NCBI RefSeq assembly: GCF_023008545.1
Contig: NZ_CP095397.1
Location: 868,001-932,000, forward strand
Length of the DNA stretch: 64,000 nucleotides
Source: Natribaculum luteum
GTDB lineage: Archaea; Halobacteriota; Halobacteria; Halobacteriales; Natrialbaceae
Reading direction: 5' to 3'
A program made the translations under genes and the position numbers. Shown here piece after piece: positions 1 through 64,000 of the stretch; position 1 is the first letter of the stretch; each line of letters starts with the position of its first letter. The notes beneath the pieces were generated by a model. It had not been told where the DNA came from. It saw only the letters and a list, made by a program, of their open reading frames with translations, and ran no database searches.

Positions 1-91
1 AGATATTAAGAATTAGCTGACGGGAAGAGAATCTGTAGGCCTGAAATTTAGCTAATTATCACAATACGGGTTCAATAGCCTCGAATACCAG

Positions 92-1213
92 CTAGATACT
101 CTCGAGGCCCTCCTGCCGATACTCTACGGGAGTGTGCGTGTACCGTCTCGTCGTTTGGAGGTTTTTGTGCCGCAGCTGATTGGCGGTCGCGGAAAGTCCC
201 ATCTCTGTTTCGAGATAGGTGCCGGTCGAATGGCGAAGGGCGTACCACTTGAGGTCCCGGTTCTCGTCGTCGAGTTCTATTTCGTCGAGGAGCTTCCCCA
301 GGAAGTAGTTGAGGGTCTTGGAGTTGTACGGATTGCCCTTACGGTTTAGCCAGATCGATTCCGTGTCGTCGTATTTGGCGATGTTCTCCCGCTGGCGCTT
401 CCACTCCCGTAGAGCGTCGACCGTTTCGCTCCGTAAGGCAATCTCCCAGTGGTCTCGGTTTTTCGACGCTTCCTCCTTAGGGATGAACAGCGCACCCTTG
501 GAGAGCCGGAGCCAAGACATCCTGGCCCGTTTGACTTCACAGGGTCGAAGTCCGGCATCGAGCGCGGTCCACAGCAAGGAGACCCACTTGTAGTTGGTGT
601 TGAGGTACTCCCAGTCGTCCGGGCTGACGTCCGATTTGGGTTTGCCCAACTTCTGGGCGATGTGGGCCTTCCAGCGGTCACGTTCGTCCGGCGTGAGGTC
701 ATTGTACGCGGGAACGGACCCGTAATCGAGAACGGCATCCCGGAGTTGTTGCCGTTCAGCTATCGAGAAGTAGTCGGGAATGTTGTAGGTTTTCTCGTCG
801 AAGTTGACCTCACATTCCCAGAGCTTCTCCCCACGTTCGTCGTAGAGCCAGTAGAAGTACTTAGAGAGACTGTCCATCTCTCTTCGCTTCGTCGCCTCCG
901 CGTACGGCTCACCGCTCCTTTTCCGGATTTCGTCGTTCTTCAGCATTGTCGCAACTGCGTCCGCGTGCTCGTGTTCCAGATACGAGACGTACCCGACTTC
1001 GTTCCAGGTGAGTCGATAGTACTTGTCGACACGGCTGAGGTAGTTGTCAACCGTATCGGCTGCGAGTGGCTTCTCTTCCTTTGGCTTCTGACCGCACTCG
1101 CGAAGCCAGGATTCGAAGTCGTCCATTATGGACTCGTAGGTGGTTTCCTGCCGTGGCGTGAGTTCGTATTCATACCGTTGATTGTTATTCGATTGTTGAT
1201 TAGACGTACCCAT
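92..1213 (-). CDS. tyrosine recombinase (integrase), copy 1
   Basis: A 373-residue site-specific recombinase that would cut and rejoin DNA at an attachment site through a 3'-phosphotyrosine. An N-terminal core-binding region (about residues 20-130) precedes the catalytic domain. Visible catalytic positions are R223 in ALDAGLRPCE, the box WYALRHSTGTY (Y324, R327), LRHK with H349, and the nucleophile Y358 in TTRRYTH. The first residue of the usual HxxR box is tyrosine here, as it also is in copy 2, so this looks like a subfamily trait and not damage. The start is the ATG at 1213, just downstream of a perfect inverted repeat at 1221-1248. Its closest relative in the window is the next gene upstream (1417-2523), to which it is similar along its whole length. 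Placement beside a tRNA fragment suggests it belongs to the integrated element to its right. Confidence 0.92.
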   Translation of the reverse strand: MGTSNQQSNNNQRYEYELTPRQETTYESIMDDFESWLRECGQKPKEEKPLAADTVDNYLSRVDKYYRLTWNEVGYVSYLEHEHADAVATMLKNDEIRKRSGEPYAEATKRREMDSLSKYFYWLYDERGEKLWECEVNFDEKTYNIPDYFSIAERQQLRDAVLDYGSVPAYNDLTPDERDRWKAHIAQKLGKPKSDVSPDDWEYLNTNYKWVSLLWTALDAGLRPCEVKRARMSWLRLSKGALFIPKEEASKNRDHWEIALRSETVDALREWKRQRENIAKYDDTESIWLNRKGNPYNSKTLNYFLGKLLDEIELDDENRDLKWYALRHSTGTYLETEMGLSATANQLRHKNLQTTRRYTHTPVEYRQEGLESI

Positions 1214-1220
1214 GTAGTCA

Positions 1221-1248
1221 TCGGGAGAATGTCATATCATTCTCCCGA
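1221..1248. promoter_or_regulatory. perfect inverted repeat upstream of integrase 1
   Basis: TCGGGAGAATG (1221-1231) and CATTCTCCCGA (1238-1248) are perfect 11-bp arms around a 6-nt spacer. The repeat lies 8 to 35 nt before the integrase start codon, where an operator or a 5' leader hairpin would act. It is unlike the repeats inside transposase genes because it is intergenic. Function is inferred from position only. Confidence 0.55.
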
Positions 1249-1416
1249 CACCGGAATCACCTTCATGTCTGGTCGTCTGAGATACACATATTAAAACCCA
1301 TCGCGCGAAAATTCTGAAGATAATCGGGGTGCAGGCTGGATATCGGTAGGAATGTTTCGTTCTTCCTCCCGTGTTTCACGATAAATTGCTGACCAATTGC
1401 TAGTCATATACCCAAT

Positions 1417-2523
1417 TTATCCCATCCTATCGAGCGCGTCGCGACGTTCCTCGACGGGGGTCTGATCGTACTTCATCGTCGTCTGCTCGCTCTTGTGGCG
1501 TAGTTGTGCCTGCGCTGCCGCGAGGTCCTCTTCACGGGTCATGTACGTTCCTACAGAATGGCGAATCGTGTACCACGACACCCGGCGGTTCTCGGTGGGA
1601 ATTCCCGCCTCCTCAAAGAGTCGATGGAGAAGATAGCGAAGCGACTGCGACGAGTACGGGTTTCCGTGATTCGTCAGCCAGATGGTCTCCGTTTCATCGT
1701 ACCGGGCGTACGTGTCTCGCTGGTCTAACCACCGTTCGAGATACTCGACCGTCTGACTCCTGAGGCCGACGAGCCAGTTATCCCGGTTTTTCGATGACTG
1801 TTCCTTCGGAATTCGCAGGAGTTGATTGTCGAGGTCGACCCACGATGTTATCGCGCGCTCAACCTCAATGGGACGGAGTCCGGCATCCATCGAAACCCAG
1901 ACGAGCGAGGGGATTTTCCAGCCGTTCGCGCGATCCCAATCGGCAGGGGTGACGTCAGACTTCGGTTTTCCGAACCGCTGGGCCAGGTGAATCCGCCACC
2001 GATCGCGCGCCTCCGGTGAGAGGTCGCTGTAACTGGGTGCGCTGCCGTACTCCAGCACCGCTTCACGAATCTTGACGCGCTCCTCGCGCGAGAGGTAGTC
2101 CCGCGGGTTCGACGCAGAATCTCGGGTGTAAAACGTAATCTCGGGCGTCCACTCCTCCAGTCCGTGCTCGTGGTGTCGCCACTTGAACAACATCTTCACC
2201 GCTTTCTGGCAACAATCCTTGTGAGCGGTACTCGAATCCGTGCCTGCGAGTTCCGTCATCCACGCGTCCGCGTGATCGTGGGTAATCTCCGCCGTGTACC
2301 GGCCTTCTTCTTCCCAGACGAACCGATAGAACTGGTCCATGCGAGCCGCCCTGGGCTTGACCGTCCCGAGCGCGTATCCCTCTACACGGTCGGGATCTTT
2401 CCCGAACGTGAGCAACCAGTTGAGGCAGGCCTCACGCTGTGTTTGGTAGTCGACGGTCTGGCGCTCGTTGAGGAACGCCCGGGATTTGGCGGTTACAACG
2501 TTTATCCCGCTCAAATCGGGCAT
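1417..2523 (-). CDS. tyrosine recombinase (integrase), copy 2
   Basis: A 368-residue integrase paralogous to the one at 92-1213. It shares the blocks DAGLRPIE (box I arginine), WYTIRHSVGTYM (box II) and LRHKSEQTTMKY (tyrosine nucleophile), and a matching middle segment with LGKPKSDV replaced by FGKPKSDV. The two genes point the same way and are separated by about 200 nt with no other gene. Two related integrases in tandem could be two accreted elements sharing an attachment site, or one element with two recombinases for integration and excision; the sequence does not decide. The start ATG at 2523 is followed upstream by ~160 nt leading to the tRNA fragment. Confidence 0.9.
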   Translation of the reverse strand: MPDLSGINVVTAKSRAFLNERQTVDYQTQREACLNWLLTFGKDPDRVEGYALGTVKPRAARMDQFYRFVWEEEGRYTAEITHDHADAWMTELAGTDSSTAHKDCCQKAVKMLFKWRHHEHGLEEWTPEITFYTRDSASNPRDYLSREERVKIREAVLEYGSAPSYSDLSPEARDRWRIHLAQRFGKPKSDVTPADWDRANGWKIPSLVWVSMDAGLRPIEVERAITSWVDLDNQLLRIPKEQSSKNRDNWLVGLRSQTVEYLERWLDQRDTYARYDETETIWLTNHGNPYSSQSLRYLLHRLFEEAGIPTENRRVSWYTIRHSVGTYMTREEDLAAAQAQLRHKSEQTTMKYDQTPVEERRDALDRMG

Positions 2524-2682
2524 CTGTCCACCTCATTCAAGTACCCTTTTCGCTTGCCGTGGCAAAACGAAAACCGCAAGACTGCGTCGGGGTGTTCGAT
2601 CTGGTGTTCTAACTTGCCTTTGGACATTGTTGGACGTGGCGTGTTGCTACGTCCAAAATCGAGAGACGGCGTCGGGGAGAAG

Positions 2683-2735
2683 TGCTCCGACGGGGATTCG
2701 AACCCCGGTCATTGCCTCGAGACGGCAAGCTGTCT
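2683..2735 (-). other. tRNA 3'-half fragment, attachment-site-like
   Basis: On the minus strand this reads as an anticodon stem-loop (TTGCC, 7-nt loop GTCTCGA, GGCAA), a short variable region, a perfect T arm (CGGGG, TTCGAAT, CCCCG) and a 3' acceptor strand TCGGAGC. If the loop is a real anticodon it would be CUC (Glu). No matching 5' acceptor strand or D arm is found upstream, so it is not a whole tRNA gene. Integrative elements of archaea commonly recombine with tRNA 3' ends and leave such copies; two integrase genes lie immediately beside it. The complementary boundary was not found in the window. Confidence 0.6.
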
Positions 2736-2743
2736 CGTCGTGC

Positions 2744-2765
2744 CGAAAGGCGCAAGCGCCTTTCG
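2744..2765. terminator. strong GC hairpin next to the tRNA fragment
   Basis: CGAAAGGCGC (2744-2753) and GCGCCTTTCG (2756-2765) form a perfect 10-bp stem with a 2-nt loop. It could be a transcript-end structure or part of a recombination site. No run of T follows, so termination is only one possibility. Confidence 0.35.
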
Positions 2766-2950
2766 TAGCAATTCGCGTACATCGCGACCCCCCGGTTCGC
2801 TCGGTGTTGGGATATTATGGTTTGCAGTCTTCCTGTTCTCTCGGTGTGAACCGTCCGCTCTCGCGGTCGAACAGGAAGATTCCGGGCTGTGCCAACCGGC
2901 GCTGTTCAGATTAGGATGAAGGGTGAGGCGGCGCGATTTGCTAGTGGTTC

Positions 2951-3583
2951 ATGCAAGAAATCGATCGCCTCATCGAGTCTAGCGGCGGCATTCAAGTAGA
3001 CTTTGTGGAGCGAGAAGCGACACCGCGCGAACTAATCCGGTTGAGTATCCGCCTTCATCTGGCTGAATTACCACTTTTAAACACTGTTTTCGTATTAGAG
3101 AGGTTCGGTGTCGAGCGCACACGCTCGACCGTCCATAACTGGGTACAGAAAGCCGAGTTACAGCCGACCGGCGGGAAACAGCCGGATCACGCCGCGCTCA
3201 ACGAAACCGTGATCCGACTCGACGATCAGCGGTACTGGTTGTACGCCGCTGTCGGTCCCGAAACCAATGAATTTCTCTACGTTCGGTTGTATCTAACGCA
3301 AATGACTTCGATAACGCCGTTGTTTCTCAGTGAACTCCGTGAGAAACACGACGTCAACCTCGTGTTTCTCGTCGATTCAGTCCCGTGGTTGAAGGCTGCA
3401 TTACACGATCACAGGCTCCGATTTCGCCACGAGACACACGGAAATCGGAACGCAGTCAAACATCTCAACTAAGATATGAAACAACTGACCTTACAGTTTG
3501 GAAACTGCTTCAGACGTGCCGATCCAGACACCGTCGAAACGTGGCTCCAGAGCGACGCATCCTGCTGGAACCAGCTAATCTGA
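2951..3583 (+). pseudogene. IS6-family transposase, broken by an in-frame stop
   Basis: The readable part (2951-3472) has the IS6-type N-terminal region, then the DDE domain with D in VIRLDD and D in VFLVDS. The reading frame hits TAA at 3470-3472 but continues in the same frame to TGA at 3581-3583 with the expected C-terminal sequence (LQFGNCF, ADPETVETWLQS, WNQLI). The segment where the catalytic glutamate normally sits has drifted around the stop, and aspartate appears to stand in its place. Both the stop and the changed residue indicate an inactive relic. Confidence 0.8.
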
Positions 3584-3647
3584 ACAATGCCGGTAGATAG
3601 TTCAGCTGTTAGTACCCGTACCAGAACCACTTGTGCTTTAGTAGAAG

Positions 3648-4062
3648 TTAGAAGTAGTTACTCATATCTGGTATAGAGAGTTGATCAAAAGCCATATCAT
3701 TCGCTGTCGTGGGATCGTCGAGTGACTCGAAAGAGCGGTTGCTAAGTGACGATTGTAGCTGTCTCCAGCACTCTTCGACCGATCTAGTTCAGGTGAATAT
3801 GCCGGGTTTCCGCGCTGCACGCGGGTCAACTTGCGCGGATTTCTTGGGTTGATCGATACAGACTACTGTGGCGTCCATGTCCCGCCGTGCTTTTTGAACT
3901 GCTCGCGGAACGTTTTTTGCTCGTCAGCATCGGATTCGGCGGCTGTACGGCGTGGTTTTTGACAGCTCAATCCCGCTTCTTTGAGCAACCGCCGGCAACT
4001 CGGGAGTGAGTACTCGCCATCATAGGTTTCGTCAAGATACTGTTGGACGAACGCCGGCGTTG
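3648..4062 (-). pseudogene. IS630-family transposase relic with internal deletion
   Basis: Reading leftwards from 4062 gives FVQQYLDETYDGEYSLPSCR, RRLLKEAGLSCQKPRR and then, after a -1 shift at an A5 run, DMDATVVCIDQ, which is the start of an IS630 DDE domain. After a gap the C-terminal block VEECWRQLQSSLSNRSFESL continues to a stop at 3648. The central catalytic part is missing and several frames are needed. The relic is cut at 4062 by the next IS630 element. The A5 run is a decayed version of the frameshift site seen intact at 24719-24725. Confidence 0.7.
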
Positions 4063-5175
4063 AGTGATTACTTGTAACACCTGAATATCGGGAAGGAAGG
4101 TCTCAATCCAGTCACCAGCAAAACTCAGTCGTTGACTCAGCCGGAGAAACGTCTTGGTAAGGAACGGGCGGAAGTGATCTTTGTCCTCGAAGATGGTCGG
4201 TGAAGTCTCGCGTTTGACGTCTTTCCACAGCGGTTCGATTGCGTTCAATGTCGGCGAGTACGGCGGGATGAAGACGAACTCGATGCCGAGTTCGTCGGCC
4301 TGTTGTTGAGTGAGTTTTGCGTGATGAGAGCCGTAGTTGTCGGCCACGAGCAGAATCCGGCCTCGCGAATTCTGTTTGGGGATCTCTTCGAGTGCCTCGA
4401 TGATCGTCTCCTTGACCAGCCGCTCTTTGTACGTGATCACGCTTTTGCCAGTCAGCGCGTAGAAGCCGATCGACCGCCACGGCACTGCTACTAGCGGTTT
4501 CTCTATCTGGACGGGACGGTCATACGACCACATTCGCTGAGAGTTCTCGAACGGTTGTGGCCACGCTTCATCGAAAGAATCCGAACACGACAGGATCGTC
4601 TTCTTCGGACTCAGAATCGTCCTCGCCGAGCGCCTGGTCAAGGCGCTCGGCGAGAATCTCCTCGGCGTTCTCCGGGCTTCGGGGATCCATTGGCCGTGGC
4701 TTCGCGTAGTGCATTCCAGAAGCCCGAAACTTCCGAGCGAGATGCGTTGGGTGGTAGGTAACGTCGTAACGGTCTTTGAGGAGTGCGTGAATCTCGCGTG
4801 GTGTCCACGGCTGGCCGTCCTCAAGAGTGGTACAGATATCAGCCCACTGGGTAGGGGGTAAGTTTCGGCGGCCGTTCGCCGTCGAAGCGTGGGCGTAGCC
4901 CCCTCAAAACCCTTCTCATTCCACGCGTGTGCCCAGCGGCTACTCGTTGGCTGAGAAACGCCCACAGATTCACCCGCCTGCTGTTGAGTCTTCTTTATCG
5001 TACAGGTTTTGACAAAACAGCGTTGCCGGACGAAACGCGTCTCGTCCGCCTTCTATGGCTCCTCGATAGCTTGGTTCAATTCCGTGTTCGACAGATGCTC
5101 AACGACCTCAAACCGACGTCCTCCTGTCATCACGGCGAATACGCTGGCTGCGTATTCATCTGTTGCGCTAATCAC
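4063..5175 (-). mobile_element. IS630-type element, copy 1 (decayed)
   Basis: The ends share an imperfect terminal repeat beginning GTGATTA (4063 inward on +, 5175 inward on -). The element is the same type as the one at 27904-30126. Its left flank is an IS630 relic and its right flank is the 3' end of an unrelated transposase on the opposite strand, so the two flanks no longer match; a deletion or recombination happened after insertion. Confidence 0.65.
4069..5130 (-). pseudogene. IS630-family transposase, frameshifted
   Basis: The N-terminal helix-turn-helix part starts at the ATG at 5130 (MTGGRRFEVVEHL) but meets a stop after NQAIEEP and shifts frame more than once. The C-terminal catalytic half is readable, with LLVADNYGSHHAK (second D), VFIPPYSPTLNAIEPLWKD (catalytic E in a typical IS630 NxxEP box) and the end FLPDIQVLQ. 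The original stop codon is lost, so the frame runs on to 3967. A near-identical, also broken, copy lies at 27908-28956. Confidence 0.8.
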
Positions 5176-5177
5176 TC

Positions 5178-5422
5178 CCACTGGCACCTTCTGACGGCTG
5201 CCTACAGTCTCGTTCGTCTTGATTCCGATTCGAGTGCCTTGGGGACGGTTCGCTCGAAAGCGTCATCGTTTCGAGCGAACCTCGAACATTCCCTGAAAGA
5301 AGCCGTCTACAACCTTCTCTCGTTGGTTCGAGACAACGATGATCGTGTCGTCGATGACCGAGATTGACCACCCCTTCATTCACTCAACCACCGGGGCTAA
5401 CGTGCAAAGCGGAGTTATTTGA
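5178..5422 (+). pseudogene. C-terminal fragment of a transposase
   Basis: Translation gives HWHLLTAAYSLVRLDSDSSA, ALGTVRSKASSFRANLEHSL and AVYNLLSLVRDN, then after a +1 shift MTEIDHPFIHSTTGANVQSG and a stop at 5420-5422. This matches the C-terminal end of a transposase type common in haloarchaea as I recall it, but I cannot name the family with confidence. It is cut on its left by IS630 copy 1. Confidence 0.5.
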
Positions 5423-5557
5423 ACACTACTGAGAGAAACCCCAGTACGGGATTGTAACCAGTTTCTTCGTCGGTTTGTTGTACTCGTTGTCGCCTCATCC
5501 GCTACAATCACCAAGTGTTATTAGCATAAACTACATTCTAGAACTAAACCAATGAAT

Positions 5558-5566
5558 TATTATATG
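5558..5566 (+). promoter_or_regulatory. possible TATA box of the secretion cluster
   Basis: TTATTATAT lies about 65 nt before the first gene of the type IV secretion-like cluster, in an AT-rich stretch free of genes (5423-5630). Position and composition fit an archaeal TATA element. No BRE was identified. Confidence 0.3.
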
Positions 5567-5630
5567 TTCTCTACCGTCATGACAGCCTGATGTATAGAAT
5601 TCCCAACCACTATGCACTCCAATCCCACCT

Positions 5631-6047
5631 ATGCAACCAGTAATCGACGAGATCGCTGCAAAGGCAGTTCCCGAATGGAACCCGTGGTCACGGCGTCTCG
5701 TTCGGCAAGTACCTTTTGTACTCGTCTTGGTTAGTCTCGTTGCAATCGAACCAGCCGCTGCCGAGGATGGCATTGTCTGTGAAGCCGAGCAGTTGCCAGG
5801 TATGATTTCGGGCTTTTTCCAGATCACAACGGCACTTGGAATCACCGGGCTCGTCGTAGTCTGGCAGGCGGACTCGCTTGCCGAAATGTTCACTGTGAAT
5901 CCTGAACAAAAGAAGGGGCTGAAACAGCACAAGCGGACTGCCCTCAAATCCGCGGTGATCCTGCTGGTACTTGGACCGCTCTACACAGTTGCCGGTTCGA
6001 CGATGGGGCTTCCCCTCGCCGAGTGCGTCGATCTAGTGCCGTGGTAA
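5631..6047 (+). CDS. VirB2/TrbC-like small membrane protein
   Basis: A 138-residue protein with an N-terminal hydrophobic signal ending in an AAA-type cleavage site (VAIEPAAAED), two further transmembrane helices (GFFQITTALGITGLVVVW and SAVILLVLGPLYTVAG), and a positively charged loop between them. Two cysteines, one after the cleavage site and one near the C-terminus, could pair outside the cell. This topology (leader plus hairpin of two helices) is that of VirB2-type conjugative pilins. It is the first gene of the cluster encoding VirB4-, VirB6- and VirD4-like proteins. The role is inferred from topology and position; there is no sequence motif proving it. Confidence 0.55.
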   Translation: MQPVIDEIAAKAVPEWNPWSRRLVRQVPFVLVLVSLVAIEPAAAEDGIVCEAEQLPGMISGFFQITTALGITGLVVVWQADSLAEMFTVNPEQKKGLKQHKRTALKSAVILLVLGPLYTVAGSTMGLPLAECVDLVPW

Positions 6048-6088
6048 TCACGCCTAGTGACTACAGACTCTCGGGAGTCATAGACAAG

Positions 6089-7843
6089 ATGCGCCAGCTG
6101 GTCCACACACTCGGTGTCATCGTGCTCGTCGGCGGACTCGTAGCCGCCAGTGGAACAGTGAGTGGCGACCAGCCACCTCGACCTGGTACCGACGAGAGCG
6201 AACTTGACGAAAACGAGACCGCGACGCTCTGGTCGAAAGACGCAGATGAGTGTCTCAGCGATAAGGAGTACTACGACCACTATGGCGAGAACCGAACTGA
6301 TCTCCACGCGTTAGCCAACTGTACGGACATTTCGTTCGCCGAACCCCCAGAGACTGCTGAGATCTGGACTGAGTACGACTTCGAGTCGCTCGAGCCCGGC
6401 AGTAGCAACACGTCAGTGTATCCAGAACACGCCGAGACTGCAGACTCGCTCGCGATTGCCGACGCCCATGCGACGATCTTCGCCGTTCAGCCGTCGACAA
6501 TCGTCCACCTGAACGATGATGAAACGCCGCTGTACGTCGCTCCAGACGGCGAGCTTCGAGGACTCATCGACTACCGAGTGCGCGTTCCAGACGACGATCA
6601 CAGTGGCAACCAGACCGTTGAGTGGTCACTTCTCGATCACGGGATTGACGAGGTCCGACTCGAGCAAGACGGCGAGGTGCTCGCCGAACACGAGGGCCAG
6701 CACACGCCGACGATCGAGTACGCACTCGAGGGAAGCGGCACGTCGACGCTCACCCTCGAGGCGGACATCGAGGTCGACCTCGCACGATCGATTACGGAGC
6801 GAGTCGGGAATCGGACGAGCACGCAGAATGAGACTCGATCGACCACCTTGACAGTCTCGAGCGACCTCGAGGTCTACGTCTACGATCTGACGGCTTCGAT
6901 CTACGCTGCCGAGTATCCTGATGACGATGCTGGCGTCGCGATTTACCAGGCACAGCCGTGGCACGGGTACGTCCTGACGGAGGATGGTGACGCGACGGTT
7001 CGTGGCGTCTGGCGGTACTATACGGCTCGAGACACGGCCTGGGATTCGCTTATCCAGTCGTCGGCGACTGATCGAAAGGTGGTCAACTCGGATGCACTCC
7101 CAGTCTACGTCCGGGCGTATCCGTCAGAGACTGGCCCTCGTGCCGATCCAATTCTCGACGGTCCAGATATCGACGAAGTATGGGGACTCGAGAGTCCCCC
7201 GCCGAACGCAACACTTCACGAAAACGTCGAGGTCGATGTCGTCGACGACCCCTATACTCGTTCGTACGGCCTTGCGATCCGCTACGGCGAGGTCGATCGG
7301 GACCACCTCGAGGTTCAGGGCATCGTCCGTGACACGACTGCCGAACTCGTCGAACCGGATGGTGGAACTGAGCGTGAAATCAGAGAGAGCGACCTCTCGG
7401 TCGAGATTCTCGAGCAAAATGAATCCGCAGCAACGATCGAAATCGAACTTCGCGATGCCGAGACTGGCGATCCGATCATGCTCGAGCAGCCGTTCGAGGA
7501 CAACCCTCGGTCTGCGCCGATCGGTGTCGAGCCGCGTGATGGGTATGTCACGATCGCTGGCGAGCGCGTCGAGACGAATGCCTCTGGCATCGCGACGGTG
7601 ACTGTGACACAGCCCGGAATCCACACTGCAGAATACCATCCCGGCTCGTGGCGGACGCACGACCCCGCATACGTGGGCGAGACAGCGAGTGTCTCGTGGC
7701 ATCCGCTAACGACGGCGAGTGGCTGGTTTACGTTCTTCGTTGACGTCCTCTGGCTCTCGATTCCCTTCCTGGTAGCGCTATACGCGGGCCTAAAGCTCGG
7801 CTCGTTCCTGCACATCCCAGACGAACACAATCCACGACCATGA
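6089..7843 (+). CDS. large exported, C-terminally anchored protein of the secretion cluster
   Basis: I chose the ATG at 6089 and not an earlier in-frame one because it places a Sec-type signal (MRQLVHTLGVIVLVGGLVAA) at the N-terminus. About 530 acidic residues follow, rich in beta-type segments and NxT/NxS sequons, and a C-terminal hydrophobic helix (about the last 35 residues, WFTFFVDVLWLSIPFLVALY) leaves a short charged tail. It would sit on the outer face of the membrane anchored by its C-terminus. I recognise no enzyme motif. Its stop overlaps the next start (ATGA at 7840), so it is translated with the lipoprotein gene. Likely an external component of the transfer apparatus, possibly an adhesin or scaffold. 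Confidence 0.7.
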   Translation: MRQLVHTLGVIVLVGGLVAASGTVSGDQPPRPGTDESELDENETATLWSKDADECLSDKEYYDHYGENRTDLHALANCTDISFAEPPETAEIWTEYDFESLEPGSSNTSVYPEHAETADSLAIADAHATIFAVQPSTIVHLNDDETPLYVAPDGELRGLIDYRVRVPDDDHSGNQTVEWSLLDHGIDEVRLEQDGEVLAEHEGQHTPTIEYALEGSGTSTLTLEADIEVDLARSITERVGNRTSTQNETRSTTLTVSSDLEVYVYDLTASIYAAEYPDDDAGVAIYQAQPWHGYVLTEDGDATVRGVWRYYTARDTAWDSLIQSSATDRKVVNSDALPVYVRAYPSETGPRADPILDGPDIDEVWGLESPPPNATLHENVEVDVVDDPYTRSYGLAIRYGEVDRDHLEVQGIVRDTTAELVEPDGGTEREIRESDLSVEILEQNESAATIEIELRDAETGDPIMLEQPFEDNPRSAPIGVEPRDGYVTIAGERVETNASGIATVTVTQPGIHTAEYHPGSWRTHDPAYVGETASVSWHPLTTASGWFTFFVDVLWLSIPFLVALYAGLKLGSFLHIPDEHNPRP

Positions 7844-8679
7844 TTCGACACACCTCCCAACCCCGACGTACCGTCCTAAGTGGAATCGTGACCGGCGCAG
7901 TGGTCGCCGTGAGTGGCTGTTTGAGCGGTAGTGAAAACGATGACCCCAAATCCGACACAACCAATCCTGGTGGTGACGGTGTCTTTACGAACATCTTCGT
8001 CGACGGGACGGAGCTTGTCCTCGAGTTCACAGACGAGGCATCGATCGATCAGGTGAACGTGATCGATCCAGATGGCGAATTATTCGCCGAGCGGTCGATT
8101 TCGACAGGCGTCGGCCGTGAGACGATCGAGATCGGAACCGGGTACCAGCCCGGTGAATACGATGTCGTCGCACTCGAGGACGATACCGAGCAGACAACAC
8201 AGTCGATACTGATCGAACCAGACGTCCAGATCACAGATCTTCGACTCGGTCGAAATCATCCAGACGAGATGTTCGAGGGGGCAAGTGAGCGTGAAATCGA
8301 AACTGAAGCCATTCTTACTCTCGAGAATACAGGGAGTGGTCCAGACGAGGTTCGACGTCTGATTTTTAGCGGCGATGTACCGCGACCCACACCTGATGGC
8401 TTCGACGAGAGTGGAATCGCCGATACAGATAGTGATATCAATCGCTATGCTGACACAGTCGAACTTACTGCCGGTGATGAAACCACAATCTATAGCCAAC
8501 AGATGCCTTTCTACTCGGTTGATCCAAACATATCCTGTTCTTCGGACACTACTGAAGGAGAGTTTCAGGTTATACTTGAGACGGTTGTCCAAGAGGGGTC
8601 TCCTTCTGAAACTTATACAGTAACGTACACAGGTGAAAATCTGATCGAGTGTGATATCGACATTGAGGTGGCCTCATGA
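7840..8679 (+). CDS. Tat lipoprotein of the secretion cluster
   Basis: A 279-residue protein with a twin-arginine signal (QPRRTVLSG) and a lipobox whose cysteine is C27 (VAVSGC). The mature part is acidic, with beta-strand-rich segments resembling tandem immunoglobulin-like or CARDB-like folds (ILTLENTGSGPDEV is typical of such domains). It would be lipid-anchored outside the membrane. Overlaps of 4 nt with both neighbours show coordinated translation with the preceding exported protein and the following VirB6-like protein. Exact function unknown. Confidence 0.75.
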   Translation: MIRHTSQPRRTVLSGIVTGAVVAVSGCLSGSENDDPKSDTTNPGGDGVFTNIFVDGTELVLEFTDEASIDQVNVIDPDGELFAERSISTGVGRETIEIGTGYQPGEYDVVALEDDTEQTTQSILIEPDVQITDLRLGRNHPDEMFEGASEREIETEAILTLENTGSGPDEVRRLIFSGDVPRPTPDGFDESGIADTDSDINRYADTVELTAGDETTIYSQQMPFYSVDPNISCSSDTTEGEFQVILETVVQEGSPSETYTVTYTGENLIECDIDIEVAS

Positions 8680-9818
8680 GCTCACTCTCAGAATTCGGTC
8701 GCCGCTGGTTCGAGGATATTATTGAGACGATCATTGAGTGGTTTCAGAACGGTCTGGTTGATGGATACGATTCAATTACTGAGGAACTGTTTGGGACGCC
8801 TGTCCCAGAAACGGACGGGAATTTTGTCTTCGGAGCTCCGACGAATGAACCCTGGGTTGACCTACACGATTCACTCGTCACAGGTGAGATTATGCTTCTC
8901 TCGTTGTTGTTACTCGTCATTTTTGTGCAGGCAAGGCACACCGTTCGAATTTTCAATTTCAGTAGCAATTACGAGGCACGAAAAGCCCGAAGAACAGCCT
9001 GGACAGGTGCCTTCTTGATCGTGACTTGGTACTGGGTTGCGGTCTTAGTTCTCTACCTCGTGAATGGATTTTCGATAGCTCTTGTCCCAGGTATAGATGC
9101 CCTCGTTCGAGGGATGGTAGATTTTCTCACAGCTTCGATTTCAAATCCGGCGCTCGCGCTGCTAATGGCAGTAATTGGTGGGATTGCCATGTGGATTATA
9201 CAGGCGCTCTTTTTCATTCGGGAAATCCTGCTCTACGTCTACCTGTATGCGATGCCGATCGGGGTTGCAGTTGCGTTTGGCCACCTTCCAGTCGTTTCGC
9301 GGATTGCAAAGCAAATCTGTGTCAAGTTCGTTCCGCTAGCGATCATGCCGCTTCCGGTGGCTATCCTGTTCCGAGGATATGATCTGTTGTTTGGGTCGGG
9401 GACCGACTCAGCTCTCGCGCCAGATAGTTCGTTCTTGAGTTACCTCGTCGGCGTATCACTCCCAGTATTCGCACTCATCTTGATCTGGAAACTCTTCGCC
9501 TACGCGAGTCCGTTGACGGCGAAAGTCATCGGCGGTGCGACGAAAGGTGCAGTCACGATCGGTGCAGCGGTTGGGGCCGCGAAAGTGGCTGGTCCACTCG
9601 CAGCCACGACAGCTGCTCGCTGGGGACCGAAAGCGGCTGCGTGGCAAGTCGCTGGCCAGCGATTGGGTGGACAGCAGCACTCGTCGAACACCCAATCCAG
9701 CGGTGACCCCGGTGAGCAGCACGGAGGGACCGCTCACGATAACGTCGTGTCGGACGCCTACGGCCAGCGCGGCGTGCCACAGTACCGACGCACCGAGAAC
9801 GATCCTGGATACTACTGA
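8676..9818 (+). CDS. VirB6/TrbL-like polytopic membrane protein
   Basis: A 380-residue protein with an amphipathic N-terminus, then about six to seven hydrophobic helices (EIMLLSLLLLVIFVQ, GAFLIVTWYWVAVLVLYLV, ALALLMAVIGGIAMWIIQAL, EILLYVYLYAMPIGVAVAF, FVPLAIMPLPVAILF, YLVGVSLPVFALILIWKLF). A Gly/Ala-rich segment and a hydrophilic, Gln/Gly-rich tail follow. This layout (polytopic core plus disordered tail, next to VirB4) is that of VirB6/TrbL proteins forming the inner-membrane channel of type IV secretion systems. The start overlaps the previous stop by 4 nt. Confidence 0.7.
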   Translation: MSSLSEFGRRWFEDIIETIIEWFQNGLVDGYDSITEELFGTPVPETDGNFVFGAPTNEPWVDLHDSLVTGEIMLLSLLLLVIFVQARHTVRIFNFSSNYEARKARRTAWTGAFLIVTWYWVAVLVLYLVNGFSIALVPGIDALVRGMVDFLTASISNPALALLMAVIGGIAMWIIQALFFIREILLYVYLYAMPIGVAVAFGHLPVVSRIAKQICVKFVPLAIMPLPVAILFRGYDLLFGSGTDSALAPDSSFLSYLVGVSLPVFALILIWKLFAYASPLTAKVIGGATKGAVTIGAAVGAAKVAGPLAATTAARWGPKAAAWQVAGQRLGGQQHSSNTQSSGDPGEQHGGTAHDNVVSDAYGQRGVPQYRRTENDPGYY

Positions 9819-9820
9819 CC

Positions 9821-10936
9821 ATGGCAGATCGAGAAGCAGCGTCCCGACGGATCATGGACGAACTGGGCGAGGAGAATCGCGTTCCGATCGTCAACGTCGA
9901 CGAGGGTGACGTATACGTCCTGCTCGGCTTCCCGATTGCTGGACTCCTACTCGGTGGTCTGACCGGGATTGATACCCTTGTCTTTCCGCTCTCCCTCGTC
10001 GGCGTCGTTTTCGGCGTCGCCGCAGTCTACGCCAGTCCGTCCCATCTTTCGGCGTCGACGTGGCTCCTGGACGTCTATCGCTACTACGGCAAGCGTCCGC
10101 GGATCACCTACAGCGTCTCGGACGAGACCGAACACGCTCGAGAACAGCCAGATTCGACGACGACCGAGGGCGGGGTGATCAACTACACACCCTTTGCACC
10201 GGACGAGCGAACGCAGGACCTGACCAAAATCGAGCGGGCATGGCCTGGTGCCGGTGCGATCCAGCGAACCGACGGGACGATGGAAGCGTTTCTCGAGGTG
10301 GATCCGGGGAACATGGACTTCGCGATGAGTGGTGACTGGGCGCACGTTCAGGACGTCGCCGCGGAGTTCGCAAACAAGGAACTCGACTACCGCCTCAAGT
10401 TCCACGCGACGACTCGATCGTTTCCGGTCGCAGACCTCATCATGCAGATCGAGGACCGACTCACCGACGAAGACGTCACCGAGAATCCGATCTTCGAGGA
10501 ACTCCTGGCAGAGTATCGTGAACAGCGACCTCGAGAACTCGACGGCGCCCAGCAGATTCGCTACTTCATCGGCGTCCAGGTCGACCCACTCGAGGTGTAC
10601 GATCGCTACCGTGACGAACGCTCGCCAGCCGAGAAACTGACCACGATACCGGTCATCGGCTTCCTGTTCAATCCGTTTGTCACCCGGCGGGAGGACCTCA
10701 GCGACGCAGAGGTCCGTGCGAAGATGTTCAACAGGCTCGATCAGCGCTGTCGAGCGGTCCAGACGGAACTGATACAGAAGGCCCCAGGATGGTCGGCTCG
10801 CCGTATGAGTACTGTCGAACTGTTCGTCCTCGCGATGGACTTCTGGAACGGCGAGGAACACGAGTACGACGACGCACGCAACGCCGTTCGCGAACAGCCA
10901 ATTATCGGCCACCAGCGGAGGAACGACGATGAGTAG
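9821..10936 (+). CDS. PrgI-like membrane protein with VirB4-N-like domain
   Basis: A 371-residue protein. Residues ~20-80 hold two closely spaced transmembrane helices followed by YYGKRPRITY, a layout typical of PrgI/VirB3-type subunits. The rest (about 120-340) is a soluble alpha/beta domain that resembles the N-terminal lobe found before the ATPase in SCO6880/TraC-type VirB4 proteins, but no Walker motif is present. The downstream VirB4 overlaps it by 8 nt. It probably anchors VirB4 to the membrane. PrgI-type assignment rests on topology and context. Confidence 0.65.
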   Translation: MADREAASRRIMDELGEENRVPIVNVDEGDVYVLLGFPIAGLLLGGLTGIDTLVFPLSLVGVVFGVAAVYASPSHLSASTWLLDVYRYYGKRPRITYSVSDETEHAREQPDSTTTEGGVINYTPFAPDERTQDLTKIERAWPGAGAIQRTDGTMEAFLEVDPGNMDFAMSGDWAHVQDVAAEFANKELDYRLKFHATTRSFPVADLIMQIEDRLTDEDVTENPIFEELLAEYREQRPRELDGAQQIRYFIGVQVDPLEVYDRYRDERSPAEKLTTIPVIGFLFNPFVTRREDLSDAEVRAKMFNRLDQRCRAVQTELIQKAPGWSARRMSTVELFVLAMDFWNGEEHEYDDARNAVREQPIIGHQRRNDDE

Positions 10937-13112
10937 CACGACTCCTGTCATCGCCGTCTCGTTCGTCGACCTCGAGCGAGGTATGACTTCACTCGAGCCG
11001 GTCTCCATCGCTGGTGGACTGATCCTGCTGGCTGTTCTTCTTGGCGTTGGCGTGAAGATCTACCGGGCTCGAGCACACGACGTCGAAGAAGTCGACCTCT
11101 CAGACCTCCTCGACGAGGAGACACTCGAGGCCGGCGACGTCGAAGGACAGCTCCTCGAGGACATTGCCGAACGCCACAAGAGTGTTGTCGCTCCATCGGC
11201 GATCACGTGGGAGACGCGAGCCGCACAGGTCGGTGAGCAGTGGACGTCGACGCTGTACATCGCCGACTATCCTGATTATCCCAAGGATGGGTATCTGAAC
11301 GAGTTGTTCGAACTCACCGACGTCGAATTCGATCTCACCGTCCATATCACGCCGAAGAATCAGCAGCACGCCCGTGACGAACTCCAGCGAGTCGCCGACG
11401 ACCTTCAGGTCGATGCGGACCTCGAACAAAGCGTTCGTGGCGCCTACCTTCAGGAACGAGCCAACGAAGCAGTGTCGACGTACAAGGCGGTCGAACACGG
11501 CAGCCGCGTCTTCGACCAGGGAATGTTCGTCACCGTTCGAGCAGAGACGAAAGACGGGCTTCGTGAATCGGTCCGGGCGATTCGCAGTCGACTCCGTGAA
11601 CAACCCGCCGGGCTTTCGCCGAAGACGGCCATCTGTAAGCAAGATCTTGCGGTACAGGCTGCGGCCCCGATCGGGCCGAATCCGTTCGGTCGAGAAGCCA
11701 TCGCCCTCGGTGGCGCTATCGGAGCGTTGCTGGCATCCCCACACAACGCGACGATTCTCGAAGATGGCGGCGTCGAATTCGGCATCCACTGGAAAAACGA
11801 GAGCCCCGTCGTGATCGATCCGTTTGCGCGGGAAAACGGCTATGCGATGTTCACCGTCGGCGATCCTGGCTCCGGAAAGTCGTTTGGCGCGAAGCAGAAC
11901 TTCATCCGATCGATCGAGCAAAGCGAGGACCGAATCGGAATCATCCTCGAGCCGCTGAACAACTGGGCCGGTGTCGCCGAAGCCCTCGGCGGAACGCGGA
12001 TTACGGTTGGTGGCGATATGGGACTGAACCCACTCGAGATCAAACCGACACCCGAACGCATTCAACGAGCGATGGGCGAGGACGCCAGTCCCTACCGAGA
12101 AAAGCTCGACAGCGTGATGAGCTTCCTCTCGAACTACTTCGCCCTCCGTGGCATCCAGCTCGGTGATACACGAACGACGCTCGAGACGGCCATCGAAGAA
12201 GCATACGCTCGAAACGGCATTACGGACGACATCGCGACGCATCACAACGAGAGCCCGACGATGCGAGACGTTCTCGATATCCTCGAGGAGATGGTCGATA
12301 ACCCGGAAAGGTTCGTCGTTCGGACGGACGAGGAAGCGCAGAAAATCGAGTCGGATGCGACGTGGTTGATCGACCAGTTACGCTCCTTTGCAGCGGATGG
12401 GCGCTACGAAAACCTCGGGCGGCCGACCGAGTTCGACCTTCGGGACGAGAAGGTGGTCTACCTCGATCTGGCCCAGCAGGAGGGCAGCCTCGGTGGCAGT
12501 ACGAGCCTCATCATGCAGCTGTTGATCACGCTGGTCTACGAACGGGCGAAGGAGACGGACAAGGAGGTCGTGTTCGTCATCGACGAAGCTCGGTACTTGA
12601 TGCAGGATGCAGCGAGCCTCGAGTACCTCGAGATCGTGTTTCGCCATCATCGCCATCACGATCTCTCGATCCGGATGATCACCCAGACCGTCGACGAGTT
12701 CTTCCAGCACGCCGAATCAGAGGCGATCCTCGATCAGTGCGCAATCAAGCAGTTCCATCATCTCGATGGGATGGACCAGCACTGGGCGAATGAGTTTGGA
12801 CTGAACTCGGCGCAGATGCGGTTCGTCCAGGATGCTGTCCCCGGGAGTGAGGACATCGGTTATTCGGAAGCGCTCGTCGGCGTCGACGGTGACTGGCGTG
12901 GAATCGAGGTCCACGCACTCGAGAAAGAGAAGACGGTGATCGACTTCGACGCCAAAGAGCAATCTCGAGCTGAGCTCCCTGGAGTTTCTGAAAGAGATGG
13001 ACGACAACCCGCAGAAGACACGCGAACAGACGAGACGAGCCCTGAAGAGCAGCGAGACACAGTTCACGAGGTTCTAACGTGGACTGATAGAGGTGACCGA
13101 TCCGATGAGTGA
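10929..13112 (+). CDS. VirB4-family conjugation/secretion ATPase
   Basis: A 727-residue HerA/FtsK-superfamily ATPase. It has one N-terminal transmembrane helix (about 28-48), an N-terminal VirB4 domain (about 90-290), Walker A GDPGSGKS at about 311-318 and Walker B VVFVIDEARYLM with D552 and E553. C-terminal conserved segments (RHHRHHDLSIRMITQTVDEF, AIKQFHHLDG) are typical of VirB4/TraC. It would hydrolyse ATP at the cytoplasmic side to drive pilus biogenesis or substrate transfer. It overlaps its neighbours on both sides, so the block 9821-17445 is translationally coupled. Confidence 0.9.
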   Translation: MSSTTPVIAVSFVDLERGMTSLEPVSIAGGLILLAVLLGVGVKIYRARAHDVEEVDLSDLLDEETLEAGDVEGQLLEDIAERHKSVVAPSAITWETRAAQVGEQWTSTLYIADYPDYPKDGYLNELFELTDVEFDLTVHITPKNQQHARDELQRVADDLQVDADLEQSVRGAYLQERANEAVSTYKAVEHGSRVFDQGMFVTVRAETKDGLRESVRAIRSRLREQPAGLSPKTAICKQDLAVQAAAPIGPNPFGREAIALGGAIGALLASPHNATILEDGGVEFGIHWKNESPVVIDPFARENGYAMFTVGDPGSGKSFGAKQNFIRSIEQSEDRIGIILEPLNNWAGVAEALGGTRITVGGDMGLNPLEIKPTPERIQRAMGEDASPYREKLDSVMSFLSNYFALRGIQLGDTRTTLETAIEEAYARNGITDDIATHHNESPTMRDVLDILEEMVDNPERFVVRTDEEAQKIESDATWLIDQLRSFAADGRYENLGRPTEFDLRDEKVVYLDLAQQEGSLGGSTSLIMQLLITLVYERAKETDKEVVFVIDEARYLMQDAASLEYLEIVFRHHRHHDLSIRMITQTVDEFFQHAESEAILDQCAIKQFHHLDGMDQHWANEFGLNSAQMRFVQDAVPGSEDIGYSEALVGVDGDWRGIEVHALEKEKTVIDFDAKEQSRAELPGVSERDGRQPAEDTRTDETSPEEQRDTVHEVLTWTDRGDRSDE

Positions 13113-16100
13113 GTACATCCGAGTGATACCAACCTCTGAGGAACTTCACACCGCAGAGATTCCGTCCGCACTCGAGAGCCTGCACAAACTGACGAACCCG
13201 AATGTACGGGGGTTGTCGGACCGACTAAACCCGTTTGCTGATACTTCCCCACCGACGTTCGAATTCCTCGCGGTCAGCGAAGGGGAAGACGAGCCAGTCG
13301 AGTTCTACTACGGTGTTGACCACCCAGCACAGCTCGAAACTCTCGAGAAACGGCTCAAGACGATCTACCCGCGAACGTTCGACATCGATCGATGTGAGTT
13401 GGATCTCGAGCGAAAACTCATTCAGCCGGTCGAATACACGTCCGAGGAGTATCACGAGCGGCTTGCGGCCGAACAGTTGCTGGACTCTCCAATCGTCGGT
13501 GAACAGGCTGACCAAGAGCGTGAAACGGTCGAGAGAACTGACGGCGGTCGGTCGACCGTCGACGACGGGCCCGAGTTTGCTGACCTCGAGACGGAACCCG
13601 TCGATGTCGAATGTGCTGATGAATCGGTTCTCGAGTACACCTCTGATGAGTCTACCGAAGACAGGGGTTCAGCGCTTGATGGAGGAACGCCACCCACCCC
13701 AGAGTCAGAGACCATCTTCGCCCGACCGTCACTCGAGGAGGTCGAACCGATCGGTGTCCAGTGGTATGGTCGGGCCGAGCGCAAACGCGACTGGATGACG
13801 ACGATCAAATCGTTCGCGAACTGGGATCCGGATCCAACCGAGTACGATACCGAACAACCCCCACTCGCGACACTGATCGATCACCTCACCGAACTCGAGT
13901 ACCCGATCGCGTTCCAGGTGGTCTGGCGGCGCAGAGCCGAGTGGGCCGCCGACGCGGAGTTGCGAATCGAAGACCTTCGAGATGGGCGAGATACGTTCGG
14001 ACAACGCTACATCGGCCCGCTGTTCGAGATCGGCGATGTCGACCCAGAAGATGGTCAGCGTAATATCGGAACGAAAGCCCGAAACCGAATCGAACGGATC
14101 GAAGCGAAACACCCAAAACGAACCTTCACCGTCAATGCTCGAGCAGTCGCGCTTCCAATCCCCGATAATGGCGAGACAGCCGAGCGTGTTGAAACCCAAC
14201 TCGACCAACTCGCTCAATCGCTGAACGCTTTAGATGGTCCCTTCTACGAACTCGAAGGACACCGACTCCGCTCGAAGGGCGTGTTGAATCGAACGAAGCG
14301 AAAACATGCCCGAGCGGTCCTCGAACGCGTGCTCAATGGAGAGCTGGTTACGGGACGAGGGAAATGCCGCCCTGATCTCGTGTTGAACGCCGATGAACTC
14401 GCAAACCTCACTGTTGTCCCGTCATCACAGGATCTGACGGTCGAAGGGAGCCGTGGTGCACGCTCTGAGCAACGCTCTCGGAATCCGCTCCCACGGCCGC
14501 ATCCAGATCTAATGGATGGGTTCAGAGAGGGCATGGCAATCGGGTATGCGATCGATGAGAATGGGGAACCGGAAGACCAGCCGGTCTGTATTCCACCGTC
14601 GTTGCTGCCGACCCACTACGTTCGCGCGGCAACGACTGGCGGCGGAAAGTCGAAATCGCTGACCAACGACAAACTCTCGCTATACGAGCAGACCGACGGC
14701 CCGGTTATCCTGATCGACGCAAAAGGCGACGGACTCTGTGGGGACTACATGCGAGCCCACGCTCGTCGATTCGGTGTCGATGACCTCGAGGAGAACGTCT
14801 TACATTTCCCCATTCCCGATGTTCTCCCCGGATTTGCCTTTTTCAATATCGAGCGCCAGCTCAAGAACGGGGTCCGCCGTATCGACGCGATCCAGAACAA
14901 AGCGGATCACTACGAAGAGGTTCTGAAGATGGTGATGGGTGAAGAGCGCTACGAGCGAGCAGTCGTCGCGCCAACGCTCATCAAGTATCTCATCAAAACG
15001 CTCTACGATGACGAGTATGGCCGTGAGAACGGCCGCTACCGTGAGAGTGTGGATTACTTTGCCCACGACCAACTCGAGTACGTCGTCGACCAACTCTGGC
15101 GTGCCGGACCACCAGAGCCCGATGAAGGAGCAGCACCACGCTCGAGTCATCCACAGGTCCAGCGACGGATACACCGCCAGCTCCAGCTCGATCCAAATAC
15201 GTTTGCGACTGTAATGGGCGGCGTCAGTAACCGCCTCGACTACATCTCCCAGGATGAGCACCTCCGTCGTGTGTTCAACAACACTGAACCGCAGTTCGAC
15301 TTCCGCGATGTCCTTGACGACCGCACGGTGATCCTGTTCGACCTCAGTGGCCTTCGCGATGAATCCGCGAAGGCGATGACGGGTGTGATCCTGACGGAGC
15401 TCTACAACGCGCTGAGAGAGCGTGGTGACGATCTGCAGGAGAAACCAGATGACTACGTGGTCAACCTGATCATCGACGAGGCCTCGAGTTTGGCTGTCTC
15501 TGACGTGATGAACACGCTGTTGGAGAAGGGACGGAGCTTCCGACTGTCTGTTGGCCTCTCACTGCAGTTTCCCGAGCAACTCGACGTCAAAGGTGGCCGT
15601 GAGGTCTACCTGAACGTTCTGAACGACGTCGGCAGCCCGATCATCGGCAAGATCGCCGTCGACAACGAGATTGCGAAGGTGATGGCCCACGAGGATATGG
15701 ACCCCGTCGAGTTCGCCAATCGAATCCGGTCACTTCCACGTGGTGAGTGGATCGTCCGCTTACCGAGTCCGACGTTCGGTGAGACTGGCCCAGAGCCGTT
15801 TAGTTTAGCCCCGCTACCGATCCCACCAGGCCATCCCGAGAGTGATGATCCCTTGACTACCCACGAGGAGCAGGCGTTTCAGAACGCACTCAAGCAGATT
15901 CACGAGCGAGCGGATACCGAGTACGGTGCTGTAACTGAATCGCCTCCCACGAGTCGGACTCCGGATGCTGTTCGCGAGACGTTCGAATTAGTGTCCGAAG
16001 ACATCGATATCGCTCTCGCAAACGCAGTGCGGACGATCCAACTCCGACAGGATGTTCGCGAAGAGAATGGATGGGTCCCTGTACAGCCGGTTGACCAAGC

Positions 16101-17445
16101 ACTTCGAACACAGTTCGAGGCTGCCGATGCGTCACCACCGTCGATCGAAGAGCTTGGAGAAATCCGGGATCGTTCCCGCCTGCTCGAGGTCACGCTCAAC
16201 CAGGAACACGGTGAGATCGTCGTCCGGTTGACCGACGAGGGCGAAGCGGTGACCGAACCTGATACGGGTGACGTCCGATCGTCGGGCAGCAATCTTCACG
16301 ATACATTGTTGTTCGCCGCCGAGCGGGAACTCTCTCGGCAGGGGTTCGATGTCACCGTCTTTACGCAGGATGGCAGCGAGAAACCCGATGGGCGAGCGGT
16401 ACATCCCGACTGTGAGCACATCTTTGATATCGAGGTCGAATCAACGACGGTCGACAAACCGGTGAAGATCCTTCGGAACTTCCACCGGGCTCGAGACGCT
16501 GACCACGTCCCACTGTTCGTCGTTGCCTCTTCTGAGGACAGTGACGACGAACTGCAGGCTGCTGCCCGTCTGGAGAATATCCTTTCTTCGCCAGTCAACG
16601 AACTCGAGTCCGGCGACGTTCGATTATACACGATGGATTCGCACCTCACGTTCGATGGTGGTGCGAACGCTCGAGATGGTGTGACTGCAGTTCGGCCGGC
16701 GACTGGTGACTCGAGACGCTCTGTGTGGACTCGGCAAGGTGGAGCGTATCTGTTGCAGGACGGAACGGGAACTGAGTTCATGACCGTCTCGTCGTTCGAT
16801 TCGCTCTCACGAAGCGATGTCCCTGCGGTATATAGCTACGACAGAACTGCCGATGAGTACGTTGTCTACGAGCCGACCAAACGCCATATTTACGAAAGCA
16901 GATCAGCGTTCGAACAAGAGTGGGTGCCGATTCGTGAGCCATTCGTCCCCAACACGGTCACGGCACAATCGGATGAACCTCTCGAGTTATCTGTGGTTGC
17001 TGTACTCGAGAAGGATAGCGGCGCAATGCGGATCTATCGTGATGGGCAACTACGATCTCTCAAGGTCCTCGTCGAGGGAAAGGAATCGCTAGCCACTGAG
17101 CACTGTCTCAGCTCTGCCGAACAGGAGCAGTCTAATAGGTCTAACTCACCTCCTCACCCTGGGCCTGAGCGTGAACCAACTGTTACTGATCCTTCAGAGG
17201 ACCAGTTCGAAAGCCGTCCCGCAGATAGATCACAGGACGTCGATTTCGGAACTTTTGTTGAGGACTGCCTTATCGAACAGGAACACGCCGAGATCGAAAA
17301 AGACGAACTCTACAAGGTCTACGAAGCCTGGGCAGACACACACGATCAGGAGGTGTATGCGAAATCTTGGTTCGGCCGGAAGTTGAGCGAGTATCGGTAC
17401 TTCCCGACTGGTGTGAGAGCTGGAGCTAAAGCGTTGGTCTCATGA
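13105..17445 (+). CDS. VirD4/TraG-like coupling ATPase with extra C-terminal domains
   Basis: I prefer the ATG at 13105, in an 8-nt overlap with the VirB4 stop; an upstream GTG at 13093 is possible. The product is 1446 residues, much longer than typical coupling proteins (about 550-800). Walker A TGGGKSKS is at about 511-518 and Walker B LIIDEASS has D791/E792, with VirD4/TraG-type sequence between. Past residue ~900 are two additional parts. One, about 1060-1180, has KPDG (D1095) and DIEVES (E1110, E1112) spaced like a PD-(D/E)XK nuclease core. The other, the last ~65 residues (DELYKVYEAWADTH, KSWFGRKLSEY), resembles the winged helix at the C-terminus of D5-type viral/plasmid primase-helicases. 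No membrane helix is evident at the N-terminus. It presumably brings DNA to the secretion channel; the additions may give it its own DNA-processing or DNA-recognition ability. Confidence 0.85.
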   Translation: MSEYIRVIPTSEELHTAEIPSALESLHKLTNPNVRGLSDRLNPFADTSPPTFEFLAVSEGEDEPVEFYYGVDHPAQLETLEKRLKTIYPRTFDIDRCELDLERKLIQPVEYTSEEYHERLAAEQLLDSPIVGEQADQERETVERTDGGRSTVDDGPEFADLETEPVDVECADESVLEYTSDESTEDRGSALDGGTPPTPESETIFARPSLEEVEPIGVQWYGRAERKRDWMTTIKSFANWDPDPTEYDTEQPPLATLIDHLTELEYPIAFQVVWRRRAEWAADAELRIEDLRDGRDTFGQRYIGPLFEIGDVDPEDGQRNIGTKARNRIERIEAKHPKRTFTVNARAVALPIPDNGETAERVETQLDQLAQSLNALDGPFYELEGHRLRSKGVLNRTKRKHARAVLERVLNGELVTGRGKCRPDLVLNADELANLTVVPSSQDLTVEGSRGARSEQRSRNPLPRPHPDLMDGFREGMAIGYAIDENGEPEDQPVCIPPSLLPTHYVRAATTGGGKSKSLTNDKLSLYEQTDGPVILIDAKGDGLCGDYMRAHARRFGVDDLEENVLHFPIPDVLPGFAFFNIERQLKNGVRRIDAIQNKADHYEEVLKMVMGEERYERAVVAPTLIKYLIKTLYDDEYGRENGRYRESVDYFAHDQLEYVVDQLWRAGPPEPDEGAAPRSSHPQVQRRIHRQLQLDPNTFATVMGGVSNRLDYISQDEHLRRVFNNTEPQFDFRDVLDDRTVILFDLSGLRDESAKAMTGVILTELYNALRERGDDLQEKPDDYVVNLIIDEASSLAVSDVMNTLLEKGRSFRLSVGLSLQFPEQLDVKGGREVYLNVLNDVGSPIIGKIAVDNEIAKVMAHEDMDPVEFANRIRSLPRGEWIVRLPSPTFGETGPEPFSLAPLPIPPGHPESDDPLTTHEEQAFQNALKQIHERADTEYGAVTESPPTSRTPDAVRETFELVSEDIDIALANAVRTIQLRQDVREENGWVPVQPVDQALRTQFEAADASPPSIEELGEIRDRSRLLEVTLNQEHGEIVVRLTDEGEAVTEPDTGDVRSSGSNLHDTLLFAAERELSRQGFDVTVFTQDGSEKPDGRAVHPDCEHIFDIEVESTTVDKPVKILRNFHRARDADHVPLFVVASSEDSDDELQAAARLENILSSPVNELESGDVRLYTMDSHLTFDGGANARDGVTAVRPATGDSRRSVWTRQGGAYLLQDGTGTEFMTVSSFDSLSRSDVPAVYSYDRTADEYVVYEPTKRHIYESRSAFEQEWVPIREPFVPNTVTAQSDEPLELSVVAVLEKDSGAMRIYRDGQLRSLKVLVEGKESLATEHCLSSAEQEQSNRSNSPPHPGPEREPTVTDPSEDQFESRPADRSQDVDFGTFVEDCLIEQEHAEIEKDELYKVYEAWADTHDQEVYAKSWFGRKLSEYRYFPTGVRAGAKALVS

Positions 17446-17462
17446 GGAAGATGTCTGGTTGA

Positions 17463-18641
17463 GTGAATGTGTTCAGTATCCCTCAGCCAGACGGTGTTCT
17501 TTCGGATTCGGACGTGAAAGATTTAGCGGAAGACGTCATCTGCCAGCTCCCCTTGCCAGGGATCGAGGGCTCGCCCCTCGATCCCGGCGATATCTGGGTT
17601 GTTGTCATTCTTGCAGCAGTCAATCAGACGTCCATCTGGGAGACGTGCAAGGACAACGACAACGCTGCCTGTGATGATACTGTCATGGACTGGCTCCATA
17701 CGCTCAACCGAGAGTGGCTTGAGCGGGTTGCTAACCGCCTTCTCAGGGAGGTGGCGATGACGATCCTCGACCCTGATCGGTCGAGGATCGTCTCCATTGA
17801 CTTCGTCGATAACCCCTACCACGGAACGTACGCCGATGAAGAAGGTGAACTCTGCCGCATGCACGCGAAAGACGGAACAACGACGTGCCACCGGTACTGC
17901 ACGGCGTATCTCGTCTCGAACGGAAAGCCAGTGACGCTGGCGATGACGTACGTCCGTAGTGATGAGAAAGAGGCCGACGCGGTCGAGCGCGTCCTCGACC
18001 GCGTCGAAGCCTATCCCTTCGAGATAGAGCTTCTGTTGGCTGATCGTGGCTTCTACAACGAACGTATTCTGCGCCGCTCACGGGAGATTGCTGCGACTGT
18101 CGTTCCCGTCCAAAAGAAGGGCAAGCGCATGAGGAAGAAGCTGGATACGCACTGCTCGTACATGACAACCTATCGGATGTACAAAGGCCGCGAGCGGGAA
18201 CTGGAATTCCCGCTCGCGGTCGCTGTATCATATCACGCCGGAGATCGCGGGAAAAGCGGCGAGGTCGTTCGAGGCTATGTGGCGTGCGATCTGGCCGATC
18301 GCACGCCGAAACAAGTCGAACGGCTCTATCGAAAACGGTCAGCGATCGAAACGAGCTACCGTGTATTTCGCCAAGCACGAGTGGTAACGACGACACAAGA
18401 CCCAATCATCCGCTTCGCGTTCGTCCTGGTTGGATTCCTGTTGGAGAACCTCTGGCTTGTGCTTCGATGGGCGGTCGTCGCCCGCCCCCAGCGGGGCGGG
18501 CGCGACCTGCCCGAGGAATTCACGTTCAAGACCTTCTCTGACTGGATCAGACATGCATTAGAGGAAGAGCTAGAGCGGAGTTGGGAGATCGAGATGAACG
18601 GAACAGGTGTGCCAGAAGCATACGCGCCGGCCGCGGGCTGA
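17463..18641 (+). CDS. ISH3-family transposase
   Basis: A 392-residue DDE transposase starting at GTG 17463. Recognisable parts are SIDFVDNPYHGTY (first D), ELLLADRGFYN (second D) and KRSAIETSYRVFRQAR (catalytic E), as in ISH3-type elements. The gene appears intact. It sits 17 nt after the VirD4-like gene, so the element landed at its very 3' end. Clear terminal repeats were not resolved; ATGAGGA occurs near both possible ends (about 17444 and 18735 in inverse orientation). The coding sequence contains several long perfect hairpins: arms of 14 bp at 17759-17792, 12 bp at 17976-18005, and 12 bp across the stop codon at 18629-18656. Confidence 0.85.
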   Translation: MNVFSIPQPDGVLSDSDVKDLAEDVICQLPLPGIEGSPLDPGDIWVVVILAAVNQTSIWETCKDNDNAACDDTVMDWLHTLNREWLERVANRLLREVAMTILDPDRSRIVSIDFVDNPYHGTYADEEGELCRMHAKDGTTTCHRYCTAYLVSNGKPVTLAMTYVRSDEKEADAVERVLDRVEAYPFEIELLLADRGFYNERILRRSREIAATVVPVQKKGKRMRKKLDTHCSYMTTYRMYKGRERELEFPLAVAVSYHAGDRGKSGEVVRGYVACDLADRTPKQVERLYRKRSAIETSYRVFRQARVVTTTQDPIIRFAFVLVGFLLENLWLVLRWAVVARPQRGGRDLPEEFTFKTFSDWIRHALEEELERSWEIEMNGTGVPEAYAPAAG

Positions 18642-18656
18642 CGCCAGCCCGCGGCC
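18629..18656. terminator. 12-bp GC hairpin across the transposase stop codon
   Basis: GGCCGCGGGCTG (18629-18640) and CAGCCCGCGGCC (18645-18656) pair perfectly around ACGC. The TGA stop codon (18639-18641) lies at the top of the stem. It may shape the 3' end of the transposase mRNA. The following stretch to 18954 holds no gene; its last ~60 nt are AT-rich and contain a TATA-like word (AAATTAATATAT, about 18919-18930) suited to driving the next gene. Confidence 0.5.
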
Positions 18657-18954
18657 GTGGGCAAGCTCCTGGTGAGCAACAGCATTCGCCTAGAACAGCG
18701 TATCTCAGCCTTCTTACTTCACTTCTCCTCATCCGTGGATTCTATTTCCTGTTCACTCAGTTACCACACCGGCATTCGCTCTGTTCGTCCATGACTCAGC
18801 ACAGTTCACGAAGCGACGTTCGGGAAGTACCGATATTTGAAACTCTTGCATTGTGTGGGAGCAATAATCATATCCTTTTGTGATATTTCGTTTGGTGATA
18901 GTTTCTCCTCATTACTAAAAATTAATATATGTTGATCATATCGTATCAGTGTAA

Positions 18955-21900
18955 ATGAAAAGTAAATCAAATTTTTTTGCGATCAGTTTCGCGGTATTAC
19001 TGATCTTCTCGCTGGTTGCAATGCCAATCAATGCCGGGTATGCAGCTGGCGCACCTGGTTCACGAGATGTACCGGAGCATATCACCACTGGAATCTACCA
19101 ACAAGGGAATGGTCCACCAGACCAACAGGGAAATCCGTCAGGTCATCACAGTGACCAACCATTGAATGTTGACGAGATTGACATTCAGCCTCCCAAAATC
19201 GACTACGAGGCGAATTCGACGGTCGAACTTCACCAGCTCGCCATTGAGACGCTTGATGAAGTGGGCGTGAGTGGAGATGATACAGAGGAAATTGCTCGAG
19301 CGATAAACGCGTCGGCAGCGTCGTATCGTCAAGGAATATACGTCGAATCGAGGACGTCGTTCGATCATAAGATCGATGCACAAAAGTCGCTATCCACGCT
19401 GGTTACCGAACACGACGTAAACGATACAGCGATTAACACGACGAGCGAGATTATTCTCGATTCGGGCAATCTCACCGCTCGGCTGCTGACTCGGACTGCC
19501 GCTAACGCACTCGAGGCGAATGAAGATGCCTTCGACAACCCTGGTCAACGAAAAAGCACTGAACGAAAACTGGAGAACGCTATCGATGCGCTAGAGCGAG
19601 GCGATGAGGCGCTAACGGATACGCCGCCCCGACGCGGGCCACCGAGAGACGACCTCTCGTCAACGATTCAATCTCGAGAAAATGCACTGAACCAGTATCG
19701 AATCGCTGCTAAACATGCTATTCAGGCGCTTGAGCGGGTCGAAGGCGCAACTAATCCTGAACTGTTCGTGACTCGAGGACAGGCATACAGGGAAGACGGG
19801 GAGGTGCATGTTCCTATTTTCGTGGAACTCATCGATGCTCGGACCTTCCTGTATGAAGATGCCTCGGTAACGATTACGGCCGAAAACGGTTCTGATAGGA
19901 CAGCAGACCCAATTGACCTTCGAACCAGTTACGACAACGCGTCGGTCGCATCTGGGGGGACGTCCCTGGATCTCGGTGCCGACCCCGGAAACGTGACAGT
20001 GACAGTTGAAGCTACGTCAGTGTCTGACACCCACCGGAGTGTTGCCGAGACAATCGAAATATCGATCGATGAGAACGAGCTTCCGACAAAGCCACCGGAA
20101 CCCGGTGAATTCCGTGAAATTGAAGTCACGAACGACGAGTCGGGCGTGACGGTCGAGACAGGTGGTGAAGGCATCCAGGAGCGTGACATTCACATCACAA
20201 ATCACCAGGTGCCACCCGAACTCGATGACGTTCGTATTGGCCCAGTTGTCCGGATTCAGAATCGTGCGGAGATTAACGAAGCCACCGTTACGATTCCATT
20301 GTTGGACGACGTTCAAGAGGACGAGAATGTCTCGATATACACCTGGGATCCGGCCAGTGAACGGGGCTGGAAACGGGTCGACACACAGATCGATCCTGAA
20401 ACGGGAACAGCGACGGCAACGGTTGATTCATTCTCATTTTTCTCTGTATTCCGCGTTGATGAGTGGGAGGACTTTCGAACTGCCACAATCACGCTCGAGG
20501 ACCATCATTTCGCCGAGGAACCGAAGGAAGGAACAGGTATTGGAGCGGTCGATCTAATGCTTGTCATCGACGAGAGCGGGTCGATGAGCGGTTCGCGAAT
20601 TAAAAATGCCCGTAAGGCTAGCAAGCGATTCGTCGGCGCGCTTCTCGAGGACGACCGGGCGGGACTCGCCGGTTATGCCTCTGGATCAAGGCTGATCCAC
20701 GAGTTGACAGACGACACCGAGCAGCTCAATACTAGTATCGACAGCATCTCCGCTGGTGGAAGTACCAACACTGGTGCAGGGCTGAATACGGCGCTAACTG
20801 AACTAGAAGAAAACGGTAACGACGATCGGAAGCAGGTCATCATTCTTCTTTCGGATGGTCACACAAATATTGGTCCTGATCCTGTCGGCGTCGCAGAGAA
20901 GGCTGCCAAGCAGAATATCGAAATTAGCACCGTCGGTCTGGGAAGTGGTGCTGATGAAAACGAACTTCAAACGATCGCCAGTACGACAGGAGGAGACTAC
21001 TATCACGTCACAAATTCAAACGACCTTCCCGACACCTTCCAGCGCATCGCTGAGAATCAGAGCGAGGTTGCACTCACGGACTCTAATAACGACGGAATTC
21101 CGGATGCGGTCGCTGATGCCGATCCGCCAATGCCGACGTACGGACCGCTCGATTATGTATACGATAAGCGCGGGCTACGCGATGCCGATCCGGGTATTAA
21201 GATCGACCCCGTGCTGACCGATACGAGCGGTGATGGACTCAAAGACAATGAGACGATCGACGTCGAGTACCAGATATTCGAGGAGAACAACGAGACGAAG
21301 TTGTCTGCACGAGTGACCAGCGCCAAGGCACATCCCGCGTACTACGATACCGACGGCGATGGTGTCTCGGACCACGATGAAGTCGACATATGGGACTCAA
21401 ATCCGTACCTTCAGGATACGTCTGGGGACGGCCTGATCGATTCCGTTGACCCGGCACCTAACGAAGAGACACTTCCGCCTGAATTCGAATACCAGACGTG
21501 GGATATAAACGATCTCACGATGTTCCCGACGACGGTAAGAACGACAAGAGATGATCTCCTTGTTGTTGCTCGCCCGACCGGTGCAGCGGACGAAATTGAA
21601 GAGATCCGAATTCACCAGTATGTCGACACGTGGGTTCCACTCATCGATACTGGGTGGCGAAAGAAGACCTACAGGGGAGATTCACTCACCGATCTCGAAG
21701 ACGAAGATGGCGTCTACGTGAACGCCGCCTTCGGTGATGAGACCGGACAGATCACACCCGAACAGGTCAAGATCACCATCACTGACGATGATGGCAATCG
21801 GGCCGCTGTCAGTCACGACGTTGACCGTGGTGTCGCGGAGGCCACCGCTGGTGTGGCAGAGACGACCACTGCGGCAGCACCGTTGGCCGTCGGCGCATTA

Positions 21901-23277
21901 GCACGACCAGAGTACGCGGGCGCGACGACGGTGACGACCGTTAGCGCATCGACCGCCGCGGTCGCCCTCGGCGGTGCCGCCGTCGCTGGCACCGGATTCG
22001 CCCTCATGGCCGAGACATCGGGCTCCGCAGATGGCGAGTTCGCCAGAGAAGAATACATCCAGCCCGTTCCAGTGACCGAACCCCTCCAAACATGGACGGG
22101 CAGCGAACTCGAGATTCTCCTCCCCAACGGTGCCGAATACTCAGAGTACGATCCTTACGGTAATCGGGGACACGGATGGGAACAGATCCGGCGATTACCT
22201 GGTATCACTGACGTCAACGATGTCGATGAGACCTTCAATCTTCCCGGTGGAACCCAAACGGTTGGGGACTACGAGATTGTCATTGGAGATACCGGCGAGA
22301 ACGAAGTCATCCTATGGATCTACGAGGGTGTAGCCCTGTTCGCGGAGCAGACCGTCGAAGAGGAGGAAGTCTCCGAAGAGATCAGTGAAGAGGTCAACGA
22401 AGAACGTGAAGAAGAAGTCTCCGAAGAAGAAATTGAGGAAACAATTCAAGACGGGCCTGACGAGGTACTTGAGGATCCCCGATACAAATACGAGATCTAC
22501 AAGCTCGCTGAGAAGGGGATTCACTTCGTCATTCGGAAAGCTGGCGGAGAGATTGTCGATTACACAGTTGAACAGATCAGAGAAGACACTCCACGATGTG
22601 CGCTCGAAGAGGGTGACGTCGACATGTCAGTCCAGTCGACCAAACACGGTGAGTTCGTCGCTGCTCCAAGTGGATACAAGGCGTTCCACGGGATATATGA
22701 GGAGACGACCAACCCGGTAGAGACCGAGCTTCGATGTGTCGACAACCGGCAGGCAGTAGTCCAGACGTATGCGGACGATCCTGCGGACATCACCGACGGA
22801 AGCATCGGTGAGAACATCAGCGTTGAACTCATTAAGGAGCGTGGTCTTGATCTCGAATGGCCGGAAGAAGGATTTAAAGAAGGTGATGAAAGTGAAATTG
22901 GACCTGACATCATCGCCTATGACGATGGTGAATGGTTAATCATTGAGGCGAAAACCACTACTAGCACTAAGGCCGTTGGGAAGAATCTATTGGATACAGA
23001 TGCTTACGACGGTGATGCTCAACTTCACAATGACTGGATTAGAAATAGCCTCGAAAAATTGGAAGATGAGGACAGAATTGATCCGGAACTCGTAGACCAG
23101 ATAGATACCGCAATTGCCACCAACAACGTCACTAAGGAGATCGTGCTAGTGAGAGATGTTGAGGGAGCAAGTCACAGGACGTTACGGAAACCCCGAAACA
23201 ATGACACAGATATTAGTCTTGAAGATGTTGCAGGGGTTGATAGGGTAACTATCGTAGAATTAGCGGCAACTGAATAG
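18955..23277 (+). CDS. exported vWA protein with C-terminal PD-(D/E)XK-like toxin domain
   Basis: A 1440-residue protein. Residues 1-~32 form a Sec-type signal. A helical and beta-rich N-terminal half follows. The von Willebrand A domain is about 530-705 with the metal site DESGSMSGS, and GGSTNTGAGL and LLSDGHTNIG further on. About 708-832 carry calcium-binding repeats of the DxDGDGxxD type. A small-residue hydrophobic stretch is at about 972-1022, then a Glu-rich coiled segment (1132-1168). The C-terminal domain has a helix with E (GENISVELIKERGLDLEW), GPDIIAYDDGEWLIIEAKT (D near 1317, E and K near 1331-1333) and a following helix, the pattern of PD-(D/E)XK nucleases. Surface stalk plus a terminal nuclease is the architecture of polymorphic toxins. 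The next gene, 4 nt away, is a candidate immunity protein. Domain function is inference from motifs. Confidence 0.75.
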   Translation: MKSKSNFFAISFAVLLIFSLVAMPINAGYAAGAPGSRDVPEHITTGIYQQGNGPPDQQGNPSGHHSDQPLNVDEIDIQPPKIDYEANSTVELHQLAIETLDEVGVSGDDTEEIARAINASAASYRQGIYVESRTSFDHKIDAQKSLSTLVTEHDVNDTAINTTSEIILDSGNLTARLLTRTAANALEANEDAFDNPGQRKSTERKLENAIDALERGDEALTDTPPRRGPPRDDLSSTIQSRENALNQYRIAAKHAIQALERVEGATNPELFVTRGQAYREDGEVHVPIFVELIDARTFLYEDASVTITAENGSDRTADPIDLRTSYDNASVASGGTSLDLGADPGNVTVTVEATSVSDTHRSVAETIEISIDENELPTKPPEPGEFREIEVTNDESGVTVETGGEGIQERDIHITNHQVPPELDDVRIGPVVRIQNRAEINEATVTIPLLDDVQEDENVSIYTWDPASERGWKRVDTQIDPETGTATATVDSFSFFSVFRVDEWEDFRTATITLEDHHFAEEPKEGTGIGAVDLMLVIDESGSMSGSRIKNARKASKRFVGALLEDDRAGLAGYASGSRLIHELTDDTEQLNTSIDSISAGGSTNTGAGLNTALTELEENGNDDRKQVIILLSDGHTNIGPDPVGVAEKAAKQNIEISTVGLGSGADENELQTIASTTGGDYYHVTNSNDLPDTFQRIAENQSEVALTDSNNDGIPDAVADADPPMPTYGPLDYVYDKRGLRDADPGIKIDPVLTDTSGDGLKDNETIDVEYQIFEENNETKLSARVTSAKAHPAYYDTDGDGVSDHDEVDIWDSNPYLQDTSGDGLIDSVDPAPNEETLPPEFEYQTWDINDLTMFPTTVRTTRDDLLVVARPTGAADEIEEIRIHQYVDTWVPLIDTGWRKKTYRGDSLTDLEDEDGVYVNAAFGDETGQITPEQVKITITDDDGNRAAVSHDVDRGVAEATAGVAETTTAAAPLAVGALARPEYAGATTVTTVSASTAAVALGGAAVAGTGFALMAETSGSADGEFAREEYIQPVPVTEPLQTWTGSELEILLPNGAEYSEYDPYGNRGHGWEQIRRLPGITDVNDVDETFNLPGGTQTVGDYEIVIGDTGENEVILWIYEGVALFAEQTVEEEEVSEEISEEVNEEREEEVSEEEIEETIQDGPDEVLEDPRYKYEIYKLAEKGIHFVIRKAGGEIVDYTVEQIREDTPRCALEEGDVDMSVQSTKHGEFVAAPSGYKAFHGIYEETTNPVETELRCVDNRQAVVQTYADDPADITDGSIGENISVELIKERGLDLEWPEEGFKEGDESEIGPDIIAYDDGEWLIIEAKTTTSTKAVGKNLLDTDAYDGDAQLHNDWIRNSLEKLEDEDRIDPELVDQIDTAIATNNVTKEIVLVRDVEGASHRTLRKPRNNDTDISLEDVAGVDRVTIVELAATE

Positions 23278-23281
23278 AACA

Positions 23282-24043
23282 ATGGTCGAATTCACAGAGG
23301 AGCAACACGACCGTGCCATCAAACAGCTTGAGCGGTATCAATCTCGGGCTAAGAAACACGAACGATTGTATGAGGAAGAGAAGGTCAGAGAAGATTTCTC
23401 TACATTCTTTTCTGGGTTAGCAAGCAAACATAATAGCGCAGGTATATTGTCCATATATGTGGGTCGGATAGAGCAGGCACAAGACCACTTTCGAAGGGCA
23501 GCAGAATACTATCAACGAAGTGCTGAGGAAAGTGACGTGACAGTCCCAACGACGCTGACGCTTGCCCGTGGCCTGTATAACGCTTCTCTTGCTGGTGATC
23601 CGGATTCGACACAGGCGTTCGCCCACGAGATCACCGAAATAACTGAAACAGTAGATGTCAAGCCTGGCGATCCTGATGATGACCGGTATTATTTCTCGGG
23701 CTGTTTGGCGGACACTGTCTTGGACGATATTCGCGAGTGGTTGCTTGAAGGACTTGTTGCAGTCAATAAGGAAAAACCAGGAGTTTCCGCTTTGTATGGT
23801 AACGCAATCTTGACCTTCACTCGTGGGATTCGTGACGAGAATATTGAACAAATAAATGAAGGGGTTATTACCATGGTGGAATACCACGCTCGGTCTTTAA
23901 GTGAGGAGAACGTTGTTGAACGTGTTATGGCACCGGAAGCGACTGCTCTACTTATTATCTCTCACTGGAAAGGGTATGAGACTCAACTCAGCAGTAGTCT
24001 CATTCCCACCAAGTTAGTCCAAGCAAGCGCGTCAAAGGACTAG
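23282..24043 (+). CDS. Imm49-like helical protein, candidate immunity protein
   Basis: A 253-residue, apparently all-helical, cytoplasmic protein with no signal peptide. It starts 4 nt after the toxin-like gene and almost certainly shares its transcript. The pattern of paired helices and the C-terminal segment (EYHARSLSEENVVERVM, ATALLIISHWKGYE) recall Imm49 immunity proteins of polymorphic toxin systems; the N-terminal half also resembles TPR-type helical repeats (RIEQAQDHFRRAAEYYQRSA). The immunity role follows from position; the family match is from memory of the fold pattern and could be wrong. The gene is visibly less GC-rich than the secretion cluster. Confidence 0.6.
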   Translation: MVEFTEEQHDRAIKQLERYQSRAKKHERLYEEEKVREDFSTFFSGLASKHNSAGILSIYVGRIEQAQDHFRRAAEYYQRSAEESDVTVPTTLTLARGLYNASLAGDPDSTQAFAHEITEITETVDVKPGDPDDDRYYFSGCLADTVLDDIREWLLEGLVAVNKEKPGVSALYGNAILTFTRGIRDENIEQINEGVITMVEYHARSLSEENVVERVMAPEATALLIISHWKGYETQLSSSLIPTKLVQASASKD

Positions 24044-24214
24044 GCGATCAATATCGATCGCTTTTAGGAAGCAGATTGTTGTGCTGTGTGGACGGTGGGG
24101 TAGAATACGTCTCAAGGCCTCACTCGGCAGATCTCGGGTTGATTCAGTCGTATAAACAGGAAGGAATCATACTGTCAGCCAAAAATATTTCAAAGAAAAG
24201 CACGTTACTCCGAT

Positions 24215-25236
24215 ATGACCTCTCTCGACAACGTCTCTACCGAAGACCTCCGCCAGGTCTTGGCGGAGGTCGAGGGAAAAAAGCCATCACAACGGCTCAT
24301 GGCGGCGATCAATTACCTTGAAGAAGACGGTGCAACGCTACAAGAGGTCGCTGAACGCTATGGATACACTGCTGGCTGGCTCTCGCGGTGGCTTGATCGA
24401 CTCGAACGGCTCGCCGACGAGCCGTTCGAGGAGGTCGTCTACGACGAGCACCGTTCAGGAAGGCCCTCAAAACTCTCCGACAAAGAACATGAACAGTTCG
24501 TTGAAGCGCTTCACAAGTCTCCAGAGGAAGTTGGACTTGACGCGCCTGCGTGGTCCGTTCCACTAGCTCGTCACTATCTCGCCGAGGAATTCGACGTTGA
24601 GTACAGTGAGCGTCACGTTCGACGATTGATGACCGAGGCCGGGCTGTCCTGGAAGACAGCCCGGCCGGAGTTTCACAAATCCGATGAGAGAGCACAGGAA
24701 GCATGGCAAGACGGGTTCAAAAAAAGCGCGACAACCTGGACGACGAATACACGATCTTAGCCATTGATCAGACGCGACAGGTTCTCTCGACACTGATTCA
24801 CGCATGGTTTCCCAAGGGTGAGCGCCCGTCACTCCCGGTGACGGGCGCGTGGGACAGCATCAAACTTCTCGGTGCAGTCAGCGATACTGATGAGACGTTC
24901 TTTCTCCCCTGCGAAGAGAACTTCAACAGCGACACGACGATTCGTTTTCTGGACGCTCTCCAGACCGAGTTCGGCGAGAAAATCTGCGTTGTCCTCGACA
25001 ACGCCTCGTATTTCACGGCGAACAGAGTCCAAGAGTTCGTTGAAGGTACTCCGATCGAACTGTGTTACCTTCCGCGGGGTTCACCAGAGCTGAACCCCGC
25101 GGAAGAGTGCTGGCGACAACTCGATCAATCACTCGGCAACCGCCTATTCGAAACGCTTGACGAACTTCGTGATGCTGCTCTCTGTGCACTGGACGAGATC
25201 AACGTGCCAGATGTCTTTACGTACTTATGTCTGTGA
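24215..25236 (+). CDS. IS630 transposase in two frames joined by a -1 shift
   Basis: Frame 0 (24215-24760) encodes the DNA-binding half with helix-turn-helix motifs (TLQEVAERYGYTAGWLSRWL). The catalytic half lies in the -1 frame (to 25236) with TILAIDQT (first D), ICVVLDNASYF (second D) and LPRGSPELNPAEECWRQ (catalytic E). The frames overlap at an A7 run (24719-24725). A -1 slip there gives FKKKRDNLDDEYTILAIDQT, an uninterrupted IS630 protein of about 340 residues. Many IS630 members are known to make their transposase by frameshifting or transcript slippage, so I treat this as one functional gene. Confidence 0.82.
24719..24726 (+). promoter_or_regulatory. A7G slippery site for the IS630 transposase
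   Basis: Seven A followed by G, read in frame 0 as AAA AAA AGC and in the -1 frame as AAA AAG. Either ribosomal -1 slippage or RNA polymerase slippage (one extra A) would join the two halves of the transposase. A strong hairpin lies about 50 nt upstream (24637-24666) and another about 100 nt downstream. Confidence 0.6.
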
Positions 25237-25238
25237 GT

Positions 25239-25964
25239 ATCAAGTACCGCCGTTTCGCACTGATCGACGAGAATGACGGCTACTTCGTGAGTCGGCTCAA
25301 ATCAAACGTGAACCCGGTGATAACCGGAGAATTACGGGAATGGCGTGGCGACGCCATTCCCTTGGAGGGTGAGAAAATCCACGACGTGGTTGATGACCTC
25401 TATCGGCAGTATATCGATGTCGAGGTCGAAGCAGAATTCCAGCGCAGAGAGTATGCAGGGACGCAGTCGTGGGACACGAAGACGTTCCGTGTCGTCGGCG
25501 TCCGCAACGAGGACGCCGACGACTATCATCTATATATTACGAATCTCCCGCGAGAAGAGTTCTTACCGGCAGATCTAGCGACGATCTACCGCTGCAGATG
25601 GGAGGTTGAGTTGTTATTCCGCGAACTCAAGACGCAATACTCGTTGGACGAGTTCACCACGAGCAAGAAGCACGTCGTTGAGATACTGCTGTACGCGGCG
25701 TTGCTGTCACTGCTGGTCAGCCGTGATCTGTTGGATCTGGTCACCGAGCAGGCAGATGATGATCTCGTGTTTCCACCAGAACGCTGGGCGGCGACCTTCC
25801 GGTCGCACGCCCAGCTCATCCTTCACGAACTCAGTGAACACCTTGGCTACTCTCCGCCACCGTTGCTGGAACGGTTGATCGACGAAGCTCAGAAGATACA
25901 CCAACAACGACCGATACTCCAAGAGAGGCTCTCTACCGCTACACAACCGAGGACTGAAGCTTAA
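25239..25964 (+). pseudogene. ISH8-type (IS4 family) transposase, 3' part only
   Basis: About 240 C-terminal residues of an IS4-family transposase like those of ISH8: KYRRFALIDENDGYFVSRLK, the box IYRCRWEVELLFRELKTQY with the catalytic glutamate, and the C-terminal LLERLIDEAQKIHQQRPILQ. The N-terminal half with the first two aspartates is absent because the IS630 element has replaced it. Hairpins with 11-bp arms (25336-25361) and 10-bp arms (GTCGGCGTCC, about 25495) are in the remaining coding part. Confidence 0.8.
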
Positions 25965-26083
25965 CTAAAGACCAATGGTCCTTAACCAAACGAGCGAGAG
26001 AGCGGTTGAAAACAGAACGGCAGACAGTCAGCAGCAGAAACAGTAGGGTAAAGCCACTTCAGCCGCACCCTGCGGTCCGGCGG

Positions 26084-26440
26084 TTACTCGAGACGTGTTT
26101 CCGGCGATCCGCCGGTAAGGAAGTCGTTTAATGCGTCAGGACCAAACACATGGAACGGTTCGTCGACTGCGAGCAGCGATTTCATCTTCTTGCTCATGCC
26201 ACCTGCGACATCGGTCGTGTCGGTCTCGGTGAGGATGTCCGACACCGTGTCGAAGGATTCGATCTGGTCGATGACTTCACCGTCGGCGATAGGCACACCG
26301 GGTACAGTACAACACACTCTAACGCGGGTTGGGTCCAGTCGCTCTGCGAGAGACGCGACGATGTCATCGCCGCTTAGTACGGTCACGTCTCTGTCAGCCC
26401 GCGCGATCACGTCACCGTAGAGAACGGGGGACAAAACCTT
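26084..26440 (-). pseudogene. isopentenyl phosphate kinase, C-terminal half only
   Basis: The sequence VLYGDVIARADRDVTVLSGD, DDIVASLAERLDPTRVRVC, TTDVAGGMSKKMKSLLAVD and the ending FLTGGSP is the C-terminal half of an amino-acid-kinase-fold isopentenyl phosphate kinase, the enzyme of the archaeal mevalonate pathway. The N-terminal half with the phosphate-binding glycines is missing. The right-hand end of the open frame (about 26440-26467) no longer resembles the enzyme. A housekeeping-gene fragment among IS debris points to past recombination with chromosomal DNA; an intact copy is presumably elsewhere. Confidence 0.7.
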
Positions 26441-26465
26441 CGTCGAGCTGGTTTCGGACCGTCTC

Positions 26466-26612
26466 AATGCGGATCGACCGCTTTCATTCCTTCTGGCAAG
26501 GCAGTCCAGCTAGCGTACGTCGCTGGCTTAGACGCTTCAGACACCACTATAACCACGATCGGCCAAATCAAGCGCTTGATGGCCGAACGCTAGCTGAGGA
26601 TCTACTCAACTA
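26466..26612 (+). pseudogene. integrase-core (IS481/IS3-like) transposase C-terminal fragment
   Basis: FHSFWQGSPASVRRWLRRFR followed by HYNHDRPNQALDGRTLAEDL is the typical C-terminal end of an rve-type transposase, in which the HYN-RPNQALDGRTP-like block follows the catalytic glutamate. Only about 48 residues remain. The stop codon falls inside the inverted repeat at 26605-26621, as is common for IS ends. Confidence 0.6.
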
Positions 26613-26863
26613 GACAGTGCCTGGATCTATAATTAACACATGGGAATAACTATTTATGCATTTATAATTATGCCATCAAAACAATTATCATTACAACCAT
26701 ATAAGTGTAAATCTAGCCGTAAGAGGCACCCATACTTGATTACCAATCCTGATGTATGTTCCATATATCTATTGAAATGTGAACGAGTTAGTATGTTATA
26801 TGACAATATAATATAATTACAGCTGCTCAGTGATTTAAGTATCAGTGGCTCTGTCTAGTTGAG
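26605..26863. repeat. AT-rich segment bracketed by 17-bp inverted repeats
   Basis: CTCAACTAGACAGTGCC (26605-26621) is matched in inverse orientation by GGCTCTGTCTAGTTGAG (26847-26863) with one mismatch. The ~225 bp between is much richer in A and T than its surroundings and holds no gene. Either two IS ends face each other, or this is a MITE-like unit with terminal repeats. From 26864 to 27001 I see no supported gene. Confidence 0.5.
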
Positions 26864-27001
26864 TGGGTTTGAGCAACGAGGAGGCCTTAGTGAGAATTGT
26901 CCATGCAGTTCGCGGATCTCCTGAGCGAGACGTTGGCCGAGGACAGAGCGTGTCATAGAACGCGTCACGTACGAAGCAGCAGGGTGCGGAAAGTGTGTCC
27001 A

Positions 27002-27120
27002 GCACAACCGCAATCCTGCAAGACGTTACTTCGGTCGACGAGTTTTTGAATGCAGCAGCTACGGAAACAGTTCCGTTGTTTGAGTATTTTGAGTTCTGCT
27101 CTATTGAAAATGGCCGACAG
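27002..27120 (+). pseudogene. N-terminal fragment of an ISH51-like transposase
   Basis: Translation gives ILQDVTSVDEFLNAAATETV then PLFEYFEFCSIE, which matches the N-terminus of ISH51-type transposases (TLQDDPSVDxFFNVxETE...) as I recall them. A similar but shorter N-terminus occurs at 35128-35174. The frame is lost shortly after, and the IS5-type gene begins at 27172. Confidence 0.45.
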
Positions 27121-27907
27121 CGTCGAGTTTGGTCAGTACTGATTTGAGAGAACGAGGTCAAGAAGCCGATTATGACAGTCGCACTCCTTGACCTCGTTGA
27201 GAAGGCACTACGAGTAGCAAAACAAGCGTTGGGGAATCATGCGGGGAAGTCCGAGTCAGGCGGGCTTCCCCACGAAGCACACATCGTCTCTCATTGTATT
27301 CGGAAGGAAGAAGGCAACACGTTCACTGAACTTGTTGACCGACTCGGACTTATGCCGGAGGTGTGCGATCGCCTCGGCATTCATCCCGAGGCGTTGTCTG
27401 ATCCAACGACGTTCCACCACTCTCTAGACCGATACGCGATGTACGTGTGGCGGGCGTTGCTGCGCGTCTCTGCGCAGCAACTCCGCCCGTCTGGACACGT
27501 CGCTTTGGACAGTACGTTCTTCGAACGTGACCAAGCTTCACAGTACTACCTCCAACGGCAGAGCCGGTCGGTCACGACAGTCAAAGCAACGACACTAACC
27601 GATACAGAGTCATTGGCGGTGCTGGACGTGCATTGTTTTATCGAGCGTGAACACGATACGAAGGCTGGCCCGCGGGTCGTCCGCCGGAACGCGGACGACC
27701 TGCGGGCCGTCGTCGCCGACAACGGCTTCCAAGACTGGCACACCGAATACGAGCTGTCCGCATACGATCTCGATTATCGTGTTCATCATCGTGGATCGAA
27801 ACCGATGGCTGTAGCACACAACGCGCTCAACCAGACGAACAGCTACACGCAACGGTGGATGGCAGAGACGTCCTACTCGACGACGAAGCGAACGCAAGCC
27901 TAAGTGA

Positions 27908-28956
27908 TCACTGTAACACCTGAATATCGGGAAGGAAGGTCTCACTCCAATCACCAGCAAAACTCAGTCGGTGACTCAGCCGGAGAAACGTCTTGGTAAG
28001 GAACTGGCGGAAGTGATCTTTGTCCTCGAAGATGGTCGGTGAAATCTCGCGTTTGACGTCTTTCCACAGCGGTTCGATTGCGTTCAATGTCGATGAGTAC
28101 GGCGGGATGAGACGAACTCGATGCCGAGTTCGTCGGCCCGTTGTTGAGTGAGTTTTGCGTGATGAGAGCCATAGTTGTCGGCCACGAGCAGAATCCGACC
28201 TCGCGGATCTCTTCGAGCGCCTCGGCGATCGTCTCCTTGACCAGCCGCTCTTTGTACGTGATCTCGCTTTTGCCAGTCAGCGCGTAGAAGCCGATCAACC
28301 GCCACGGCACTGCTACTAGCGGTTTCTCTATCTGGACGGTACGGTCATACGACCACATTCGCTGAGAGTTCTCGAACGGCTGTGGCCACGCTTCATCGAA
28401 AGAATCCGAACACGGCAGGATCGTCTTCTTCGGACTCAGAATCGTCCGAGCCGAGCGCCTGGTCGAGGCGCTCGGCGAGAATCTCCTCGGCGTTCTCCGA
28501 GCTTCGGAGATCCATTGGCCGTGGCTTCGCGTAGTGCATTCCAGAAGTCCGAAGCTTCCGAGCGAGATGAGTTGGGTGGTAGGTAACGTCGTAGCGGTCT
28601 TTGATGAGTGCGTGAATCTCGCGTGGTGTCCACGGTTGGCCGTCCTCAAGAGTGGTACAGATATCAGCTCACTGGGTAGGGGTGAGCTTCGGCAGCCGTC
28701 CACCGCCGAAGCGTGGGCGTAGCCCCTCAACACCCCTCTCATTCCACTCGCGTGCCCAGCGGCTACTCGTTAGCTGAGAAACGCCCACAGCTTCACCCGC
28801 CTGCTGTTGAGTCTTCCCGTCGTACAGGTTTTTGACGAAACAGAGTCGCCGGACGAGACGCGTCTCGTCCACCTTCTGTGCCTCCTCGATTGCTTGGTTC
28901 AACTCCGTATTCGTCAGATGCTCAACGATCTCAAACCGACGTGCTCCCGCCATCAT
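27908..28956 (-). pseudogene. IS630-family transposase, copy 2, frameshifted
   Basis: The N-terminus from 28956 (MMAGARRFEIVEHLTNTELN) reads well through the helix-turn-helix (TQQQAGEAVGVSQLTSSRWA) to about 28690. The frame then shifts several times, and the DDE part is recoverable in pieces (LLVADNYGSHHAKLTQQ; a one-base loss near 28110 breaks the segment before the catalytic glutamate). The end FLPDIQVLQ has its original TGA stop at 27908-27910, which copy 1 has lost. Inactive by sequence. Confidence 0.8.
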
Positions 28957-28969
28957 GGAGAACACGCTG

Positions 28970-30089
28970 TGCCTTGTTGAACGCAAGACGGCATCGGGGT
29001 GGGGTTGCTGATCTACAATTTCACGACGTTAGAGACGGCTTTTCGACCTCAGAAGATGCAGTAGCTGTCAGTCACAGCGATTGCTGATGAGTCAAAACTA
29101 TGGTACCTTGCTCCGTTGTTCCGGTGACGACGGCGATGCCTCTCCCGGATACGTCCGGAAAAGGGGAGCAGGCGGCGAGCCCTAACTCGCCGCCTGCGTT
29201 AGGTTATGCACGATGCACTTGCGAGTTAGCTCCCGGAACTGGCCGTGCCAGCTCCGGGAGCGGAGCTTCTCGCCGTCGTCTTGCTTCAACTGCGAGAAGC
29301 CGGTTTCACTCATCCAGCGCTGGTTGTAGTCATCGTTCATTCGTTCGTTGTGGGCCTTCTGCAACGGTGTCTGCTCCCTGTGCTTGATCAACGGTCGCGT
29401 TGACTCGGAGCGACACTCCTCACGGAGGTCGCTCCACGAGTAGTTCGCGTCAGCAGACAACACACGCAGGTCTTCCGCGTTCCGGCGGAAGACCTGCATC
29501 CCGATGTGGCCGTCCCAGGCCTTCTGCGTCGTAAAATGAACGTCCTTGATCGCCAGTGAGTTCACGTCGATCAAGATCGTTGTCTTCATCGACTGGAATG
29601 AGTAGTTCGCTCGGTCGCGGTAGTGGTAGCTGGTTTGATCGCGCTGGAAGCCACTTGCATCAATCGCAGCTTCACCACTCCAGCCCGCCTGCTCCGCCGA
29701 AGCGCGGAGCAGGCGGCGCAGTTCACGCATCTGATACTCCTGCTCCCACCGACAGAACGAGCTGTAGTGCGGTGCCTCGTCGAGATCGAACACAGCAAGA
29801 ACACCTGGCATCTCGTTGAGGTAGTCTTCAGTCTCACGGAGGCTCTTCTCCAGTTCGACGCGGAACAGAATTAACGCGATCTGTGTCCACTTGGCGTACC
29901 CGTCCGCGCCATCCGGCGCGGCGGGTACGTCCGGATCGTCAACGTGCTGTTTGGCAAGGTCTCGACACATTCGCGCTAGTCGTCTGAGCGATGCCATATC
30001 GCCAGACGGCGTCCATTTCCCGGTTAATCTGACGGAACCTTCCTGTGAGAACGTCTGAAGTTGCCGTCAATCGGCGGCAAAACAAGGCA
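28970..30089 (-). mobile_element. ISH1-like insertion sequence (IS5 family), complete
   Basis: The element is 1120 bp, bounded by TGCCTTGTT at both ends in inverse orientation and flanked by an exact 8-bp target duplication ACACGCTG (28962-28969 and 30090-30097). Size, 8-bp duplication and a ~270-residue transposase match the ISH1 group. It has inserted into IS630 copy 2. This is the youngest layer of the nest, since both its gene and its ends are intact. Confidence 0.9.
29182..29997 (-). CDS. ISH1-like transposase (IS5 family)
   Basis: A 271-residue DDE transposase that appears intact. Catalytic blocks are EAAIDASGFQRD (first D), LRVLSADANYSWSD (second D) and NQRWMSETGFSQLKQ (E with the characteristic downstream lysine). 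A 9-bp hairpin (GGCGGCGAG/CTCGCCGCC) at about 29171-29194 spans the stop region. Inside the gene a 13-bp hairpin is at 29685-29697/29704-29716 and an 11-bp one near 29460. Potentially active, and could act in trans on related elements. Confidence 0.92.
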   Translation of the reverse strand: MASLRRLARMCRDLAKQHVDDPDVPAAPDGADGYAKWTQIALILFRVELEKSLRETEDYLNEMPGVLAVFDLDEAPHYSSFCRWEQEYQMRELRRLLRASAEQAGWSGEAAIDASGFQRDQTSYHYRDRANYSFQSMKTTILIDVNSLAIKDVHFTTQKAWDGHIGMQVFRRNAEDLRVLSADANYSWSDLREECRSESTRPLIKHREQTPLQKAHNERMNDDYNQRWMSETGFSQLKQDDGEKLRSRSWHGQFRELTRKCIVHNLTQAAS

Positions 30090-30433
30090 ACACGCTGGCT
30101 ACGTATTCATCCGTTGCGCTAATCACTCCGCCTTGCGTTCGCGGTTCTGGTACCGTCAGTTCCGTGAGATCGTCCTCATGTTCGCTCTCCACAACATCAA
30201 AAAGACCGCTAAGAAGCTATGATCGGACCGCCGTACCGCATTTTTAATAGAGCAATCTTGACCATTACGGCAGCAAGATCTGTGACATAGTTTTTCGCGT
30301 GCTGTGTTTGGTGGTACGACAGAGAGTCAAACTCGTCCAGTAGATCAGTGGCTGACAGATGATCCGTGATCGACATCATCGTCCTTGTCACTGACTACAG
30401 CATGACCCTACTTAAACATGCGAAGTCGAGTGT

Positions 30434-30460
30434 CATATAAAAATTTATTTATTATTGATA
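30434..30460 (+). promoter_or_regulatory. AT-rich promoter region of the peptide cluster
   Basis: The 50 nt before the start at 30474 are almost entirely A and T (CATATAAAAATTTATTTATTATTG in part), with TTTATTTATT as the best TATA candidate. The stretch 30223-30433 upstream holds only a weak open frame on the minus strand (30209-30391) that I do not support as a gene. Confidence 0.4.
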
Positions 30461-30473
30461 TACATTTCAGTTC

Positions 30474-30998
30474 ATGGATGCAGTAGAGGCTGCAGCTGCG
30501 ATAGATCACGAAAACAGCGTCGCACACGACACTGACTTCCAGATCGGGCTGGATCCGAAGGAAGTGCTGCTAACCAATATGGTGACGTACATGGACGGTG
30601 TTTTCACACCGGAACTGGTCGAGGAACTGGGACGGGACGTCGTCAGTCGATCGGATCTCGATGAGTTGAAACGGGAAGTAAAAGACAGCCTCATTACCGA
30701 GGAAAATCTCCCATTCCTCGAGAGACATAAGCGTCATGCGCTTCGTAACGACTCGTCGGAACACACGCTGACGGAAACACAGATGGAGACGATAATCAGG
30801 GTCAACTCTCGAGTCCGGAAGATGGAAGAGGAAGATATCTTGGCCCAGCACGCGGATGTCGACTACCCCGGTCCTGCGATGTGTACGGTCGCGGCCGGGT
30901 GTGTCGCCGTAGTTGCCGCTGCTGTATACAACACGGTCGGAGCGGTTCACACAGCGGCAGCAGCCGTTGCCGTGGAGACGTACGTGGGGGTGACGTAA
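30474..30998 (+). CDS. candidate RiPP precursor peptide
   Basis: A 174-residue protein in two unlike parts. Residues 1-~130 are soluble, charged and helical (TPELVEELGRDVVSRSDLDE, EENLPFLERHKRHALR, TETQMETIIRVNSRVRK). After DVDYPGPAM the rest (about 137-174) is almost only Ala, Val, Gly, Thr and Tyr, with two cysteines, C137 and C143, spaced CX5C, and ending ETYVGVT. A long leader plus a small-residue Cys-containing C-terminus is how precursors of ribosomally made, modified peptides look, and sactipeptide cores are of similar composition. The stop is 2 nt before a radical SAM gene. No signal peptide. I recognise no known family, so the precursor role is inference from composition and the adjacent maturase. 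Confidence 0.6.
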   Translation: MDAVEAAAAIDHENSVAHDTDFQIGLDPKEVLLTNMVTYMDGVFTPELVEELGRDVVSRSDLDELKREVKDSLITEENLPFLERHKRHALRNDSSEHTLTETQMETIIRVNSRVRKMEEEDILAQHADVDYPGPAMCTVAAGCVAVVAAAVYNTVGAVHTAAAAVAVETYVGVT

Positions 30999-31000
30999 CG

Positions 31001-32062
31001 ATGCAGGTTTCGACCCTGTCGATGTTCCTCGACTACAAGTGCAATTTCGAGTGTGGCCACTGTAGCGTGGGAAGCAGTCCCGAAACGGAGTACGAACTGG
31101 ACGACCGGTATATTGACAAGGCACTGTCAGAGGCCGACTCTCTGGAAAGTCTTCAGCTGGTCGTATTTACGGGCGGGGAGGTGACGCTTCATTTCGACAA
31201 GTTGCTCGATGCTATTTCGCAGGCCAGCGAGTGCGGCTATCGGACACGGATCGTCACGAACGCGTGGTGGGCGCACGATATCGAGAGGGCCCGCGAGACG
31301 ATCGATCGGCTCGTCGATGCGGGTCTCGACGAAATCAACACGAGCTACGACGATTTCCACACCGATTATGCGCCCCCCGATAACATCGTGAACTTCGTCG
31401 AAGCGTCACTCGAAAGCGACATCGAGCAGACGTCGGTTGCGATGATTATCGGCGACACCAATCCAAGATACGATGCCGAGGCAATGGTCAAACTGCTCGA
31501 ACGACGGCTCGGAACGCATCCGGACGCCTATTCGGACGAATTGACCGTTCTCGAGGATACCGTCTCCCCGCTCGGGCGGGGGGCACAGATCGACGTCTCC
31601 GAACTCACTGCTCGAAACGACGTCGATTCCGGGTGTTCCGACGTTATCAGTACGATTTCGGTACATCCTGATGGAACGGTGAAGGCGTGTTGTGGCCACG
31701 CACAATGGTACGTTCCTGACCTGACGTTGGGAAGTCTGGACGAACAGTCTCTTCCGGATATCGTACAGCGGAGTCAGGAGAACCTCCTTTACTGGCTGGT
31801 ACACAACGTCGGTCCACAGCAGCTGCTGGAACGCATCGGTGTAGAGGGCGACTACAGTGGGATCTGTCACGCGTGTAACGATCTGCTCGGAGAACACCGG
31901 GAGAAGCTTCTGGAGTACATCCGAACCAACAAACAGCAACTCGTCCACGAGGATCTCTTCCTGAGCGAGACGATGCAAAGGGACGCCCAGTCGCTCGTCG
32001 ACCACGAACAGCAAGTCCTGGAGCGTCTCGATCGGATCTCCCAGGCGGCGGACGCCGATTGA
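31001..32062 (+). CDS. radical SAM peptide-modifying enzyme
   Basis: I chose the ATG at 31001, 2 nt after the precursor stop; an in-frame start further upstream would overlap the precursor. The 353-residue product has the radical SAM cluster motif CNFECGHC (C14, C18, C21, the CX3CX2C form) and FTGGEV as the SAM-binding GGE-type motif. The C-terminal part has additional cysteines at C212, C230, C231, C289 and C292, the layout of a SPASM/Twitch region holding auxiliary iron-sulfur clusters. Such enzymes install thioether, C-C or C-O links or epimerise residues in peptides. The downstream hydrolase overlaps by 4 nt. The modification made is not predictable from the sequence. Confidence 0.85.
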   Translation: MQVSTLSMFLDYKCNFECGHCSVGSSPETEYELDDRYIDKALSEADSLESLQLVVFTGGEVTLHFDKLLDAISQASECGYRTRIVTNAWWAHDIERARETIDRLVDAGLDEINTSYDDFHTDYAPPDNIVNFVEASLESDIEQTSVAMIIGDTNPRYDAEAMVKLLERRLGTHPDAYSDELTVLEDTVSPLGRGAQIDVSELTARNDVDSGCSDVISTISVHPDGTVKACCGHAQWYVPDLTLGSLDEQSLPDIVQRSQENLLYWLVHNVGPQQLLERIGVEGDYSGICHACNDLLGEHREKLLEYIRTNKQQLVHEDLFLSETMQRDAQSLVDHEQQVLERLDRISQAADAD

Positions 32063-33216
32063 TGATGCGCGAGCCGAGCCGGGAGTTTCTCGAAGCGCTA
32101 ACGAACGCGGAGTTCGAGCGAGCGGAACGAGTCTGTACGACGGAACTCGCAAACGCATACTCCGCCGGGGATCTCGGCGAAGACTGGCACACGTTCGAAA
32201 CCCAGCTCGGCCCGTTCGTCCGTATCGGTTCTTCGACACAGACGACCGTCAGGGGACACCAGGCAGACGTCGTTGAATTGCAGTTTTCGAGCGGATGGAG
32301 ACGTCTCAGAATCGTTCTCGATGGCGATCGCGTCGCCGGACTACAGTATCTCAACTGGGAGTCCCAGTCGGTCGCGGATCCGGAGTACGTCGACCACGAC
32401 GAGTTTTCCGAACGCGAGGTAACGATCGGTACGGCTGCGGACGGACTTCTCGGAACGCTTGCGATGCCGGACGAGATCGGAGGCGGGGCTGCCGTTCTCG
32501 TCCACGGCACGGGGCCACTGGACCGAGACGGAACTGTCGGTGAGAGTAAACCACTTCGAGACGTGGCTCGCGGACTCGCGTCAGCGGGTGTGCCGACGCT
32601 CCGGTATGATAAACGAACTACAGTCCGTTCCATCGCGCCCGCCGAACAGACGGTCGAACGGGTCGTCGTCGAGGACGCGAAAGCTGCGCTCAACGAACTC
32701 AATTCGATCGCCAACGTGCCCGTCACGCTTATTGGACACAGTCTCGGTGGAATGCTCGCCCCGTGGATCGCCTTGGAGAGTTCTGATGCCGTCGGGATGG
32801 TTACGCTCGCGGCGAATGCGCGGCCGTTACCCGCTCTCATCGAAGATCAGTGTCGGCGAGAGGACGGAACCGTTCCGGAACAAGTACGGACCGGTGTCGA
32901 ACGGATCACGGACAACGCCGTCGAACCTGGCGAAATCGTGTTAGGGTTCCCCGGCTCGTTCTGGCGAAGCCTCGACGGGTACGATCCAGTTTCGATCGCC
33001 TGCGACATGGACCTGCCGCTGACCGTGCTGCAGGGTGACTCGGACGAACACGTTTCACCAGAACTGGACTTTCAGCGCTGGAAGACCGGTGTTCCGAGGG
33101 CTACTTGCAAGTGTTATTCGGGGGTCGATCATCTGTTCAGGGCTGATTCCACGACAGTTACGGAACGAGCGATAGCGGACGTGGGTAAAGCGGTACGGCG
33201 CACTGGCGATGGATAA
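32059..33216 (+). CDS. alpha/beta hydrolase with DUF3887-like N-terminus
   Basis: A 385-residue protein whose start overlaps the radical SAM stop (ATGATG at 32059). Residues ~1-100 resemble a DUF3887 domain (FLEALTNAEFERA, WRRLRIVLDGDRVAGLQ). From about 115 an alpha/beta hydrolase follows, with an oxyanion-type VHGTGPLDRDG, nucleophile S228 in IGHSLGGM, an acid near VLQGDSDEHV and a late histidine in YSGVDHLF. The fold includes prolyl-oligopeptidase-type peptidases, so it could remove the leader or trim the modified peptide. It has no signal peptide, so it acts inside the cell. Substrate is inferred only from the operon. Confidence 0.8.
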   Translation: MMMREPSREFLEALTNAEFERAERVCTTELANAYSAGDLGEDWHTFETQLGPFVRIGSSTQTTVRGHQADVVELQFSSGWRRLRIVLDGDRVAGLQYLNWESQSVADPEYVDHDEFSEREVTIGTAADGLLGTLAMPDEIGGGAAVLVHGTGPLDRDGTVGESKPLRDVARGLASAGVPTLRYDKRTTVRSIAPAEQTVERVVVEDAKAALNELNSIANVPVTLIGHSLGGMLAPWIALESSDAVGMVTLAANARPLPALIEDQCRREDGTVPEQVRTGVERITDNAVEPGEIVLGFPGSFWRSLDGYDPVSIACDMDLPLTVLQGDSDEHVSPELDFQRWKTGVPRATCKCYSGVDHLFRADSTTVTERAIADVGKAVRRTGDG

Positions 33217-33427
33217 CAAGTGGTGACACAACCACGAGAGTCCGACGATACCGTTCTCGATCCGCGGAACTGAAGGCCCTCTCGCTCAATGGGGACGTGC
33301 GAATACGCGTCGGAACTGTCTGCGCGACGAACCGGGGATCGTCCGATGCCCGGATCTCTATGTATCGCTCGGATACGCGCCCGATGCGAGTCGCCCTGAC
33401 CCCACCTCTGGAGACTTTCCCAAGCAC

Positions 33428-33448
33428 TTATAATTGCAAAAATTATAA
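33428..33448. promoter_or_regulatory. perfect AT palindrome before the Tat micro-peptide gene
   Basis: TTATAATT (33428-33435) and AATTATAA (33441-33448) are exact 8-bp arms around GCAAA, 38 nt upstream of the start at 33487. It can serve as TATA element and as a dimer-binding operator at once, so a repressor site overlapping the promoter is plausible. The rest of 33217-33427 contains no gene I can support. Confidence 0.5.
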
Positions 33449-33486
33449 TAGGGGGTCAGTCCAAGATAGCGGTGGAGTCAGACAGT

Positions 33487-33663
33487 ATGCACAGCAAAGA
33501 TTTCCTTCGTCGCCGAGATGTACTGCGATCAACCGCACTGATAGGAGCCCTCGGAACGATCGGTGTTGCAGGTGCCGAACAGGACACTGCGAGCGAGACA
33601 GGAGCATCCGAAGACCGTTGCTGCGAGGACGTTCTCGTTGCACAGATGGCTATCAGCGCGTGA
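33487..33663 (+). CDS. Tat-exported small Cys-Cys peptide
   Basis: A 58-residue product starting at ATG 33487. The N-terminus is a textbook twin-arginine signal (FLRRRDVLRSTALIGALGTI, then GVAGAE). Cleavage after AGA would release about 28 residues ending DRCCEDVLVAQMAISA, with two adjacent cysteines. It is far too small to be an enzyme and looks like a secreted peptide; halocin precursors are known to use Tat signals. It follows the radical SAM cluster on the same strand after ~270 nt with its own promoter-like palindrome. It could be a second peptide product, a pheromone or an immunity factor. Confidence 0.6.
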   Translation: MHSKDFLRRRDVLRSTALIGALGTIGVAGAEQDTASETGASEDRCCEDVLVAQMAISA

Positions 33664-33669
33664 CGACCG

Positions 33670-33975
33670 CTATCGCGTATAGCGGTTCGATCCGACGATC
33701 ATCACGGCCATAGCGACGATAATGAACACACCGAATGCGTGCCAGAGGAAATCCCCACCTCGCTCCAGATAATCCAAGACACCGACGACCGCGGTGACGG
33801 CTCCGACGGCGATTATGAGTCCGCCGATAAACCTCGCCATCCCTGTTTCGTCGACGACCTCCTCCGGATCGTAGCCGGCGATGAGGTGAACCATCCCGCG
33901 ATACCGGATCAGATATCCGAGCCCAGCGGTGAAAAGCCCGCTCGAAAGGACGATCGCAAGCCGTAGTAGTGACAT
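33670..33975 (-). CDS. DUF3784-type small membrane protein
   Basis: A 101-residue protein with three transmembrane helices (RLAIVLSSGLFTAGLGYLIRY; FIGGLIIAVGAVTAVVGVLDY; FGVFIIVAMAVMIVG). The segment YLIRYRGMVHLIAGYDP resembles the conserved start of DUF3784 proteins. It converges on the Tat micro-peptide gene with only 6 nt between stops. A role in immunity or export of the peptide is possible but unproven. Confidence 0.65.
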   Translation of the reverse strand: MSLLRLAIVLSSGLFTAGLGYLIRYRGMVHLIAGYDPEEVVDETGMARFIGGLIIAVGAVTAVVGVLDYLERGGDFLWHAFGVFIIVAMAVMIVGSNRYTR

Positions 33976-33987
33976 GAGTTGGAGTTT

Positions 33988-35019
33988 CTACTGAGGGATT
34001 CTATTTTCATCAAAAAAATCTTTTCTATTACTGGTGAGGGTGTCATAGCTGTACTTCCGAGGTTTAACGCCACAGTTAACGGTTAGCGACCGGGTTCTAC
34101 AGGATGAGATGATTGATAAAAAGAACGGCGGAATCAGTAGTGACTGGGAGTGGAACTCTAAGAACAACTCAGAGGGATGAGCAGCGTGCTTCCGATTGGG
34201 ATGCGCGTCTGGATGGATAAGGTCGGTGTCCTCAGAAACGGTCCGGAACTCCGTCAGCGACACTTCCAAGACATATAGCTCAGAAATCGCCCGGAGTTTC
34301 CGTCTGAAACTCCGGGCTTCGCCGAAGAATCTGTCAGCAACGACACAGCCGTGATCAATCTCGGTTGAGACTGCCTGTTCGACGAGTTCCAGGGCTAGCT
34401 CAGGCTTCGACTGGTGTTTGATGTCGGCGGAGACAGCTGTGTTTTTCCGCCGCTGAGCGCAGCGTTCTCGTTCTTGCTGGCTCTCGTAGTCTGCATCGTC
34501 GTCGCCAGTCCACTTTTGGGACAGGAACAATCGCATCCCCAGTGGCCAGGTAAGTTGGTCAGCATTCTGCCGCTCGCCAGGTCTGGCGAGCGTGCAGTTG
34601 ACCGTCACCTGGCAGTTGTCAAGTTTTCCAGTCACACCACACCACTGACGAGCGACGCCAACACTGTCCTGTCCCGTCTTCGGGATGCCCATACCATCGA
34701 CGATCAGTGCAGCTTCGTGCCCTTGGATCGCTTTGGGAACGCGTTCCCGAAGCTCAGCCTCGACGTGTTCGTGTTCCCATGGACTCTCACGGACAAACCG
34801 TTCGAGCCGTTCCCGATCGGTGTGCATTTTCTTGGCGATGTCGGTGATGGTGTTGGGACTTCCGGGGCACAGCAGGCCCCGGAAGTACCGGCCTGCGTTC
34901 AGCCATGTCCGTTCGTTTTTCGGCGATGTCGATCCATCTACCCGAGTCGTGAATGCTGAACGGTAGCCACTGAGAAACTGTAGTCCTTCGGCCTGACTGC
35001 GTGTCACGTTGTTCGTCAT
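33988..35019 (-). pseudogene. IS701-family transposase, C-terminally truncated
   Basis: The frame reads as an IS701 transposase for about 270 residues: LIVDGMGIPKTGQDSVGVAR (first D), LDNCQVTVNCTLAR and VVADRFFGEARSFRRKLR (second D). After VLEVSLTEFRTVSEDTDLIH the sequence stops resembling the family, and the open frame simply runs through the left terminal repeat and out to 33988. The catalytic glutamate region is missing, as in an internally deleted element. Several 9-11 bp hairpins remain in the coding part (for example 34858-34868/34876-34886). Confidence 0.75.
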
Positions 35020-35081
35020 ACCTCATCTGAGGCGTTCTGTGACCGAAAACCAACTGTCGAATCTAAACCTCGGAAGTACAG
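34049..35081 (-). mobile_element. IS701-type element, internally deleted
   Basis: Perfect 18-bp terminal repeats CTGTACTTCCGAGGTTTA (34049-34066) and its complement (35064-35081), flanked by a 4-bp target duplication ATAG (34045-34048 and 35082-35085). At 1033 bp it is shorter than a typical IS701 (about 1.4 kb), consistent with the missing transposase C-terminus. With intact ends and an inactive transposase, it should be mobilisable only in trans. Confidence 0.88.
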
Positions 35082-35127
35082 ATAGAACAGTTAGCATACC
35101 AAAGAGCAGGATGAACGCTGAGGGGGA

Positions 35128-35174
35128 ATGAGTTCAGCGACCCTGCAAGATGAGCCTTGGATAGACGAGTTCTT
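35128..35174 (+). pseudogene. N-terminal stub of an ISH51-like transposase
   Basis: MSSATLQDEPWIDEFL at 35128 resembles the N-terminus of ISH51-type transposases (compare 27002-27120). It is cut after 16 residues by IS66 copy A at 35175. The remainder is not on the other side of IS66, so a deletion accompanied or followed that insertion. Confidence 0.45.
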
Positions 35175-36751
35175 GTAGTTGGATAGCGATTTGCCGTCAG
35201 ACCGATTTCGTAGCAGTCTCATGAATGGTCTCTCAATGGTGAATCAAGTGTGTCGCTGGGGGTTAGCGGATCGCTGGAATCGATAGATTCCACGATCCGC
35301 ACCGAGAACAGTACGCATCTCCGCCAGCAACTCGTCGTCAAAGAGCTTGAGAACCGACTTCTTCGTCGTCAGATCACTGCAAAACAACAGCAGATCGAAC
35401 AACTTGAGGCTCGCCTCAAGCGGTACGAAAACCCAAACACACCTCCCAGTAAGCAGGGTGGCGTGGCTGGATCACCTGGCAACGATGACAGCGACGAGGA
35501 AGAGAACGAAGACCAAGGGGACGACGCTGGCGGCGACGCTGACGCCGCCAGCGGCTCCTCTCCAGGACGTGACGAAGGTCACGAAGGAACAACTCGACCG
35601 CCTCCGGAACCAGAGGAGACTATTCGAGTCGATCAGGGATATTGCCCAGACTGTGAGCAAATCCTCTCTAACCCGGACAGCTACATCTCACGGACGATTA
35701 TCGACATACCTCTCCCTATTCCAACCACTGTCGTCGAGTACGAACTCGGCAAACACCGCTGTTCCTGTGGAAACGAAGTCGTTGCTGAACATCCAGACTG
35801 CCCGGAAACCGGGCGGTTTGGGCCAAATATCATGGCCCAAACCGCCCTCGGTAGGTTCCATCAGCGACTTCCAAACCGTAAACAGGCGGAGCTGTTTGAC
35901 TGGGAACTCGATACACCCATCTCTCATCGGACGATCTACAACCTGACCAAGCGGGTCGCAGACCGGCTGCGACCCGCGTATGACGATGTCAAAGCCCGTA
36001 TTCAGGAAAGTGACGTCGTCTACTGCGATGAAACGGGATTTCCTGTTGACGGAGAGCAACACTGGGCGTGGACGTTCGTTACTGACGAAGAAGTGCTGTT
36101 CTGGGTTGATGAGAGTCGTGGAAGTCAGGTGTTAGAGGACGTCCTCGGCGAGGACTTCGCCGAGGACTCAACGCTCAGCTGTGACGGTTGGTCAGCGTAT
36201 CCGAGCTATCACACGAAGCTCCAGCGGTGCTGGGCACATCTGTTGCGGGAGGCGGAGTACGTTGCTGAACGGTACGAGGAAGCAGAGAGGTTGTCTGAGG
36301 AGTTACACGCTCTCCATGACGATTTAACGGCGTTCGACGAGGAGGATCCGTCCGCCTCCGCCCGCGAGCAAAAGCGGGCGGAGGCGTCGTTACATCTGGA
36401 AGGCCTGATCAGGGAAGACTACGAGGCACAGGAGGTCAAGAAGCTGATCGAGAAGATCAGGAACGGGTTAGGGCACTGGCTGACGTTCGTTACAGAGCCA
36501 GACGTCGATTCGACGAATAATCGCGCAGAGCGCGCTCTGCGCGAGCAAGTTGTGCTGCGGAAGATGTTCCGGACCCTCCGCTCAGCCGAAGGGGTCCAGA
36601 TTCACGAGACGATTACGACCATGTTAGCCACGTGGAAACGACGAGGACTTGATCCGCCTGAACAGCTCCAGTCCATCCTCGGTGGGCAAGAACTCAGATT
36701 AGGATGAGAGGCATCACTGGCCGGTGAATCCTGGTCACGCTATCCAACTAC
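35175..36751 (+). mobile_element. IS66-family element, copy A
   Basis: 1577 bp with terminal repeat GTAGTTGGATAGCG at 35175-35188 and its complement at 36738-36751. It has exactly the same length as copy B (52889-54465), which lies inverted. Its flanks (GAGTTCTT and GATTTGAT) do not match, so the original 8-bp target duplication has been lost on one side. Confidence 0.88.
35250..36707 (+). CDS. IS66-family transposase, copy A
   Basis: A 485-residue transposase. A leucine-zipper-like coiled coil (KELENRLLRRQITAKQQQIE) and NTPPSKQ are at the N-terminus, then an acidic low-complexity linker. A zinc-finger-like segment (YCPDCEQ, HRCSCGN) comes next, followed by the DDE domain with VVYCDETGFPVDGEQHWAW (first D), LSCDGWSAYP (second D) and DVDSTNNRAERALREQV (catalytic E). 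No separate TnpA or TnpB genes are present, as in single-ORF IS66 subgroups. The gene looks functional. Hairpins: 15-bp arms at 35811-35825/35833-35847 and 13-bp arms at 36353-36365/36374-36386. Confidence 0.92.
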   Translation: MSLGVSGSLESIDSTIRTENSTHLRQQLVVKELENRLLRRQITAKQQQIEQLEARLKRYENPNTPPSKQGGVAGSPGNDDSDEEENEDQGDDAGGDADAASGSSPGRDEGHEGTTRPPPEPEETIRVDQGYCPDCEQILSNPDSYISRTIIDIPLPIPTTVVEYELGKHRCSCGNEVVAEHPDCPETGRFGPNIMAQTALGRFHQRLPNRKQAELFDWELDTPISHRTIYNLTKRVADRLRPAYDDVKARIQESDVVYCDETGFPVDGEQHWAWTFVTDEEVLFWVDESRGSQVLEDVLGEDFAEDSTLSCDGWSAYPSYHTKLQRCWAHLLREAEYVAERYEEAERLSEELHALHDDLTAFDEEDPSASAREQKRAEASLHLEGLIREDYEAQEVKKLIEKIRNGLGHWLTFVTEPDVDSTNNRAERALREQVVLRKMFRTLRSAEGVQIHETITTMLATWKRRGLDPPEQLQSILGGQELRLG

Positions 36752-36942
36752 GATTTGATTTTGGAGAGGAATTCGGACTTCCGGTTTTCAAGTATAACGT
36801 CTCGCTCTAGTCCTGCTTTTTCCAGGATGGACTCAACGAGCGAATTACCGTCGGTTCGGAAATGGTCAACGTTTATCCGAGACCGCATCTCGGCATTCGT
36901 ATATCCGTCTCTGAAAAAGAACAGATTTGGGTCGCTACTCAT
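36748..36942 (-). pseudogene. small hypothetical protein truncated by IS66 copy A
   Basis: Starts at the ATG at 36942, overlapping the stop of the histone-fold-like gene (ATGAGTAG). About 64 residues are readable (MSSDPNLFFFRDGYTNAEM at the start, ENRKSEFLSKIKS at the end). The stop codon TAG is supplied by the terminal repeat of IS66 copy A, so the natural C-terminus is lost. Not recognised. Translational coupling suggests it worked with the preceding protein. Confidence 0.55.
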
Positions 36943-37288
36943 CCTCGTCGACCTCCAAGTCAAGGATGGGAGACCGGTTCGCAGTACGTCGAAGCTCTAG
37001 TTGGTATTCTCCCATCTTCGTCGCTGCCTCTTCTAAGAGCGTGTATGGATAGAATATCTCGTTGAATGCAGCACGGACGTCCTGTTCTTCAACTCGTTTC
37101 GCGTCACGTTCCTCAGACTTCTTCATCGCCTCCTGCCAAACAACTCGAATGGTATTGTCAATCTGAAGTTTAAGATAGTCCGCTGACTCACCACCGACCT
37201 GCTTATCTTCGGGCGTATATGCTCGTAGGAGCTTCTGGAGGGTGGTTGGTTTAACGGGGTCAGGAATATCCTCTGGGTCGTCGGTCAT
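36935..37288 (-). CDS. histone-fold-like small protein
   Basis: A 117-residue protein from the ATG at 37288. The middle part (VGGESADYLKLQIDNTIRVV, WQEAMKKSEERDAKRVEEQD, VRAAFNEIF) follows the histone-fold plan: a short helix, a long central helix, a loop carrying a basic-acidic RDAKRVEEQDV segment comparable to RKTVKAEDV of archaeal histones, and a final helix. A further helix and an acidic tail (DLEVDEDE) are appended. It overlaps the next gene (36748-36942). It could be a DNA-binding or dimerising regulator of the element; the fold assignment is from pattern only. Confidence 0.5.
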   Translation of the reverse strand: MTDDPEDIPDPVKPTTLQKLLRAYTPEDKQVGGESADYLKLQIDNTIRVVWQEAMKKSEERDAKRVEEQDVRAAFNEIFYPYTLLEEAATKMGEYQLELRRTANRSPILDLEVDEDE

Positions 37289-37476
37289 GTTTTCCTGACT
37301 ACATTCAAAGCACAAATATTCTCTTCTTTGCTTGTGACTTGCATTCCCATTCCAAAGGGACGTCCAGAAGCCAAGCTCGAGATTGAAGTAAGTAGTTTGA
37401 TATTTGTTTCAGCCGTCTCTCTGAATAGGTCCTACTGTCGTCGCTAGTAAGCAGCGACGGCTTTGACCGGGAGACT

Positions 37477-37746
37477 ATGATGGCTGATTCAAACAGCGAC
37501 CAGCAAGGTGAAACAAGCGGCATCCAAATTGGTGGCATCCACATCGGCCCGATAGAGTACCGATTCCTCAAACTCGTCGTCTATGCGGTCATCGGACTAT
37601 TTCTCTGGCCGTATCTCCTCCTGCTCTACATCTACATCGCTATTCGTCGATTCAACAAGGGCATCATCATGGTCTCAAAGAAGGCGTCGAGGACGGTACG
37701 CGAGGAATACGAAGCTGGCTACGAGGAGGGGAGTTCTGAGGACTGA
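37477..37746 (+). CDS. small single-span membrane protein
   Basis: 89 residues: a polar N-terminus with SGIQIGGIHIGPIEYR, a long hydrophobic segment (FLKLVVYAVIGLFLWPYLLL, continuing LYIYIAI) and a basic, then acidic, cytoplasmic tail. Divergent from the histone-fold-like gene. No known domain recognised. The start may be the first or second of two adjacent methionines. Confidence 0.55.
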   Translation: MMADSNSDQQGETSGIQIGGIHIGPIEYRFLKLVVYAVIGLFLWPYLLLLYIYIAIRRFNKGIIMVSKKASRTVREEYEAGYEEGSSED

Positions 37747-37922
37747 TTCACGCTTCGAGGGTCGAAGACTGTACGGAGGTCCCCGTACTCGGCGCTGAAA
37801 ATCTGTTTCTACCTGCCTGAATCATTTCTATCGAATGCTGTGAGGACTGCGTGAGAAGACAACTGATGAAGACCTACGGCAAATCTTTGCCAGAGGTACT
37901 GAACTAATGCTTGCAGCATCGA

Positions 37923-38468
37923 TTACACGATATCTCTGCTCTTACCGTCGCTGTGTCGCTCTTGCAGAAGGTGGGCTGCGATTTCGCCATCAATCTCGCC
38001 GTTCATCAGTAGCTCACCGATTTCCTCATCGCTGTACTCACTGATGTCTCGCGTTTCATCGAGGACGAGCCTCGTTTCGATGTTGAACTCTACATCTACC
38101 TCGACGCGATTTTCGGATTCCTTTCGCGCTAGCTTCTCTTCTGCGTTTGTGACCGCTTCCTCCAGGTAGTCTTTGAAATCGAGGTTCTGTTCTTTTAGAG
38201 CGAGGTATGTGAATTCGAGTGCGGCGATGATTCCTCGATGGAAATCTCGGTCATCGGGTAAGTCCTCGAACACGCTTCTCCGGTCGCGTTCTTCTAACTC
38301 GCTGTTGATGAGTCTGAAATCTATGTATGCGTTGTAGAGTCGCTTTCGGATTCGGGACCGGGCAACTCGTTCTGCGGAGCTTTTCGGCGCGATTCCAGCA
38401 CCGCTGCCGAGGTAGTTGCGGTCTTTGGTGCTGAGGATGCCGCGTTCTCGTTCGTCGTCAGATGCCAT
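37923..38468 (-). CDS. conserved haloarchaeal hypothetical protein
   Basis: 181 residues, acidic and mainly helical. The N-terminus DDERERGILSTKDRNYLGSG is a signature seen at the start of many haloarchaeal proteins of unknown function. The C-terminal SDEEIGELLMNGEIDGEIAA could be a small helix-turn-helix. It diverges from 38583-39344, with a duplicated 12-bp word in the shared upstream region. No function proposed. Confidence 0.6.
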   Translation of the reverse strand: MASDDERERGILSTKDRNYLGSGAGIAPKSSAERVARSRIRKRLYNAYIDFRLINSELEERDRRSVFEDLPDDRDFHRGIIAALEFTYLALKEQNLDFKDYLEEAVTNAEEKLARKESENRVEVDVEFNIETRLVLDETRDISEYSDEEIGELLMNGEIDGEIAAHLLQERHSDGKSRDIV

Positions 38469-38473
38469 GCGAT

Positions 38474-38547
38474 ATTCTATTACGGTGGGTCTAATGAAGC
38501 TACTGAATCAGCATATATTGGACAAACCGTTTCGCATTCTATTACGG
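38474..38547. promoter_or_regulatory. duplicated 12-bp word in a divergent promoter region
   Basis: ATTCTATTACGG occurs at 38474-38485 and again at 38536-38547 in the same orientation, 62 bp apart, between the divergent genes starting at 38468 and 38583. Paired sites on similar helical faces suit a transcription factor. TATA-like stretches (GCATATATTGG, TTATTGTATATGC) lie nearby. Confidence 0.4.
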
Positions 38548-38582
38548 CGTAATACTTATTGTATATGCTATCATAGAGTAGG

Positions 38583-39344
38583 ATGGGTTGCGGAACGACT
38601 TGCAACCGCGTGAAAGAGAGCAACTCAGAGACTCGACAACAAGCGGATGCTAACGGATTCAGACAGCACATAGAGAAATCTCTGAGCGTTGCTCGTAAGG
38701 AAACATCCCATGAAATCAACCAACTGCACGACAGACGATTGGCATCACATCAAGACCGCTGGAGCGAATTTCGAGACTGCAGTATCGCGGTCGCTCAGGG
38801 GGACATTCTAATGATTGCCCCCTGTCGAGAATACTGGTGGCGAGAGGTTCTTCCGGAACAGCGGAATTGGACTGGCCCGCACACCTATCCTGATATCGTC
38901 GAGCGCATCATCGAGAAAGAAGAGATTCCGCGTCTTGCAGCAACCTATATCGTCAAGGGTTCAATCGAAGATGGAATTCTCTCTGCCGCTGGGCGGACTT
39001 ATTTTGAGGGCGTTGACCACCTCGACCCTCAAGAAGTTCCAGAGTGGCTAGTGTTCGCTAGAAATATCGAGCGAGACGGTGTCACCAAGCTTCCGGCAGG
39101 CGAGGACACGATTTCTATCGATGCTCCGAGGCTCGTTCAGAGAGCATCCGAGAAAACTCATCGTCACACCGACGACCTCGATTTCAATCAGCTCGTATTA
39201 CACGTTCACCATGTGACTGGAATCGAATTGGGAGTCGCAAAGGAACGCGTCGAGAGCTTCATCGAAGACGGGGTCCTCGAACGAGATGGTGACACCATGG
39301 CGCTCGGTAGTCGGGGGAGTCCTGGGAAAGCAAAATTGGGATAG
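38583..39344 (+). CDS. hypothetical protein
   Basis: 253 residues, soluble. The middle has YWWREVLPEQRNWTGPHTYP and then a helical stretch. The C-terminus (LVLHVHHVTGIELGVAKERV, ESFIEDGVLERDGDTMALGS) looks like a winged-helix domain. No catalytic motif seen and no family recognised. Gene-free stretch 39345-39533 follows. Confidence 0.5.
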   Translation: MGCGTTCNRVKESNSETRQQADANGFRQHIEKSLSVARKETSHEINQLHDRRLASHQDRWSEFRDCSIAVAQGDILMIAPCREYWWREVLPEQRNWTGPHTYPDIVERIIEKEEIPRLAATYIVKGSIEDGILSAAGRTYFEGVDHLDPQEVPEWLVFARNIERDGVTKLPAGEDTISIDAPRLVQRASEKTHRHTDDLDFNQLVLHVHHVTGIELGVAKERVESFIEDGVLERDGDTMALGSRGSPGKAKLG

Positions 39345-39533
39345 TCCGACTGCGATAGGAACCAATTCTTTTGACGGTAATCAACGCGAGAAGTTCTATG
39401 ATGGCGACGAGCGTACCGTGAGAGGACTAGAGAATGCGTTCTTTCGCTTTCATGGGTTCCCTATCATTCGAGAAAAGAACCGTCCGTACGGCACGGGAAT
39501 GCGGACCTGGTGTCTGTTGCTACTCTTGTCCGT

Positions 39534-39953
39534 TCAAATCCCTTTCTGGTATCCCTCCGAAATACTGGGTTCTTGCGGTCCCGGTTTTCTGAGTTCGTAG
39601 CGGACCTCTCCGGTTCGGGTATTTCTCCAGCCTCGACCTCCTCGTAGGCCCTTGTACGGGACCCAGGTGTAGTATGGGAGTTCTTCGCCCGTGTTGATAT
39701 CCGTCGTTGTGACGTTGCTCATCTCGTCGCTCGCGTCCCGTTCCTGGTATTCCTGACATTTCGCCTCGAATCGCTCAACTGTTGCTTCTTCGTCTTCTAC
39801 CGGGTCGTTGTCGGCTCTGTCTTCACCGTACCGCCGCTCGCCGTCGGTCTGTATCTGCGTCCACCGACGGATGAGATAGCGGTCCCACCGTGACTTGTGC
39901 ACTATTCGGCCCTCCTGTCTGAGGTGGGTACCGTGCGATGCGGCCAGCAGCAT
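39534..39953 (-). CDS. hypothetical protein
   Basis: I favour the ATG at 39953, since the sequence upstream in the frame is AT-rich and has no coding character. 139 residues, basic in the first third (KSRWDRYLIRRWTQ), then acidic; the C-terminal half has YYTWVPYKGLRGGRGWRNTR. Not recognised. Upstream lies the palindrome-rich stretch 40026-40090. Confidence 0.45.
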   Translation of the reverse strand: MLLAASHGTHLRQEGRIVHKSRWDRYLIRRWTQIQTDGERRYGEDRADNDPVEDEEATVERFEAKCQEYQERDASDEMSNVTTTDINTGEELPYYTWVPYKGLRGGRGWRNTRTGEVRYELRKPGPQEPSISEGYQKGI

Positions 39954-40025
39954 TGAATTACTATGGAAATCATAGCGAAACTTGTTAAACACACAATTGT
40001 ATAAGTATTGCGGCGCTTTTGCAAC

Positions 40026-40090
40026 CCAAACGTTTGGATATTCGCTTGTAACCTTTGGAATGCCCCTCACCTCTACTCCAAAGGTTACAA
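40026..40090. repeat. two palindromes in a gene-free stretch
   Basis: CCAAACGTTTGG (40026-40037) is a perfect 12-bp palindrome. Nine bases later TTGTAACCTTTGGA (40046-40059) pairs exactly with TCCAAAGGTTACAA (40077-40090), 14-bp arms around a 17-nt spacer. The stretch 39954-40315 has no gene, is AT-rich and also holds TATATTATTATAATA near 40260. Operator, replication or recombination site are all possible. Confidence 0.6.
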
Positions 40091-40315
40091 ACTCATAATG
40101 TAAGAAAAATTCCTGGATTTAACTCTGCATTTTAAATGTGGGTGCTCCCGCGCGATATCTGCACTAATCAGAACGTGGGAACGCACTTTCTAGAAACTGG
40201 AACTCGCCATATCCAGTAAACCGGTATACTGCGCCGAGGTGACGAAATGCATAGTTATATTATTATAATAGTCTAGAAAGAGGGGGACTCGTACACCTTG
40301 CTTCTATGACTCTCC

Positions 40316-40672
40316 TCACTCTGATTCGGGACTAGAATTGTTTCTGAGCTTGCGTAACATATGTTCTCTCTTTTGCTCAGTCCATTCCTCATTCTCCAGT
40401 AGCTCGTCTAGATACTCTTTTTCCTTTATATAGAACGCGTCTAGCTCCCGCTTGTCTGCTATCCAGTATTTGTTCATCCCGCGCTGCTCATATCTAGTGT
40501 ATCCCATCCGCTGGAGTTCTTGGAGCACGTTCAGGACTTGACGGTCTCCTCGAGTCGTGTGCTCTGATTCGACTATCTCCTTCGTTCTAGCTTCACCATC
40601 AAGCTCGCCGAATGCCCTAACGACATTGACAAACGTCTCAAACAGGATTCCGCCTCCGTTGCTTTTAGGCAT
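40316..40672 (-). CDS. winged-helix DNA-binding protein (putative regulator)
   Basis: 118 residues. FVNVVRAFGELDGEARTKEI, VLNVLQELQRMGYTRYEQRG and NKYWIADKREL form a winged-helix pattern (three helices then a beta hairpin ending in a tyrosine/tryptophan wing). A helical, possibly dimerising tail follows. Likely a transcription regulator of the surrounding small-gene region. No specific family identified. Confidence 0.6.
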   Translation of the reverse strand: MPKSNGGGILFETFVNVVRAFGELDGEARTKEIVESEHTTRGDRQVLNVLQELQRMGYTRYEQRGMNKYWIADKRELDAFYIKEKEYLDELLENEEWTEQKREHMLRKLRNNSSPESE

Positions 40673-40828
40673 CGAATCTAGTCTCTCGGTGACTGTGACA
40701 CGATAATAACTCTACTCTCTAGATACTGTACACCGTGGATATCCCGTACAGATGCGGAGAACACACGAGAGAACGTTTCTGAAGGTGCGTGTCTGTGGGT
40801 TCCTCTATTTATACTATATCAGGGATAG

Positions 40829-41041
40829 TCACTCGTCGACGCGCATCGCGATTAGATTCGGTCCCTCATACGCTTCCAGAATTCCCTCAGGGTCAGCAAT
40901 GTTAGGGGTTGTTGGTTGACTCAGCTCCCAACGAATCCAATCCTCAAACCCCTCCTCAATGCTCTCGACTACGTCACCGTCTTCGATAATTCCGAGGTCG
41001 TGTAGCTCGCCAGCGTGGTACATCTGAAAAAGAATCTGCAT
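40829..41041 (-). CDS. small acidic protein, family member 1
   Basis: 70 residues. An N-terminal beta strand (MQILFQMYHAGE) and a beta hairpin (LGIIEDGDVVESIEEG) precede a helix with IRWELSQ and an acidic end. Its layout resembles the next two upstream genes on the same strand (41046-41255 and 41629-41943). Separated by 4 nt from the former, so co-transcribed. Function unknown. Confidence 0.5.
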   Translation of the reverse strand: MQILFQMYHAGELHDLGIIEDGDVVESIEEGFEDWIRWELSQPTTPNIADPEGILEAYEGPNLIAMRVDE

Positions 41042-41045
41042 CGGT

Positions 41046-41255
41046 CTACACCTCCTCTTCGGCCAGCGGGACGGCGTTGATGTAGTGATTATTGAACGCT
41101 CGCCTCAGGTGGTCTTCATCATCCAAATCGTACGCCCCTTGTACGGTCTCCTCAAGCTCGCCGGTCGGGTCCTCGACTATCTCGCCATCAACTACCTTCC
41201 CAAGGACGTCCCAGCCGTCTCGGTCTTCGTTGAGTCCCAGAAAGAGCAATGCCAC
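41046..41255 (-). CDS. small acidic protein, family member 2
   Basis: 69 residues: strand MALLFLGLNED, hairpin VLGKVVDGEIVEDPTGEL, helix, and a C-terminal NNHYINAVPLAEEE. Same plan as its neighbours: strand, hairpin with GxVV/GEIV, helical domain. Function unknown. The 373 bp upstream of it (41256-41628) contain no gene or repeat that I can support. Confidence 0.5.
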   Translation of the reverse strand: MALLFLGLNEDRDGWDVLGKVVDGEIVEDPTGELEETVQGAYDLDDEDHLRRAFNNHYINAVPLAEEEV

Positions 41256-41628
41256 GTCGAATCACCGTATTCAGTAATCGCCCTGTTCCATCATAAGACT
41301 CCCGAGCAGCGGACTGATTCAGCCTCTCTTGGTTTGAGATGGCGTAGAGGTCCAAGCTGAGAGGATGGAGAACGCGACCACCATCAATCGAATATCAGTC
41401 ATCATCGAGAACAACAACCCGTTCTCTAGAGCAATCACGCACACCAGGGGACATCCATTGATTGATAGAGAAAATCTCGGTACTCCACGGTCCAAGTCAG
41501 CATAGCGACTGAGTGTTACCTATCGAGGGGAGAGAGCCGTTCAAGGACGACCGAGAGTCAATCTATTCGATTCGCTCAGAAATGTGTGAGCAGTTGAGAG
41601 ACTACCATCAGCGTACAGTCTTCGAGAT

Positions 41629-41943
41629 TCAGAGTCGAGTGTCGAGCCCAGTATCCCGAACCCAGTCCCGATATGCTTCATCGCTCAGGTCCTCAACGAT
41701 TCGCTGGGATTCTTCACTATCGTAGCCTGCCATAACGTAGCCGTTCGAGTATGACGAAGCAATGTAGCGGAGGAGTTCCCGGCCATCGGTGTACTCGCTG
41801 ATGATTGGGTCGTTATCGTCACTAATTCGCTCTCGAAGGGATTCAGCCGTCGATGTCTCGCCTATCACCTCTCCCTCGATGGTAACTCGGGCTACCTCCT
41901 CGGGGTCCTCCCACGGGTCTCTGTAGATGATGACTTCGACCAT
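41629..41943 (-). CDS. small acidic protein, family member 3
   Basis: 104 residues: strand MVEVIIYRDPWED, hairpin VARVTIEGEVIGETSTAESL, then a helical C-terminus with YSNGYVMAGYDSEESQRIVE. It is the longest of the three look-alikes and begins just after the integrase stop (11 nt), so it may be the last gene of the integrase operon. Small paralogous proteins of this kind are common in archaeal mobile elements; no function known. Confidence 0.5.
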   Translation of the reverse strand: MVEVIIYRDPWEDPEEVARVTIEGEVIGETSTAESLRERISDDNDPIISEYTDGRELLRYIASSYSNGYVMAGYDSEESQRIVEDLSDEAYRDWVRDTGLDTRL

Positions 41944-41954
41944 GCTTCTGCCCT

Positions 41955-42890
41955 CTACAGTCCGATTTCCTTGATGCAGTTCAGGTACTCTTCTTTCGCT
42001 TCATCCCGGTCAACGCGAGTGTAGATATCCATCGTCTCGGTCTTGGCGTCCCCACGGATGTATTTCAGAATGTACGGCTTCATCCCCTGTTTCCGCATCA
42101 GGGTCGTGAATACCGTTCGGAAGGTGTGAGGGGTGAATTTCTTCTCGAACCGCCGTTCCTCCTTGGGGGCGACACCGGCGCGGTCGGCAGCTTCCTTTAC
42201 TTCCCGTCGAATCCGCTCTTTACTGAGGCGTCCTCCTTTGTTGCTCGTGAAGAGGTAGGGCGAATCAGAATCGACATTGATGAACTGGTAGCGATTGATA
42301 GCGTAGATTGTCTCATCATCGATGGGGACGACAGTCTGTTTGCCGCCCTTTCGCTCTCGGAGTCGAATGAATCCCTTCTCGAGGTCGACGTCGTCCTTTT
42401 CGATGGAGAGGACTTCTAGTAGTCGAGCGCCGGTTTTGGCGAGGATGATGGCGACGGTCTTGTCTCTCGGGTCGGGGATAGCGTTGATGAGTTTGCAGGC
42501 GTTCTCCCACGTCGCGCAATCGGGACGGTCTGGACGAATTCGGGGAATTTCCTCCATTACGACCGCGGCAGGATTGCTGGTGATATCCTCGAATTGGGGG
42601 CGTTTCAGGGTGTAGTTGTAGAAGCTGGAAAGGACTTCGAGATACTTCTTTTTCGAGTTTTGGGAGACATCCCGTTTCGTGAGCGCCATTAGGTAGTCTT
42701 CGACGTGGCGAATCTCGACCTCGCCGGGTTCGAGGTCGGGGAACTGGTCGTGGAAGAACTCACGGAGGACGCGACTGTACGAATTGAGTGTTCGAGTGCT
42801 GCGGCCGGAGGCCTCCTTGCGGCTAAGGAAGTAGTTGACCTCGTCGTGCTTGTTCTCGTAGATTTTCGAGGAGCCAGGTTCGGCTGGCAT
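41955..42890 (-). CDS. XerC/D-like tyrosine recombinase (integrase 3)
   Basis: Start at ATG 42890 with GGAGG 9-13 nt upstream, directly after the stop of the preceding gene. 311 residues: SAM-like N-terminal domain, then the catalytic domain with AKTGARLLEVLSIEKDDVDL (box I arginine), FTPHTFRTVFTTLMRKQG (HTFR box) and YIRGDAKTETMDIYTRV (tyrosine nucleophile). It is unlike integrases 1 and 2 and closer to Xer-type and viral/plasmid integrases of haloarchaea. It implies that the small-gene region is or was an integrative element distinct from the secretion-cluster element. Confidence 0.9.
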   Translation of the reverse strand: MPAEPGSSKIYENKHDEVNYFLSRKEASGRSTRTLNSYSRVLREFFHDQFPDLEPGEVEIRHVEDYLMALTKRDVSQNSKKKYLEVLSSFYNYTLKRPQFEDITSNPAAVVMEEIPRIRPDRPDCATWENACKLINAIPDPRDKTVAIILAKTGARLLEVLSIEKDDVDLEKGFIRLRERKGGKQTVVPIDDETIYAINRYQFINVDSDSPYLFTSNKGGRLSKERIRREVKEAADRAGVAPKEERRFEKKFTPHTFRTVFTTLMRKQGMKPYILKYIRGDAKTETMDIYTRVDRDEAKEEYLNCIKEIGL

Positions 42891-42891
42891 C

Positions 42892-43401
42892 TTAGTTCCC
42901 CTCCTTGAGCCGCCAGCCGTGCCCACGCTGATATTCAACCTGTCCGTTTTCGGCTAAGGAGTACAGTCGATTCTCGATTTGTCGTTGGAGGTGTTGAGCG
43001 ACATCGTCGCTAGCGGAGATTCGTTCGAGGAGTTCGTCTAGTGATTGATACCGCTCGTTCAGAACACGAGTGACGAGGTCATCGATACTGAGGTGGGTTC
43101 GACCACCGCCACTTTGTCGAGCCTCTTCGAGTTGGGCTTGGAGGTCGTCGATTTTGTTCTGGAGCTGCTTGACTGTCTGGTCCTGTGTTTGGATGAAGGG
43201 TGCGCCGCTGTCTCGGTACATCCGGGCTTCTTGAATCAGGTCGTAGAGGTAACGGCTAAGGCTGGACCCTTCGTGTTCAGCTTCTTCCCACCATTCCTCT
43301 TTGTGCTGTTTGGCGGGGAAGAGCTCTGCTCGGGTCGTGTTCTCGTGAAGCGTTTGAAAGTCCCGTTCGTCGCTAGGGCTGTCCATAGACGTCTCTGTCA
43401 T
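42892..43401 (-). CDS. ribbon-helix-helix/coiled-coil partner of integrase 3
   Basis: 169 residues. FPAKQHKEEWWEEAEHEGSS followed by LSRYLYDLIQEARMYR is a ribbon-helix-helix-like segment; a heptad coiled coil (QTVKQLQNKIDDLQAQLEEA) follows, and the C-terminus (IENRLYSLAENGQVEYQRGH, GWRLKEG) is a winged-helix-like piece. The stop is 1 nt from the integrase start, so the two are coupled. Such genes often precede integrases in haloarchaeal elements and may act as directionality or copy-control factors. Confidence 0.65.
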   Translation of the reverse strand: MTETSMDSPSDERDFQTLHENTTRAELFPAKQHKEEWWEEAEHEGSSLSRYLYDLIQEARMYRDSGAPFIQTQDQTVKQLQNKIDDLQAQLEEARQSGGGRTHLSIDDLVTRVLNERYQSLDELLERISASDDVAQHLQRQIENRLYSLAENGQVEYQRGHGWRLKEGN

Positions 43402-43509
43402 GCTATAATCTCCAAATGGTAATTGGGCTGTTAGGTTAAAGATATTACCGGTAGAAACGCGGTCTATGTCCCTATTTTAGAGGAAAACGATGGTTCGGAC
43501 TGCTTCGTC

Positions 43510-43713
43510 TCAACCGTTGTTATGGCGTTGCCAGCGAGCTTCTTGAACGAGTTCAACTAGATAGCGACTCAGGCTGATTCCCTGTTCGTCGGCTTCTTGC
43601 TGCCATTGGCCTTTGTGCTGGCGGTGACAGTAGATATCGACGCTGGTCATTCCTTCGCCTAATCCCTTGTTGTCGTCCATCGGTCGACGGGGCGCTAATG
43701 GTGCATCAGTCAT
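43510..43713 (-). CDS. small ribbon-helix-helix protein
   Basis: 67 residues. HRQHKGQWQQEADEQGISLS then RYLVELVQEARWQR matches the first domain of the 42892-43401 protein (QHKxxWxxEAxxxGxSLSRYLxxLxQEAR), without its coiled coil and C-terminal part. Likely a DNA-binding dimer that regulates the same element, perhaps antagonising the longer paralogue. Confidence 0.65.
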   Translation of the reverse strand: MTDAPLAPRRPMDDNKGLGEGMTSVDIYCHRQHKGQWQQEADEQGISLSRYLVELVQEARWQRHNNG

Positions 43714-43772
43714 CGAGAATCGCCATTTGGTCGGATGGTTGTCAGGATATTAATGATACTGCTCGGTTGAGA

Positions 43773-45617
43773 TTACGCGTCTTGAGTCTCCTCGGGGCCA
43801 AATTTATTCAACAGGTCTTCAATGATGAGTTCTTCGCGCTTCTCGATGAATTCGGGGAAGTCCTCTAAGCGGTGGAGGTCCTCGTCCTGGGGGATGTGAT
43901 GCTTCTCGAAGTAAGAGTCATCCTGGGATTCCAGCCAGTCAAGGAAGGAATGGCCACTCTTTGAGCGGTTTTCGTTCTCGTTGAGAAGCTGGAGGTTGCC
44001 GATTCGGTCTTTGAGTTCCACATATCGGTCTGCCTCAACAGGGTCTAGTCCGTAGTCTTGAACCAGCGTTTCCGTATCGAACTGGTCCTGTGGGAAGATG
44101 TGGTCGACATCATGGCGTGTGTTACTCCGGGCTGGTCCGGGATGGTAAAGCAGCGAGAGGAACGAGAAGGTCTTTCGACTCCCGTATTCGAGGCTGTCGA
44201 GTTGCAGTTCCAGTAGGTCGCGGTCGAATCTGGAGACACGCCCATCGCTTCGTAGTTCACGGTGAATCTCGTCGCCGGGGAACGTCATAGCAGGCGCAGT
44301 CTGCATTAGTGACCGCGCTCGTTCGATGGCTCCTCGACCGACAGAGAACGTGCCGTTGAGAATTGACGTACAGAGCCATTGGTGAATCTCTTCTCTAGCC
44401 GAAATCTCCTCGTGACCGCTACTCCATTCGAGGTTCGGATTGTCGTTGATATAGAAGAAATATGCAACCGGAACGAGGGCATTCCGACTCGTGAGACTGC
44501 GAGAGTCAAGACCGAAGTCAACAATGAGGTCAACGGCGTTTCGTACTGCCTGCTGCATTTTTCCGTTGTCTGTCCAAGTCTGCTTCATCCTCTGGAGGTT
44601 CGACTGGTTGAAGTGACGGACTGATTCAGAGGTCGGCAGGTCGGAGCACATCAGGAGATTGCGAAGCGCGAAGTCGATATCGAAGCTAAACCCAGCGTCC
44701 TGGCGTCGACGATTCAGGTCGTCGATGAACTCTGTAATCTCCTCTCGGGCATTGATGGCGTCCGCACCGTCTCCATTCGCCCACTGAGCAGTTGCGATGG
44801 AGAGCAGGACTTCGGAGGTACTGAGTTGGGTTCCGCCGCGATTTGTCCGGATGAACATATCCAGAACCTTCCCCAAGTCGTCCTCTTCTTTCTCGTCGTA
44901 GTTGATGAGACTGCGTTCGTGAACAGCGCGATAGAGGGCAGTGAGATTCTTGTTGATGAACTTCCACTGCGAGGGATGGTCGATATCCTGCTCAGAGAGT
45001 TCGGCATCAATCTCTTCGGTGATATCGTGAATGCCATCGTATTCGTTGAGTTCGAGGATGTCCTTAGCCCGATACCAATATTCGTTCTCGGACATCTCGG
45101 GGTCAGTTTTGAACTCGAACTCATACCGCATCTTGAGGTCGTCGTCGCTAACCTCGTTGGGGTCAGAGAGAACGTTGAGATAGAGTTGCTTTCGGTCCCA
45201 TGCGTTCGGATTGGTCCGATGGCGGTGTTTTTGCTTGGTCGTCAGCGTTCCCTGTAATCCAATGTAGAGCGCGGTGAGTCGCTGTTGGCCGTCGAGGACT
45301 AACTGAACCCCGTTGGGGACGTCCTCGTAGTCTTCGACCTCAGGGTTACGGTGGTGGACGTTTCCTAAGCTCTCCGGGTGGACGGGGTCAGTGACGTAGT
45401 GCTGAACGAACTTGTATTTGATTTGCTCTTGAGCGAGGTCGCCCCGAACCCGCCAAAAGAGGAGGGAACCGATTGGATAGTCTCGGAGGATGGAGTCGAA
45501 GAGTTGGATGATTTGTTCTTCGGTCCAGACGAATTCCCGTTGGATAGCAGGGACGAAGGTCGCCGTATTGAGTTCCTGAATGGCATTGGCGATGGTTTTA
45601 GATTGAAAACTCATTGA
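43773..45617 (-). CDS. DUF262/DUF1524 (GmrSD-like) HNH nuclease protein
   Basis: I chose the ATG at 45617 because DUF262 proteins begin close to the FVPAIQREFVWTEEQI segment. 614 residues. The N-terminal DUF262 domain has the ParB-like nucleotide-binding box VLDGQQRLTALYIG (D108-R112). The C-terminal DUF1524 domain has an HNH-type HDVDHIFPQDQF at about residue 500 and a later NLQLLNENENRSKSGHSF. GmrSD-type proteins use NTP hydrolysis to control cleavage of modified DNA, and related DUF262 nucleases act in phage defence. Last gene of a three-gene minus-strand run with 45674-46384 and 46391-47497. Confidence 0.88.
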   Translation of the reverse strand, partial: SMSFQSKTIANAIQELNTATFVPAIQREFVWTEEQIIQLFDSILRDYPIGSLLFWRVRGDLAQEQIKYKFVQHYVTDPVHPESLGNVHHRNPEVEDYEDVPNGVQLVLDGQQRLTALYIGLQGTLTTKQKHRHRTNPNAWDRKQLYLNVLSDPNEVSDDDLKMRYEFEFKTDPEMSENEYWYRAKDILELNEYDGIHDITEEIDAELSEQDIDHPSQWKFINKNLTALYRAVHERSLINYDEKEEDDLGKVLDMFIRTNRGGTQLSTSEVLLSIATAQWANGDGADAINAREEITEFIDDLNRRRQDAGFSFDIDFALRNLLMCSDLPTSESVRHFNQSNLQRMKQTWTDNGKMQQAVRNAVDLIVDFGLDSRSLTSRNALVPVAYFFYINDNPNLEWSSGHEEISAREEIHQWLCTSILNGTFSVGRGAIERARSLMQTAPAMTFPGDEIHRELRSDGRVSRFDRDLLELQLDSLEYGSRKTFSFLSLLYHPGPARSNTRHDVDHIFPQDQFDTETLVQDYGLDPVEADRYVELKDRIGNLQLLNENENRSKSGHSFLDWLESQDDSYFEKHHIPQDEDLHRLEDFPEFIEKREELIIEDLLNKFGPEETQDA

Positions 45618-45673
45618 CCCGATACTGGCGTGACCCAGCACTAAAATACTCCCGTTGGTGACTGTTGATTACG

Positions 45674-46384
45674 CTATACCGATTCCGTGTTCTCGATAGC
45701 CGCACTCACATCATCAAGGAATGCAGGGTCGTAGTCCTCATCGACGTGATTCACGTTCCACAGTCCCGATTTGCGGATTTTCTCGCTCCGACTGTGTTTG
45801 CCGAGCCAGTCGTCTGAGCGAGCATCAACGGCGTCTCGCTGGTAGTTACTGAGGAGTGCAATCGTATTTTGCTCGATGTAGGCCCGCTGGCTATCGGCGC
45901 TCGGTTCATCGTCGACATTCAGCCAGAGGAACGGCAGGTCCCGAAGATAGTCGCTCACTCGCTGCTCCATCTCGAGTTCGCTGAGTCGCCGTTCCCGTTT
46001 CGCGCTCGAACCCTCGCCCCAGTGGGGATACTCGGTGTGCAAGGAGTCACGCTCTACGAAGGCCTCACCAACTCGCTTTCTGAATACCGAGCCTCGATGG
46101 TTCCCACCTCCTTCGTAGGTTCCGCGCATCGCTCCCCGGTGCGTCCGAAGTCGGTTCCAAAGTGACGTACTGCTTCCTTCGGAGACGGCATGAGTCCCGA
46201 TGCGAGTAATTCGAAGTTGGTCGCCAGACTCTCGGTATTCGTCCGGTGCGAAGAAGATGTAGACGCCCCGGTCGGGCCAGTCCATGTAGCCAGTGCAATC
46301 CTTGAGCTTCTGTTTGCCTCCGACTGTTTCCTCTAGCTCTTCGAGAAGCCAATACAGACGCTCGATATCCTCTTCTCTCGTCAT
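45674..46384 (-). CDS. GIY-YIG-like nuclease
   Basis: 236 residues. GVYIFF (40-45) and TRIGTH (60-65) fit the GIY and YIG strands, followed by a helix with SLWNRLRTHRG (R78, R80, H82) in the place of the conserved arginine and histidine. YIEQNTIALLSNY near 168-180 supplies the metal-binding glutamate and a following asparagine. An insertion (GGGNHRGSVFRKRVGEA) lies between. It is 6 nt downstream of the zinc-ribbon gene and 56 nt upstream of the DUF262 gene, so it is probably co-expressed with both. Confidence 0.65.
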   Translation of the reverse strand: MTREEDIERLYWLLEELEETVGGKQKLKDCTGYMDWPDRGVYIFFAPDEYRESGDQLRITRIGTHAVSEGSSTSLWNRLRTHRGAMRGTYEGGGNHRGSVFRKRVGEAFVERDSLHTEYPHWGEGSSAKRERRLSELEMEQRVSDYLRDLPFLWLNVDDEPSADSQRAYIEQNTIALLSNYQRDAVDARSDDWLGKHSRSEKIRKSGLWNVNHVDEDYDPAFLDDVSAAIENTESV

Positions 46385-46390
46385 ATCTGT

Positions 46391-47497
46391 TCAGTTCTCT
46401 TCGTTCGGCAATTGAAATGGTTCTGTGTTGTCGATGTACATTGCTTCTGAATCTCGAGGAGCCTTCGCACCAACGACGAGGCAGCCGAAGCAGTACGAGA
46501 CAGTAAGCGTCTCTCCGTGTATTCCTTCTTCAAAGAATCCTCCTTGTTGGGCTGCAATTTGCTCAGCAAACTGCCCCTCGGTCATTTCCTGCATATCTGG
46601 TTCGTACGTGAACCGGTTCTGACCGAGAGCTACCGTCGGCTGATTACATTTTGGACAATCCCAACTCTTCCCTTCGGAGTACGACTCCTCGACTGAGTCT
46701 ATAACCCTCCCTTGTATATCAGAGAACGAATCGTCACTTCGGATTGATTCGGTATCTGAATCGAATAGCACTGAATCGGTGTGTAATTTCGCGTGGTCCC
46801 CCATCACCGAGTGAATCGCAGTAAGATAGCGTCGGTTCATCTTTAGACTATACTCATCGAGGTCCCCGGCGAGACGAGTAAAATCTGGGAGACTCGGTAC
46901 GCCTTTGCAATAGTGGCTATAGACCGCGTTGAGGAGATGATAATAGAGGGCTTCTTTGGCTGATTTGATATCATTCACCCGGTCGTACCATTGGGAGAAC
47001 GCGGGAGCGTCGACATTCTCGTAGTCCTGCTCGGCAGAGACAATGACAGGAACATCGATTTCGGACTTTTGCTCGTTCCTGTCGGTGGCTGCAAACACGA
47101 GGTCGATGCTCGCGGGGTCACTCCATCCAGATTTCCCGTCCGTTGAGTGGCCGTGCTTGAGGAAATCGCTAACGTCTTTCTCAACTTCGAGTACTTTCTG
47201 CTCGCTGTCGTGAACTACTTCGTAGTCTCCACGCTTTCCGGATACTTTCTTATCGAGATTGGCGTGAATGTTGATGCCAATTTCACCACCGAATTCCTCG
47301 AGGTAGTACTTTACCCAGTACTCTCGGCTAACTGATTGAGGATGCTGGTCGTAGTCATTAGAGTCGGAGTCAACCGAGTTCCGGAGTCTGGTGAGAATTT
47401 CATCGCCCTTCTCGTCGCTTAGATTGTACCTGTAGACGCTTGCATAGCCACCTCCAGGCCATGCTTTTCTGATTTTCTTGTTGCGTGTCAGGTCCAT
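46391..47497 (-). CDS. hypothetical zinc-ribbon protein of a defence-like operon
   Basis: Start at ATG 47497 (MDLTRNKKIRKAW); an in-frame ATG 24 nt upstream is less likely. 368 residues. A mixed N-terminal domain (GGYASVYRYNLSDEKGDEIL), a middle with DVPVIVSAEQDYENVDAPAF and a helical part are followed by a split zinc ribbon, CPKC near residue 280 and CFGC near residue 335. No catalytic motif seen. First gene of the run leading to the GIY-YIG-like and DUF262 proteins; a sensor or specificity role is a guess from that position. Confidence 0.6.
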   Translation of the reverse strand: MDLTRNKKIRKAWPGGGYASVYRYNLSDEKGDEILTRLRNSVDSDSNDYDQHPQSVSREYWVKYYLEEFGGEIGINIHANLDKKVSGKRGDYEVVHDSEQKVLEVEKDVSDFLKHGHSTDGKSGWSDPASIDLVFAATDRNEQKSEIDVPVIVSAEQDYENVDAPAFSQWYDRVNDIKSAKEALYYHLLNAVYSHYCKGVPSLPDFTRLAGDLDEYSLKMNRRYLTAIHSVMGDHAKLHTDSVLFDSDTESIRSDDSFSDIQGRVIDSVEESYSEGKSWDCPKCNQPTVALGQNRFTYEPDMQEMTEGQFAEQIAAQQGGFFEEGIHGETLTVSYCFGCLVVGAKAPRDSEAMYIDNTEPFQLPNEEN

Positions 47498-47582
47498 AGA
47501 GGTTCCTTTGGTGATGAACAACTTAACTTGATAGCACGGTCATCTCGTAGGATATACGATTCATCGGGAGACATCGGGAACT

Positions 47583-48305
47583 ATGGAACCGGACGTACTG
47601 GTCGTCTCACCTTGTTCTGGCAGCAAGCGATACGACGCAGTAGCTGACTGTAGACGAGTCGACGAGAAGTCAAGGAAGGCATTGAATGAGGAGTTCCCCG
47701 AGTCTGTCGCTTCGGCGGCTGAGATGTATACGGGAAGAGAACACGGCCATATCCAGTCTGCCTTAGAACGGCTTTCGGAGGTCGCCAACGTCGATTGGCG
47801 TATCATCTCCGCCGGATTTGGGGTGCTTGCCTCGAGTACAGAGATTCCCTCCTATGAGTGCACGTTTAACGAAATCGAGCAGGTTCGAGAACGAGCAGAA
47901 AGATTTGGGCTAGACGCAGAGGAGCTGACCAACAACGGGTTGGTAGCTGCCGTCAGTCGAGAGAAGAATATCCCTCAAGACCTCCGGCAAATCTTTGCCG
48001 AAGGCTATGACTTGGTCTTCGTCGCATTGGGAACCAAGTATCTGATTGCTGCTCAGGAAGCGTTGACGTCATTGCCGGAAGAGACGGCTGCATTTGCATT
48101 CGCGTCTAAGGGGAGCAGAGAGTACATCGGGGACTGCTATTGGATTCCTGCAACCGAGTCTGAGCGGAGCCAACTTGGGACAACGTGGCTTGAACTTCGA
48201 GGGAGAGAATTACTCACTTTGGCCCAGAGTATCGTGAATCAGCAGGACCTCGAACGAATACAAGAGAATCCCGAAAGGGCACGAGAACTGAGTATTCCAA
48301 GCTAA
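47583..48305 (+). CDS. DUF6884-like protein
   Basis: 240 residues. The start VLVVSPCSGSKRYDA, the segment AAEMYTGREHGHIQSAL and the block DWRIISAGFGVLASSTEIPS followed by YECTF reproduce the order seen in DUF6884/YaaA-type proteins (C-S-x-SK, Y-x-G, ILSA-x-G, Y-x-x-T). In such proteins these residues form a nucleotide- or base-binding site, and relatives occur near DNA-modification genes. Convergent with and overlapping (4 nt) the DUF429 gene. Precise reaction unknown. Confidence 0.6.
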   Translation: MEPDVLVVSPCSGSKRYDAVADCRRVDEKSRKALNEEFPESVASAAEMYTGREHGHIQSALERLSEVANVDWRIISAGFGVLASSTEIPSYECTFNEIEQVRERAERFGLDAEELTNNGLVAAVSREKNIPQDLRQIFAEGYDLVFVALGTKYLIAAQEALTSLPEETAAFAFASKGSREYIGDCYWIPATESERSQLGTTWLELRGRELLTLAQSIVNQQDLERIQENPERARELSIPS

Positions 48306-49057
48306 TCGATATTGGGCCAGAATATAATCTCCATCTCTCTTCCCCGAACGTCATCGTATTCTGGGCTGGATTCTTTCGGAAGCCGTGGTGGATTCTCCCC
48401 GCATTCTCTGGCGGTGAGTGCTGCGACCATCGCATCTAAAATATCGTCTCGTCCACTCTTCCCGATTACCGGAGCCCACTCAGGCTCTGTGAATGTCTCC
48501 ACAGCTTCCTCATAGAGACCACGGGCATCAGTAAGATGGTTCGAGAGTAAGCCGAGTCGCTCTTCGATTCCTTCCTCTGTCTTCTTCCCGTGCGTCATGG
48601 GTTCTCCATCGTTGAGAGCCCAAAAACAAATCTCGGGGTGTGTTTCCCTGATATCGGTATCCCCTATTTTTCCCGCGAACATCTCAAAGAACTCGTCGAC
48701 TTCTTGGATTCGAGGAACGATAGCCCACGCCTGGTTTTGTACGCTGAAATCTAGGGCTTTCTGGGCCTGTTTTGCCTCTTTGATGTTCTGAGCTTCGACA
48801 CCTTCGCGTATGGGTGTGTAGAAGACGCTATTCCCTCTTTTTGAGCCGAGAGCTTGTTTTGCTTCGATGTCGCACGCTCTTTTTCCATTTGAACTCAGCC
48901 CAATTGGGATATCGATGAGTAGCCTATCCGCATCACGCTGATGGTGCCAAAGGTTGTATATCGAGGGATAGAAGTCCATATTAGCGTCGTCTCTATCAGT
49001 TAGACAGAAAGCAAACCAACCATTAGAAGCCCAGTCAACACCGATGTATTTGCTCAT
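48302..49057 (-). CDS. DUF429 RNase H-fold protein
   Basis: 251 residues. IGVDWASNGWFAFCL is the first strand pair with the RNase H-fold aspartate; LLIDIPIGL carries the second acidic residue; ETHPEICFWALNDGEPM (E followed by HPE) and the late GRDDILDAMVAALTA complete the DUF429 pattern. DUF429 proteins are predicted nucleases often found in defence islands. Its 3' end overlaps the end of the convergent DUF6884-like gene. Confidence 0.8.
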   Translation of the reverse strand: MSKYIGVDWASNGWFAFCLTDRDDANMDFYPSIYNLWHHQRDADRLLIDIPIGLSSNGKRACDIEAKQALGSKRGNSVFYTPIREGVEAQNIKEAKQAQKALDFSVQNQAWAIVPRIQEVDEFFEMFAGKIGDTDIRETHPEICFWALNDGEPMTHGKKTEEGIEERLGLLSNHLTDARGLYEEAVETFTEPEWAPVIGKSGRDDILDAMVAALTARECGENPPRLPKESSPEYDDVRGREMEIIFWPNID

Positions 49058-49128
49058 TGGTAATTTAGTCTAATATTAGACTTATCAACCCTATGCTACG
49101 GCCGGTAACTTGTTTTGAATATCTAATA

Positions 49129-50388
49129 TTAAACTAGTTCCATCGGTTCAATATCCTTGACATAGTCTGGACAGTTACCTCCACCGAAGAGTTGGTTCCG
49201 AATCGCTCTTTGTAGCAGAACTAGGGTTGCTCGGTAATCGTCCCAGAGGTCACTTGAGCTGACATCTGGAGCGCCATGAGCTAAATAATTCCGAGATTTA
49301 TAATAAAAATACTCCGGGACAGTATTTCCCATCTTAGGGTCATAGGTGCCAGAGATTGAAACTAAATCAGTCACATCTACTTGGAGGTCGTTGACAAGTT
49401 TCTCTATTTTTGCCTTTGTTCCGCCTGAAGGTGTGTTCCCTCCTGCATTTCTAAGAGCGAACAGCTCAATGGCATTTGCCAAGGTCATAAACTCACCCTC
49501 TACCGTACGGGTTGAATTAATTGTATCAACATAGTATCCGATAATCTGTTTTAATCGCAAGTCATTTCGCACGGAGGCAGTGTACGAGTCGTAGACTTCT
49601 TCTAAGTAATCCGTCTGGAAGATTGGGTGGACTAAACGATGACTAGTAAAACTACCGCCAATATCGCAGGCTCCTCGTGAATTGAATACACGAATGAAGT
49701 CAAGTGATTCTTCGTGGGTCTCAATAGATTCTCCATCTACCTGTACCAATTCTGCCTTTATTGGCGCTCCTTTGACACCTTGGACAAATGAGAGTAGCTC
49801 AAGTATCTTAAGCAGCTTTCGTTTTGCCGTTCGTAATTGACGTTCAATGTCTCCGTTGACCTCTTGCTCAATTTGAATTTTCGCCGTAAGAACCGGTGTT
49901 TTGTGGGTTTTGATGAATTTAATTCTTTCATCCGTCGTAGCAAGGTTTATTGCAGTAGCTTCCCAGTCCACTCTCTTAATTAACGTCCTTGCATCTGTCT
50001 GAGAGGTCCCGATGTCTGGATTGAAACAAAGAAGGTCGAATTCAAATGTCGTCGACTCATCTACAAATGTGTAACCATCACATCCGTCAATTGTCGCTTC
50101 TGATGGGCCCTCTAACTCAACTATCTCGTACTCAGAAGGCTTCCCTGTAACATGCTGTGCACTAATCTTCTTAGCAAATACATTCTTTAAAATGATTTCA
50201 CTCCCGTCGTCAGTCTGCCCCTTGACTTGGTGATAGGCCTCATTAGGATGCTGCTGATACTCAAAGCTTGAATCTACCCTCAATTCAAGTAGCCCTGCTT
50301 CCGTGATAGAAAACTGCACGGGTCGAGATACCCCTTCGATTTCTAACTCAAGGTTGATATTCCAGTACTCATCAGATGGGTCAATCAT
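49129..50388 (-). CDS. HEPN-domain protein, ApeA-like candidate abortive-infection RNase
   Basis: 419 residues. The N-terminal two-thirds is beta-rich then mixed (YWNINLELEIEGVSRPVQFS; LECNP-like FELDLLCFNPDIG region). The C-terminal ~170 residues are helical with YYKSRNYLAHGAPD, giving the HEPN active-site motif RxxxxH as R366-N-Y-L-A-H371. A beta-rich sensor plus C-terminal HEPN is the arrangement of ApeA and related anti-phage RNases. Gene is AT-rich compared with its neighbours. Family membership is inferred from the motif and length. Confidence 0.65.
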   Translation of the reverse strand: MIDPSDEYWNINLELEIEGVSRPVQFSITEAGLLELRVDSSFEYQQHPNEAYHQVKGQTDDGSEIILKNVFAKKISAQHVTGKPSEYEIVELEGPSEATIDGCDGYTFVDESTTFEFDLLCFNPDIGTSQTDARTLIKRVDWEATAINLATTDERIKFIKTHKTPVLTAKIQIEQEVNGDIERQLRTAKRKLLKILELLSFVQGVKGAPIKAELVQVDGESIETHEESLDFIRVFNSRGACDIGGSFTSHRLVHPIFQTDYLEEVYDSYTASVRNDLRLKQIIGYYVDTINSTRTVEGEFMTLANAIELFALRNAGGNTPSGGTKAKIEKLVNDLQVDVTDLVSISGTYDPKMGNTVPEYFYYKSRNYLAHGAPDVSSSDLWDDYRATLVLLQRAIRNQLFGGGNCPDYVKDIEPMELV

Positions 50389-50463
50389 AATGATACACCC
50401 TCAGAACTTGGTCAAAGCTATTTCCGTATCTACATTCTGCATCAAAGCAGATTCGCAGAATTC

Positions 50464-51342
50464 TTAGCAGTCGTCGCTACGGTTTGGAAGGCAGTCTGTA
50501 TCGACTGTAGATGTCTCCTTCACTAATTCTTCAACCTCATCCAAGTCCTTGTAGAAGACACAAAGTGCAGACTCCATATCGAACATTGCACTTGGCATAT
50601 CTTTCCCGAGAATGTTGTACGCATAATCTTCGAGAATATCGGTATACTGGGTCGCCTCTTCTGACTCAATCCCGCTCCCAAATATTGCCTCAAATCCCTT
50701 TGATGGATTGCTCCCAGTATCGAAGTACTCTGGCCGAATCTCCTTTGGAGCAATCCACTCGTCCCCATGGACGAATACGACCACTTCTAGCCAGTCAAAC
50801 GCTGATAGAGGTCCGAAGTACGAAATGGACTTCAAAGAGTTCCATGCAGTTTTGAACGTCTTGTGAGCAGCTTCTGAATCATCGACTCCATTATCAAGGA
50901 GGCTGTTTTTTCGATACCGAAGAGTCTCAAAGAACTCGTCAAACGATTCTACTTGTTCTCCTGCAACCGATAGAGAATTTAATGATTGGAATGATTCAGC
51001 GACGTAGGAAGCATTCACTTTTCTGTGCGAGTGTCTGGTATTGTAGGCTGAGAAATCATCTAGGTCACCGCGTTCAGCAGCTGAGACAGCGTCGACAAGA
51101 CTAGTAATTCCCTGATTGGCCACTATCTCATACGGAGTCACGGTCGTCCATCCTCCTGCAATGTAGGAGAAGGTAGCAAGATACGCAGTTTCTGACCTCG
51201 GAGCAAGGTTTTGCTCTGAGAGCCACTCAGATATGTTCGAGAAATGTTCCTTCTCGAACAGGCTTAGGTTTGCTGTATACGCAGCGAACTCTCTACCACG
51301 TTGGGCATTAAGTATCTCGTGAGACGGGAACTCGGACGACAT
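50464..51342 (-). CDS. hypothetical protein of the defence island
   Basis: 292 residues, soluble, mostly helical. Features include FSNISEWLSEQNLAPRSETA, a possible helix-hairpin-helix-like YFGPLSAFDWLEVVVF, and DMPSAMFDMESALCVFYKDL. I do not recognise a family with confidence; the middle slightly recalls base-modification or thymine-hypermodification accessory proteins, but too weakly to name. It begins 6 nt after the membrane-protein gene 51349-51753 and is probably co-transcribed with it. Confidence 0.5.
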   Translation of the reverse strand: MSSEFPSHEILNAQRGREFAAYTANLSLFEKEHFSNISEWLSEQNLAPRSETAYLATFSYIAGGWTTVTPYEIVANQGITSLVDAVSAAERGDLDDFSAYNTRHSHRKVNASYVAESFQSLNSLSVAGEQVESFDEFFETLRYRKNSLLDNGVDDSEAAHKTFKTAWNSLKSISYFGPLSAFDWLEVVVFVHGDEWIAPKEIRPEYFDTGSNPSKGFEAIFGSGIESEEATQYTDILEDYAYNILGKDMPSAMFDMESALCVFYKDLDEVEELVKETSTVDTDCLPNRSDDC

Positions 51343-51348
51343 TGTTCT

Positions 51349-51753
51349 CTATAGCATCCCCTGAATTAACCCTGGCTTGAAAATAAAGATGATACCCAAA
51401 ACGTACACGGACAACGATTTGGCATCCGTGAATGTCCACTCAGCAGCATCATTGACGGCAATCATCCCCAAGATGAGGCCGACACCGAGAATTCTGGTTG
51501 ACCCGTATTGATTAACGATTGACGACCAGAACTGCTCAATGAAGGGTGTAGTCATCGAGACAGCTACTACAGAAACGAGCAGAATGATGAGGGACTCGTA
51601 CTTGTTCCGGAACGAACCACCAGATAGGAAGAACCCGTCTCTCGCTTCATAGAGCCATCCTCCGAGTACCATCATCGACAAGCCGGTTAAGATGGTTCCT
51701 AAGTTCTGCCCGATGAATCCAAATGGCATATTTGTCCAATAGTGATTGGTCAA
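51349..51753 (-). CDS. small polytopic membrane protein of the defence island
   Basis: 134 residues with four hydrophobic segments (LGTILTGLSMMVLGGWLY; LIILLVSVVAVSMTTPFI; ILGVGLILGMIAVND; LSVYVLGIIFIFKPGLI). No domain recognised. Transcribed ahead of the 292-residue soluble protein with a 6-nt gap. A membrane protein paired with a soluble partner is a recurring layout of defence systems that kill by membrane disruption, so this pair deserves attention, but nothing in the sequence proves it. Confidence 0.5.
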   Translation of the reverse strand: MTNHYWTNMPFGFIGQNLGTILTGLSMMVLGGWLYEARDGFFLSGGSFRNKYESLIILLVSVVAVSMTTPFIEQFWSSIVNQYGSTRILGVGLILGMIAVNDAAEWTFTDAKSLSVYVLGIIFIFKPGLIQGML

Positions 51754-52888
51754 CCTCCCTTAATAAAGATAATCTGACCGAACTGAAAGTAAAGACGAGA
51801 TATCTGTCTGGCCTTAGCTCGAATCACCTGATGTCGTAGGTAGCCAGCGGCAAGGCTCCTTCTCTGTAGATTCCCAGAAAAGATTCTAATAGGCTCGTAC
51901 GATAGTGGTCATCTATAGCAATGTTCTCCATTCGTTCGTCTCCCGTGCCTCGTGATGCCCTTTCTCGATGGCTAGAATTCGAAGACGCAAGTTCGTTTTC
52001 GCCTATCTTGGGAAATTGGACGCGCGTATATCAATCAGGCGACAAGAGCTTTGAGACAGATTACGGCAGACTCCGGCAAGCATACAATGTCCAGCCTGTG
52101 CTAGTTGACTTAGACGATATTGATGAATTCCTTGATGGGGACCCCAAATCGCAAGCCCCTCGCCTGATATTCTCAGGAGGAACTCCTGCTTGGAGTTCTG
52201 AAGAGGGGGACCACTGGGACGACGAATCTACGAAGTCCGTCAACGGAGTAGAAGCACGCCGTTTTCTCACGAAACTCCGGTATGATGCGCCTCGAGTCGA
52301 GCACGGAATTCTGAGCTTCCACACACTCGTAGAAGATGGTCTGAGGAATTTTCGCTCCCATGAAACTGACGACCATGTCATCCGGTTTGATGAGGATGCT
52401 TGGGAGGAACGGGCGGAACAATCTGGATTCATTACAGACAATCTACTGTCAATGGATATCCAGACCGGATATCTATTAGACTATCTTGATGCTCGAAATG
52501 CAGCGCTCGTTCTAGCATATTTTCAATCACGGAGTCTCCGCGAATCAACTATAGAAGTCGACATCGACGATGACGGTTGGACCGAGTTAGAAGTAGATGG
52601 ATTTCCAGCAAAGAAGCTCTCACGGTATGTTGATGGGCTAGATGAGCGATATCCACATATAGAATTACATTGTTTCTATGCGATTTTGCCTTCTTCAGCA
52701 AACCGGAGTGCAGAGGAAGAGGCTAGCCAGAATCGACAAATTCCCTTTAGAACAATTCGTGGGGATTCCTACTCACCGGATGATGTGGAAAACCAGCGCG
52801 GGTTTGAGGATGCTGGATTAAAACGTCCAGCACATGGGGCACAGAGCTTAGAAGAGGCAATGAGCTTCTATGACTGGGTCTTCTTCGA

Positions 52889-54465
52889 GTAGTTGGATAG
52901 CGTGACCAGGATTCACCGATCAGTGATACCTCTCATCCTGAACTGAGTTCTTTCCCACCGAGGATGGACTGGAGCTGTTCAGGCGGATCTAGTCCTCGCC
53001 GTTTCCACGTGGCTAACATGGTCGTGATCGTCTCGTGAATCTGGACCCCTTCGGCTGAGCGGAGGGTCCGGAACATCTTCCGCAGCACAACTTGCTCGCG
53101 CAGAGCGCGCTCTGCGCGATTATTCGTCGAATCGACGTCTGGCTCTGTGACGAACGTCAGCCAGTGGCCTAACCCGTTCCTGATCTTCTCGATCAGCTTC
53201 TGGACCTCCTGTGCCTCATAGTCTTCCCTGATCAGGCCTTCCAGATGTAACGACGCCTCCGCCCGCTTCTGCTCGCGGGCGGAGGCGGATGGATCCTCCT
53301 TGTCGAACGCCGTTAAATCGTCATGGAGAGCGTGTAACTCCGCAGATAACTTCTCTGCTTCCTCGTACCGTTCAGCAACGTACTCCGCCTCCCGCAACAG
53401 ATGTGCCCAGCACCGCTGGAGCTTCGTGTGATAGCTCGGATACGCTGACCAACCGTCACAGCTGAGCGTCGAGTCCTCGGCGAATTCCTCGCCGAGGACG
53501 TCCTCTAACACCTGGCTTCCACGACTCTCATCAACCCAGAACAGCACCTCTTCGTCAGTAACGAACGTCCACGCCCAGTGTTGCTCTCCGTCAACAGGAA
53601 ATCCCGTTTCATCGCAGTAGACGACGTCACTTTCCTGAATACGGGCTTTGACATCGTCATACGCGGGTCGCAGCCGGTCTGCGACCCGCTTGGTCAGGTT
53701 GTAGATCGTCCGATGAGAGATGGGAATATCGAGTTCCCAATCAAACAGCTCCGCCTGTTTACGGTTCGGAAGTCGCTGATGGAACCTACCGAGGGCGGTT
53801 TGGGCCATGATATTCGGCCCAAACCGCCCGGTTTCCGGGCAGTCAGGATGTTCAGCAACGACCTCGTTTCCACAGGAACAGCGGTGTTTGCCGAGTTTGT
53901 ACTCGATGACAGTGGTTGGAATGGGAAGAGGAATGTCGATAACAGTTCGTGAGACGTAGCTGTCCGGGTTAGAGAGGCTTTGCTCACAATCTGGACAATA
54001 TCCCTGATCGACTCGAATAGTCTCCTCTGGTTCAGGTGGCGGTCGAGTTGTTCCTTCGTGACCTTCGCTACGTCCTGGGGATGAGTCGCTGGCGGCGTCA
54101 GCGTCGCCGCCAGCGTCGTCTTCCTGGTTTTCGTCCTTTTCCTCGTCGCTGTCGTCGTTGCCAGGTGATCCAGCCGCACCACCCTGCTTACTGGGTGGTG
54201 TGTTTGGGTTTTCGTACCTCTTGAGGCGAGTCTCAAGTTGTTCGATCTGTTGTTGCTGTGCAGCGAGTTGGCGACGGAGAAGACGGTTCTCAAGCTTCTG
54301 GACTACGAGTTGCTGGCGGAGATGCGTACTGTTCTCGGTGCGGATCGCGGAATCTATCGATTCCGGCGATCCGCCAATCCCCAGCGACACACTTGGTTCA
54401 CCATTGAGAGACCATTCATGAGACTGCTACGAAATCGGTCTGACGGCAAATCGCTATCCAACTAC
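52889..54465 (-). mobile_element. IS66-family element, copy B, with 8-bp target duplication
   Basis: 1577 bp with terminal repeat GTAGTTGGATAGCG at both ends in inverse orientation. An exact 8-bp duplication TTCTTCGA flanks it (52881-52888 and 54466-54473), so the insertion is clean and recent. It interrupts the hypothetical gene 51921-55263. It is inverted relative to copy A (35175-36751). Confidence 0.95.
52933..54390 (-). CDS. IS66-family transposase, copy B
   Basis: 485 residues, nearly identical to the copy at 35250-36707, with scattered differences mostly in the N-terminal coiled coil and the acidic linker (for example KELENR versus QKLENR). The DDE residues and zinc-finger cysteines are all present (YCDETGFPVDGEQ, LSCDGWSAYP, STNNRAERALREQ). 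The coding-region hairpins seen in copy A are preserved. Probably active. Confidence 0.93.
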   Translation of the reverse strand: MSLGIGGSPESIDSAIRTENSTHLRQQLVVQKLENRLLRRQLAAQQQQIEQLETRLKRYENPNTPPSKQGGAAGSPGNDDSDEEKDENQEDDAGGDADAASDSSPGRSEGHEGTTRPPPEPEETIRVDQGYCPDCEQSLSNPDSYVSRTVIDIPLPIPTTVIEYKLGKHRCSCGNEVVAEHPDCPETGRFGPNIMAQTALGRFHQRLPNRKQAELFDWELDIPISHRTIYNLTKRVADRLRPAYDDVKARIQESDVVYCDETGFPVDGEQHWAWTFVTDEEVLFWVDESRGSQVLEDVLGEEFAEDSTLSCDGWSAYPSYHTKLQRCWAHLLREAEYVAERYEEAEKLSAELHALHDDLTAFDKEDPSASAREQKRAEASLHLEGLIREDYEAQEVQKLIEKIRNGLGHWLTFVTEPDVDSTNNRAERALREQVVLRKMFRTLRSAEGVQIHETITTMLATWKRRGLDPPEQLQSILGGKELSSG

Positions 54466-55296
54466 TTCTTCGATATGAGCGTGCTGGAAAAATACATCCA
54501 GGCCGATGACGGACATGTGAATTGGTGGTCTCGGCAAGGAGGGGACGTTGCTTGGAAGGATATCTTCTCTGAACGAGTTTATCGGAACGACGAGTTCGAA
54601 GTCGCGTTACTACTTGACGACTTAGCGCACATTCCTGACCAAGAGATTCCTCACTGGAAGACTCATAATATTGCCCCGTCCGGTGGTATTCCAGAGGAGG
54701 GAATTACAAATTTTGTATTGGGCGAATTTGTCGACACAGAGTCATACAGCGACCAGGTACTAAATGCGGTTACATCATTAAACGAGATAGTTGGAGAGGA
54801 ATACAACAAATCAATTTTTGAAGCTTTAGAGGAGTCCGACCCAACTCATCTCGTAATTATGCCTTCACGGAACGAGCAAGATGCCCTTTTAGACAGCATG
54901 GATGCACTAAATAAGGTGTTTTTTGAGAGAATTGATACGGAGAGTATTCGAGAAATTCTCCCCGAGGAACGGAAGGAGGATGTCGAGGGGTCGAAATCAG
55001 CCTTGTTTGAACTTGCAGCTGACCATCTGGGTAATGAGGAGGCGGGAGAAGTGTTTGAGCCAATAAACGGAGTATATGACCTGAGGGTCGTAGCAGACCA
55101 TCGGAGTGCGTCTAGTAAATGGGAGCGAGGAATGGACTCATTCGGCATCTCTCCTGATACGGCGAACTACCGCGAGGCCTACTGCAACATCATGGAACAG
55201 CTTTCTGAATCAATTATCAGGATTAGCGATGCTATCGACACTTCTGCTACAGAGGACCCCTGAGTAGACCGCCGCGCCGTCTATCGGTTTAAGTAT

Positions 55297-55550
55297 GAAT
55301 CGAGCATTCTTCTATAAATAGTTTTGTAGGTCGGTAATGGTTACTGGTTCGAGTGCGTGTTCGTTCAAAAAGCGCGCAATCTGAGTTACTTCGTTTGGGA
55401 AGCGAGTTCAGTTGTAGGCAGCCGTCGAGCATTCCACAACATAGGGAGCATCTCGATGTGTATCCCTGCGATGTCTATCGATTTGGGCGAGAATCGACGC
55501 ATCTCCTATAAATAGTTTCATGAGTCGGTAATAGTTACTGGTTCGAGTGC
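55297..55550. repeat. duplicated ~60-nt sequence containing a TATA-like motif
   Basis: The stretch 55297-55356 recurs at 55491-55550, both containing CTATAAATAGTTT, GTCGGTAAT and GTTACTGGTTCGAGTGC, with roughly ten differences. The stretch 55264-55895 has no gene. The repeat sits where low-GC island DNA gives way to GC-rich chromosomal DNA and may be a duplicated promoter, an old integration scar or the trace of a lost insertion. Confidence 0.6.
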
Positions 55551-55895
55551 CGAGGCCACCGATTCCTGCGTTGCAGTCTGGGCGTCACTTCCAGTTGGCC
55601 GCACCGAGATGGAGTAGTAGAGGCACGGTCCTGGAGGGTCGACGCACGCCGACTCGAGCAGCCACCTCGGTCCGCCTCGACCGGCCCGATCGGTCGCCTC
55701 GAGAATGTTATACGTGAACACCACACGTTATTCGACTGACCTGCTGTCGTCCCGTCGAACCGCCTCCCGTGTCCCGATTTCCGTTCGATCCTCCGGCCGT
55801 CGATAGCCGGTTCGTCGATTATCGAGAATGCGATCGAAAGAAGATGAGTTATCCGTCAGGAGCGCAGTGGTCGAGATAGCTACCGAAAAACAACC

Positions 55896-57368
55896 ATGTC
55901 TGGCAAGTACGACCTCGTGATCGTCGGGGGCGGTATCAGCGGTGCGTCCCTGCTTTACACGACCGCGAAGTTTACCGACATCGACTCCATCGCACTGATC
56001 GAGAAGGAATCCGAGATCGCGGCGATCAACTCCCACCACACGAACAACTCCCAGACGCTTCACTTCGGCGACATCGAGACCAACTACACCCTCGAGAAGG
56101 CCGAGGAGGTCAAAGAGGGCGCAGAGCTCCTGGCGGGCTATCTGGAGAACTACGACCCCGACCGGGAGATGCACGCAAAGCGCAGCAAGATGGTCCTCGG
56201 GGTCGGCGACGAGGAGGTCGCGAAACTCGAGCGCCGCTACGACGAGGAGGGCTTTGGCGACCTCTTCCCGAAACTTCAGCCGATCGGCCGCGAGGAGATC
56301 GCCGACCTCGAGCCCAAGGTCGTCGAGGGTCGTGACCCGAGCAAGGACCTGCTCGCGCTCCAGACGCCGGACGGCTACGTCGTCGACTACGGCGAGGCCT
56401 CCAAATCGTTCGTCGAACAGGCGGAGGCGGTCGACGGCGTCGACGTCTACACCGGAACGGAAGTGACGGACATCACGCCGACGCTCGACGGCTACACGAT
56501 CGAGACGACCCGCGGCCGGTTCGACTGTGACGCCACGGTCGTCGCTGCTGGCTCCCACAGCCTCCAGATCGCACAGGAACTCGGTTACGGGCAGGACAAG
56601 GTCCTGCTCCCGGTCGCGGGCAGTTTCTTCCTCGCCGACGACCTCCTGAACGGGAAAGTCTACACGCTCCAGATGAAGAAGCTCCCGTTCGCCGCAGTCC
56701 ACGGCGACGCAGACGTCCACGACTCCTCGATCACCCGGTTCGGTCCGACCGCGAAACTCGTCCCCGCCCTCGAGCGCGGTCGCCTCTCGACAGTCAAGGA
56801 CTTCCTCGACGTGTTCGGGTTGAACGCCGCGTCGTTCCTGAGCTACGGGAACATCCTCGCGGACCGCATCCTCCTGCCGTACGTCCTCCGGAACCTCGTC
56901 TACGACGTCCCGAAGGTCGGCGCGAAGGAGTTCCTCCCGCACGTCCAGAAGGTCGTCCCGAGCGTCGACCTCGAGGACATCGAACGTGCGAAAGGCTACG
57001 GTGGCGTCCGCCCGCAGATCGTCGACCTCAAGAACAAGTCGCTGGACATGGGCGAGGCGAAGATCGTCGGCGACGACATCATCTTCAACATCACGCCGTC
57101 GCCGGGTGCCTCGACGTGTCTCAAGAACGCGATGCGGGACACCCACAAGATCGTCGAGTTCCTCGACGGCGAGTACGAGTTCGACGAGTCGGCGTTCCGC
57201 GAGGACACTATCGACAATTTCCCGCGTGCGGACGCGGGCGGTGTCGCTCCCGGCGTGGCCGACGACTCCTCCGATGCGGACGCCGTCGACGACGACGCGA
57301 GTACGGACGACGCCGACGACTCCCCAGGTGCGGACACCCTCGACGACGTCCCCGCTGCGGACGACTGA
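55896..57368 (+). CDS. FAD-dependent malate:quinone-oxidoreductase-like enzyme
   Basis: 490 residues. The N-terminus YDLVIVGGGISGASLLY is a dinucleotide-binding GGGxxG. Blocks AINSHHTNNSQTLHFGDIET, VAAGSHSLQIAQELGYG and NITPSPGASTCLKNAMRD match the Mqo-type FAD oxidoreductases, which oxidise malate to oxaloacetate and pass electrons to quinones at the membrane. The last ~50 residues are an Asp-rich low-complexity tail, common in halophiles. First gene of the GC-rich chromosomal part. Other 2-hydroxyacid substrates are possible. Confidence 0.85.
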   Translation: MSGKYDLVIVGGGISGASLLYTTAKFTDIDSIALIEKESEIAAINSHHTNNSQTLHFGDIETNYTLEKAEEVKEGAELLAGYLENYDPDREMHAKRSKMVLGVGDEEVAKLERRYDEEGFGDLFPKLQPIGREEIADLEPKVVEGRDPSKDLLALQTPDGYVVDYGEASKSFVEQAEAVDGVDVYTGTEVTDITPTLDGYTIETTRGRFDCDATVVAAGSHSLQIAQELGYGQDKVLLPVAGSFFLADDLLNGKVYTLQMKKLPFAAVHGDADVHDSSITRFGPTAKLVPALERGRLSTVKDFLDVFGLNAASFLSYGNILADRILLPYVLRNLVYDVPKVGAKEFLPHVQKVVPSVDLEDIERAKGYGGVRPQIVDLKNKSLDMGEAKIVGDDIIFNITPSPGASTCLKNAMRDTHKIVEFLDGEYEFDESAFREDTIDNFPRADAGGVAPGVADDSSDADAVDDDASTDDADDSPGADTLDDVPAADD

Positions 57369-57460
57369 CCGAGGTCGTCGGACGCCCCACGAACTGTTCT
57401 GCTTCGACGCTTCAGATCACTCGAGGTCGAGACGTTCGCCTCGCCGGCCGTTCGCGCCGG

Positions 57461-58120
57461 TCAGCGGGTGGAGCGATCCTGCGCCGAGCGGAACGTCCGG
57501 ATGGTATCCCGCTTGCCCGACCTGGTGTCGACCTCGAGAAAGCCCAGGTCGGTGAAGATGCGATGCCAGTCGCGGTAGTACAGGGGGACGTCGTCGTTGA
57601 CGTATTTCACGTCGGGTTCGGCCGCGTCAGTCTCGCGTTCGCGCTCGCTCTCGACCGTGATGAGGAGGTCGTCAGCGATCCGGACCAGGTCCGTGAAGAC
57701 CCACTCGGCGTTGGGGTGGATGTGCTGGAGCGTCTCCACCGAGTAGACCGCGTCGAACTGGCCGTCGTCGAAGTCGCCGACGACGTCTTCGATCGCCTCG
57801 AGATAGAACGTTCCGTCGGCGGCGAGGTCGGGGTAGGTTTCTTCCATCACGTCGAACGCGTCGTCGTTGACCTCGATCCCGGCCAGATTCTCGAAACCGT
57901 GTTCGTAGAGGTGCGAGAGGTGCCGGCCCGAGCTACAGCCGAGTTCGAGGACGGTTGCGTCCCTGTCGACGAACCGCTCGAGAAGAGCGCGAATCGTCTC
58001 GCTCGTTTCGTCCGGACCGTAGTAGGCGTAATACTCCGGCGAGTACTCTCCAGACCGCTCTGCCCACTGCCGGCGAACCTCGTTAGAATTCACAACTAGT
58101 AACTCTTCGCGTACACGCAT
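57461..58120 (-). CDS. class I SAM-dependent methyltransferase
   Basis: Start at ATG 58120 (MRVREELLVVNSNEVRRQWA); the longer open frame upstream lacks coding character. 219 residues with motif I VLELGCSSGRH (57-67), motif II LAGIEVNDDAFDV, and the post-I/IV segment FDAVYSVETLQHIH. The ending on a beta strand with FLEVDTRSGKRDTIRTFR fits the Rossmann-type methyltransferase fold. Substrate unknown; small molecules or lipids are usual for this group. Confidence 0.85.
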   Translation of the reverse strand: MRVREELLVVNSNEVRRQWAERSGEYSPEYYAYYGPDETSETIRALLERFVDRDATVLELGCSSGRHLSHLYEHGFENLAGIEVNDDAFDVMEETYPDLAADGTFYLEAIEDVVGDFDDGQFDAVYSVETLQHIHPNAEWVFTDLVRIADDLLITVESERERETDAAEPDVKYVNDDVPLYYRDWHRIFTDLGFLEVDTRSGKRDTIRTFRSAQDRSTR

Positions 58121-58380
58121 AGTCTCGTCGGACGTCGTCCGGCCCCTGAAGGCCGTCGGTAGCCCCCTGCGGCCGGCCACGAATTCGATTCGAGAAGTGT
58201 GGCTTCTGCGAGAGTTCCCACGCGTTGTGACGAATCGGAACTCACAGCCGCCACGACCCAACGATTGTAGTCGAATGTTCACAAAAACAGATTTTATAAA
58301 AACGATCGGACTCGAAGATACTGTTTTGGAGTACGAATGCGGAACTCTTAAGCGTGTACCCGGTCTCGAGTTAATTGCAA

Positions 58381-58574
58381 TGGCAAACGGTAAGGTTGAT
58401 TTCTTCAACGACACTGGCGGCTACGGTTTCATCTCGACGGACGATGCAGACGACGACGTGTTCTTCCACATGGAGGACGTTGGCGGTGAGGATCTGACGG
58501 AAGGGACCGAAATCGAATTCGACATCGAACAGGCCCCCAAAGGCCCGCGCGCGACGAACGTCGTCCGCGTATAA
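58381..58574 (+). CDS. cspA: cold-shock domain protein
   Basis: Start at ATG 58381 gives a 64-residue protein, the standard length of CspA-type proteins; the longer upstream frame is not real. Both RNA-binding motifs are present, GGYGFI (13-18) and VFFH (27-30). A small OB-fold protein that binds single-stranded RNA and DNA and acts as an RNA chaperone. An AT-rich leader precedes it (58270-58300). Confidence 0.95.
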
Positions 58575-58752
58575 CGGCATATAACGAGGTCGTACTGCCG
58601 TCTCGAGACGGCATCGCGTCCCTTCGTTTCTTTCGACGATCGACTCGAGAGACGCGTCACCGCTTCGGGTGGCGTTCGCTGGGCTCGAGCGGTCGGGCTC
58701 TGCCCGTGCCGCACGCGAGCATTTTTGTCCGTTCCGCGACGTGTTGAGTTCG

Positions 58753-59502
58753 ATGGCAACGACAGTCACTGGTACGGTTCAGGGGATGGGGAACCAAGCG
58801 AATCCGGCCTTTGCCGTCGGCGTGGTCGTCGCTCCGGTCGCGGCGTTGCTGTACGCGATCCAGTTCGGATCGATCCAGCTCCACACCTACGTCCACGTCA
58901 TGGCAGGCGTGCTCTGGACGGGGATCGACCTGTTCATGGCGATGGTTCTCGGGCCGGTCCTCGGCAGTCTCGCGGTTTCGGAACGCGCCAGCGTCTTCGA
59001 GCGGTTCACGCCCAAGATGACGTTTCTGATGCCGACGCTGGCGTTCGTCACGATTTTCGGTGGGATCACACTCGCGATACGGCTCGCGATCTTTCCCCAC
59101 GCACAGTCGTGGATCGCACTGTTTTCGACGTTCGCCGTCGTTCCGGCACTCCTCCTGATCGGCGCGCAGTTCGACGCGTTTCGCGACCGACGGTGGCAGG
59201 CGGTCTTCGGGGTCGCGGTGGTCGCCCACGTCGCCTACCTCGCCGCGACGCTGCCCGAATTCGCGCTCACGACGCCGTCGATCGCGGTCGCACTCGTGAT
59301 CGTCACCGTCCTCACCGTACTCGGGTTCGGCGTGTTGCTGCCCGGCGAAGCCCGTATCTACCTCGAGATGACGGCTGCCGATCCCGATCCGGACGTCATC
59401 AGCCGGTACGGAATGCGAAATGCGAAGCTCAGCGGAGTCCAGGGTGTCTTTCAACTGACGATCGTCGTCGTGATGGTGTCCATCCGGTGGGGCGGATTCT
59501 GA
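58753..59502 (+). CDS. multi-pass membrane protein, function unknown
   Basis: Start at ATG 58753 (MATTVTGTVQGMGN). 249 residues with about six to seven transmembrane helices (AFAVGVVVAPVAALLYAI; VHVMAGVLWTGIDLFMAMVL; LMPTLAFVTIFGGITLAI; WIALFSTFAVVPALLLIG; AVVAHVAYLAA; AVALVIVTVLTVLGFGVLL). The HVMAGVLWTGIDLF segment resembles membrane proteins with heme-ligand-like histidines (DUF2269/CopD-like), but the match is weak. Confidence 0.75.
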   Translation: MATTVTGTVQGMGNQANPAFAVGVVVAPVAALLYAIQFGSIQLHTYVHVMAGVLWTGIDLFMAMVLGPVLGSLAVSERASVFERFTPKMTFLMPTLAFVTIFGGITLAIRLAIFPHAQSWIALFSTFAVVPALLLIGAQFDAFRDRRWQAVFGVAVVAHVAYLAATLPEFALTTPSIAVALVIVTVLTVLGFGVLLPGEARIYLEMTAADPDPDVISRYGMRNAKLSGVQGVFQLTIVVVMVSIRWGGF

Positions 59503-59720
59503 AGGCGTCCTGATCAGCCCACTTCGTTCGCACCGCCTGGTAACCGGTCGGTTACGACCCGTACGTCTTCGCCGCTCGAGTGACAATGATGGTCGCGACT
59601 GTGTACCAGGGCAACCGCACGACGGGTCACGGGTGTCCCGGAACTGACTCGCAACCATCGTTACGAGGGGTGGCGTCGTCCGACCGACCTCGAGAACTGC
59701 CACGCGGTCTCTTCAAGCTG

Positions 59721-59745
59721 CTTATATTAATTATAATTCGTGATC
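59721..59745 (+). promoter_or_regulatory. AT-rich promoter region before the ABC operon
   Basis: CTTATATTAATTATAATTCG is the only strongly AT-rich stretch in the GC-rich gap 59503-59838 and lies about 100 nt before the substrate-binding protein start. TTATAT or TTATAA would serve as TATA element. The rest of the gap holds no supported gene. Confidence 0.4.
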
Positions 59746-59838
59746 TGATTCGACGAACGTTCACTGATACTGTCGATTCGCGTGTGGTTATCGAACTCAC
59801 GTCGAAACGTTGAAAACCGGCTCGGACAACGCACGGGT

Positions 59839-60612
59839 ATGGAACGAAGGTTTAGCATGGATCGTCGCGCGTATCTGCGGACCGTCGGCGTCGCGGGAGC
59901 GTCCGCTGCCGTCGCCGGCTGTCTCGGCGGGAGCGGTGACGACGTCATCGTCCCCGGGACGGCGTCTGGCTTCCCACCGTTCGAGTTCACCGAGGACGGC
60001 GAACTGGTCGGCTTCGACGTCGACCTCGCGGAGGAAGTCATCGAGCGTGCTGGCTACGAGGTCGGCGACTGGACCGACATCGAGTTCGACTCGCTGATCC
60101 CGTCGTTGACCGAGGGCGACATCGACTTCATCGCTGCGGCGATGACGATCGAGCCGGATCGCGAGGAGGTTATCGCCTTCTCGGACCACTACTACGAGTC
60201 CGATCAGTCCGTCCTCGTCACGGAGGACGGCGACTTCGCCCCCGAGAGCGTCGACGACCTCGAGGGCGTCCGCGTCGGTGCCCAGTCCGGCACGACCGGC
60301 GAGGGACAGGTCGAAACCCTCGTCGACGAGGGAACCGTCTCCGGGGACGACTTCCGCCGCTACGACAACTACACGCTCGCCGTCCAGGACCTGGAGAACG
60401 GCAACGTCGACGCCGTCGTCGTCGACGTTCCGGTGGCGAACAACTTCGCCGACAGCCGGGCGGTCGAGGTCGCGTTCGTCATCGAGACCGGCGAAGTGTT
60501 CGGCTTCGGTATGCGACAGGACGACGACCGACTCGCGGACGTAAACGACGCACTCGCCGAGGTCCAGGACGACGGGACGTACGACGACCTCGTCGATCAG
60601 TGGTTCGAGTGA
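59839..60612 (+). CDS. polar amino-acid ABC transporter substrate-binding lipoprotein
   Basis: 257 residues from ATG 59839 (a second ATG at 59857 is possible). Twin-arginine signal MDRRAYLRTVG and a lipobox with C28 (AVAGC). The mature part is a family 3 solute-binding protein: GTASGFPPFEFTEDGELVGF, DVDLAEEVIERAGYE, FDSLIPSLTEGDIDFIAAAM and GAQSGTTGEGQVETLV are the classic blocks. It would capture an amino acid outside the cell for the downstream permeases and ATPase, with which it forms an operon. Confidence 0.93.
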   Translation: MERRFSMDRRAYLRTVGVAGASAAVAGCLGGSGDDVIVPGTASGFPPFEFTEDGELVGFDVDLAEEVIERAGYEVGDWTDIEFDSLIPSLTEGDIDFIAAAMTIEPDREEVIAFSDHYYESDQSVLVTEDGDFAPESVDDLEGVRVGAQSGTTGEGQVETLVDEGTVSGDDFRRYDNYTLAVQDLENGNVDAVVVDVPVANNFADSRAVEVAFVIETGEVFGFGMRQDDDRLADVNDALAEVQDDGTYDDLVDQWFE

Positions 60613-60617
60613 GATAG

Positions 60618-61334
60618 ATGGACCCCGTCCTGTTGCAAGCCAGTGACTGGCAGTTCGTGCTCGAAAACTGGCAGTTCCTGCTTCTCGGGACAGCCGTCAC
60701 GGTACTGCTGACCGCGACGAGTCTCGGACTGGGCTTTCTCACCGGATTCCCGGCCGGAGCCATCGAAGTGTACGGCTCCGGACGACTGCAAGCGGCCGTC
60801 AGCACCGCGGGCGTCGTGTTGCGGGGGACGCCCATCGTCGTGTTGATCGTGCTGTTTTTCTTCGGGCTGCCTCTCCCCCGACTCGGCACGGTACCGCTGC
60901 TGGAGGTCGACCTGAAGGCGTTCGTCGCGGCGACGCTAGCGCTGGGCCTGCGCAGTGCAGCCTACCAGGCGCAGGTGTTCCGCGGGGCGATCCAGTCGAT
61001 CGGCGAGGGACAGATGGAGGCCGCCCGTTCGATCGGCATGAGCGAACGGCAGGCGATCCAGCACGTCATCTTCCCGCAGGCGGTTCGACGCTCGATTCCC
61101 GGCTTCCAGAACGAGTTTACGATCGTCCTGAAGGACACGAGCGTCGCCTTCGCGATCGGCCTTGCCGAACTGCTCACGCGGGCCGAACAGCTCTACCTCC
61201 AGCCCGGTCGCGGTACCGCGGTCATGGAGGTTCTCATCACTATCAGTGCGGTGTACTTCGTGCTCACGTTCACCACGAATCGCACGCTCGACTACCTCAA
61301 CGAGGTCTACGCCGTTCCTGGAGGAAACGAATGA
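60618..61334 (+). CDS. amino-acid ABC transporter permease 1
   Basis: 238 residues, about five transmembrane helices, with the EAA loop GQMEAARSIGMSERQAIQHV that contacts the ATPase, and RGTPIVVLIVLFFFGLPLP typical of His/Glu/Gln/Arg-type permeases. It begins 5 nt after the binding-protein stop, and its stop overlaps the ATPase start by 4 nt. Confidence 0.93.
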   Translation: MDPVLLQASDWQFVLENWQFLLLGTAVTVLLTATSLGLGFLTGFPAGAIEVYGSGRLQAAVSTAGVVLRGTPIVVLIVLFFFGLPLPRLGTVPLLEVDLKAFVAATLALGLRSAAYQAQVFRGAIQSIGEGQMEAARSIGMSERQAIQHVIFPQAVRRSIPGFQNEFTIVLKDTSVAFAIGLAELLTRAEQLYLQPGRGTAVMEVLITISAVYFVLTFTTNRTLDYLNEVYAVPGGNE

Positions 61335-62062
61335 CTCTACTACGCGTCGAACACGTCGACAAGTCGTACGGCGACGAGGAGGTACTGCACGACGTCAGCT
61401 TCGAGATGCAACGACAGGACGTCGAAGTGATCGTCGGCCCCAGCGGCTCCGGCAAATCGACGCTGCTGCGGTGTGTCAACCGTCTCACCGAGATCGACGA
61501 TGGGGCGATCTACCTCGACGGCGAGGAGATCCACGCTCTCGACGAGAACGAACTCCGCCGTCGCGTCGGCATGGTGTTCCAGGACTTCAACCTGTTTGCC
61601 CACCGCACTGCTCGAGGGAACGTCACGCTCGGCCTGCGTCAGGTGCTCGGCATGCCCCGCGAGGAGGCCGAGGCGACGGCCGACGACTACCTCGAGCGCG
61701 TCGGCCTCGCCGACCAGGCAGAGTCGTACCCGGCCGAACTCTCCGGTGGCCAGCAACAGCGGGTCGGCATCGCCCGCGCGCTGGCGATGGAGCCGGAACT
61801 TATCCTCTTCGACGAACCGACGAGCGCGCTCGACCCCGAACTCATCGGCGAGGTGTTGAGCGTGATGCGCGACCTCGCCGACGAGGGCACGACGATGCTG
61901 TGTGTCACCCACGAGATGGGCTTTGCCCGATCGGCAGCCTCGCGGATCACGTTCCTCGACGACGGTCGCATCGTCGAGCGCGGACCACCGGAAACGCTGT
62001 TCGAAGACCCCGAACACGAGCGAACGCGCGCGTTCCTCGGCGAACTGGCTGGCATCCAATGA
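61331..62062 (+). CDS. amino-acid ABC transporter ATPase
   Basis: 243 residues with all nucleotide-binding motifs: Walker A GPSGSGKST (36-44), Q-loop VFQDFNLF, signature LSGGQQQR (137-144), Walker B ELILFDEPTSALD (D161, E162) and the switch histidine in VTHEMGFA. It belongs to the GlnQ-type polar amino-acid group. It overlaps both permease genes by 4 nt. Confidence 0.95.
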   Translation: MTLLRVEHVDKSYGDEEVLHDVSFEMQRQDVEVIVGPSGSGKSTLLRCVNRLTEIDDGAIYLDGEEIHALDENELRRRVGMVFQDFNLFAHRTARGNVTLGLRQVLGMPREEAEATADDYLERVGLADQAESYPAELSGGQQQRVGIARALAMEPELILFDEPTSALDPELIGEVLSVMRDLADEGTTMLCVTHEMGFARSAASRITFLDDGRIVERGPPETLFEDPEHERTRAFLGELAGIQ

Positions 62063-63078
62063 CGACGACGGACGTAGACCAGACTGCGGTCGGCGAACTC
62101 CCTGGGCGTCGGCGGTTCGTGGTCGGTGTCGTCGGCGTCGTCTTCTGGGCGTGGCTGCTTGCCCGCTGGGCCTCCCACAACACGCTGCTGGACCGGCTGT
62201 TCACCGCCCTCGGTGCGCCGAATCTCGTCCAGTCGGAACTGGGCGTCCGCCAGCGCGAGCCGTGGCTCCCGGCCGAACCGTTCCAGGCCGCTTCCAACGG
62301 CGTCGCCGACGTCGCCGCGTCGCTCGGCCCCGCGAGCGTGTTGCTCGAGTGGCTCGCCTGGCTGTTCGACCTCGCGGCGTTCGCGACGACGATCGGTCCA
62401 CAGCTGGCCGCCGGCGCGTTCGTCACAGTCTACCTGACGGTCCTGTCGATGTTCTTCGGCCTGCTCATTGCCGTTCCGCTGTCGGTCGCCCGGGTCTACG
62501 GCGGGCCCGTCCTCAGTCGCATCTCCCTCGCGTACACGGAACTCATCCGGGGGACGCCCCTGCTCGCCCAGCTATTTTTCCTCTACTTCGGGCTGCCGCT
62601 TGCAGGGTTTATCGACAGCTTCGGCGTCGTCGGCAGCGGCGGCGTCCCGCGAGCGGCCGTCTTCGTCGCCATCGTCGGCTTTACGATCAACTCCTCGGCC
62701 TATCAGGCGGAGTACATCAGGGCCGCCCTGCAGTCGGTCGACCCCGGACAGCTGACCGCGGCGCGCTCGATCGGGCTCTCGAAGCTCCAGGGAATCCGGT
62801 ACGTCGTTCTCCCGCAGGGACTTCGCTTCGCGATTCCGGGGTGGACCAACGAGTTCGTCTACCTCATCAAGTACTCCTCGCTGGCGGCGTTCATCACCGT
62901 TCCCGAACTGTTCCGCCGCGCCCGAAACATCGGCTCGGACACGTTCCAGTTCACGGACGTCTACGTCATCGTGGCCCTGTTCTACCTCGCGCTGGTGTTG
63001 ACGACGGCGCTCGCGATGGGCAAACTCGAGCAGGCGGTCGCGATTCCGGGGCTCGGACGGAGTGCCGATCGCGACTGA
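62059..63078 (+). CDS. amino-acid ABC transporter permease 2
   Basis: I place the start at ATG 62059, overlapping the ATPase stop; the much longer open frame beginning at 61162 is a shadow of the two preceding genes. 339 residues: a long N-terminal extension with one helix, then a permease core with YTELIRGTPLLAQLFFLYFG and the EAA loop PGQLTAARSIGLSKLQGIRY. Two permeases with one ATPase and one binding protein are a common heterodimeric layout. Confidence 0.92.
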   Translation: MTTTDVDQTAVGELPGRRRFVVGVVGVVFWAWLLARWASHNTLLDRLFTALGAPNLVQSELGVRQREPWLPAEPFQAASNGVADVAASLGPASVLLEWLAWLFDLAAFATTIGPQLAAGAFVTVYLTVLSMFFGLLIAVPLSVARVYGGPVLSRISLAYTELIRGTPLLAQLFFLYFGLPLAGFIDSFGVVGSGGVPRAAVFVAIVGFTINSSAYQAEYIRAALQSVDPGQLTAARSIGLSKLQGIRYVVLPQGLRFAIPGWTNEFVYLIKYSSLAAFITVPELFRRARNIGSDTFQFTDVYVIVALFYLALVLTTALAMGKLEQAVAIPGLGRSADRD

Positions 63079-63187
63079 TACTGCCGGACAACACGGTTCA
63101 GACGTCGATCGCACTCGAGACGCTGTCGTCGCTGCCGACAGCCGTCGAGACGCGATCGAGTAGTCACTGACTGTTGTCCGGTAGTAT
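63078..63187. repeat. MITE-like 110-bp unit with 16-bp terminal inverted repeats
   Basis: ATACTGCCGGACAACA (63078-63093) is matched inversely by TGTTGTCCGGTAGTAT (63172-63187) with one mismatch. The unit starts inside the TGA stop of permease 2 and has no coding capacity. Inverted ends and size fit a miniature transposable element or a structured 3' end. No target duplication is evident. Confidence 0.5.
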
Positions 63188-63243
63188 GAACCCTGGCCGG
63201 CGGAACCGACGCTGTAACGACGACGGCCGTCCTCTCTACGACG

Positions 63244-63486
63244 GTGAAGTACGACCGCATCCGCGCGAAACGACCGACGCACGACCTCGAGGCGTGGCAG
63301 GTCGGAACGATCGAGCGCGTCGACGACCGCGACGGCCACTGTGCCGTCGACGTTTCGACACCAGACGGACAGCGAGTGACGCTGATCGTTTCGCTCGAGC
63401 TTCGGGACCTCTTCGTCCGTCGGCTCGACCTCGAGCCCGACGAAACGCCCGTCGGCGAACGAGTCTGGTACAGGCGACGGACGTGA
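63244..63486 (+). CDS. small conserved haloarchaeal protein
   Basis: 80 residues from GTG 63244 (KYDRIRAKRPTHDLEAWQVG). Beta-rich: IERVDDRDGHCAVDVSTPDG, QRVTLIVSLELRDLFVRRL, ending GERVWYRRR. Looks like a small beta-barrel domain found as a stand-alone protein in many haloarchaea; function unknown. The GTG start is the only one that keeps this N-terminus. Confidence 0.6.
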   Translation: MKYDRIRAKRPTHDLEAWQVGTIERVDDRDGHCAVDVSTPDGQRVTLIVSLELRDLFVRRLDLEPDETPVGERVWYRRRT

Positions 63487-63519
63487 CTCGAGCCGTCCGA
63501 GTTCCCGTCGCGTCCGCGC

Positions 63520-63984
63520 TCACCAGTCGAACTCCTCGTGGATCGCCCGCCCGTCGTCGTTCAGCACCGGCCCGACGACGTCGGTGACGCCCTCGAGGAT
63601 CTCCCTGGCGCGGACCTGTGTCTCCCGCCCGGTGAACGCGGCGATCTCGTCGCCACCGACGCTGTAGACGATCCGCCCGAGACCGGCATACCGGAGCCCG
63701 CCGGCGCACATCGGACACGGCTCGGTACTCGTGTACATGACGGTCTCGGCGCGTGTTTCGGGCTCGAGTTCCCGCCGGGCGCGGTACGCGAGGTGGAGTT
63801 CGGGGTGGCGGCGAACGTCGTCTTCGGTCACGACGCGGTTCGACGCCTCCATGACGATCTCGTCGTCGCGAACGAGCACGGAGCCGAAGGGTCGGTCGCC
63901 GCGAGCGACGGCCTCACGCGCCAGTCCGAACGCCCGACGCATGTGCGATTCGTGGTCGAACGTCTCGAAACTCGAGTCGGTCAC
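63520..63984 (-). CDS. CDA-fold nucleoside/base deaminase
   Basis: 154 residues. Zinc site with H60-P61-E62 (RRHPELHLAYRA) and PCPMC (C90, C93), the cytidine/guanine/tRNA-adenosine deaminase fold. The core RPFGSVLVRDDEIVMEASNR and the ending with GPVLNDDGRAIHEEFDW resemble guanine-deaminase or TadA-like proteins. The usual HAE is HPE here, which keeps the zinc ligand and the proton-shuttle glutamate. Substrate not determinable from the motif alone. Confidence 0.88.
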   Translation of the reverse strand: MTDSSFETFDHESHMRRAFGLAREAVARGDRPFGSVLVRDDEIVMEASNRVVTEDDVRRHPELHLAYRARRELEPETRAETVMYTSTEPCPMCAGGLRYAGLGRIVYSVGGDEIAAFTGRETQVRAREILEGVTDVVGPVLNDDGRAIHEEFDW

Positions 63985-64000
63985 GCTTCGGACGACGGCC

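Follow-up and report, generated by a model that had tools for sequence, protein, structure and literature searches.

We propose with moderate confidence that three coupled genes of Natribaculum luteum form a haloarchaeal epipeptide-type RiPP cluster, and that its product would be a D-residue-containing, membrane-active antagonistic peptide. The genes lie in a stretch of 64,000 nucleotides, here called the window. A first-pass annotation had read them as a RiPP-type precursor, a radical SAM maturase and a hydrolase able to act as a protease. The open reading frames confirmed the positions and tight coupling of all three, including the 2-nt gap between the end of the precursor gene at 30998 and the start of the enzyme gene at 31001 (Table 1). 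The reported 4-nt overlap between the enzyme and hydrolase genes holds if a TTG at 32059 is taken as the hydrolase start; with the in-frame ATG at 32062, which is the more likely start, the overlap is 1 nt (TGATG).

Table 1. Coordinates of the cluster genes and flanking features in the window
Feature	Position	Strand	Basis or remark
Precursor gene, 174 aa, acidic helical leader and hydrophobic core PAMCTVAAGCVAVVAAAVYNTVGAVHTAAAAVAVETYVGVT	30474..30998	+	No Pfam or NCBIfam family above cut-off
Putative core peptide, residues 134-174	30873..30995	+	Cys137 (30882-30884), Cys143 (30900-30902)
EpeE/YydG-like radical SAM enzyme, 353 aa, predicted peptide epimerase	31001..32062	+	Pfam, TIGR04078, PDB, Foldseek, motif alignment
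DUF3887-alpha/beta hydrolase fusion, EstD-like, GHSLG nucleophile elbow	32062..33216	+	TTG start at 32059 also possible
DUF3784 small membrane protein, candidate immunity protein	33670..33975	-	Pfam 7.4e-12
Transposase-like ORF flanking the cluster, likely insertion sequence	29182..29997	-	ORF reading alone, family by eye
Second transposase-like flanking ORF, likely insertion sequence	33988..35019	-	ORF reading alone, family by eye

The same IS-rich region holds a GmrSD-type restriction endonuclease gene (43773-45641). At 18955-24043 there is a gene for a 1440-aa VWA-domain protein with a C-terminus that looks nuclease-like by eye (Pfam gave no match), directly followed by a 253-aa ORF; the two are a possible toxin/immunity pair.

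The radical SAM enzyme and its precursor

Pfam recognised a Radical_SAM domain (8.5e-14) and a SPASM domain (3.5e-6) in the enzyme. The top NCBIfam model was TIGR04078, the YydG family radical SAM peptide epimerase (2.6e-32), which leads the other NCBIfam models by 22 orders of magnitude (runner-up 1.8e-10) and matches all eight haloarchaeal enzymes found in this study. At 112.5 bits the window enzyme is far below the 300-bit equivalog cut-off of this model and so is not recognised as an EpeE orthologue; judged by its sequence it is a distant EpeE relative, with orthology not established. EpeE was also its sole strong relative in the PDB (5.5e-19 by sequence and 2.6e-25 by profile). Foldseek searches with an AlphaFold model of the enzyme, built from an eight-sequence alignment (pLDDT 68), returned EpeE chains as the best nine matches (8ai1-8ai6, E 2.7e-13 to 4.2e-12, TM ~0.6) with SuiB ranked next at 6e-8, and the predicted fold is in this sense EpeE-like.

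The CX3CX2C motif (C14/C18/C21) and the extra cysteines noted in the first-pass annotation were both found. Five C-terminal cysteines, C212, C230, C231, C289 and C292 (the last two as C289xxC292), are invariant in 8/8 haloarchaeal enzymes and form a C..CC..CxxC pattern. C231 aligns with the second cysteine of the EpeE CC pair. This is Cys223, which is replaced in the C223A structure 8ai3 and has been proposed to donate the hydrogen in EpeE (PMC8326336). The conserved C-terminal cysteines are enough for one auxiliary cluster and an EpeE-type catalytic cysteine only. We dropped D214 as a candidate equivalent of EpeE D210; the neighbouring cysteine was placed differently in two alignments.

The 174-aa protein has the charged leader, the Ala/Val-rich tail and the two cysteines that had been described for it. 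There are 31 D/E and 14 K/R within residues 1-130, and the 41 residues of the tail (134-174) include 13 Ala and 11 Val, with a Kyte-Doolittle mean of up to 1.97. From this we infer a leader of approximately residues 1-133 and a core of approximately 134-174. None of the eight precursors matched a Pfam or NCBIfam family above cut-off or a known leader, and a profile search of the PDB with the precursors gave no match. The AlphaFold model of the precursor is poor (pLDDT 47.5) with a low-confidence helix at 135-172.

Conservation across the eight-precursor set extends to the core and to motifs of the leader (AV..., DH..S). The two core cysteines are six apart in 6/8 relatives; at the locus L029 the pair is a different one, and the core of L032, the enzyme of which is 51% identical, has no cysteine. 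It had been expected that the leader would be conserved and the core variable. Comparison of the window with the locus L030 showed the opposite, with 82% identity in the core and 45% in the leader at equal dS (~1.8). The core has a dN of 0.14 and a dS of 1.86, and the leader a dN of 0.46 and a dS of 1.81; the precursor is under purifying selection between these two loci. Because dN is lower in the core than in the leader at equal dS, the mature part of the precursor seems to be under the stronger constraint. This selection, together with a precursor recognisable beside the same enzyme in seven other loci, means that the precursor ORF is not a chance ORF.

Alternation of beta-branched residues was considered as a sign of an L/D-helix and set aside. 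It falls short of significance in the core of the window precursor (p 0.13) and is weak in L030 and L031; significance was reached only in a distant precursor from Eleftheria (p 0.002 against shuffled sequences).

Relatives, neighbours and wider EpeE-like systems

Counting the window, the precursor-enzyme pair was found at eight loci in seven haloarchaeal genomes. The others are Halorussus halobius (L003 and L029), the MAG QS_1_68_17 (L004), the genomes G369 (L017), G408 (L030) and G488 (L032), and a plasmid of Halocatena salina (L031 and L033, which are one locus; G651). The precursor gene is upstream of the enzyme gene in six of these seven further loci and downstream in L029. This last locus (7685-9352) is the second enzyme-precursor pair of Halorussus halobius, with reversed gene order and a different, shorter core CTFTVCTVHATVVVEVQVSISGV. 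Overall, the enzyme occurs in 6/392 genomes of the order. A precursor profile found 4/342 genomes of the class, each with the enzyme adjoining, and no precursor lacking a neighbouring enzyme was seen in this 342-genome sample. The proposed RiPP-type precursor-maturase pair is therefore supported, and within this sample the precursor is not a widespread protein without a radical SAM neighbour. A second precursor-like match in G369, on the other strand amid osmolyte-type ABC transporter genes, was judged to be due to chance.

The eight haloarchaeal enzymes group together in the enzyme tree (97/93), and those of the window, L030 and L031 are close to one another despite their origin in three different families. 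The enzyme is absent from G520, a congener of the window's organism. This closeness across families, the enzyme-less congener and the transposase-like ORFs on both flanks suggest that the cluster has spread horizontally and is probably mobile. Viral contigs contained no relative of the enzyme.

The clusters fall into two ARRANGEMENTS according to their neighbours, type I (window, L030 and L031) and type II (L003, L004 and L017). In type I a DUF3784 membrane protein is encoded near the pair. Its gene is divergent and immediately upstream at L030 and L031, whereas in the window it lies past the hydrolase gene. A further gene shared by the window and L030, in the same gene order, is that of the DUF3887-alpha/beta hydrolase. 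Type II clusters encode the ATPase and permease of an ABC transporter, a Yip1-family membrane protein and a DUF3887 protein that lacks the hydrolase; in L017 an SdpI-family protein (2.1e-14) is encoded beside the ABC genes. L029 and L032 have no homologue of the type I or type II accessory genes within the fetched stretch. The Halocatena cluster adjoins a gene (L031:9068-12340) for a STAND-NTPase/TPR protein whose repeats are almost identical; this may be a defence gene.

The DUF3784 family was found in 16/79 sampled genomes of the order, mostly as a single copy. Since the family is this sparse, the three adjacencies would not be expected by chance, though they may reflect common descent. By its position, DUF3784 is a candidate immunity protein. 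A relationship of DUF3784 to SdpI received no support (profile-profile probability 1.1%). The hydrolase matched the esterase model EstD of NCBIfam at 1e-67, below its cut-off, and carries a DUF3887 domain; with this assignment and no homologue in 6/8 loci, the earlier suggestion that it could act as a protease was not supported. No protease or exporter for the window cluster was identified among the cluster genes and no ABC transporter is beside it. The window's genome has no SdpI, and a search of it (run with no positive control) found no homologue of the type II permease.

EpeE-like enzymes were also found at L054:2371-5590 (a plasmid of Klebsiella sp. PL-2018), L046:2599-6074 (Thermus aquaticus pTA14) and L051:2406-6167 (a Collinsella plasmid). 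Their neighbours are SdpI/DUF1648 membrane proteins, a methyltransferase and precursors of 240-300 aa. The cores of these precursors have alternating Asn/Ala/Val and are polytheonamide-like, and the proteusin epimerases are reported to be unrelated to EpeE. An Eleftheria terrae plasmid (L048:5047-6153) encodes a 368-aa candidate precursor with the strongly alternating Val/Ile core referred to above. Close to it are genes for an EpeE-like enzyme and for a hydrolase of the beta-lactamase fold, and the Thermus cluster includes a hydrolase similar to the latter. A distant archaeal EpeE-like enzyme is encoded at L018:7173-8969 (G337), preceded by a 232-aa protein with a start that looks Nif11/NHLP-like by eye, and this is possibly another archaeal RiPP.

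A tentative extension, which we hold to be rather less likely than likely, is that there is an archaeal class of D-residue ribosomal toxins made by EpeE-type epimerases from long-leader precursors, that DUF3784 is a new family of immunity proteins for it, and that this class is one branch of a cross-phylum EpeE-like set including the Thermus, Klebsiella and Collinsella systems. In the literature searched, EpeE-type backbone epimerisation is described only from Firmicutes. A search of open-licence PubMed Central papers found no archaeal epipeptide; the one review that came up for epipeptides and archaea deals with lanthipeptide engineering. The classes named in a recent archaeal RiPP survey are YcaO, ranthi-/sacti-, lanthi- and lasso-peptides; it has no epimerised class and no occurrence of 'epimer' (PMC12144867). 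The earlier statement that no named archaeal family matches the cluster is supported. With a compact archaeal cluster that has a defined precursor, an enzyme and a candidate immunity protein, it becomes testable whether archaea produce D-residue ribosomal peptides, whether one archaeon uses them against another, and whether DUF3784 is an immunity family.

Proposed pathway and alternatives

Because of the kinship of the enzyme and its catalytic motif, C-alpha inversion in the core is the most likely modification. Epimerisation leaves no sequence signature. In the proposed pathway the 174-aa protein would be the precursor, and the EpeE-like enzyme would use the 5'-deoxyadenosyl radical to abstract hydrogen at C-alpha of selected residues in the Ala/Val-rich core. 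C231 would then give a hydrogen back on the opposite face to yield D-residues. Valine is the likeliest residue to be epimerised, by analogy with Val36 and Ile44 of EpeE, which inverts one Val and one Ile (PMC8326336). The leader would subsequently be cut off by a protease, and the two core cysteines may pair as a disulfide. The resulting hydrophobic peptide of ~40 residues would act on the membranes of competitor cells, with the producer putatively guarded by DUF3784 in the window and by the ABC transporter or SdpI in other versions. In the EPE system the peptide permeabilises membranes and dissipates the membrane potential (PMC7026026) and EpeAB gives autoimmunity (PMC7026026, PMC12871923). 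A mass search for products lighter by 2 Da, as first suggested, is one that would miss the likely product because epimerisation is mass-silent.

The earlier comparison with sactipeptides would have the enzyme tie Cys137 and Cys143 to neighbouring residues in thioethers (-2 Da each), as in a sactipeptide- or ranthipeptide-type RiPP. The six-residue spacing of the cysteines in most cores, the SPASM-type enzyme, weak NCBIfam matches to the thioether maturases StsB (3.9e-5) and PapB (2.1e-4) and the ranthi- and sactipeptide clusters reported from archaeal genomes (PMC12144867) all agree with this. By contrast, the EpeE model is ahead of the thioether-maturase models by >25 orders of magnitude, profile, sequence and predicted fold all place the enzyme nearest to EpeE, it does not conform to a thioether-type maturase, and its conserved C-terminal cysteines leave none beyond those of one auxiliary cluster and the catalytic position. 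Obligatory thioethers are also unlikely because the core of L032 lacks cysteine, and we regard this reading as improbable. A departure of another kind is that the 174-aa protein is held in the membrane by a tail anchor and that the enzyme acts on some other substrate. The C-terminal 40 residues could make one transmembrane helix, consistent with the low-confidence helix in the AlphaFold model, but precursor and enzyme adjoin in 8/8 loci, whichever of the two genes comes first, the tail is better conserved than the soluble part, and EpeE-type enzymes modify peptides. This makes a protein that is no RiPP very improbable.

Two other possibilities concern what the peptide does. It could be an intraspecies signal or membrane regulator rather than a weapon, with D-residues serving only for protection from proteases. 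Strong conservation of the core between genera and the STAND-NTPase/TPR gene next to the Halocatena copy also suit a signal; the hydrophobic 41-residue core, the ABC transporter and SdpI neighbours and the patchy distribution fit antagonism better, and a signalling role is in our judgement unlikely. It is less credible by far that the precursor is a haloarchaeal member of the SdpC/SDP toxin family to which a radical SAM enzyme was added. In favour of this, SDP has 42 aa and a single disulfide (PMC4887032), there is the SdpI gene of L017, and the model TIGR04032 touches 5/8 precursors (best E 0.011). These matches reach at best 15.5 bits against a cut-off of 99.2 bits and are compositional, because cores give the same score when shuffled or reversed and higher-scoring matches occur at unrelated haloarchaeal loci (6.5e-4). 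With no SdpI in the window's genome as well, membership of the SDP family was rejected.

Comparison with known systems

The cluster resembles the EPE system of Bacillus subtilis (epeXEPAB, formerly yydFGHIJ) in its EpeE-type enzyme with the CC catalytic motif, in a precursor that directly adjoins the enzyme and, in some haloarchaeal versions, in an ABC transporter. It differs in that the haloarchaeal precursors are 157-179 aa compared to ~50 aa and fall outside the short YydF family, and in that DUF3784, DUF3887 and hydrolase genes are present instead. The cluster is also archaeal, whereas epipeptides are described from Firmicutes, as worded in the title of Popp 2021 (cited in PMC8326336). The precursor, ABC permease and hydrolase matched none of the EpeX, EpeB and EpeP families. 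Among the family-tested cluster genes there is no EpeP/YydH-type membrane metalloprotease, a type that NF058609 does detect in the Macrococcus enzyme. The ABC permease of the relatives is not alignable to YydJ by BLASTP and gave no match to NF058605, so no EpeAB/YydIJ transporter was seen. Since precursor family, protease, transporter and model cut-off all fail, we consider that the cluster works like an epipeptide system and do not class it as a member.

The SDP system (sdpABC-sdpIR) is similar in its hydrophobic peptide of ~40 residues with two cysteines and in the SdpI-family gene of one haloarchaeal locus, and differs in having no radical SAM enzyme. Proteusin epimerases (PoyD, OspD and PlpD) share radical SAM epimerisation of long-leader ribosomal precursors with hydrophobic cores. 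They have one cluster and a C-terminal RRE and show no significant homology to EpeE (PMC8326336), and a nitrile-hydratase-like or Nif11-like leader was found by Pfam and NCBIfam in none of the eight precursors. Archaeal lanthipeptides and halocins are likewise haloarchaeal ribosomal antagonistic peptides, but they are made with other enzymes from other precursors.
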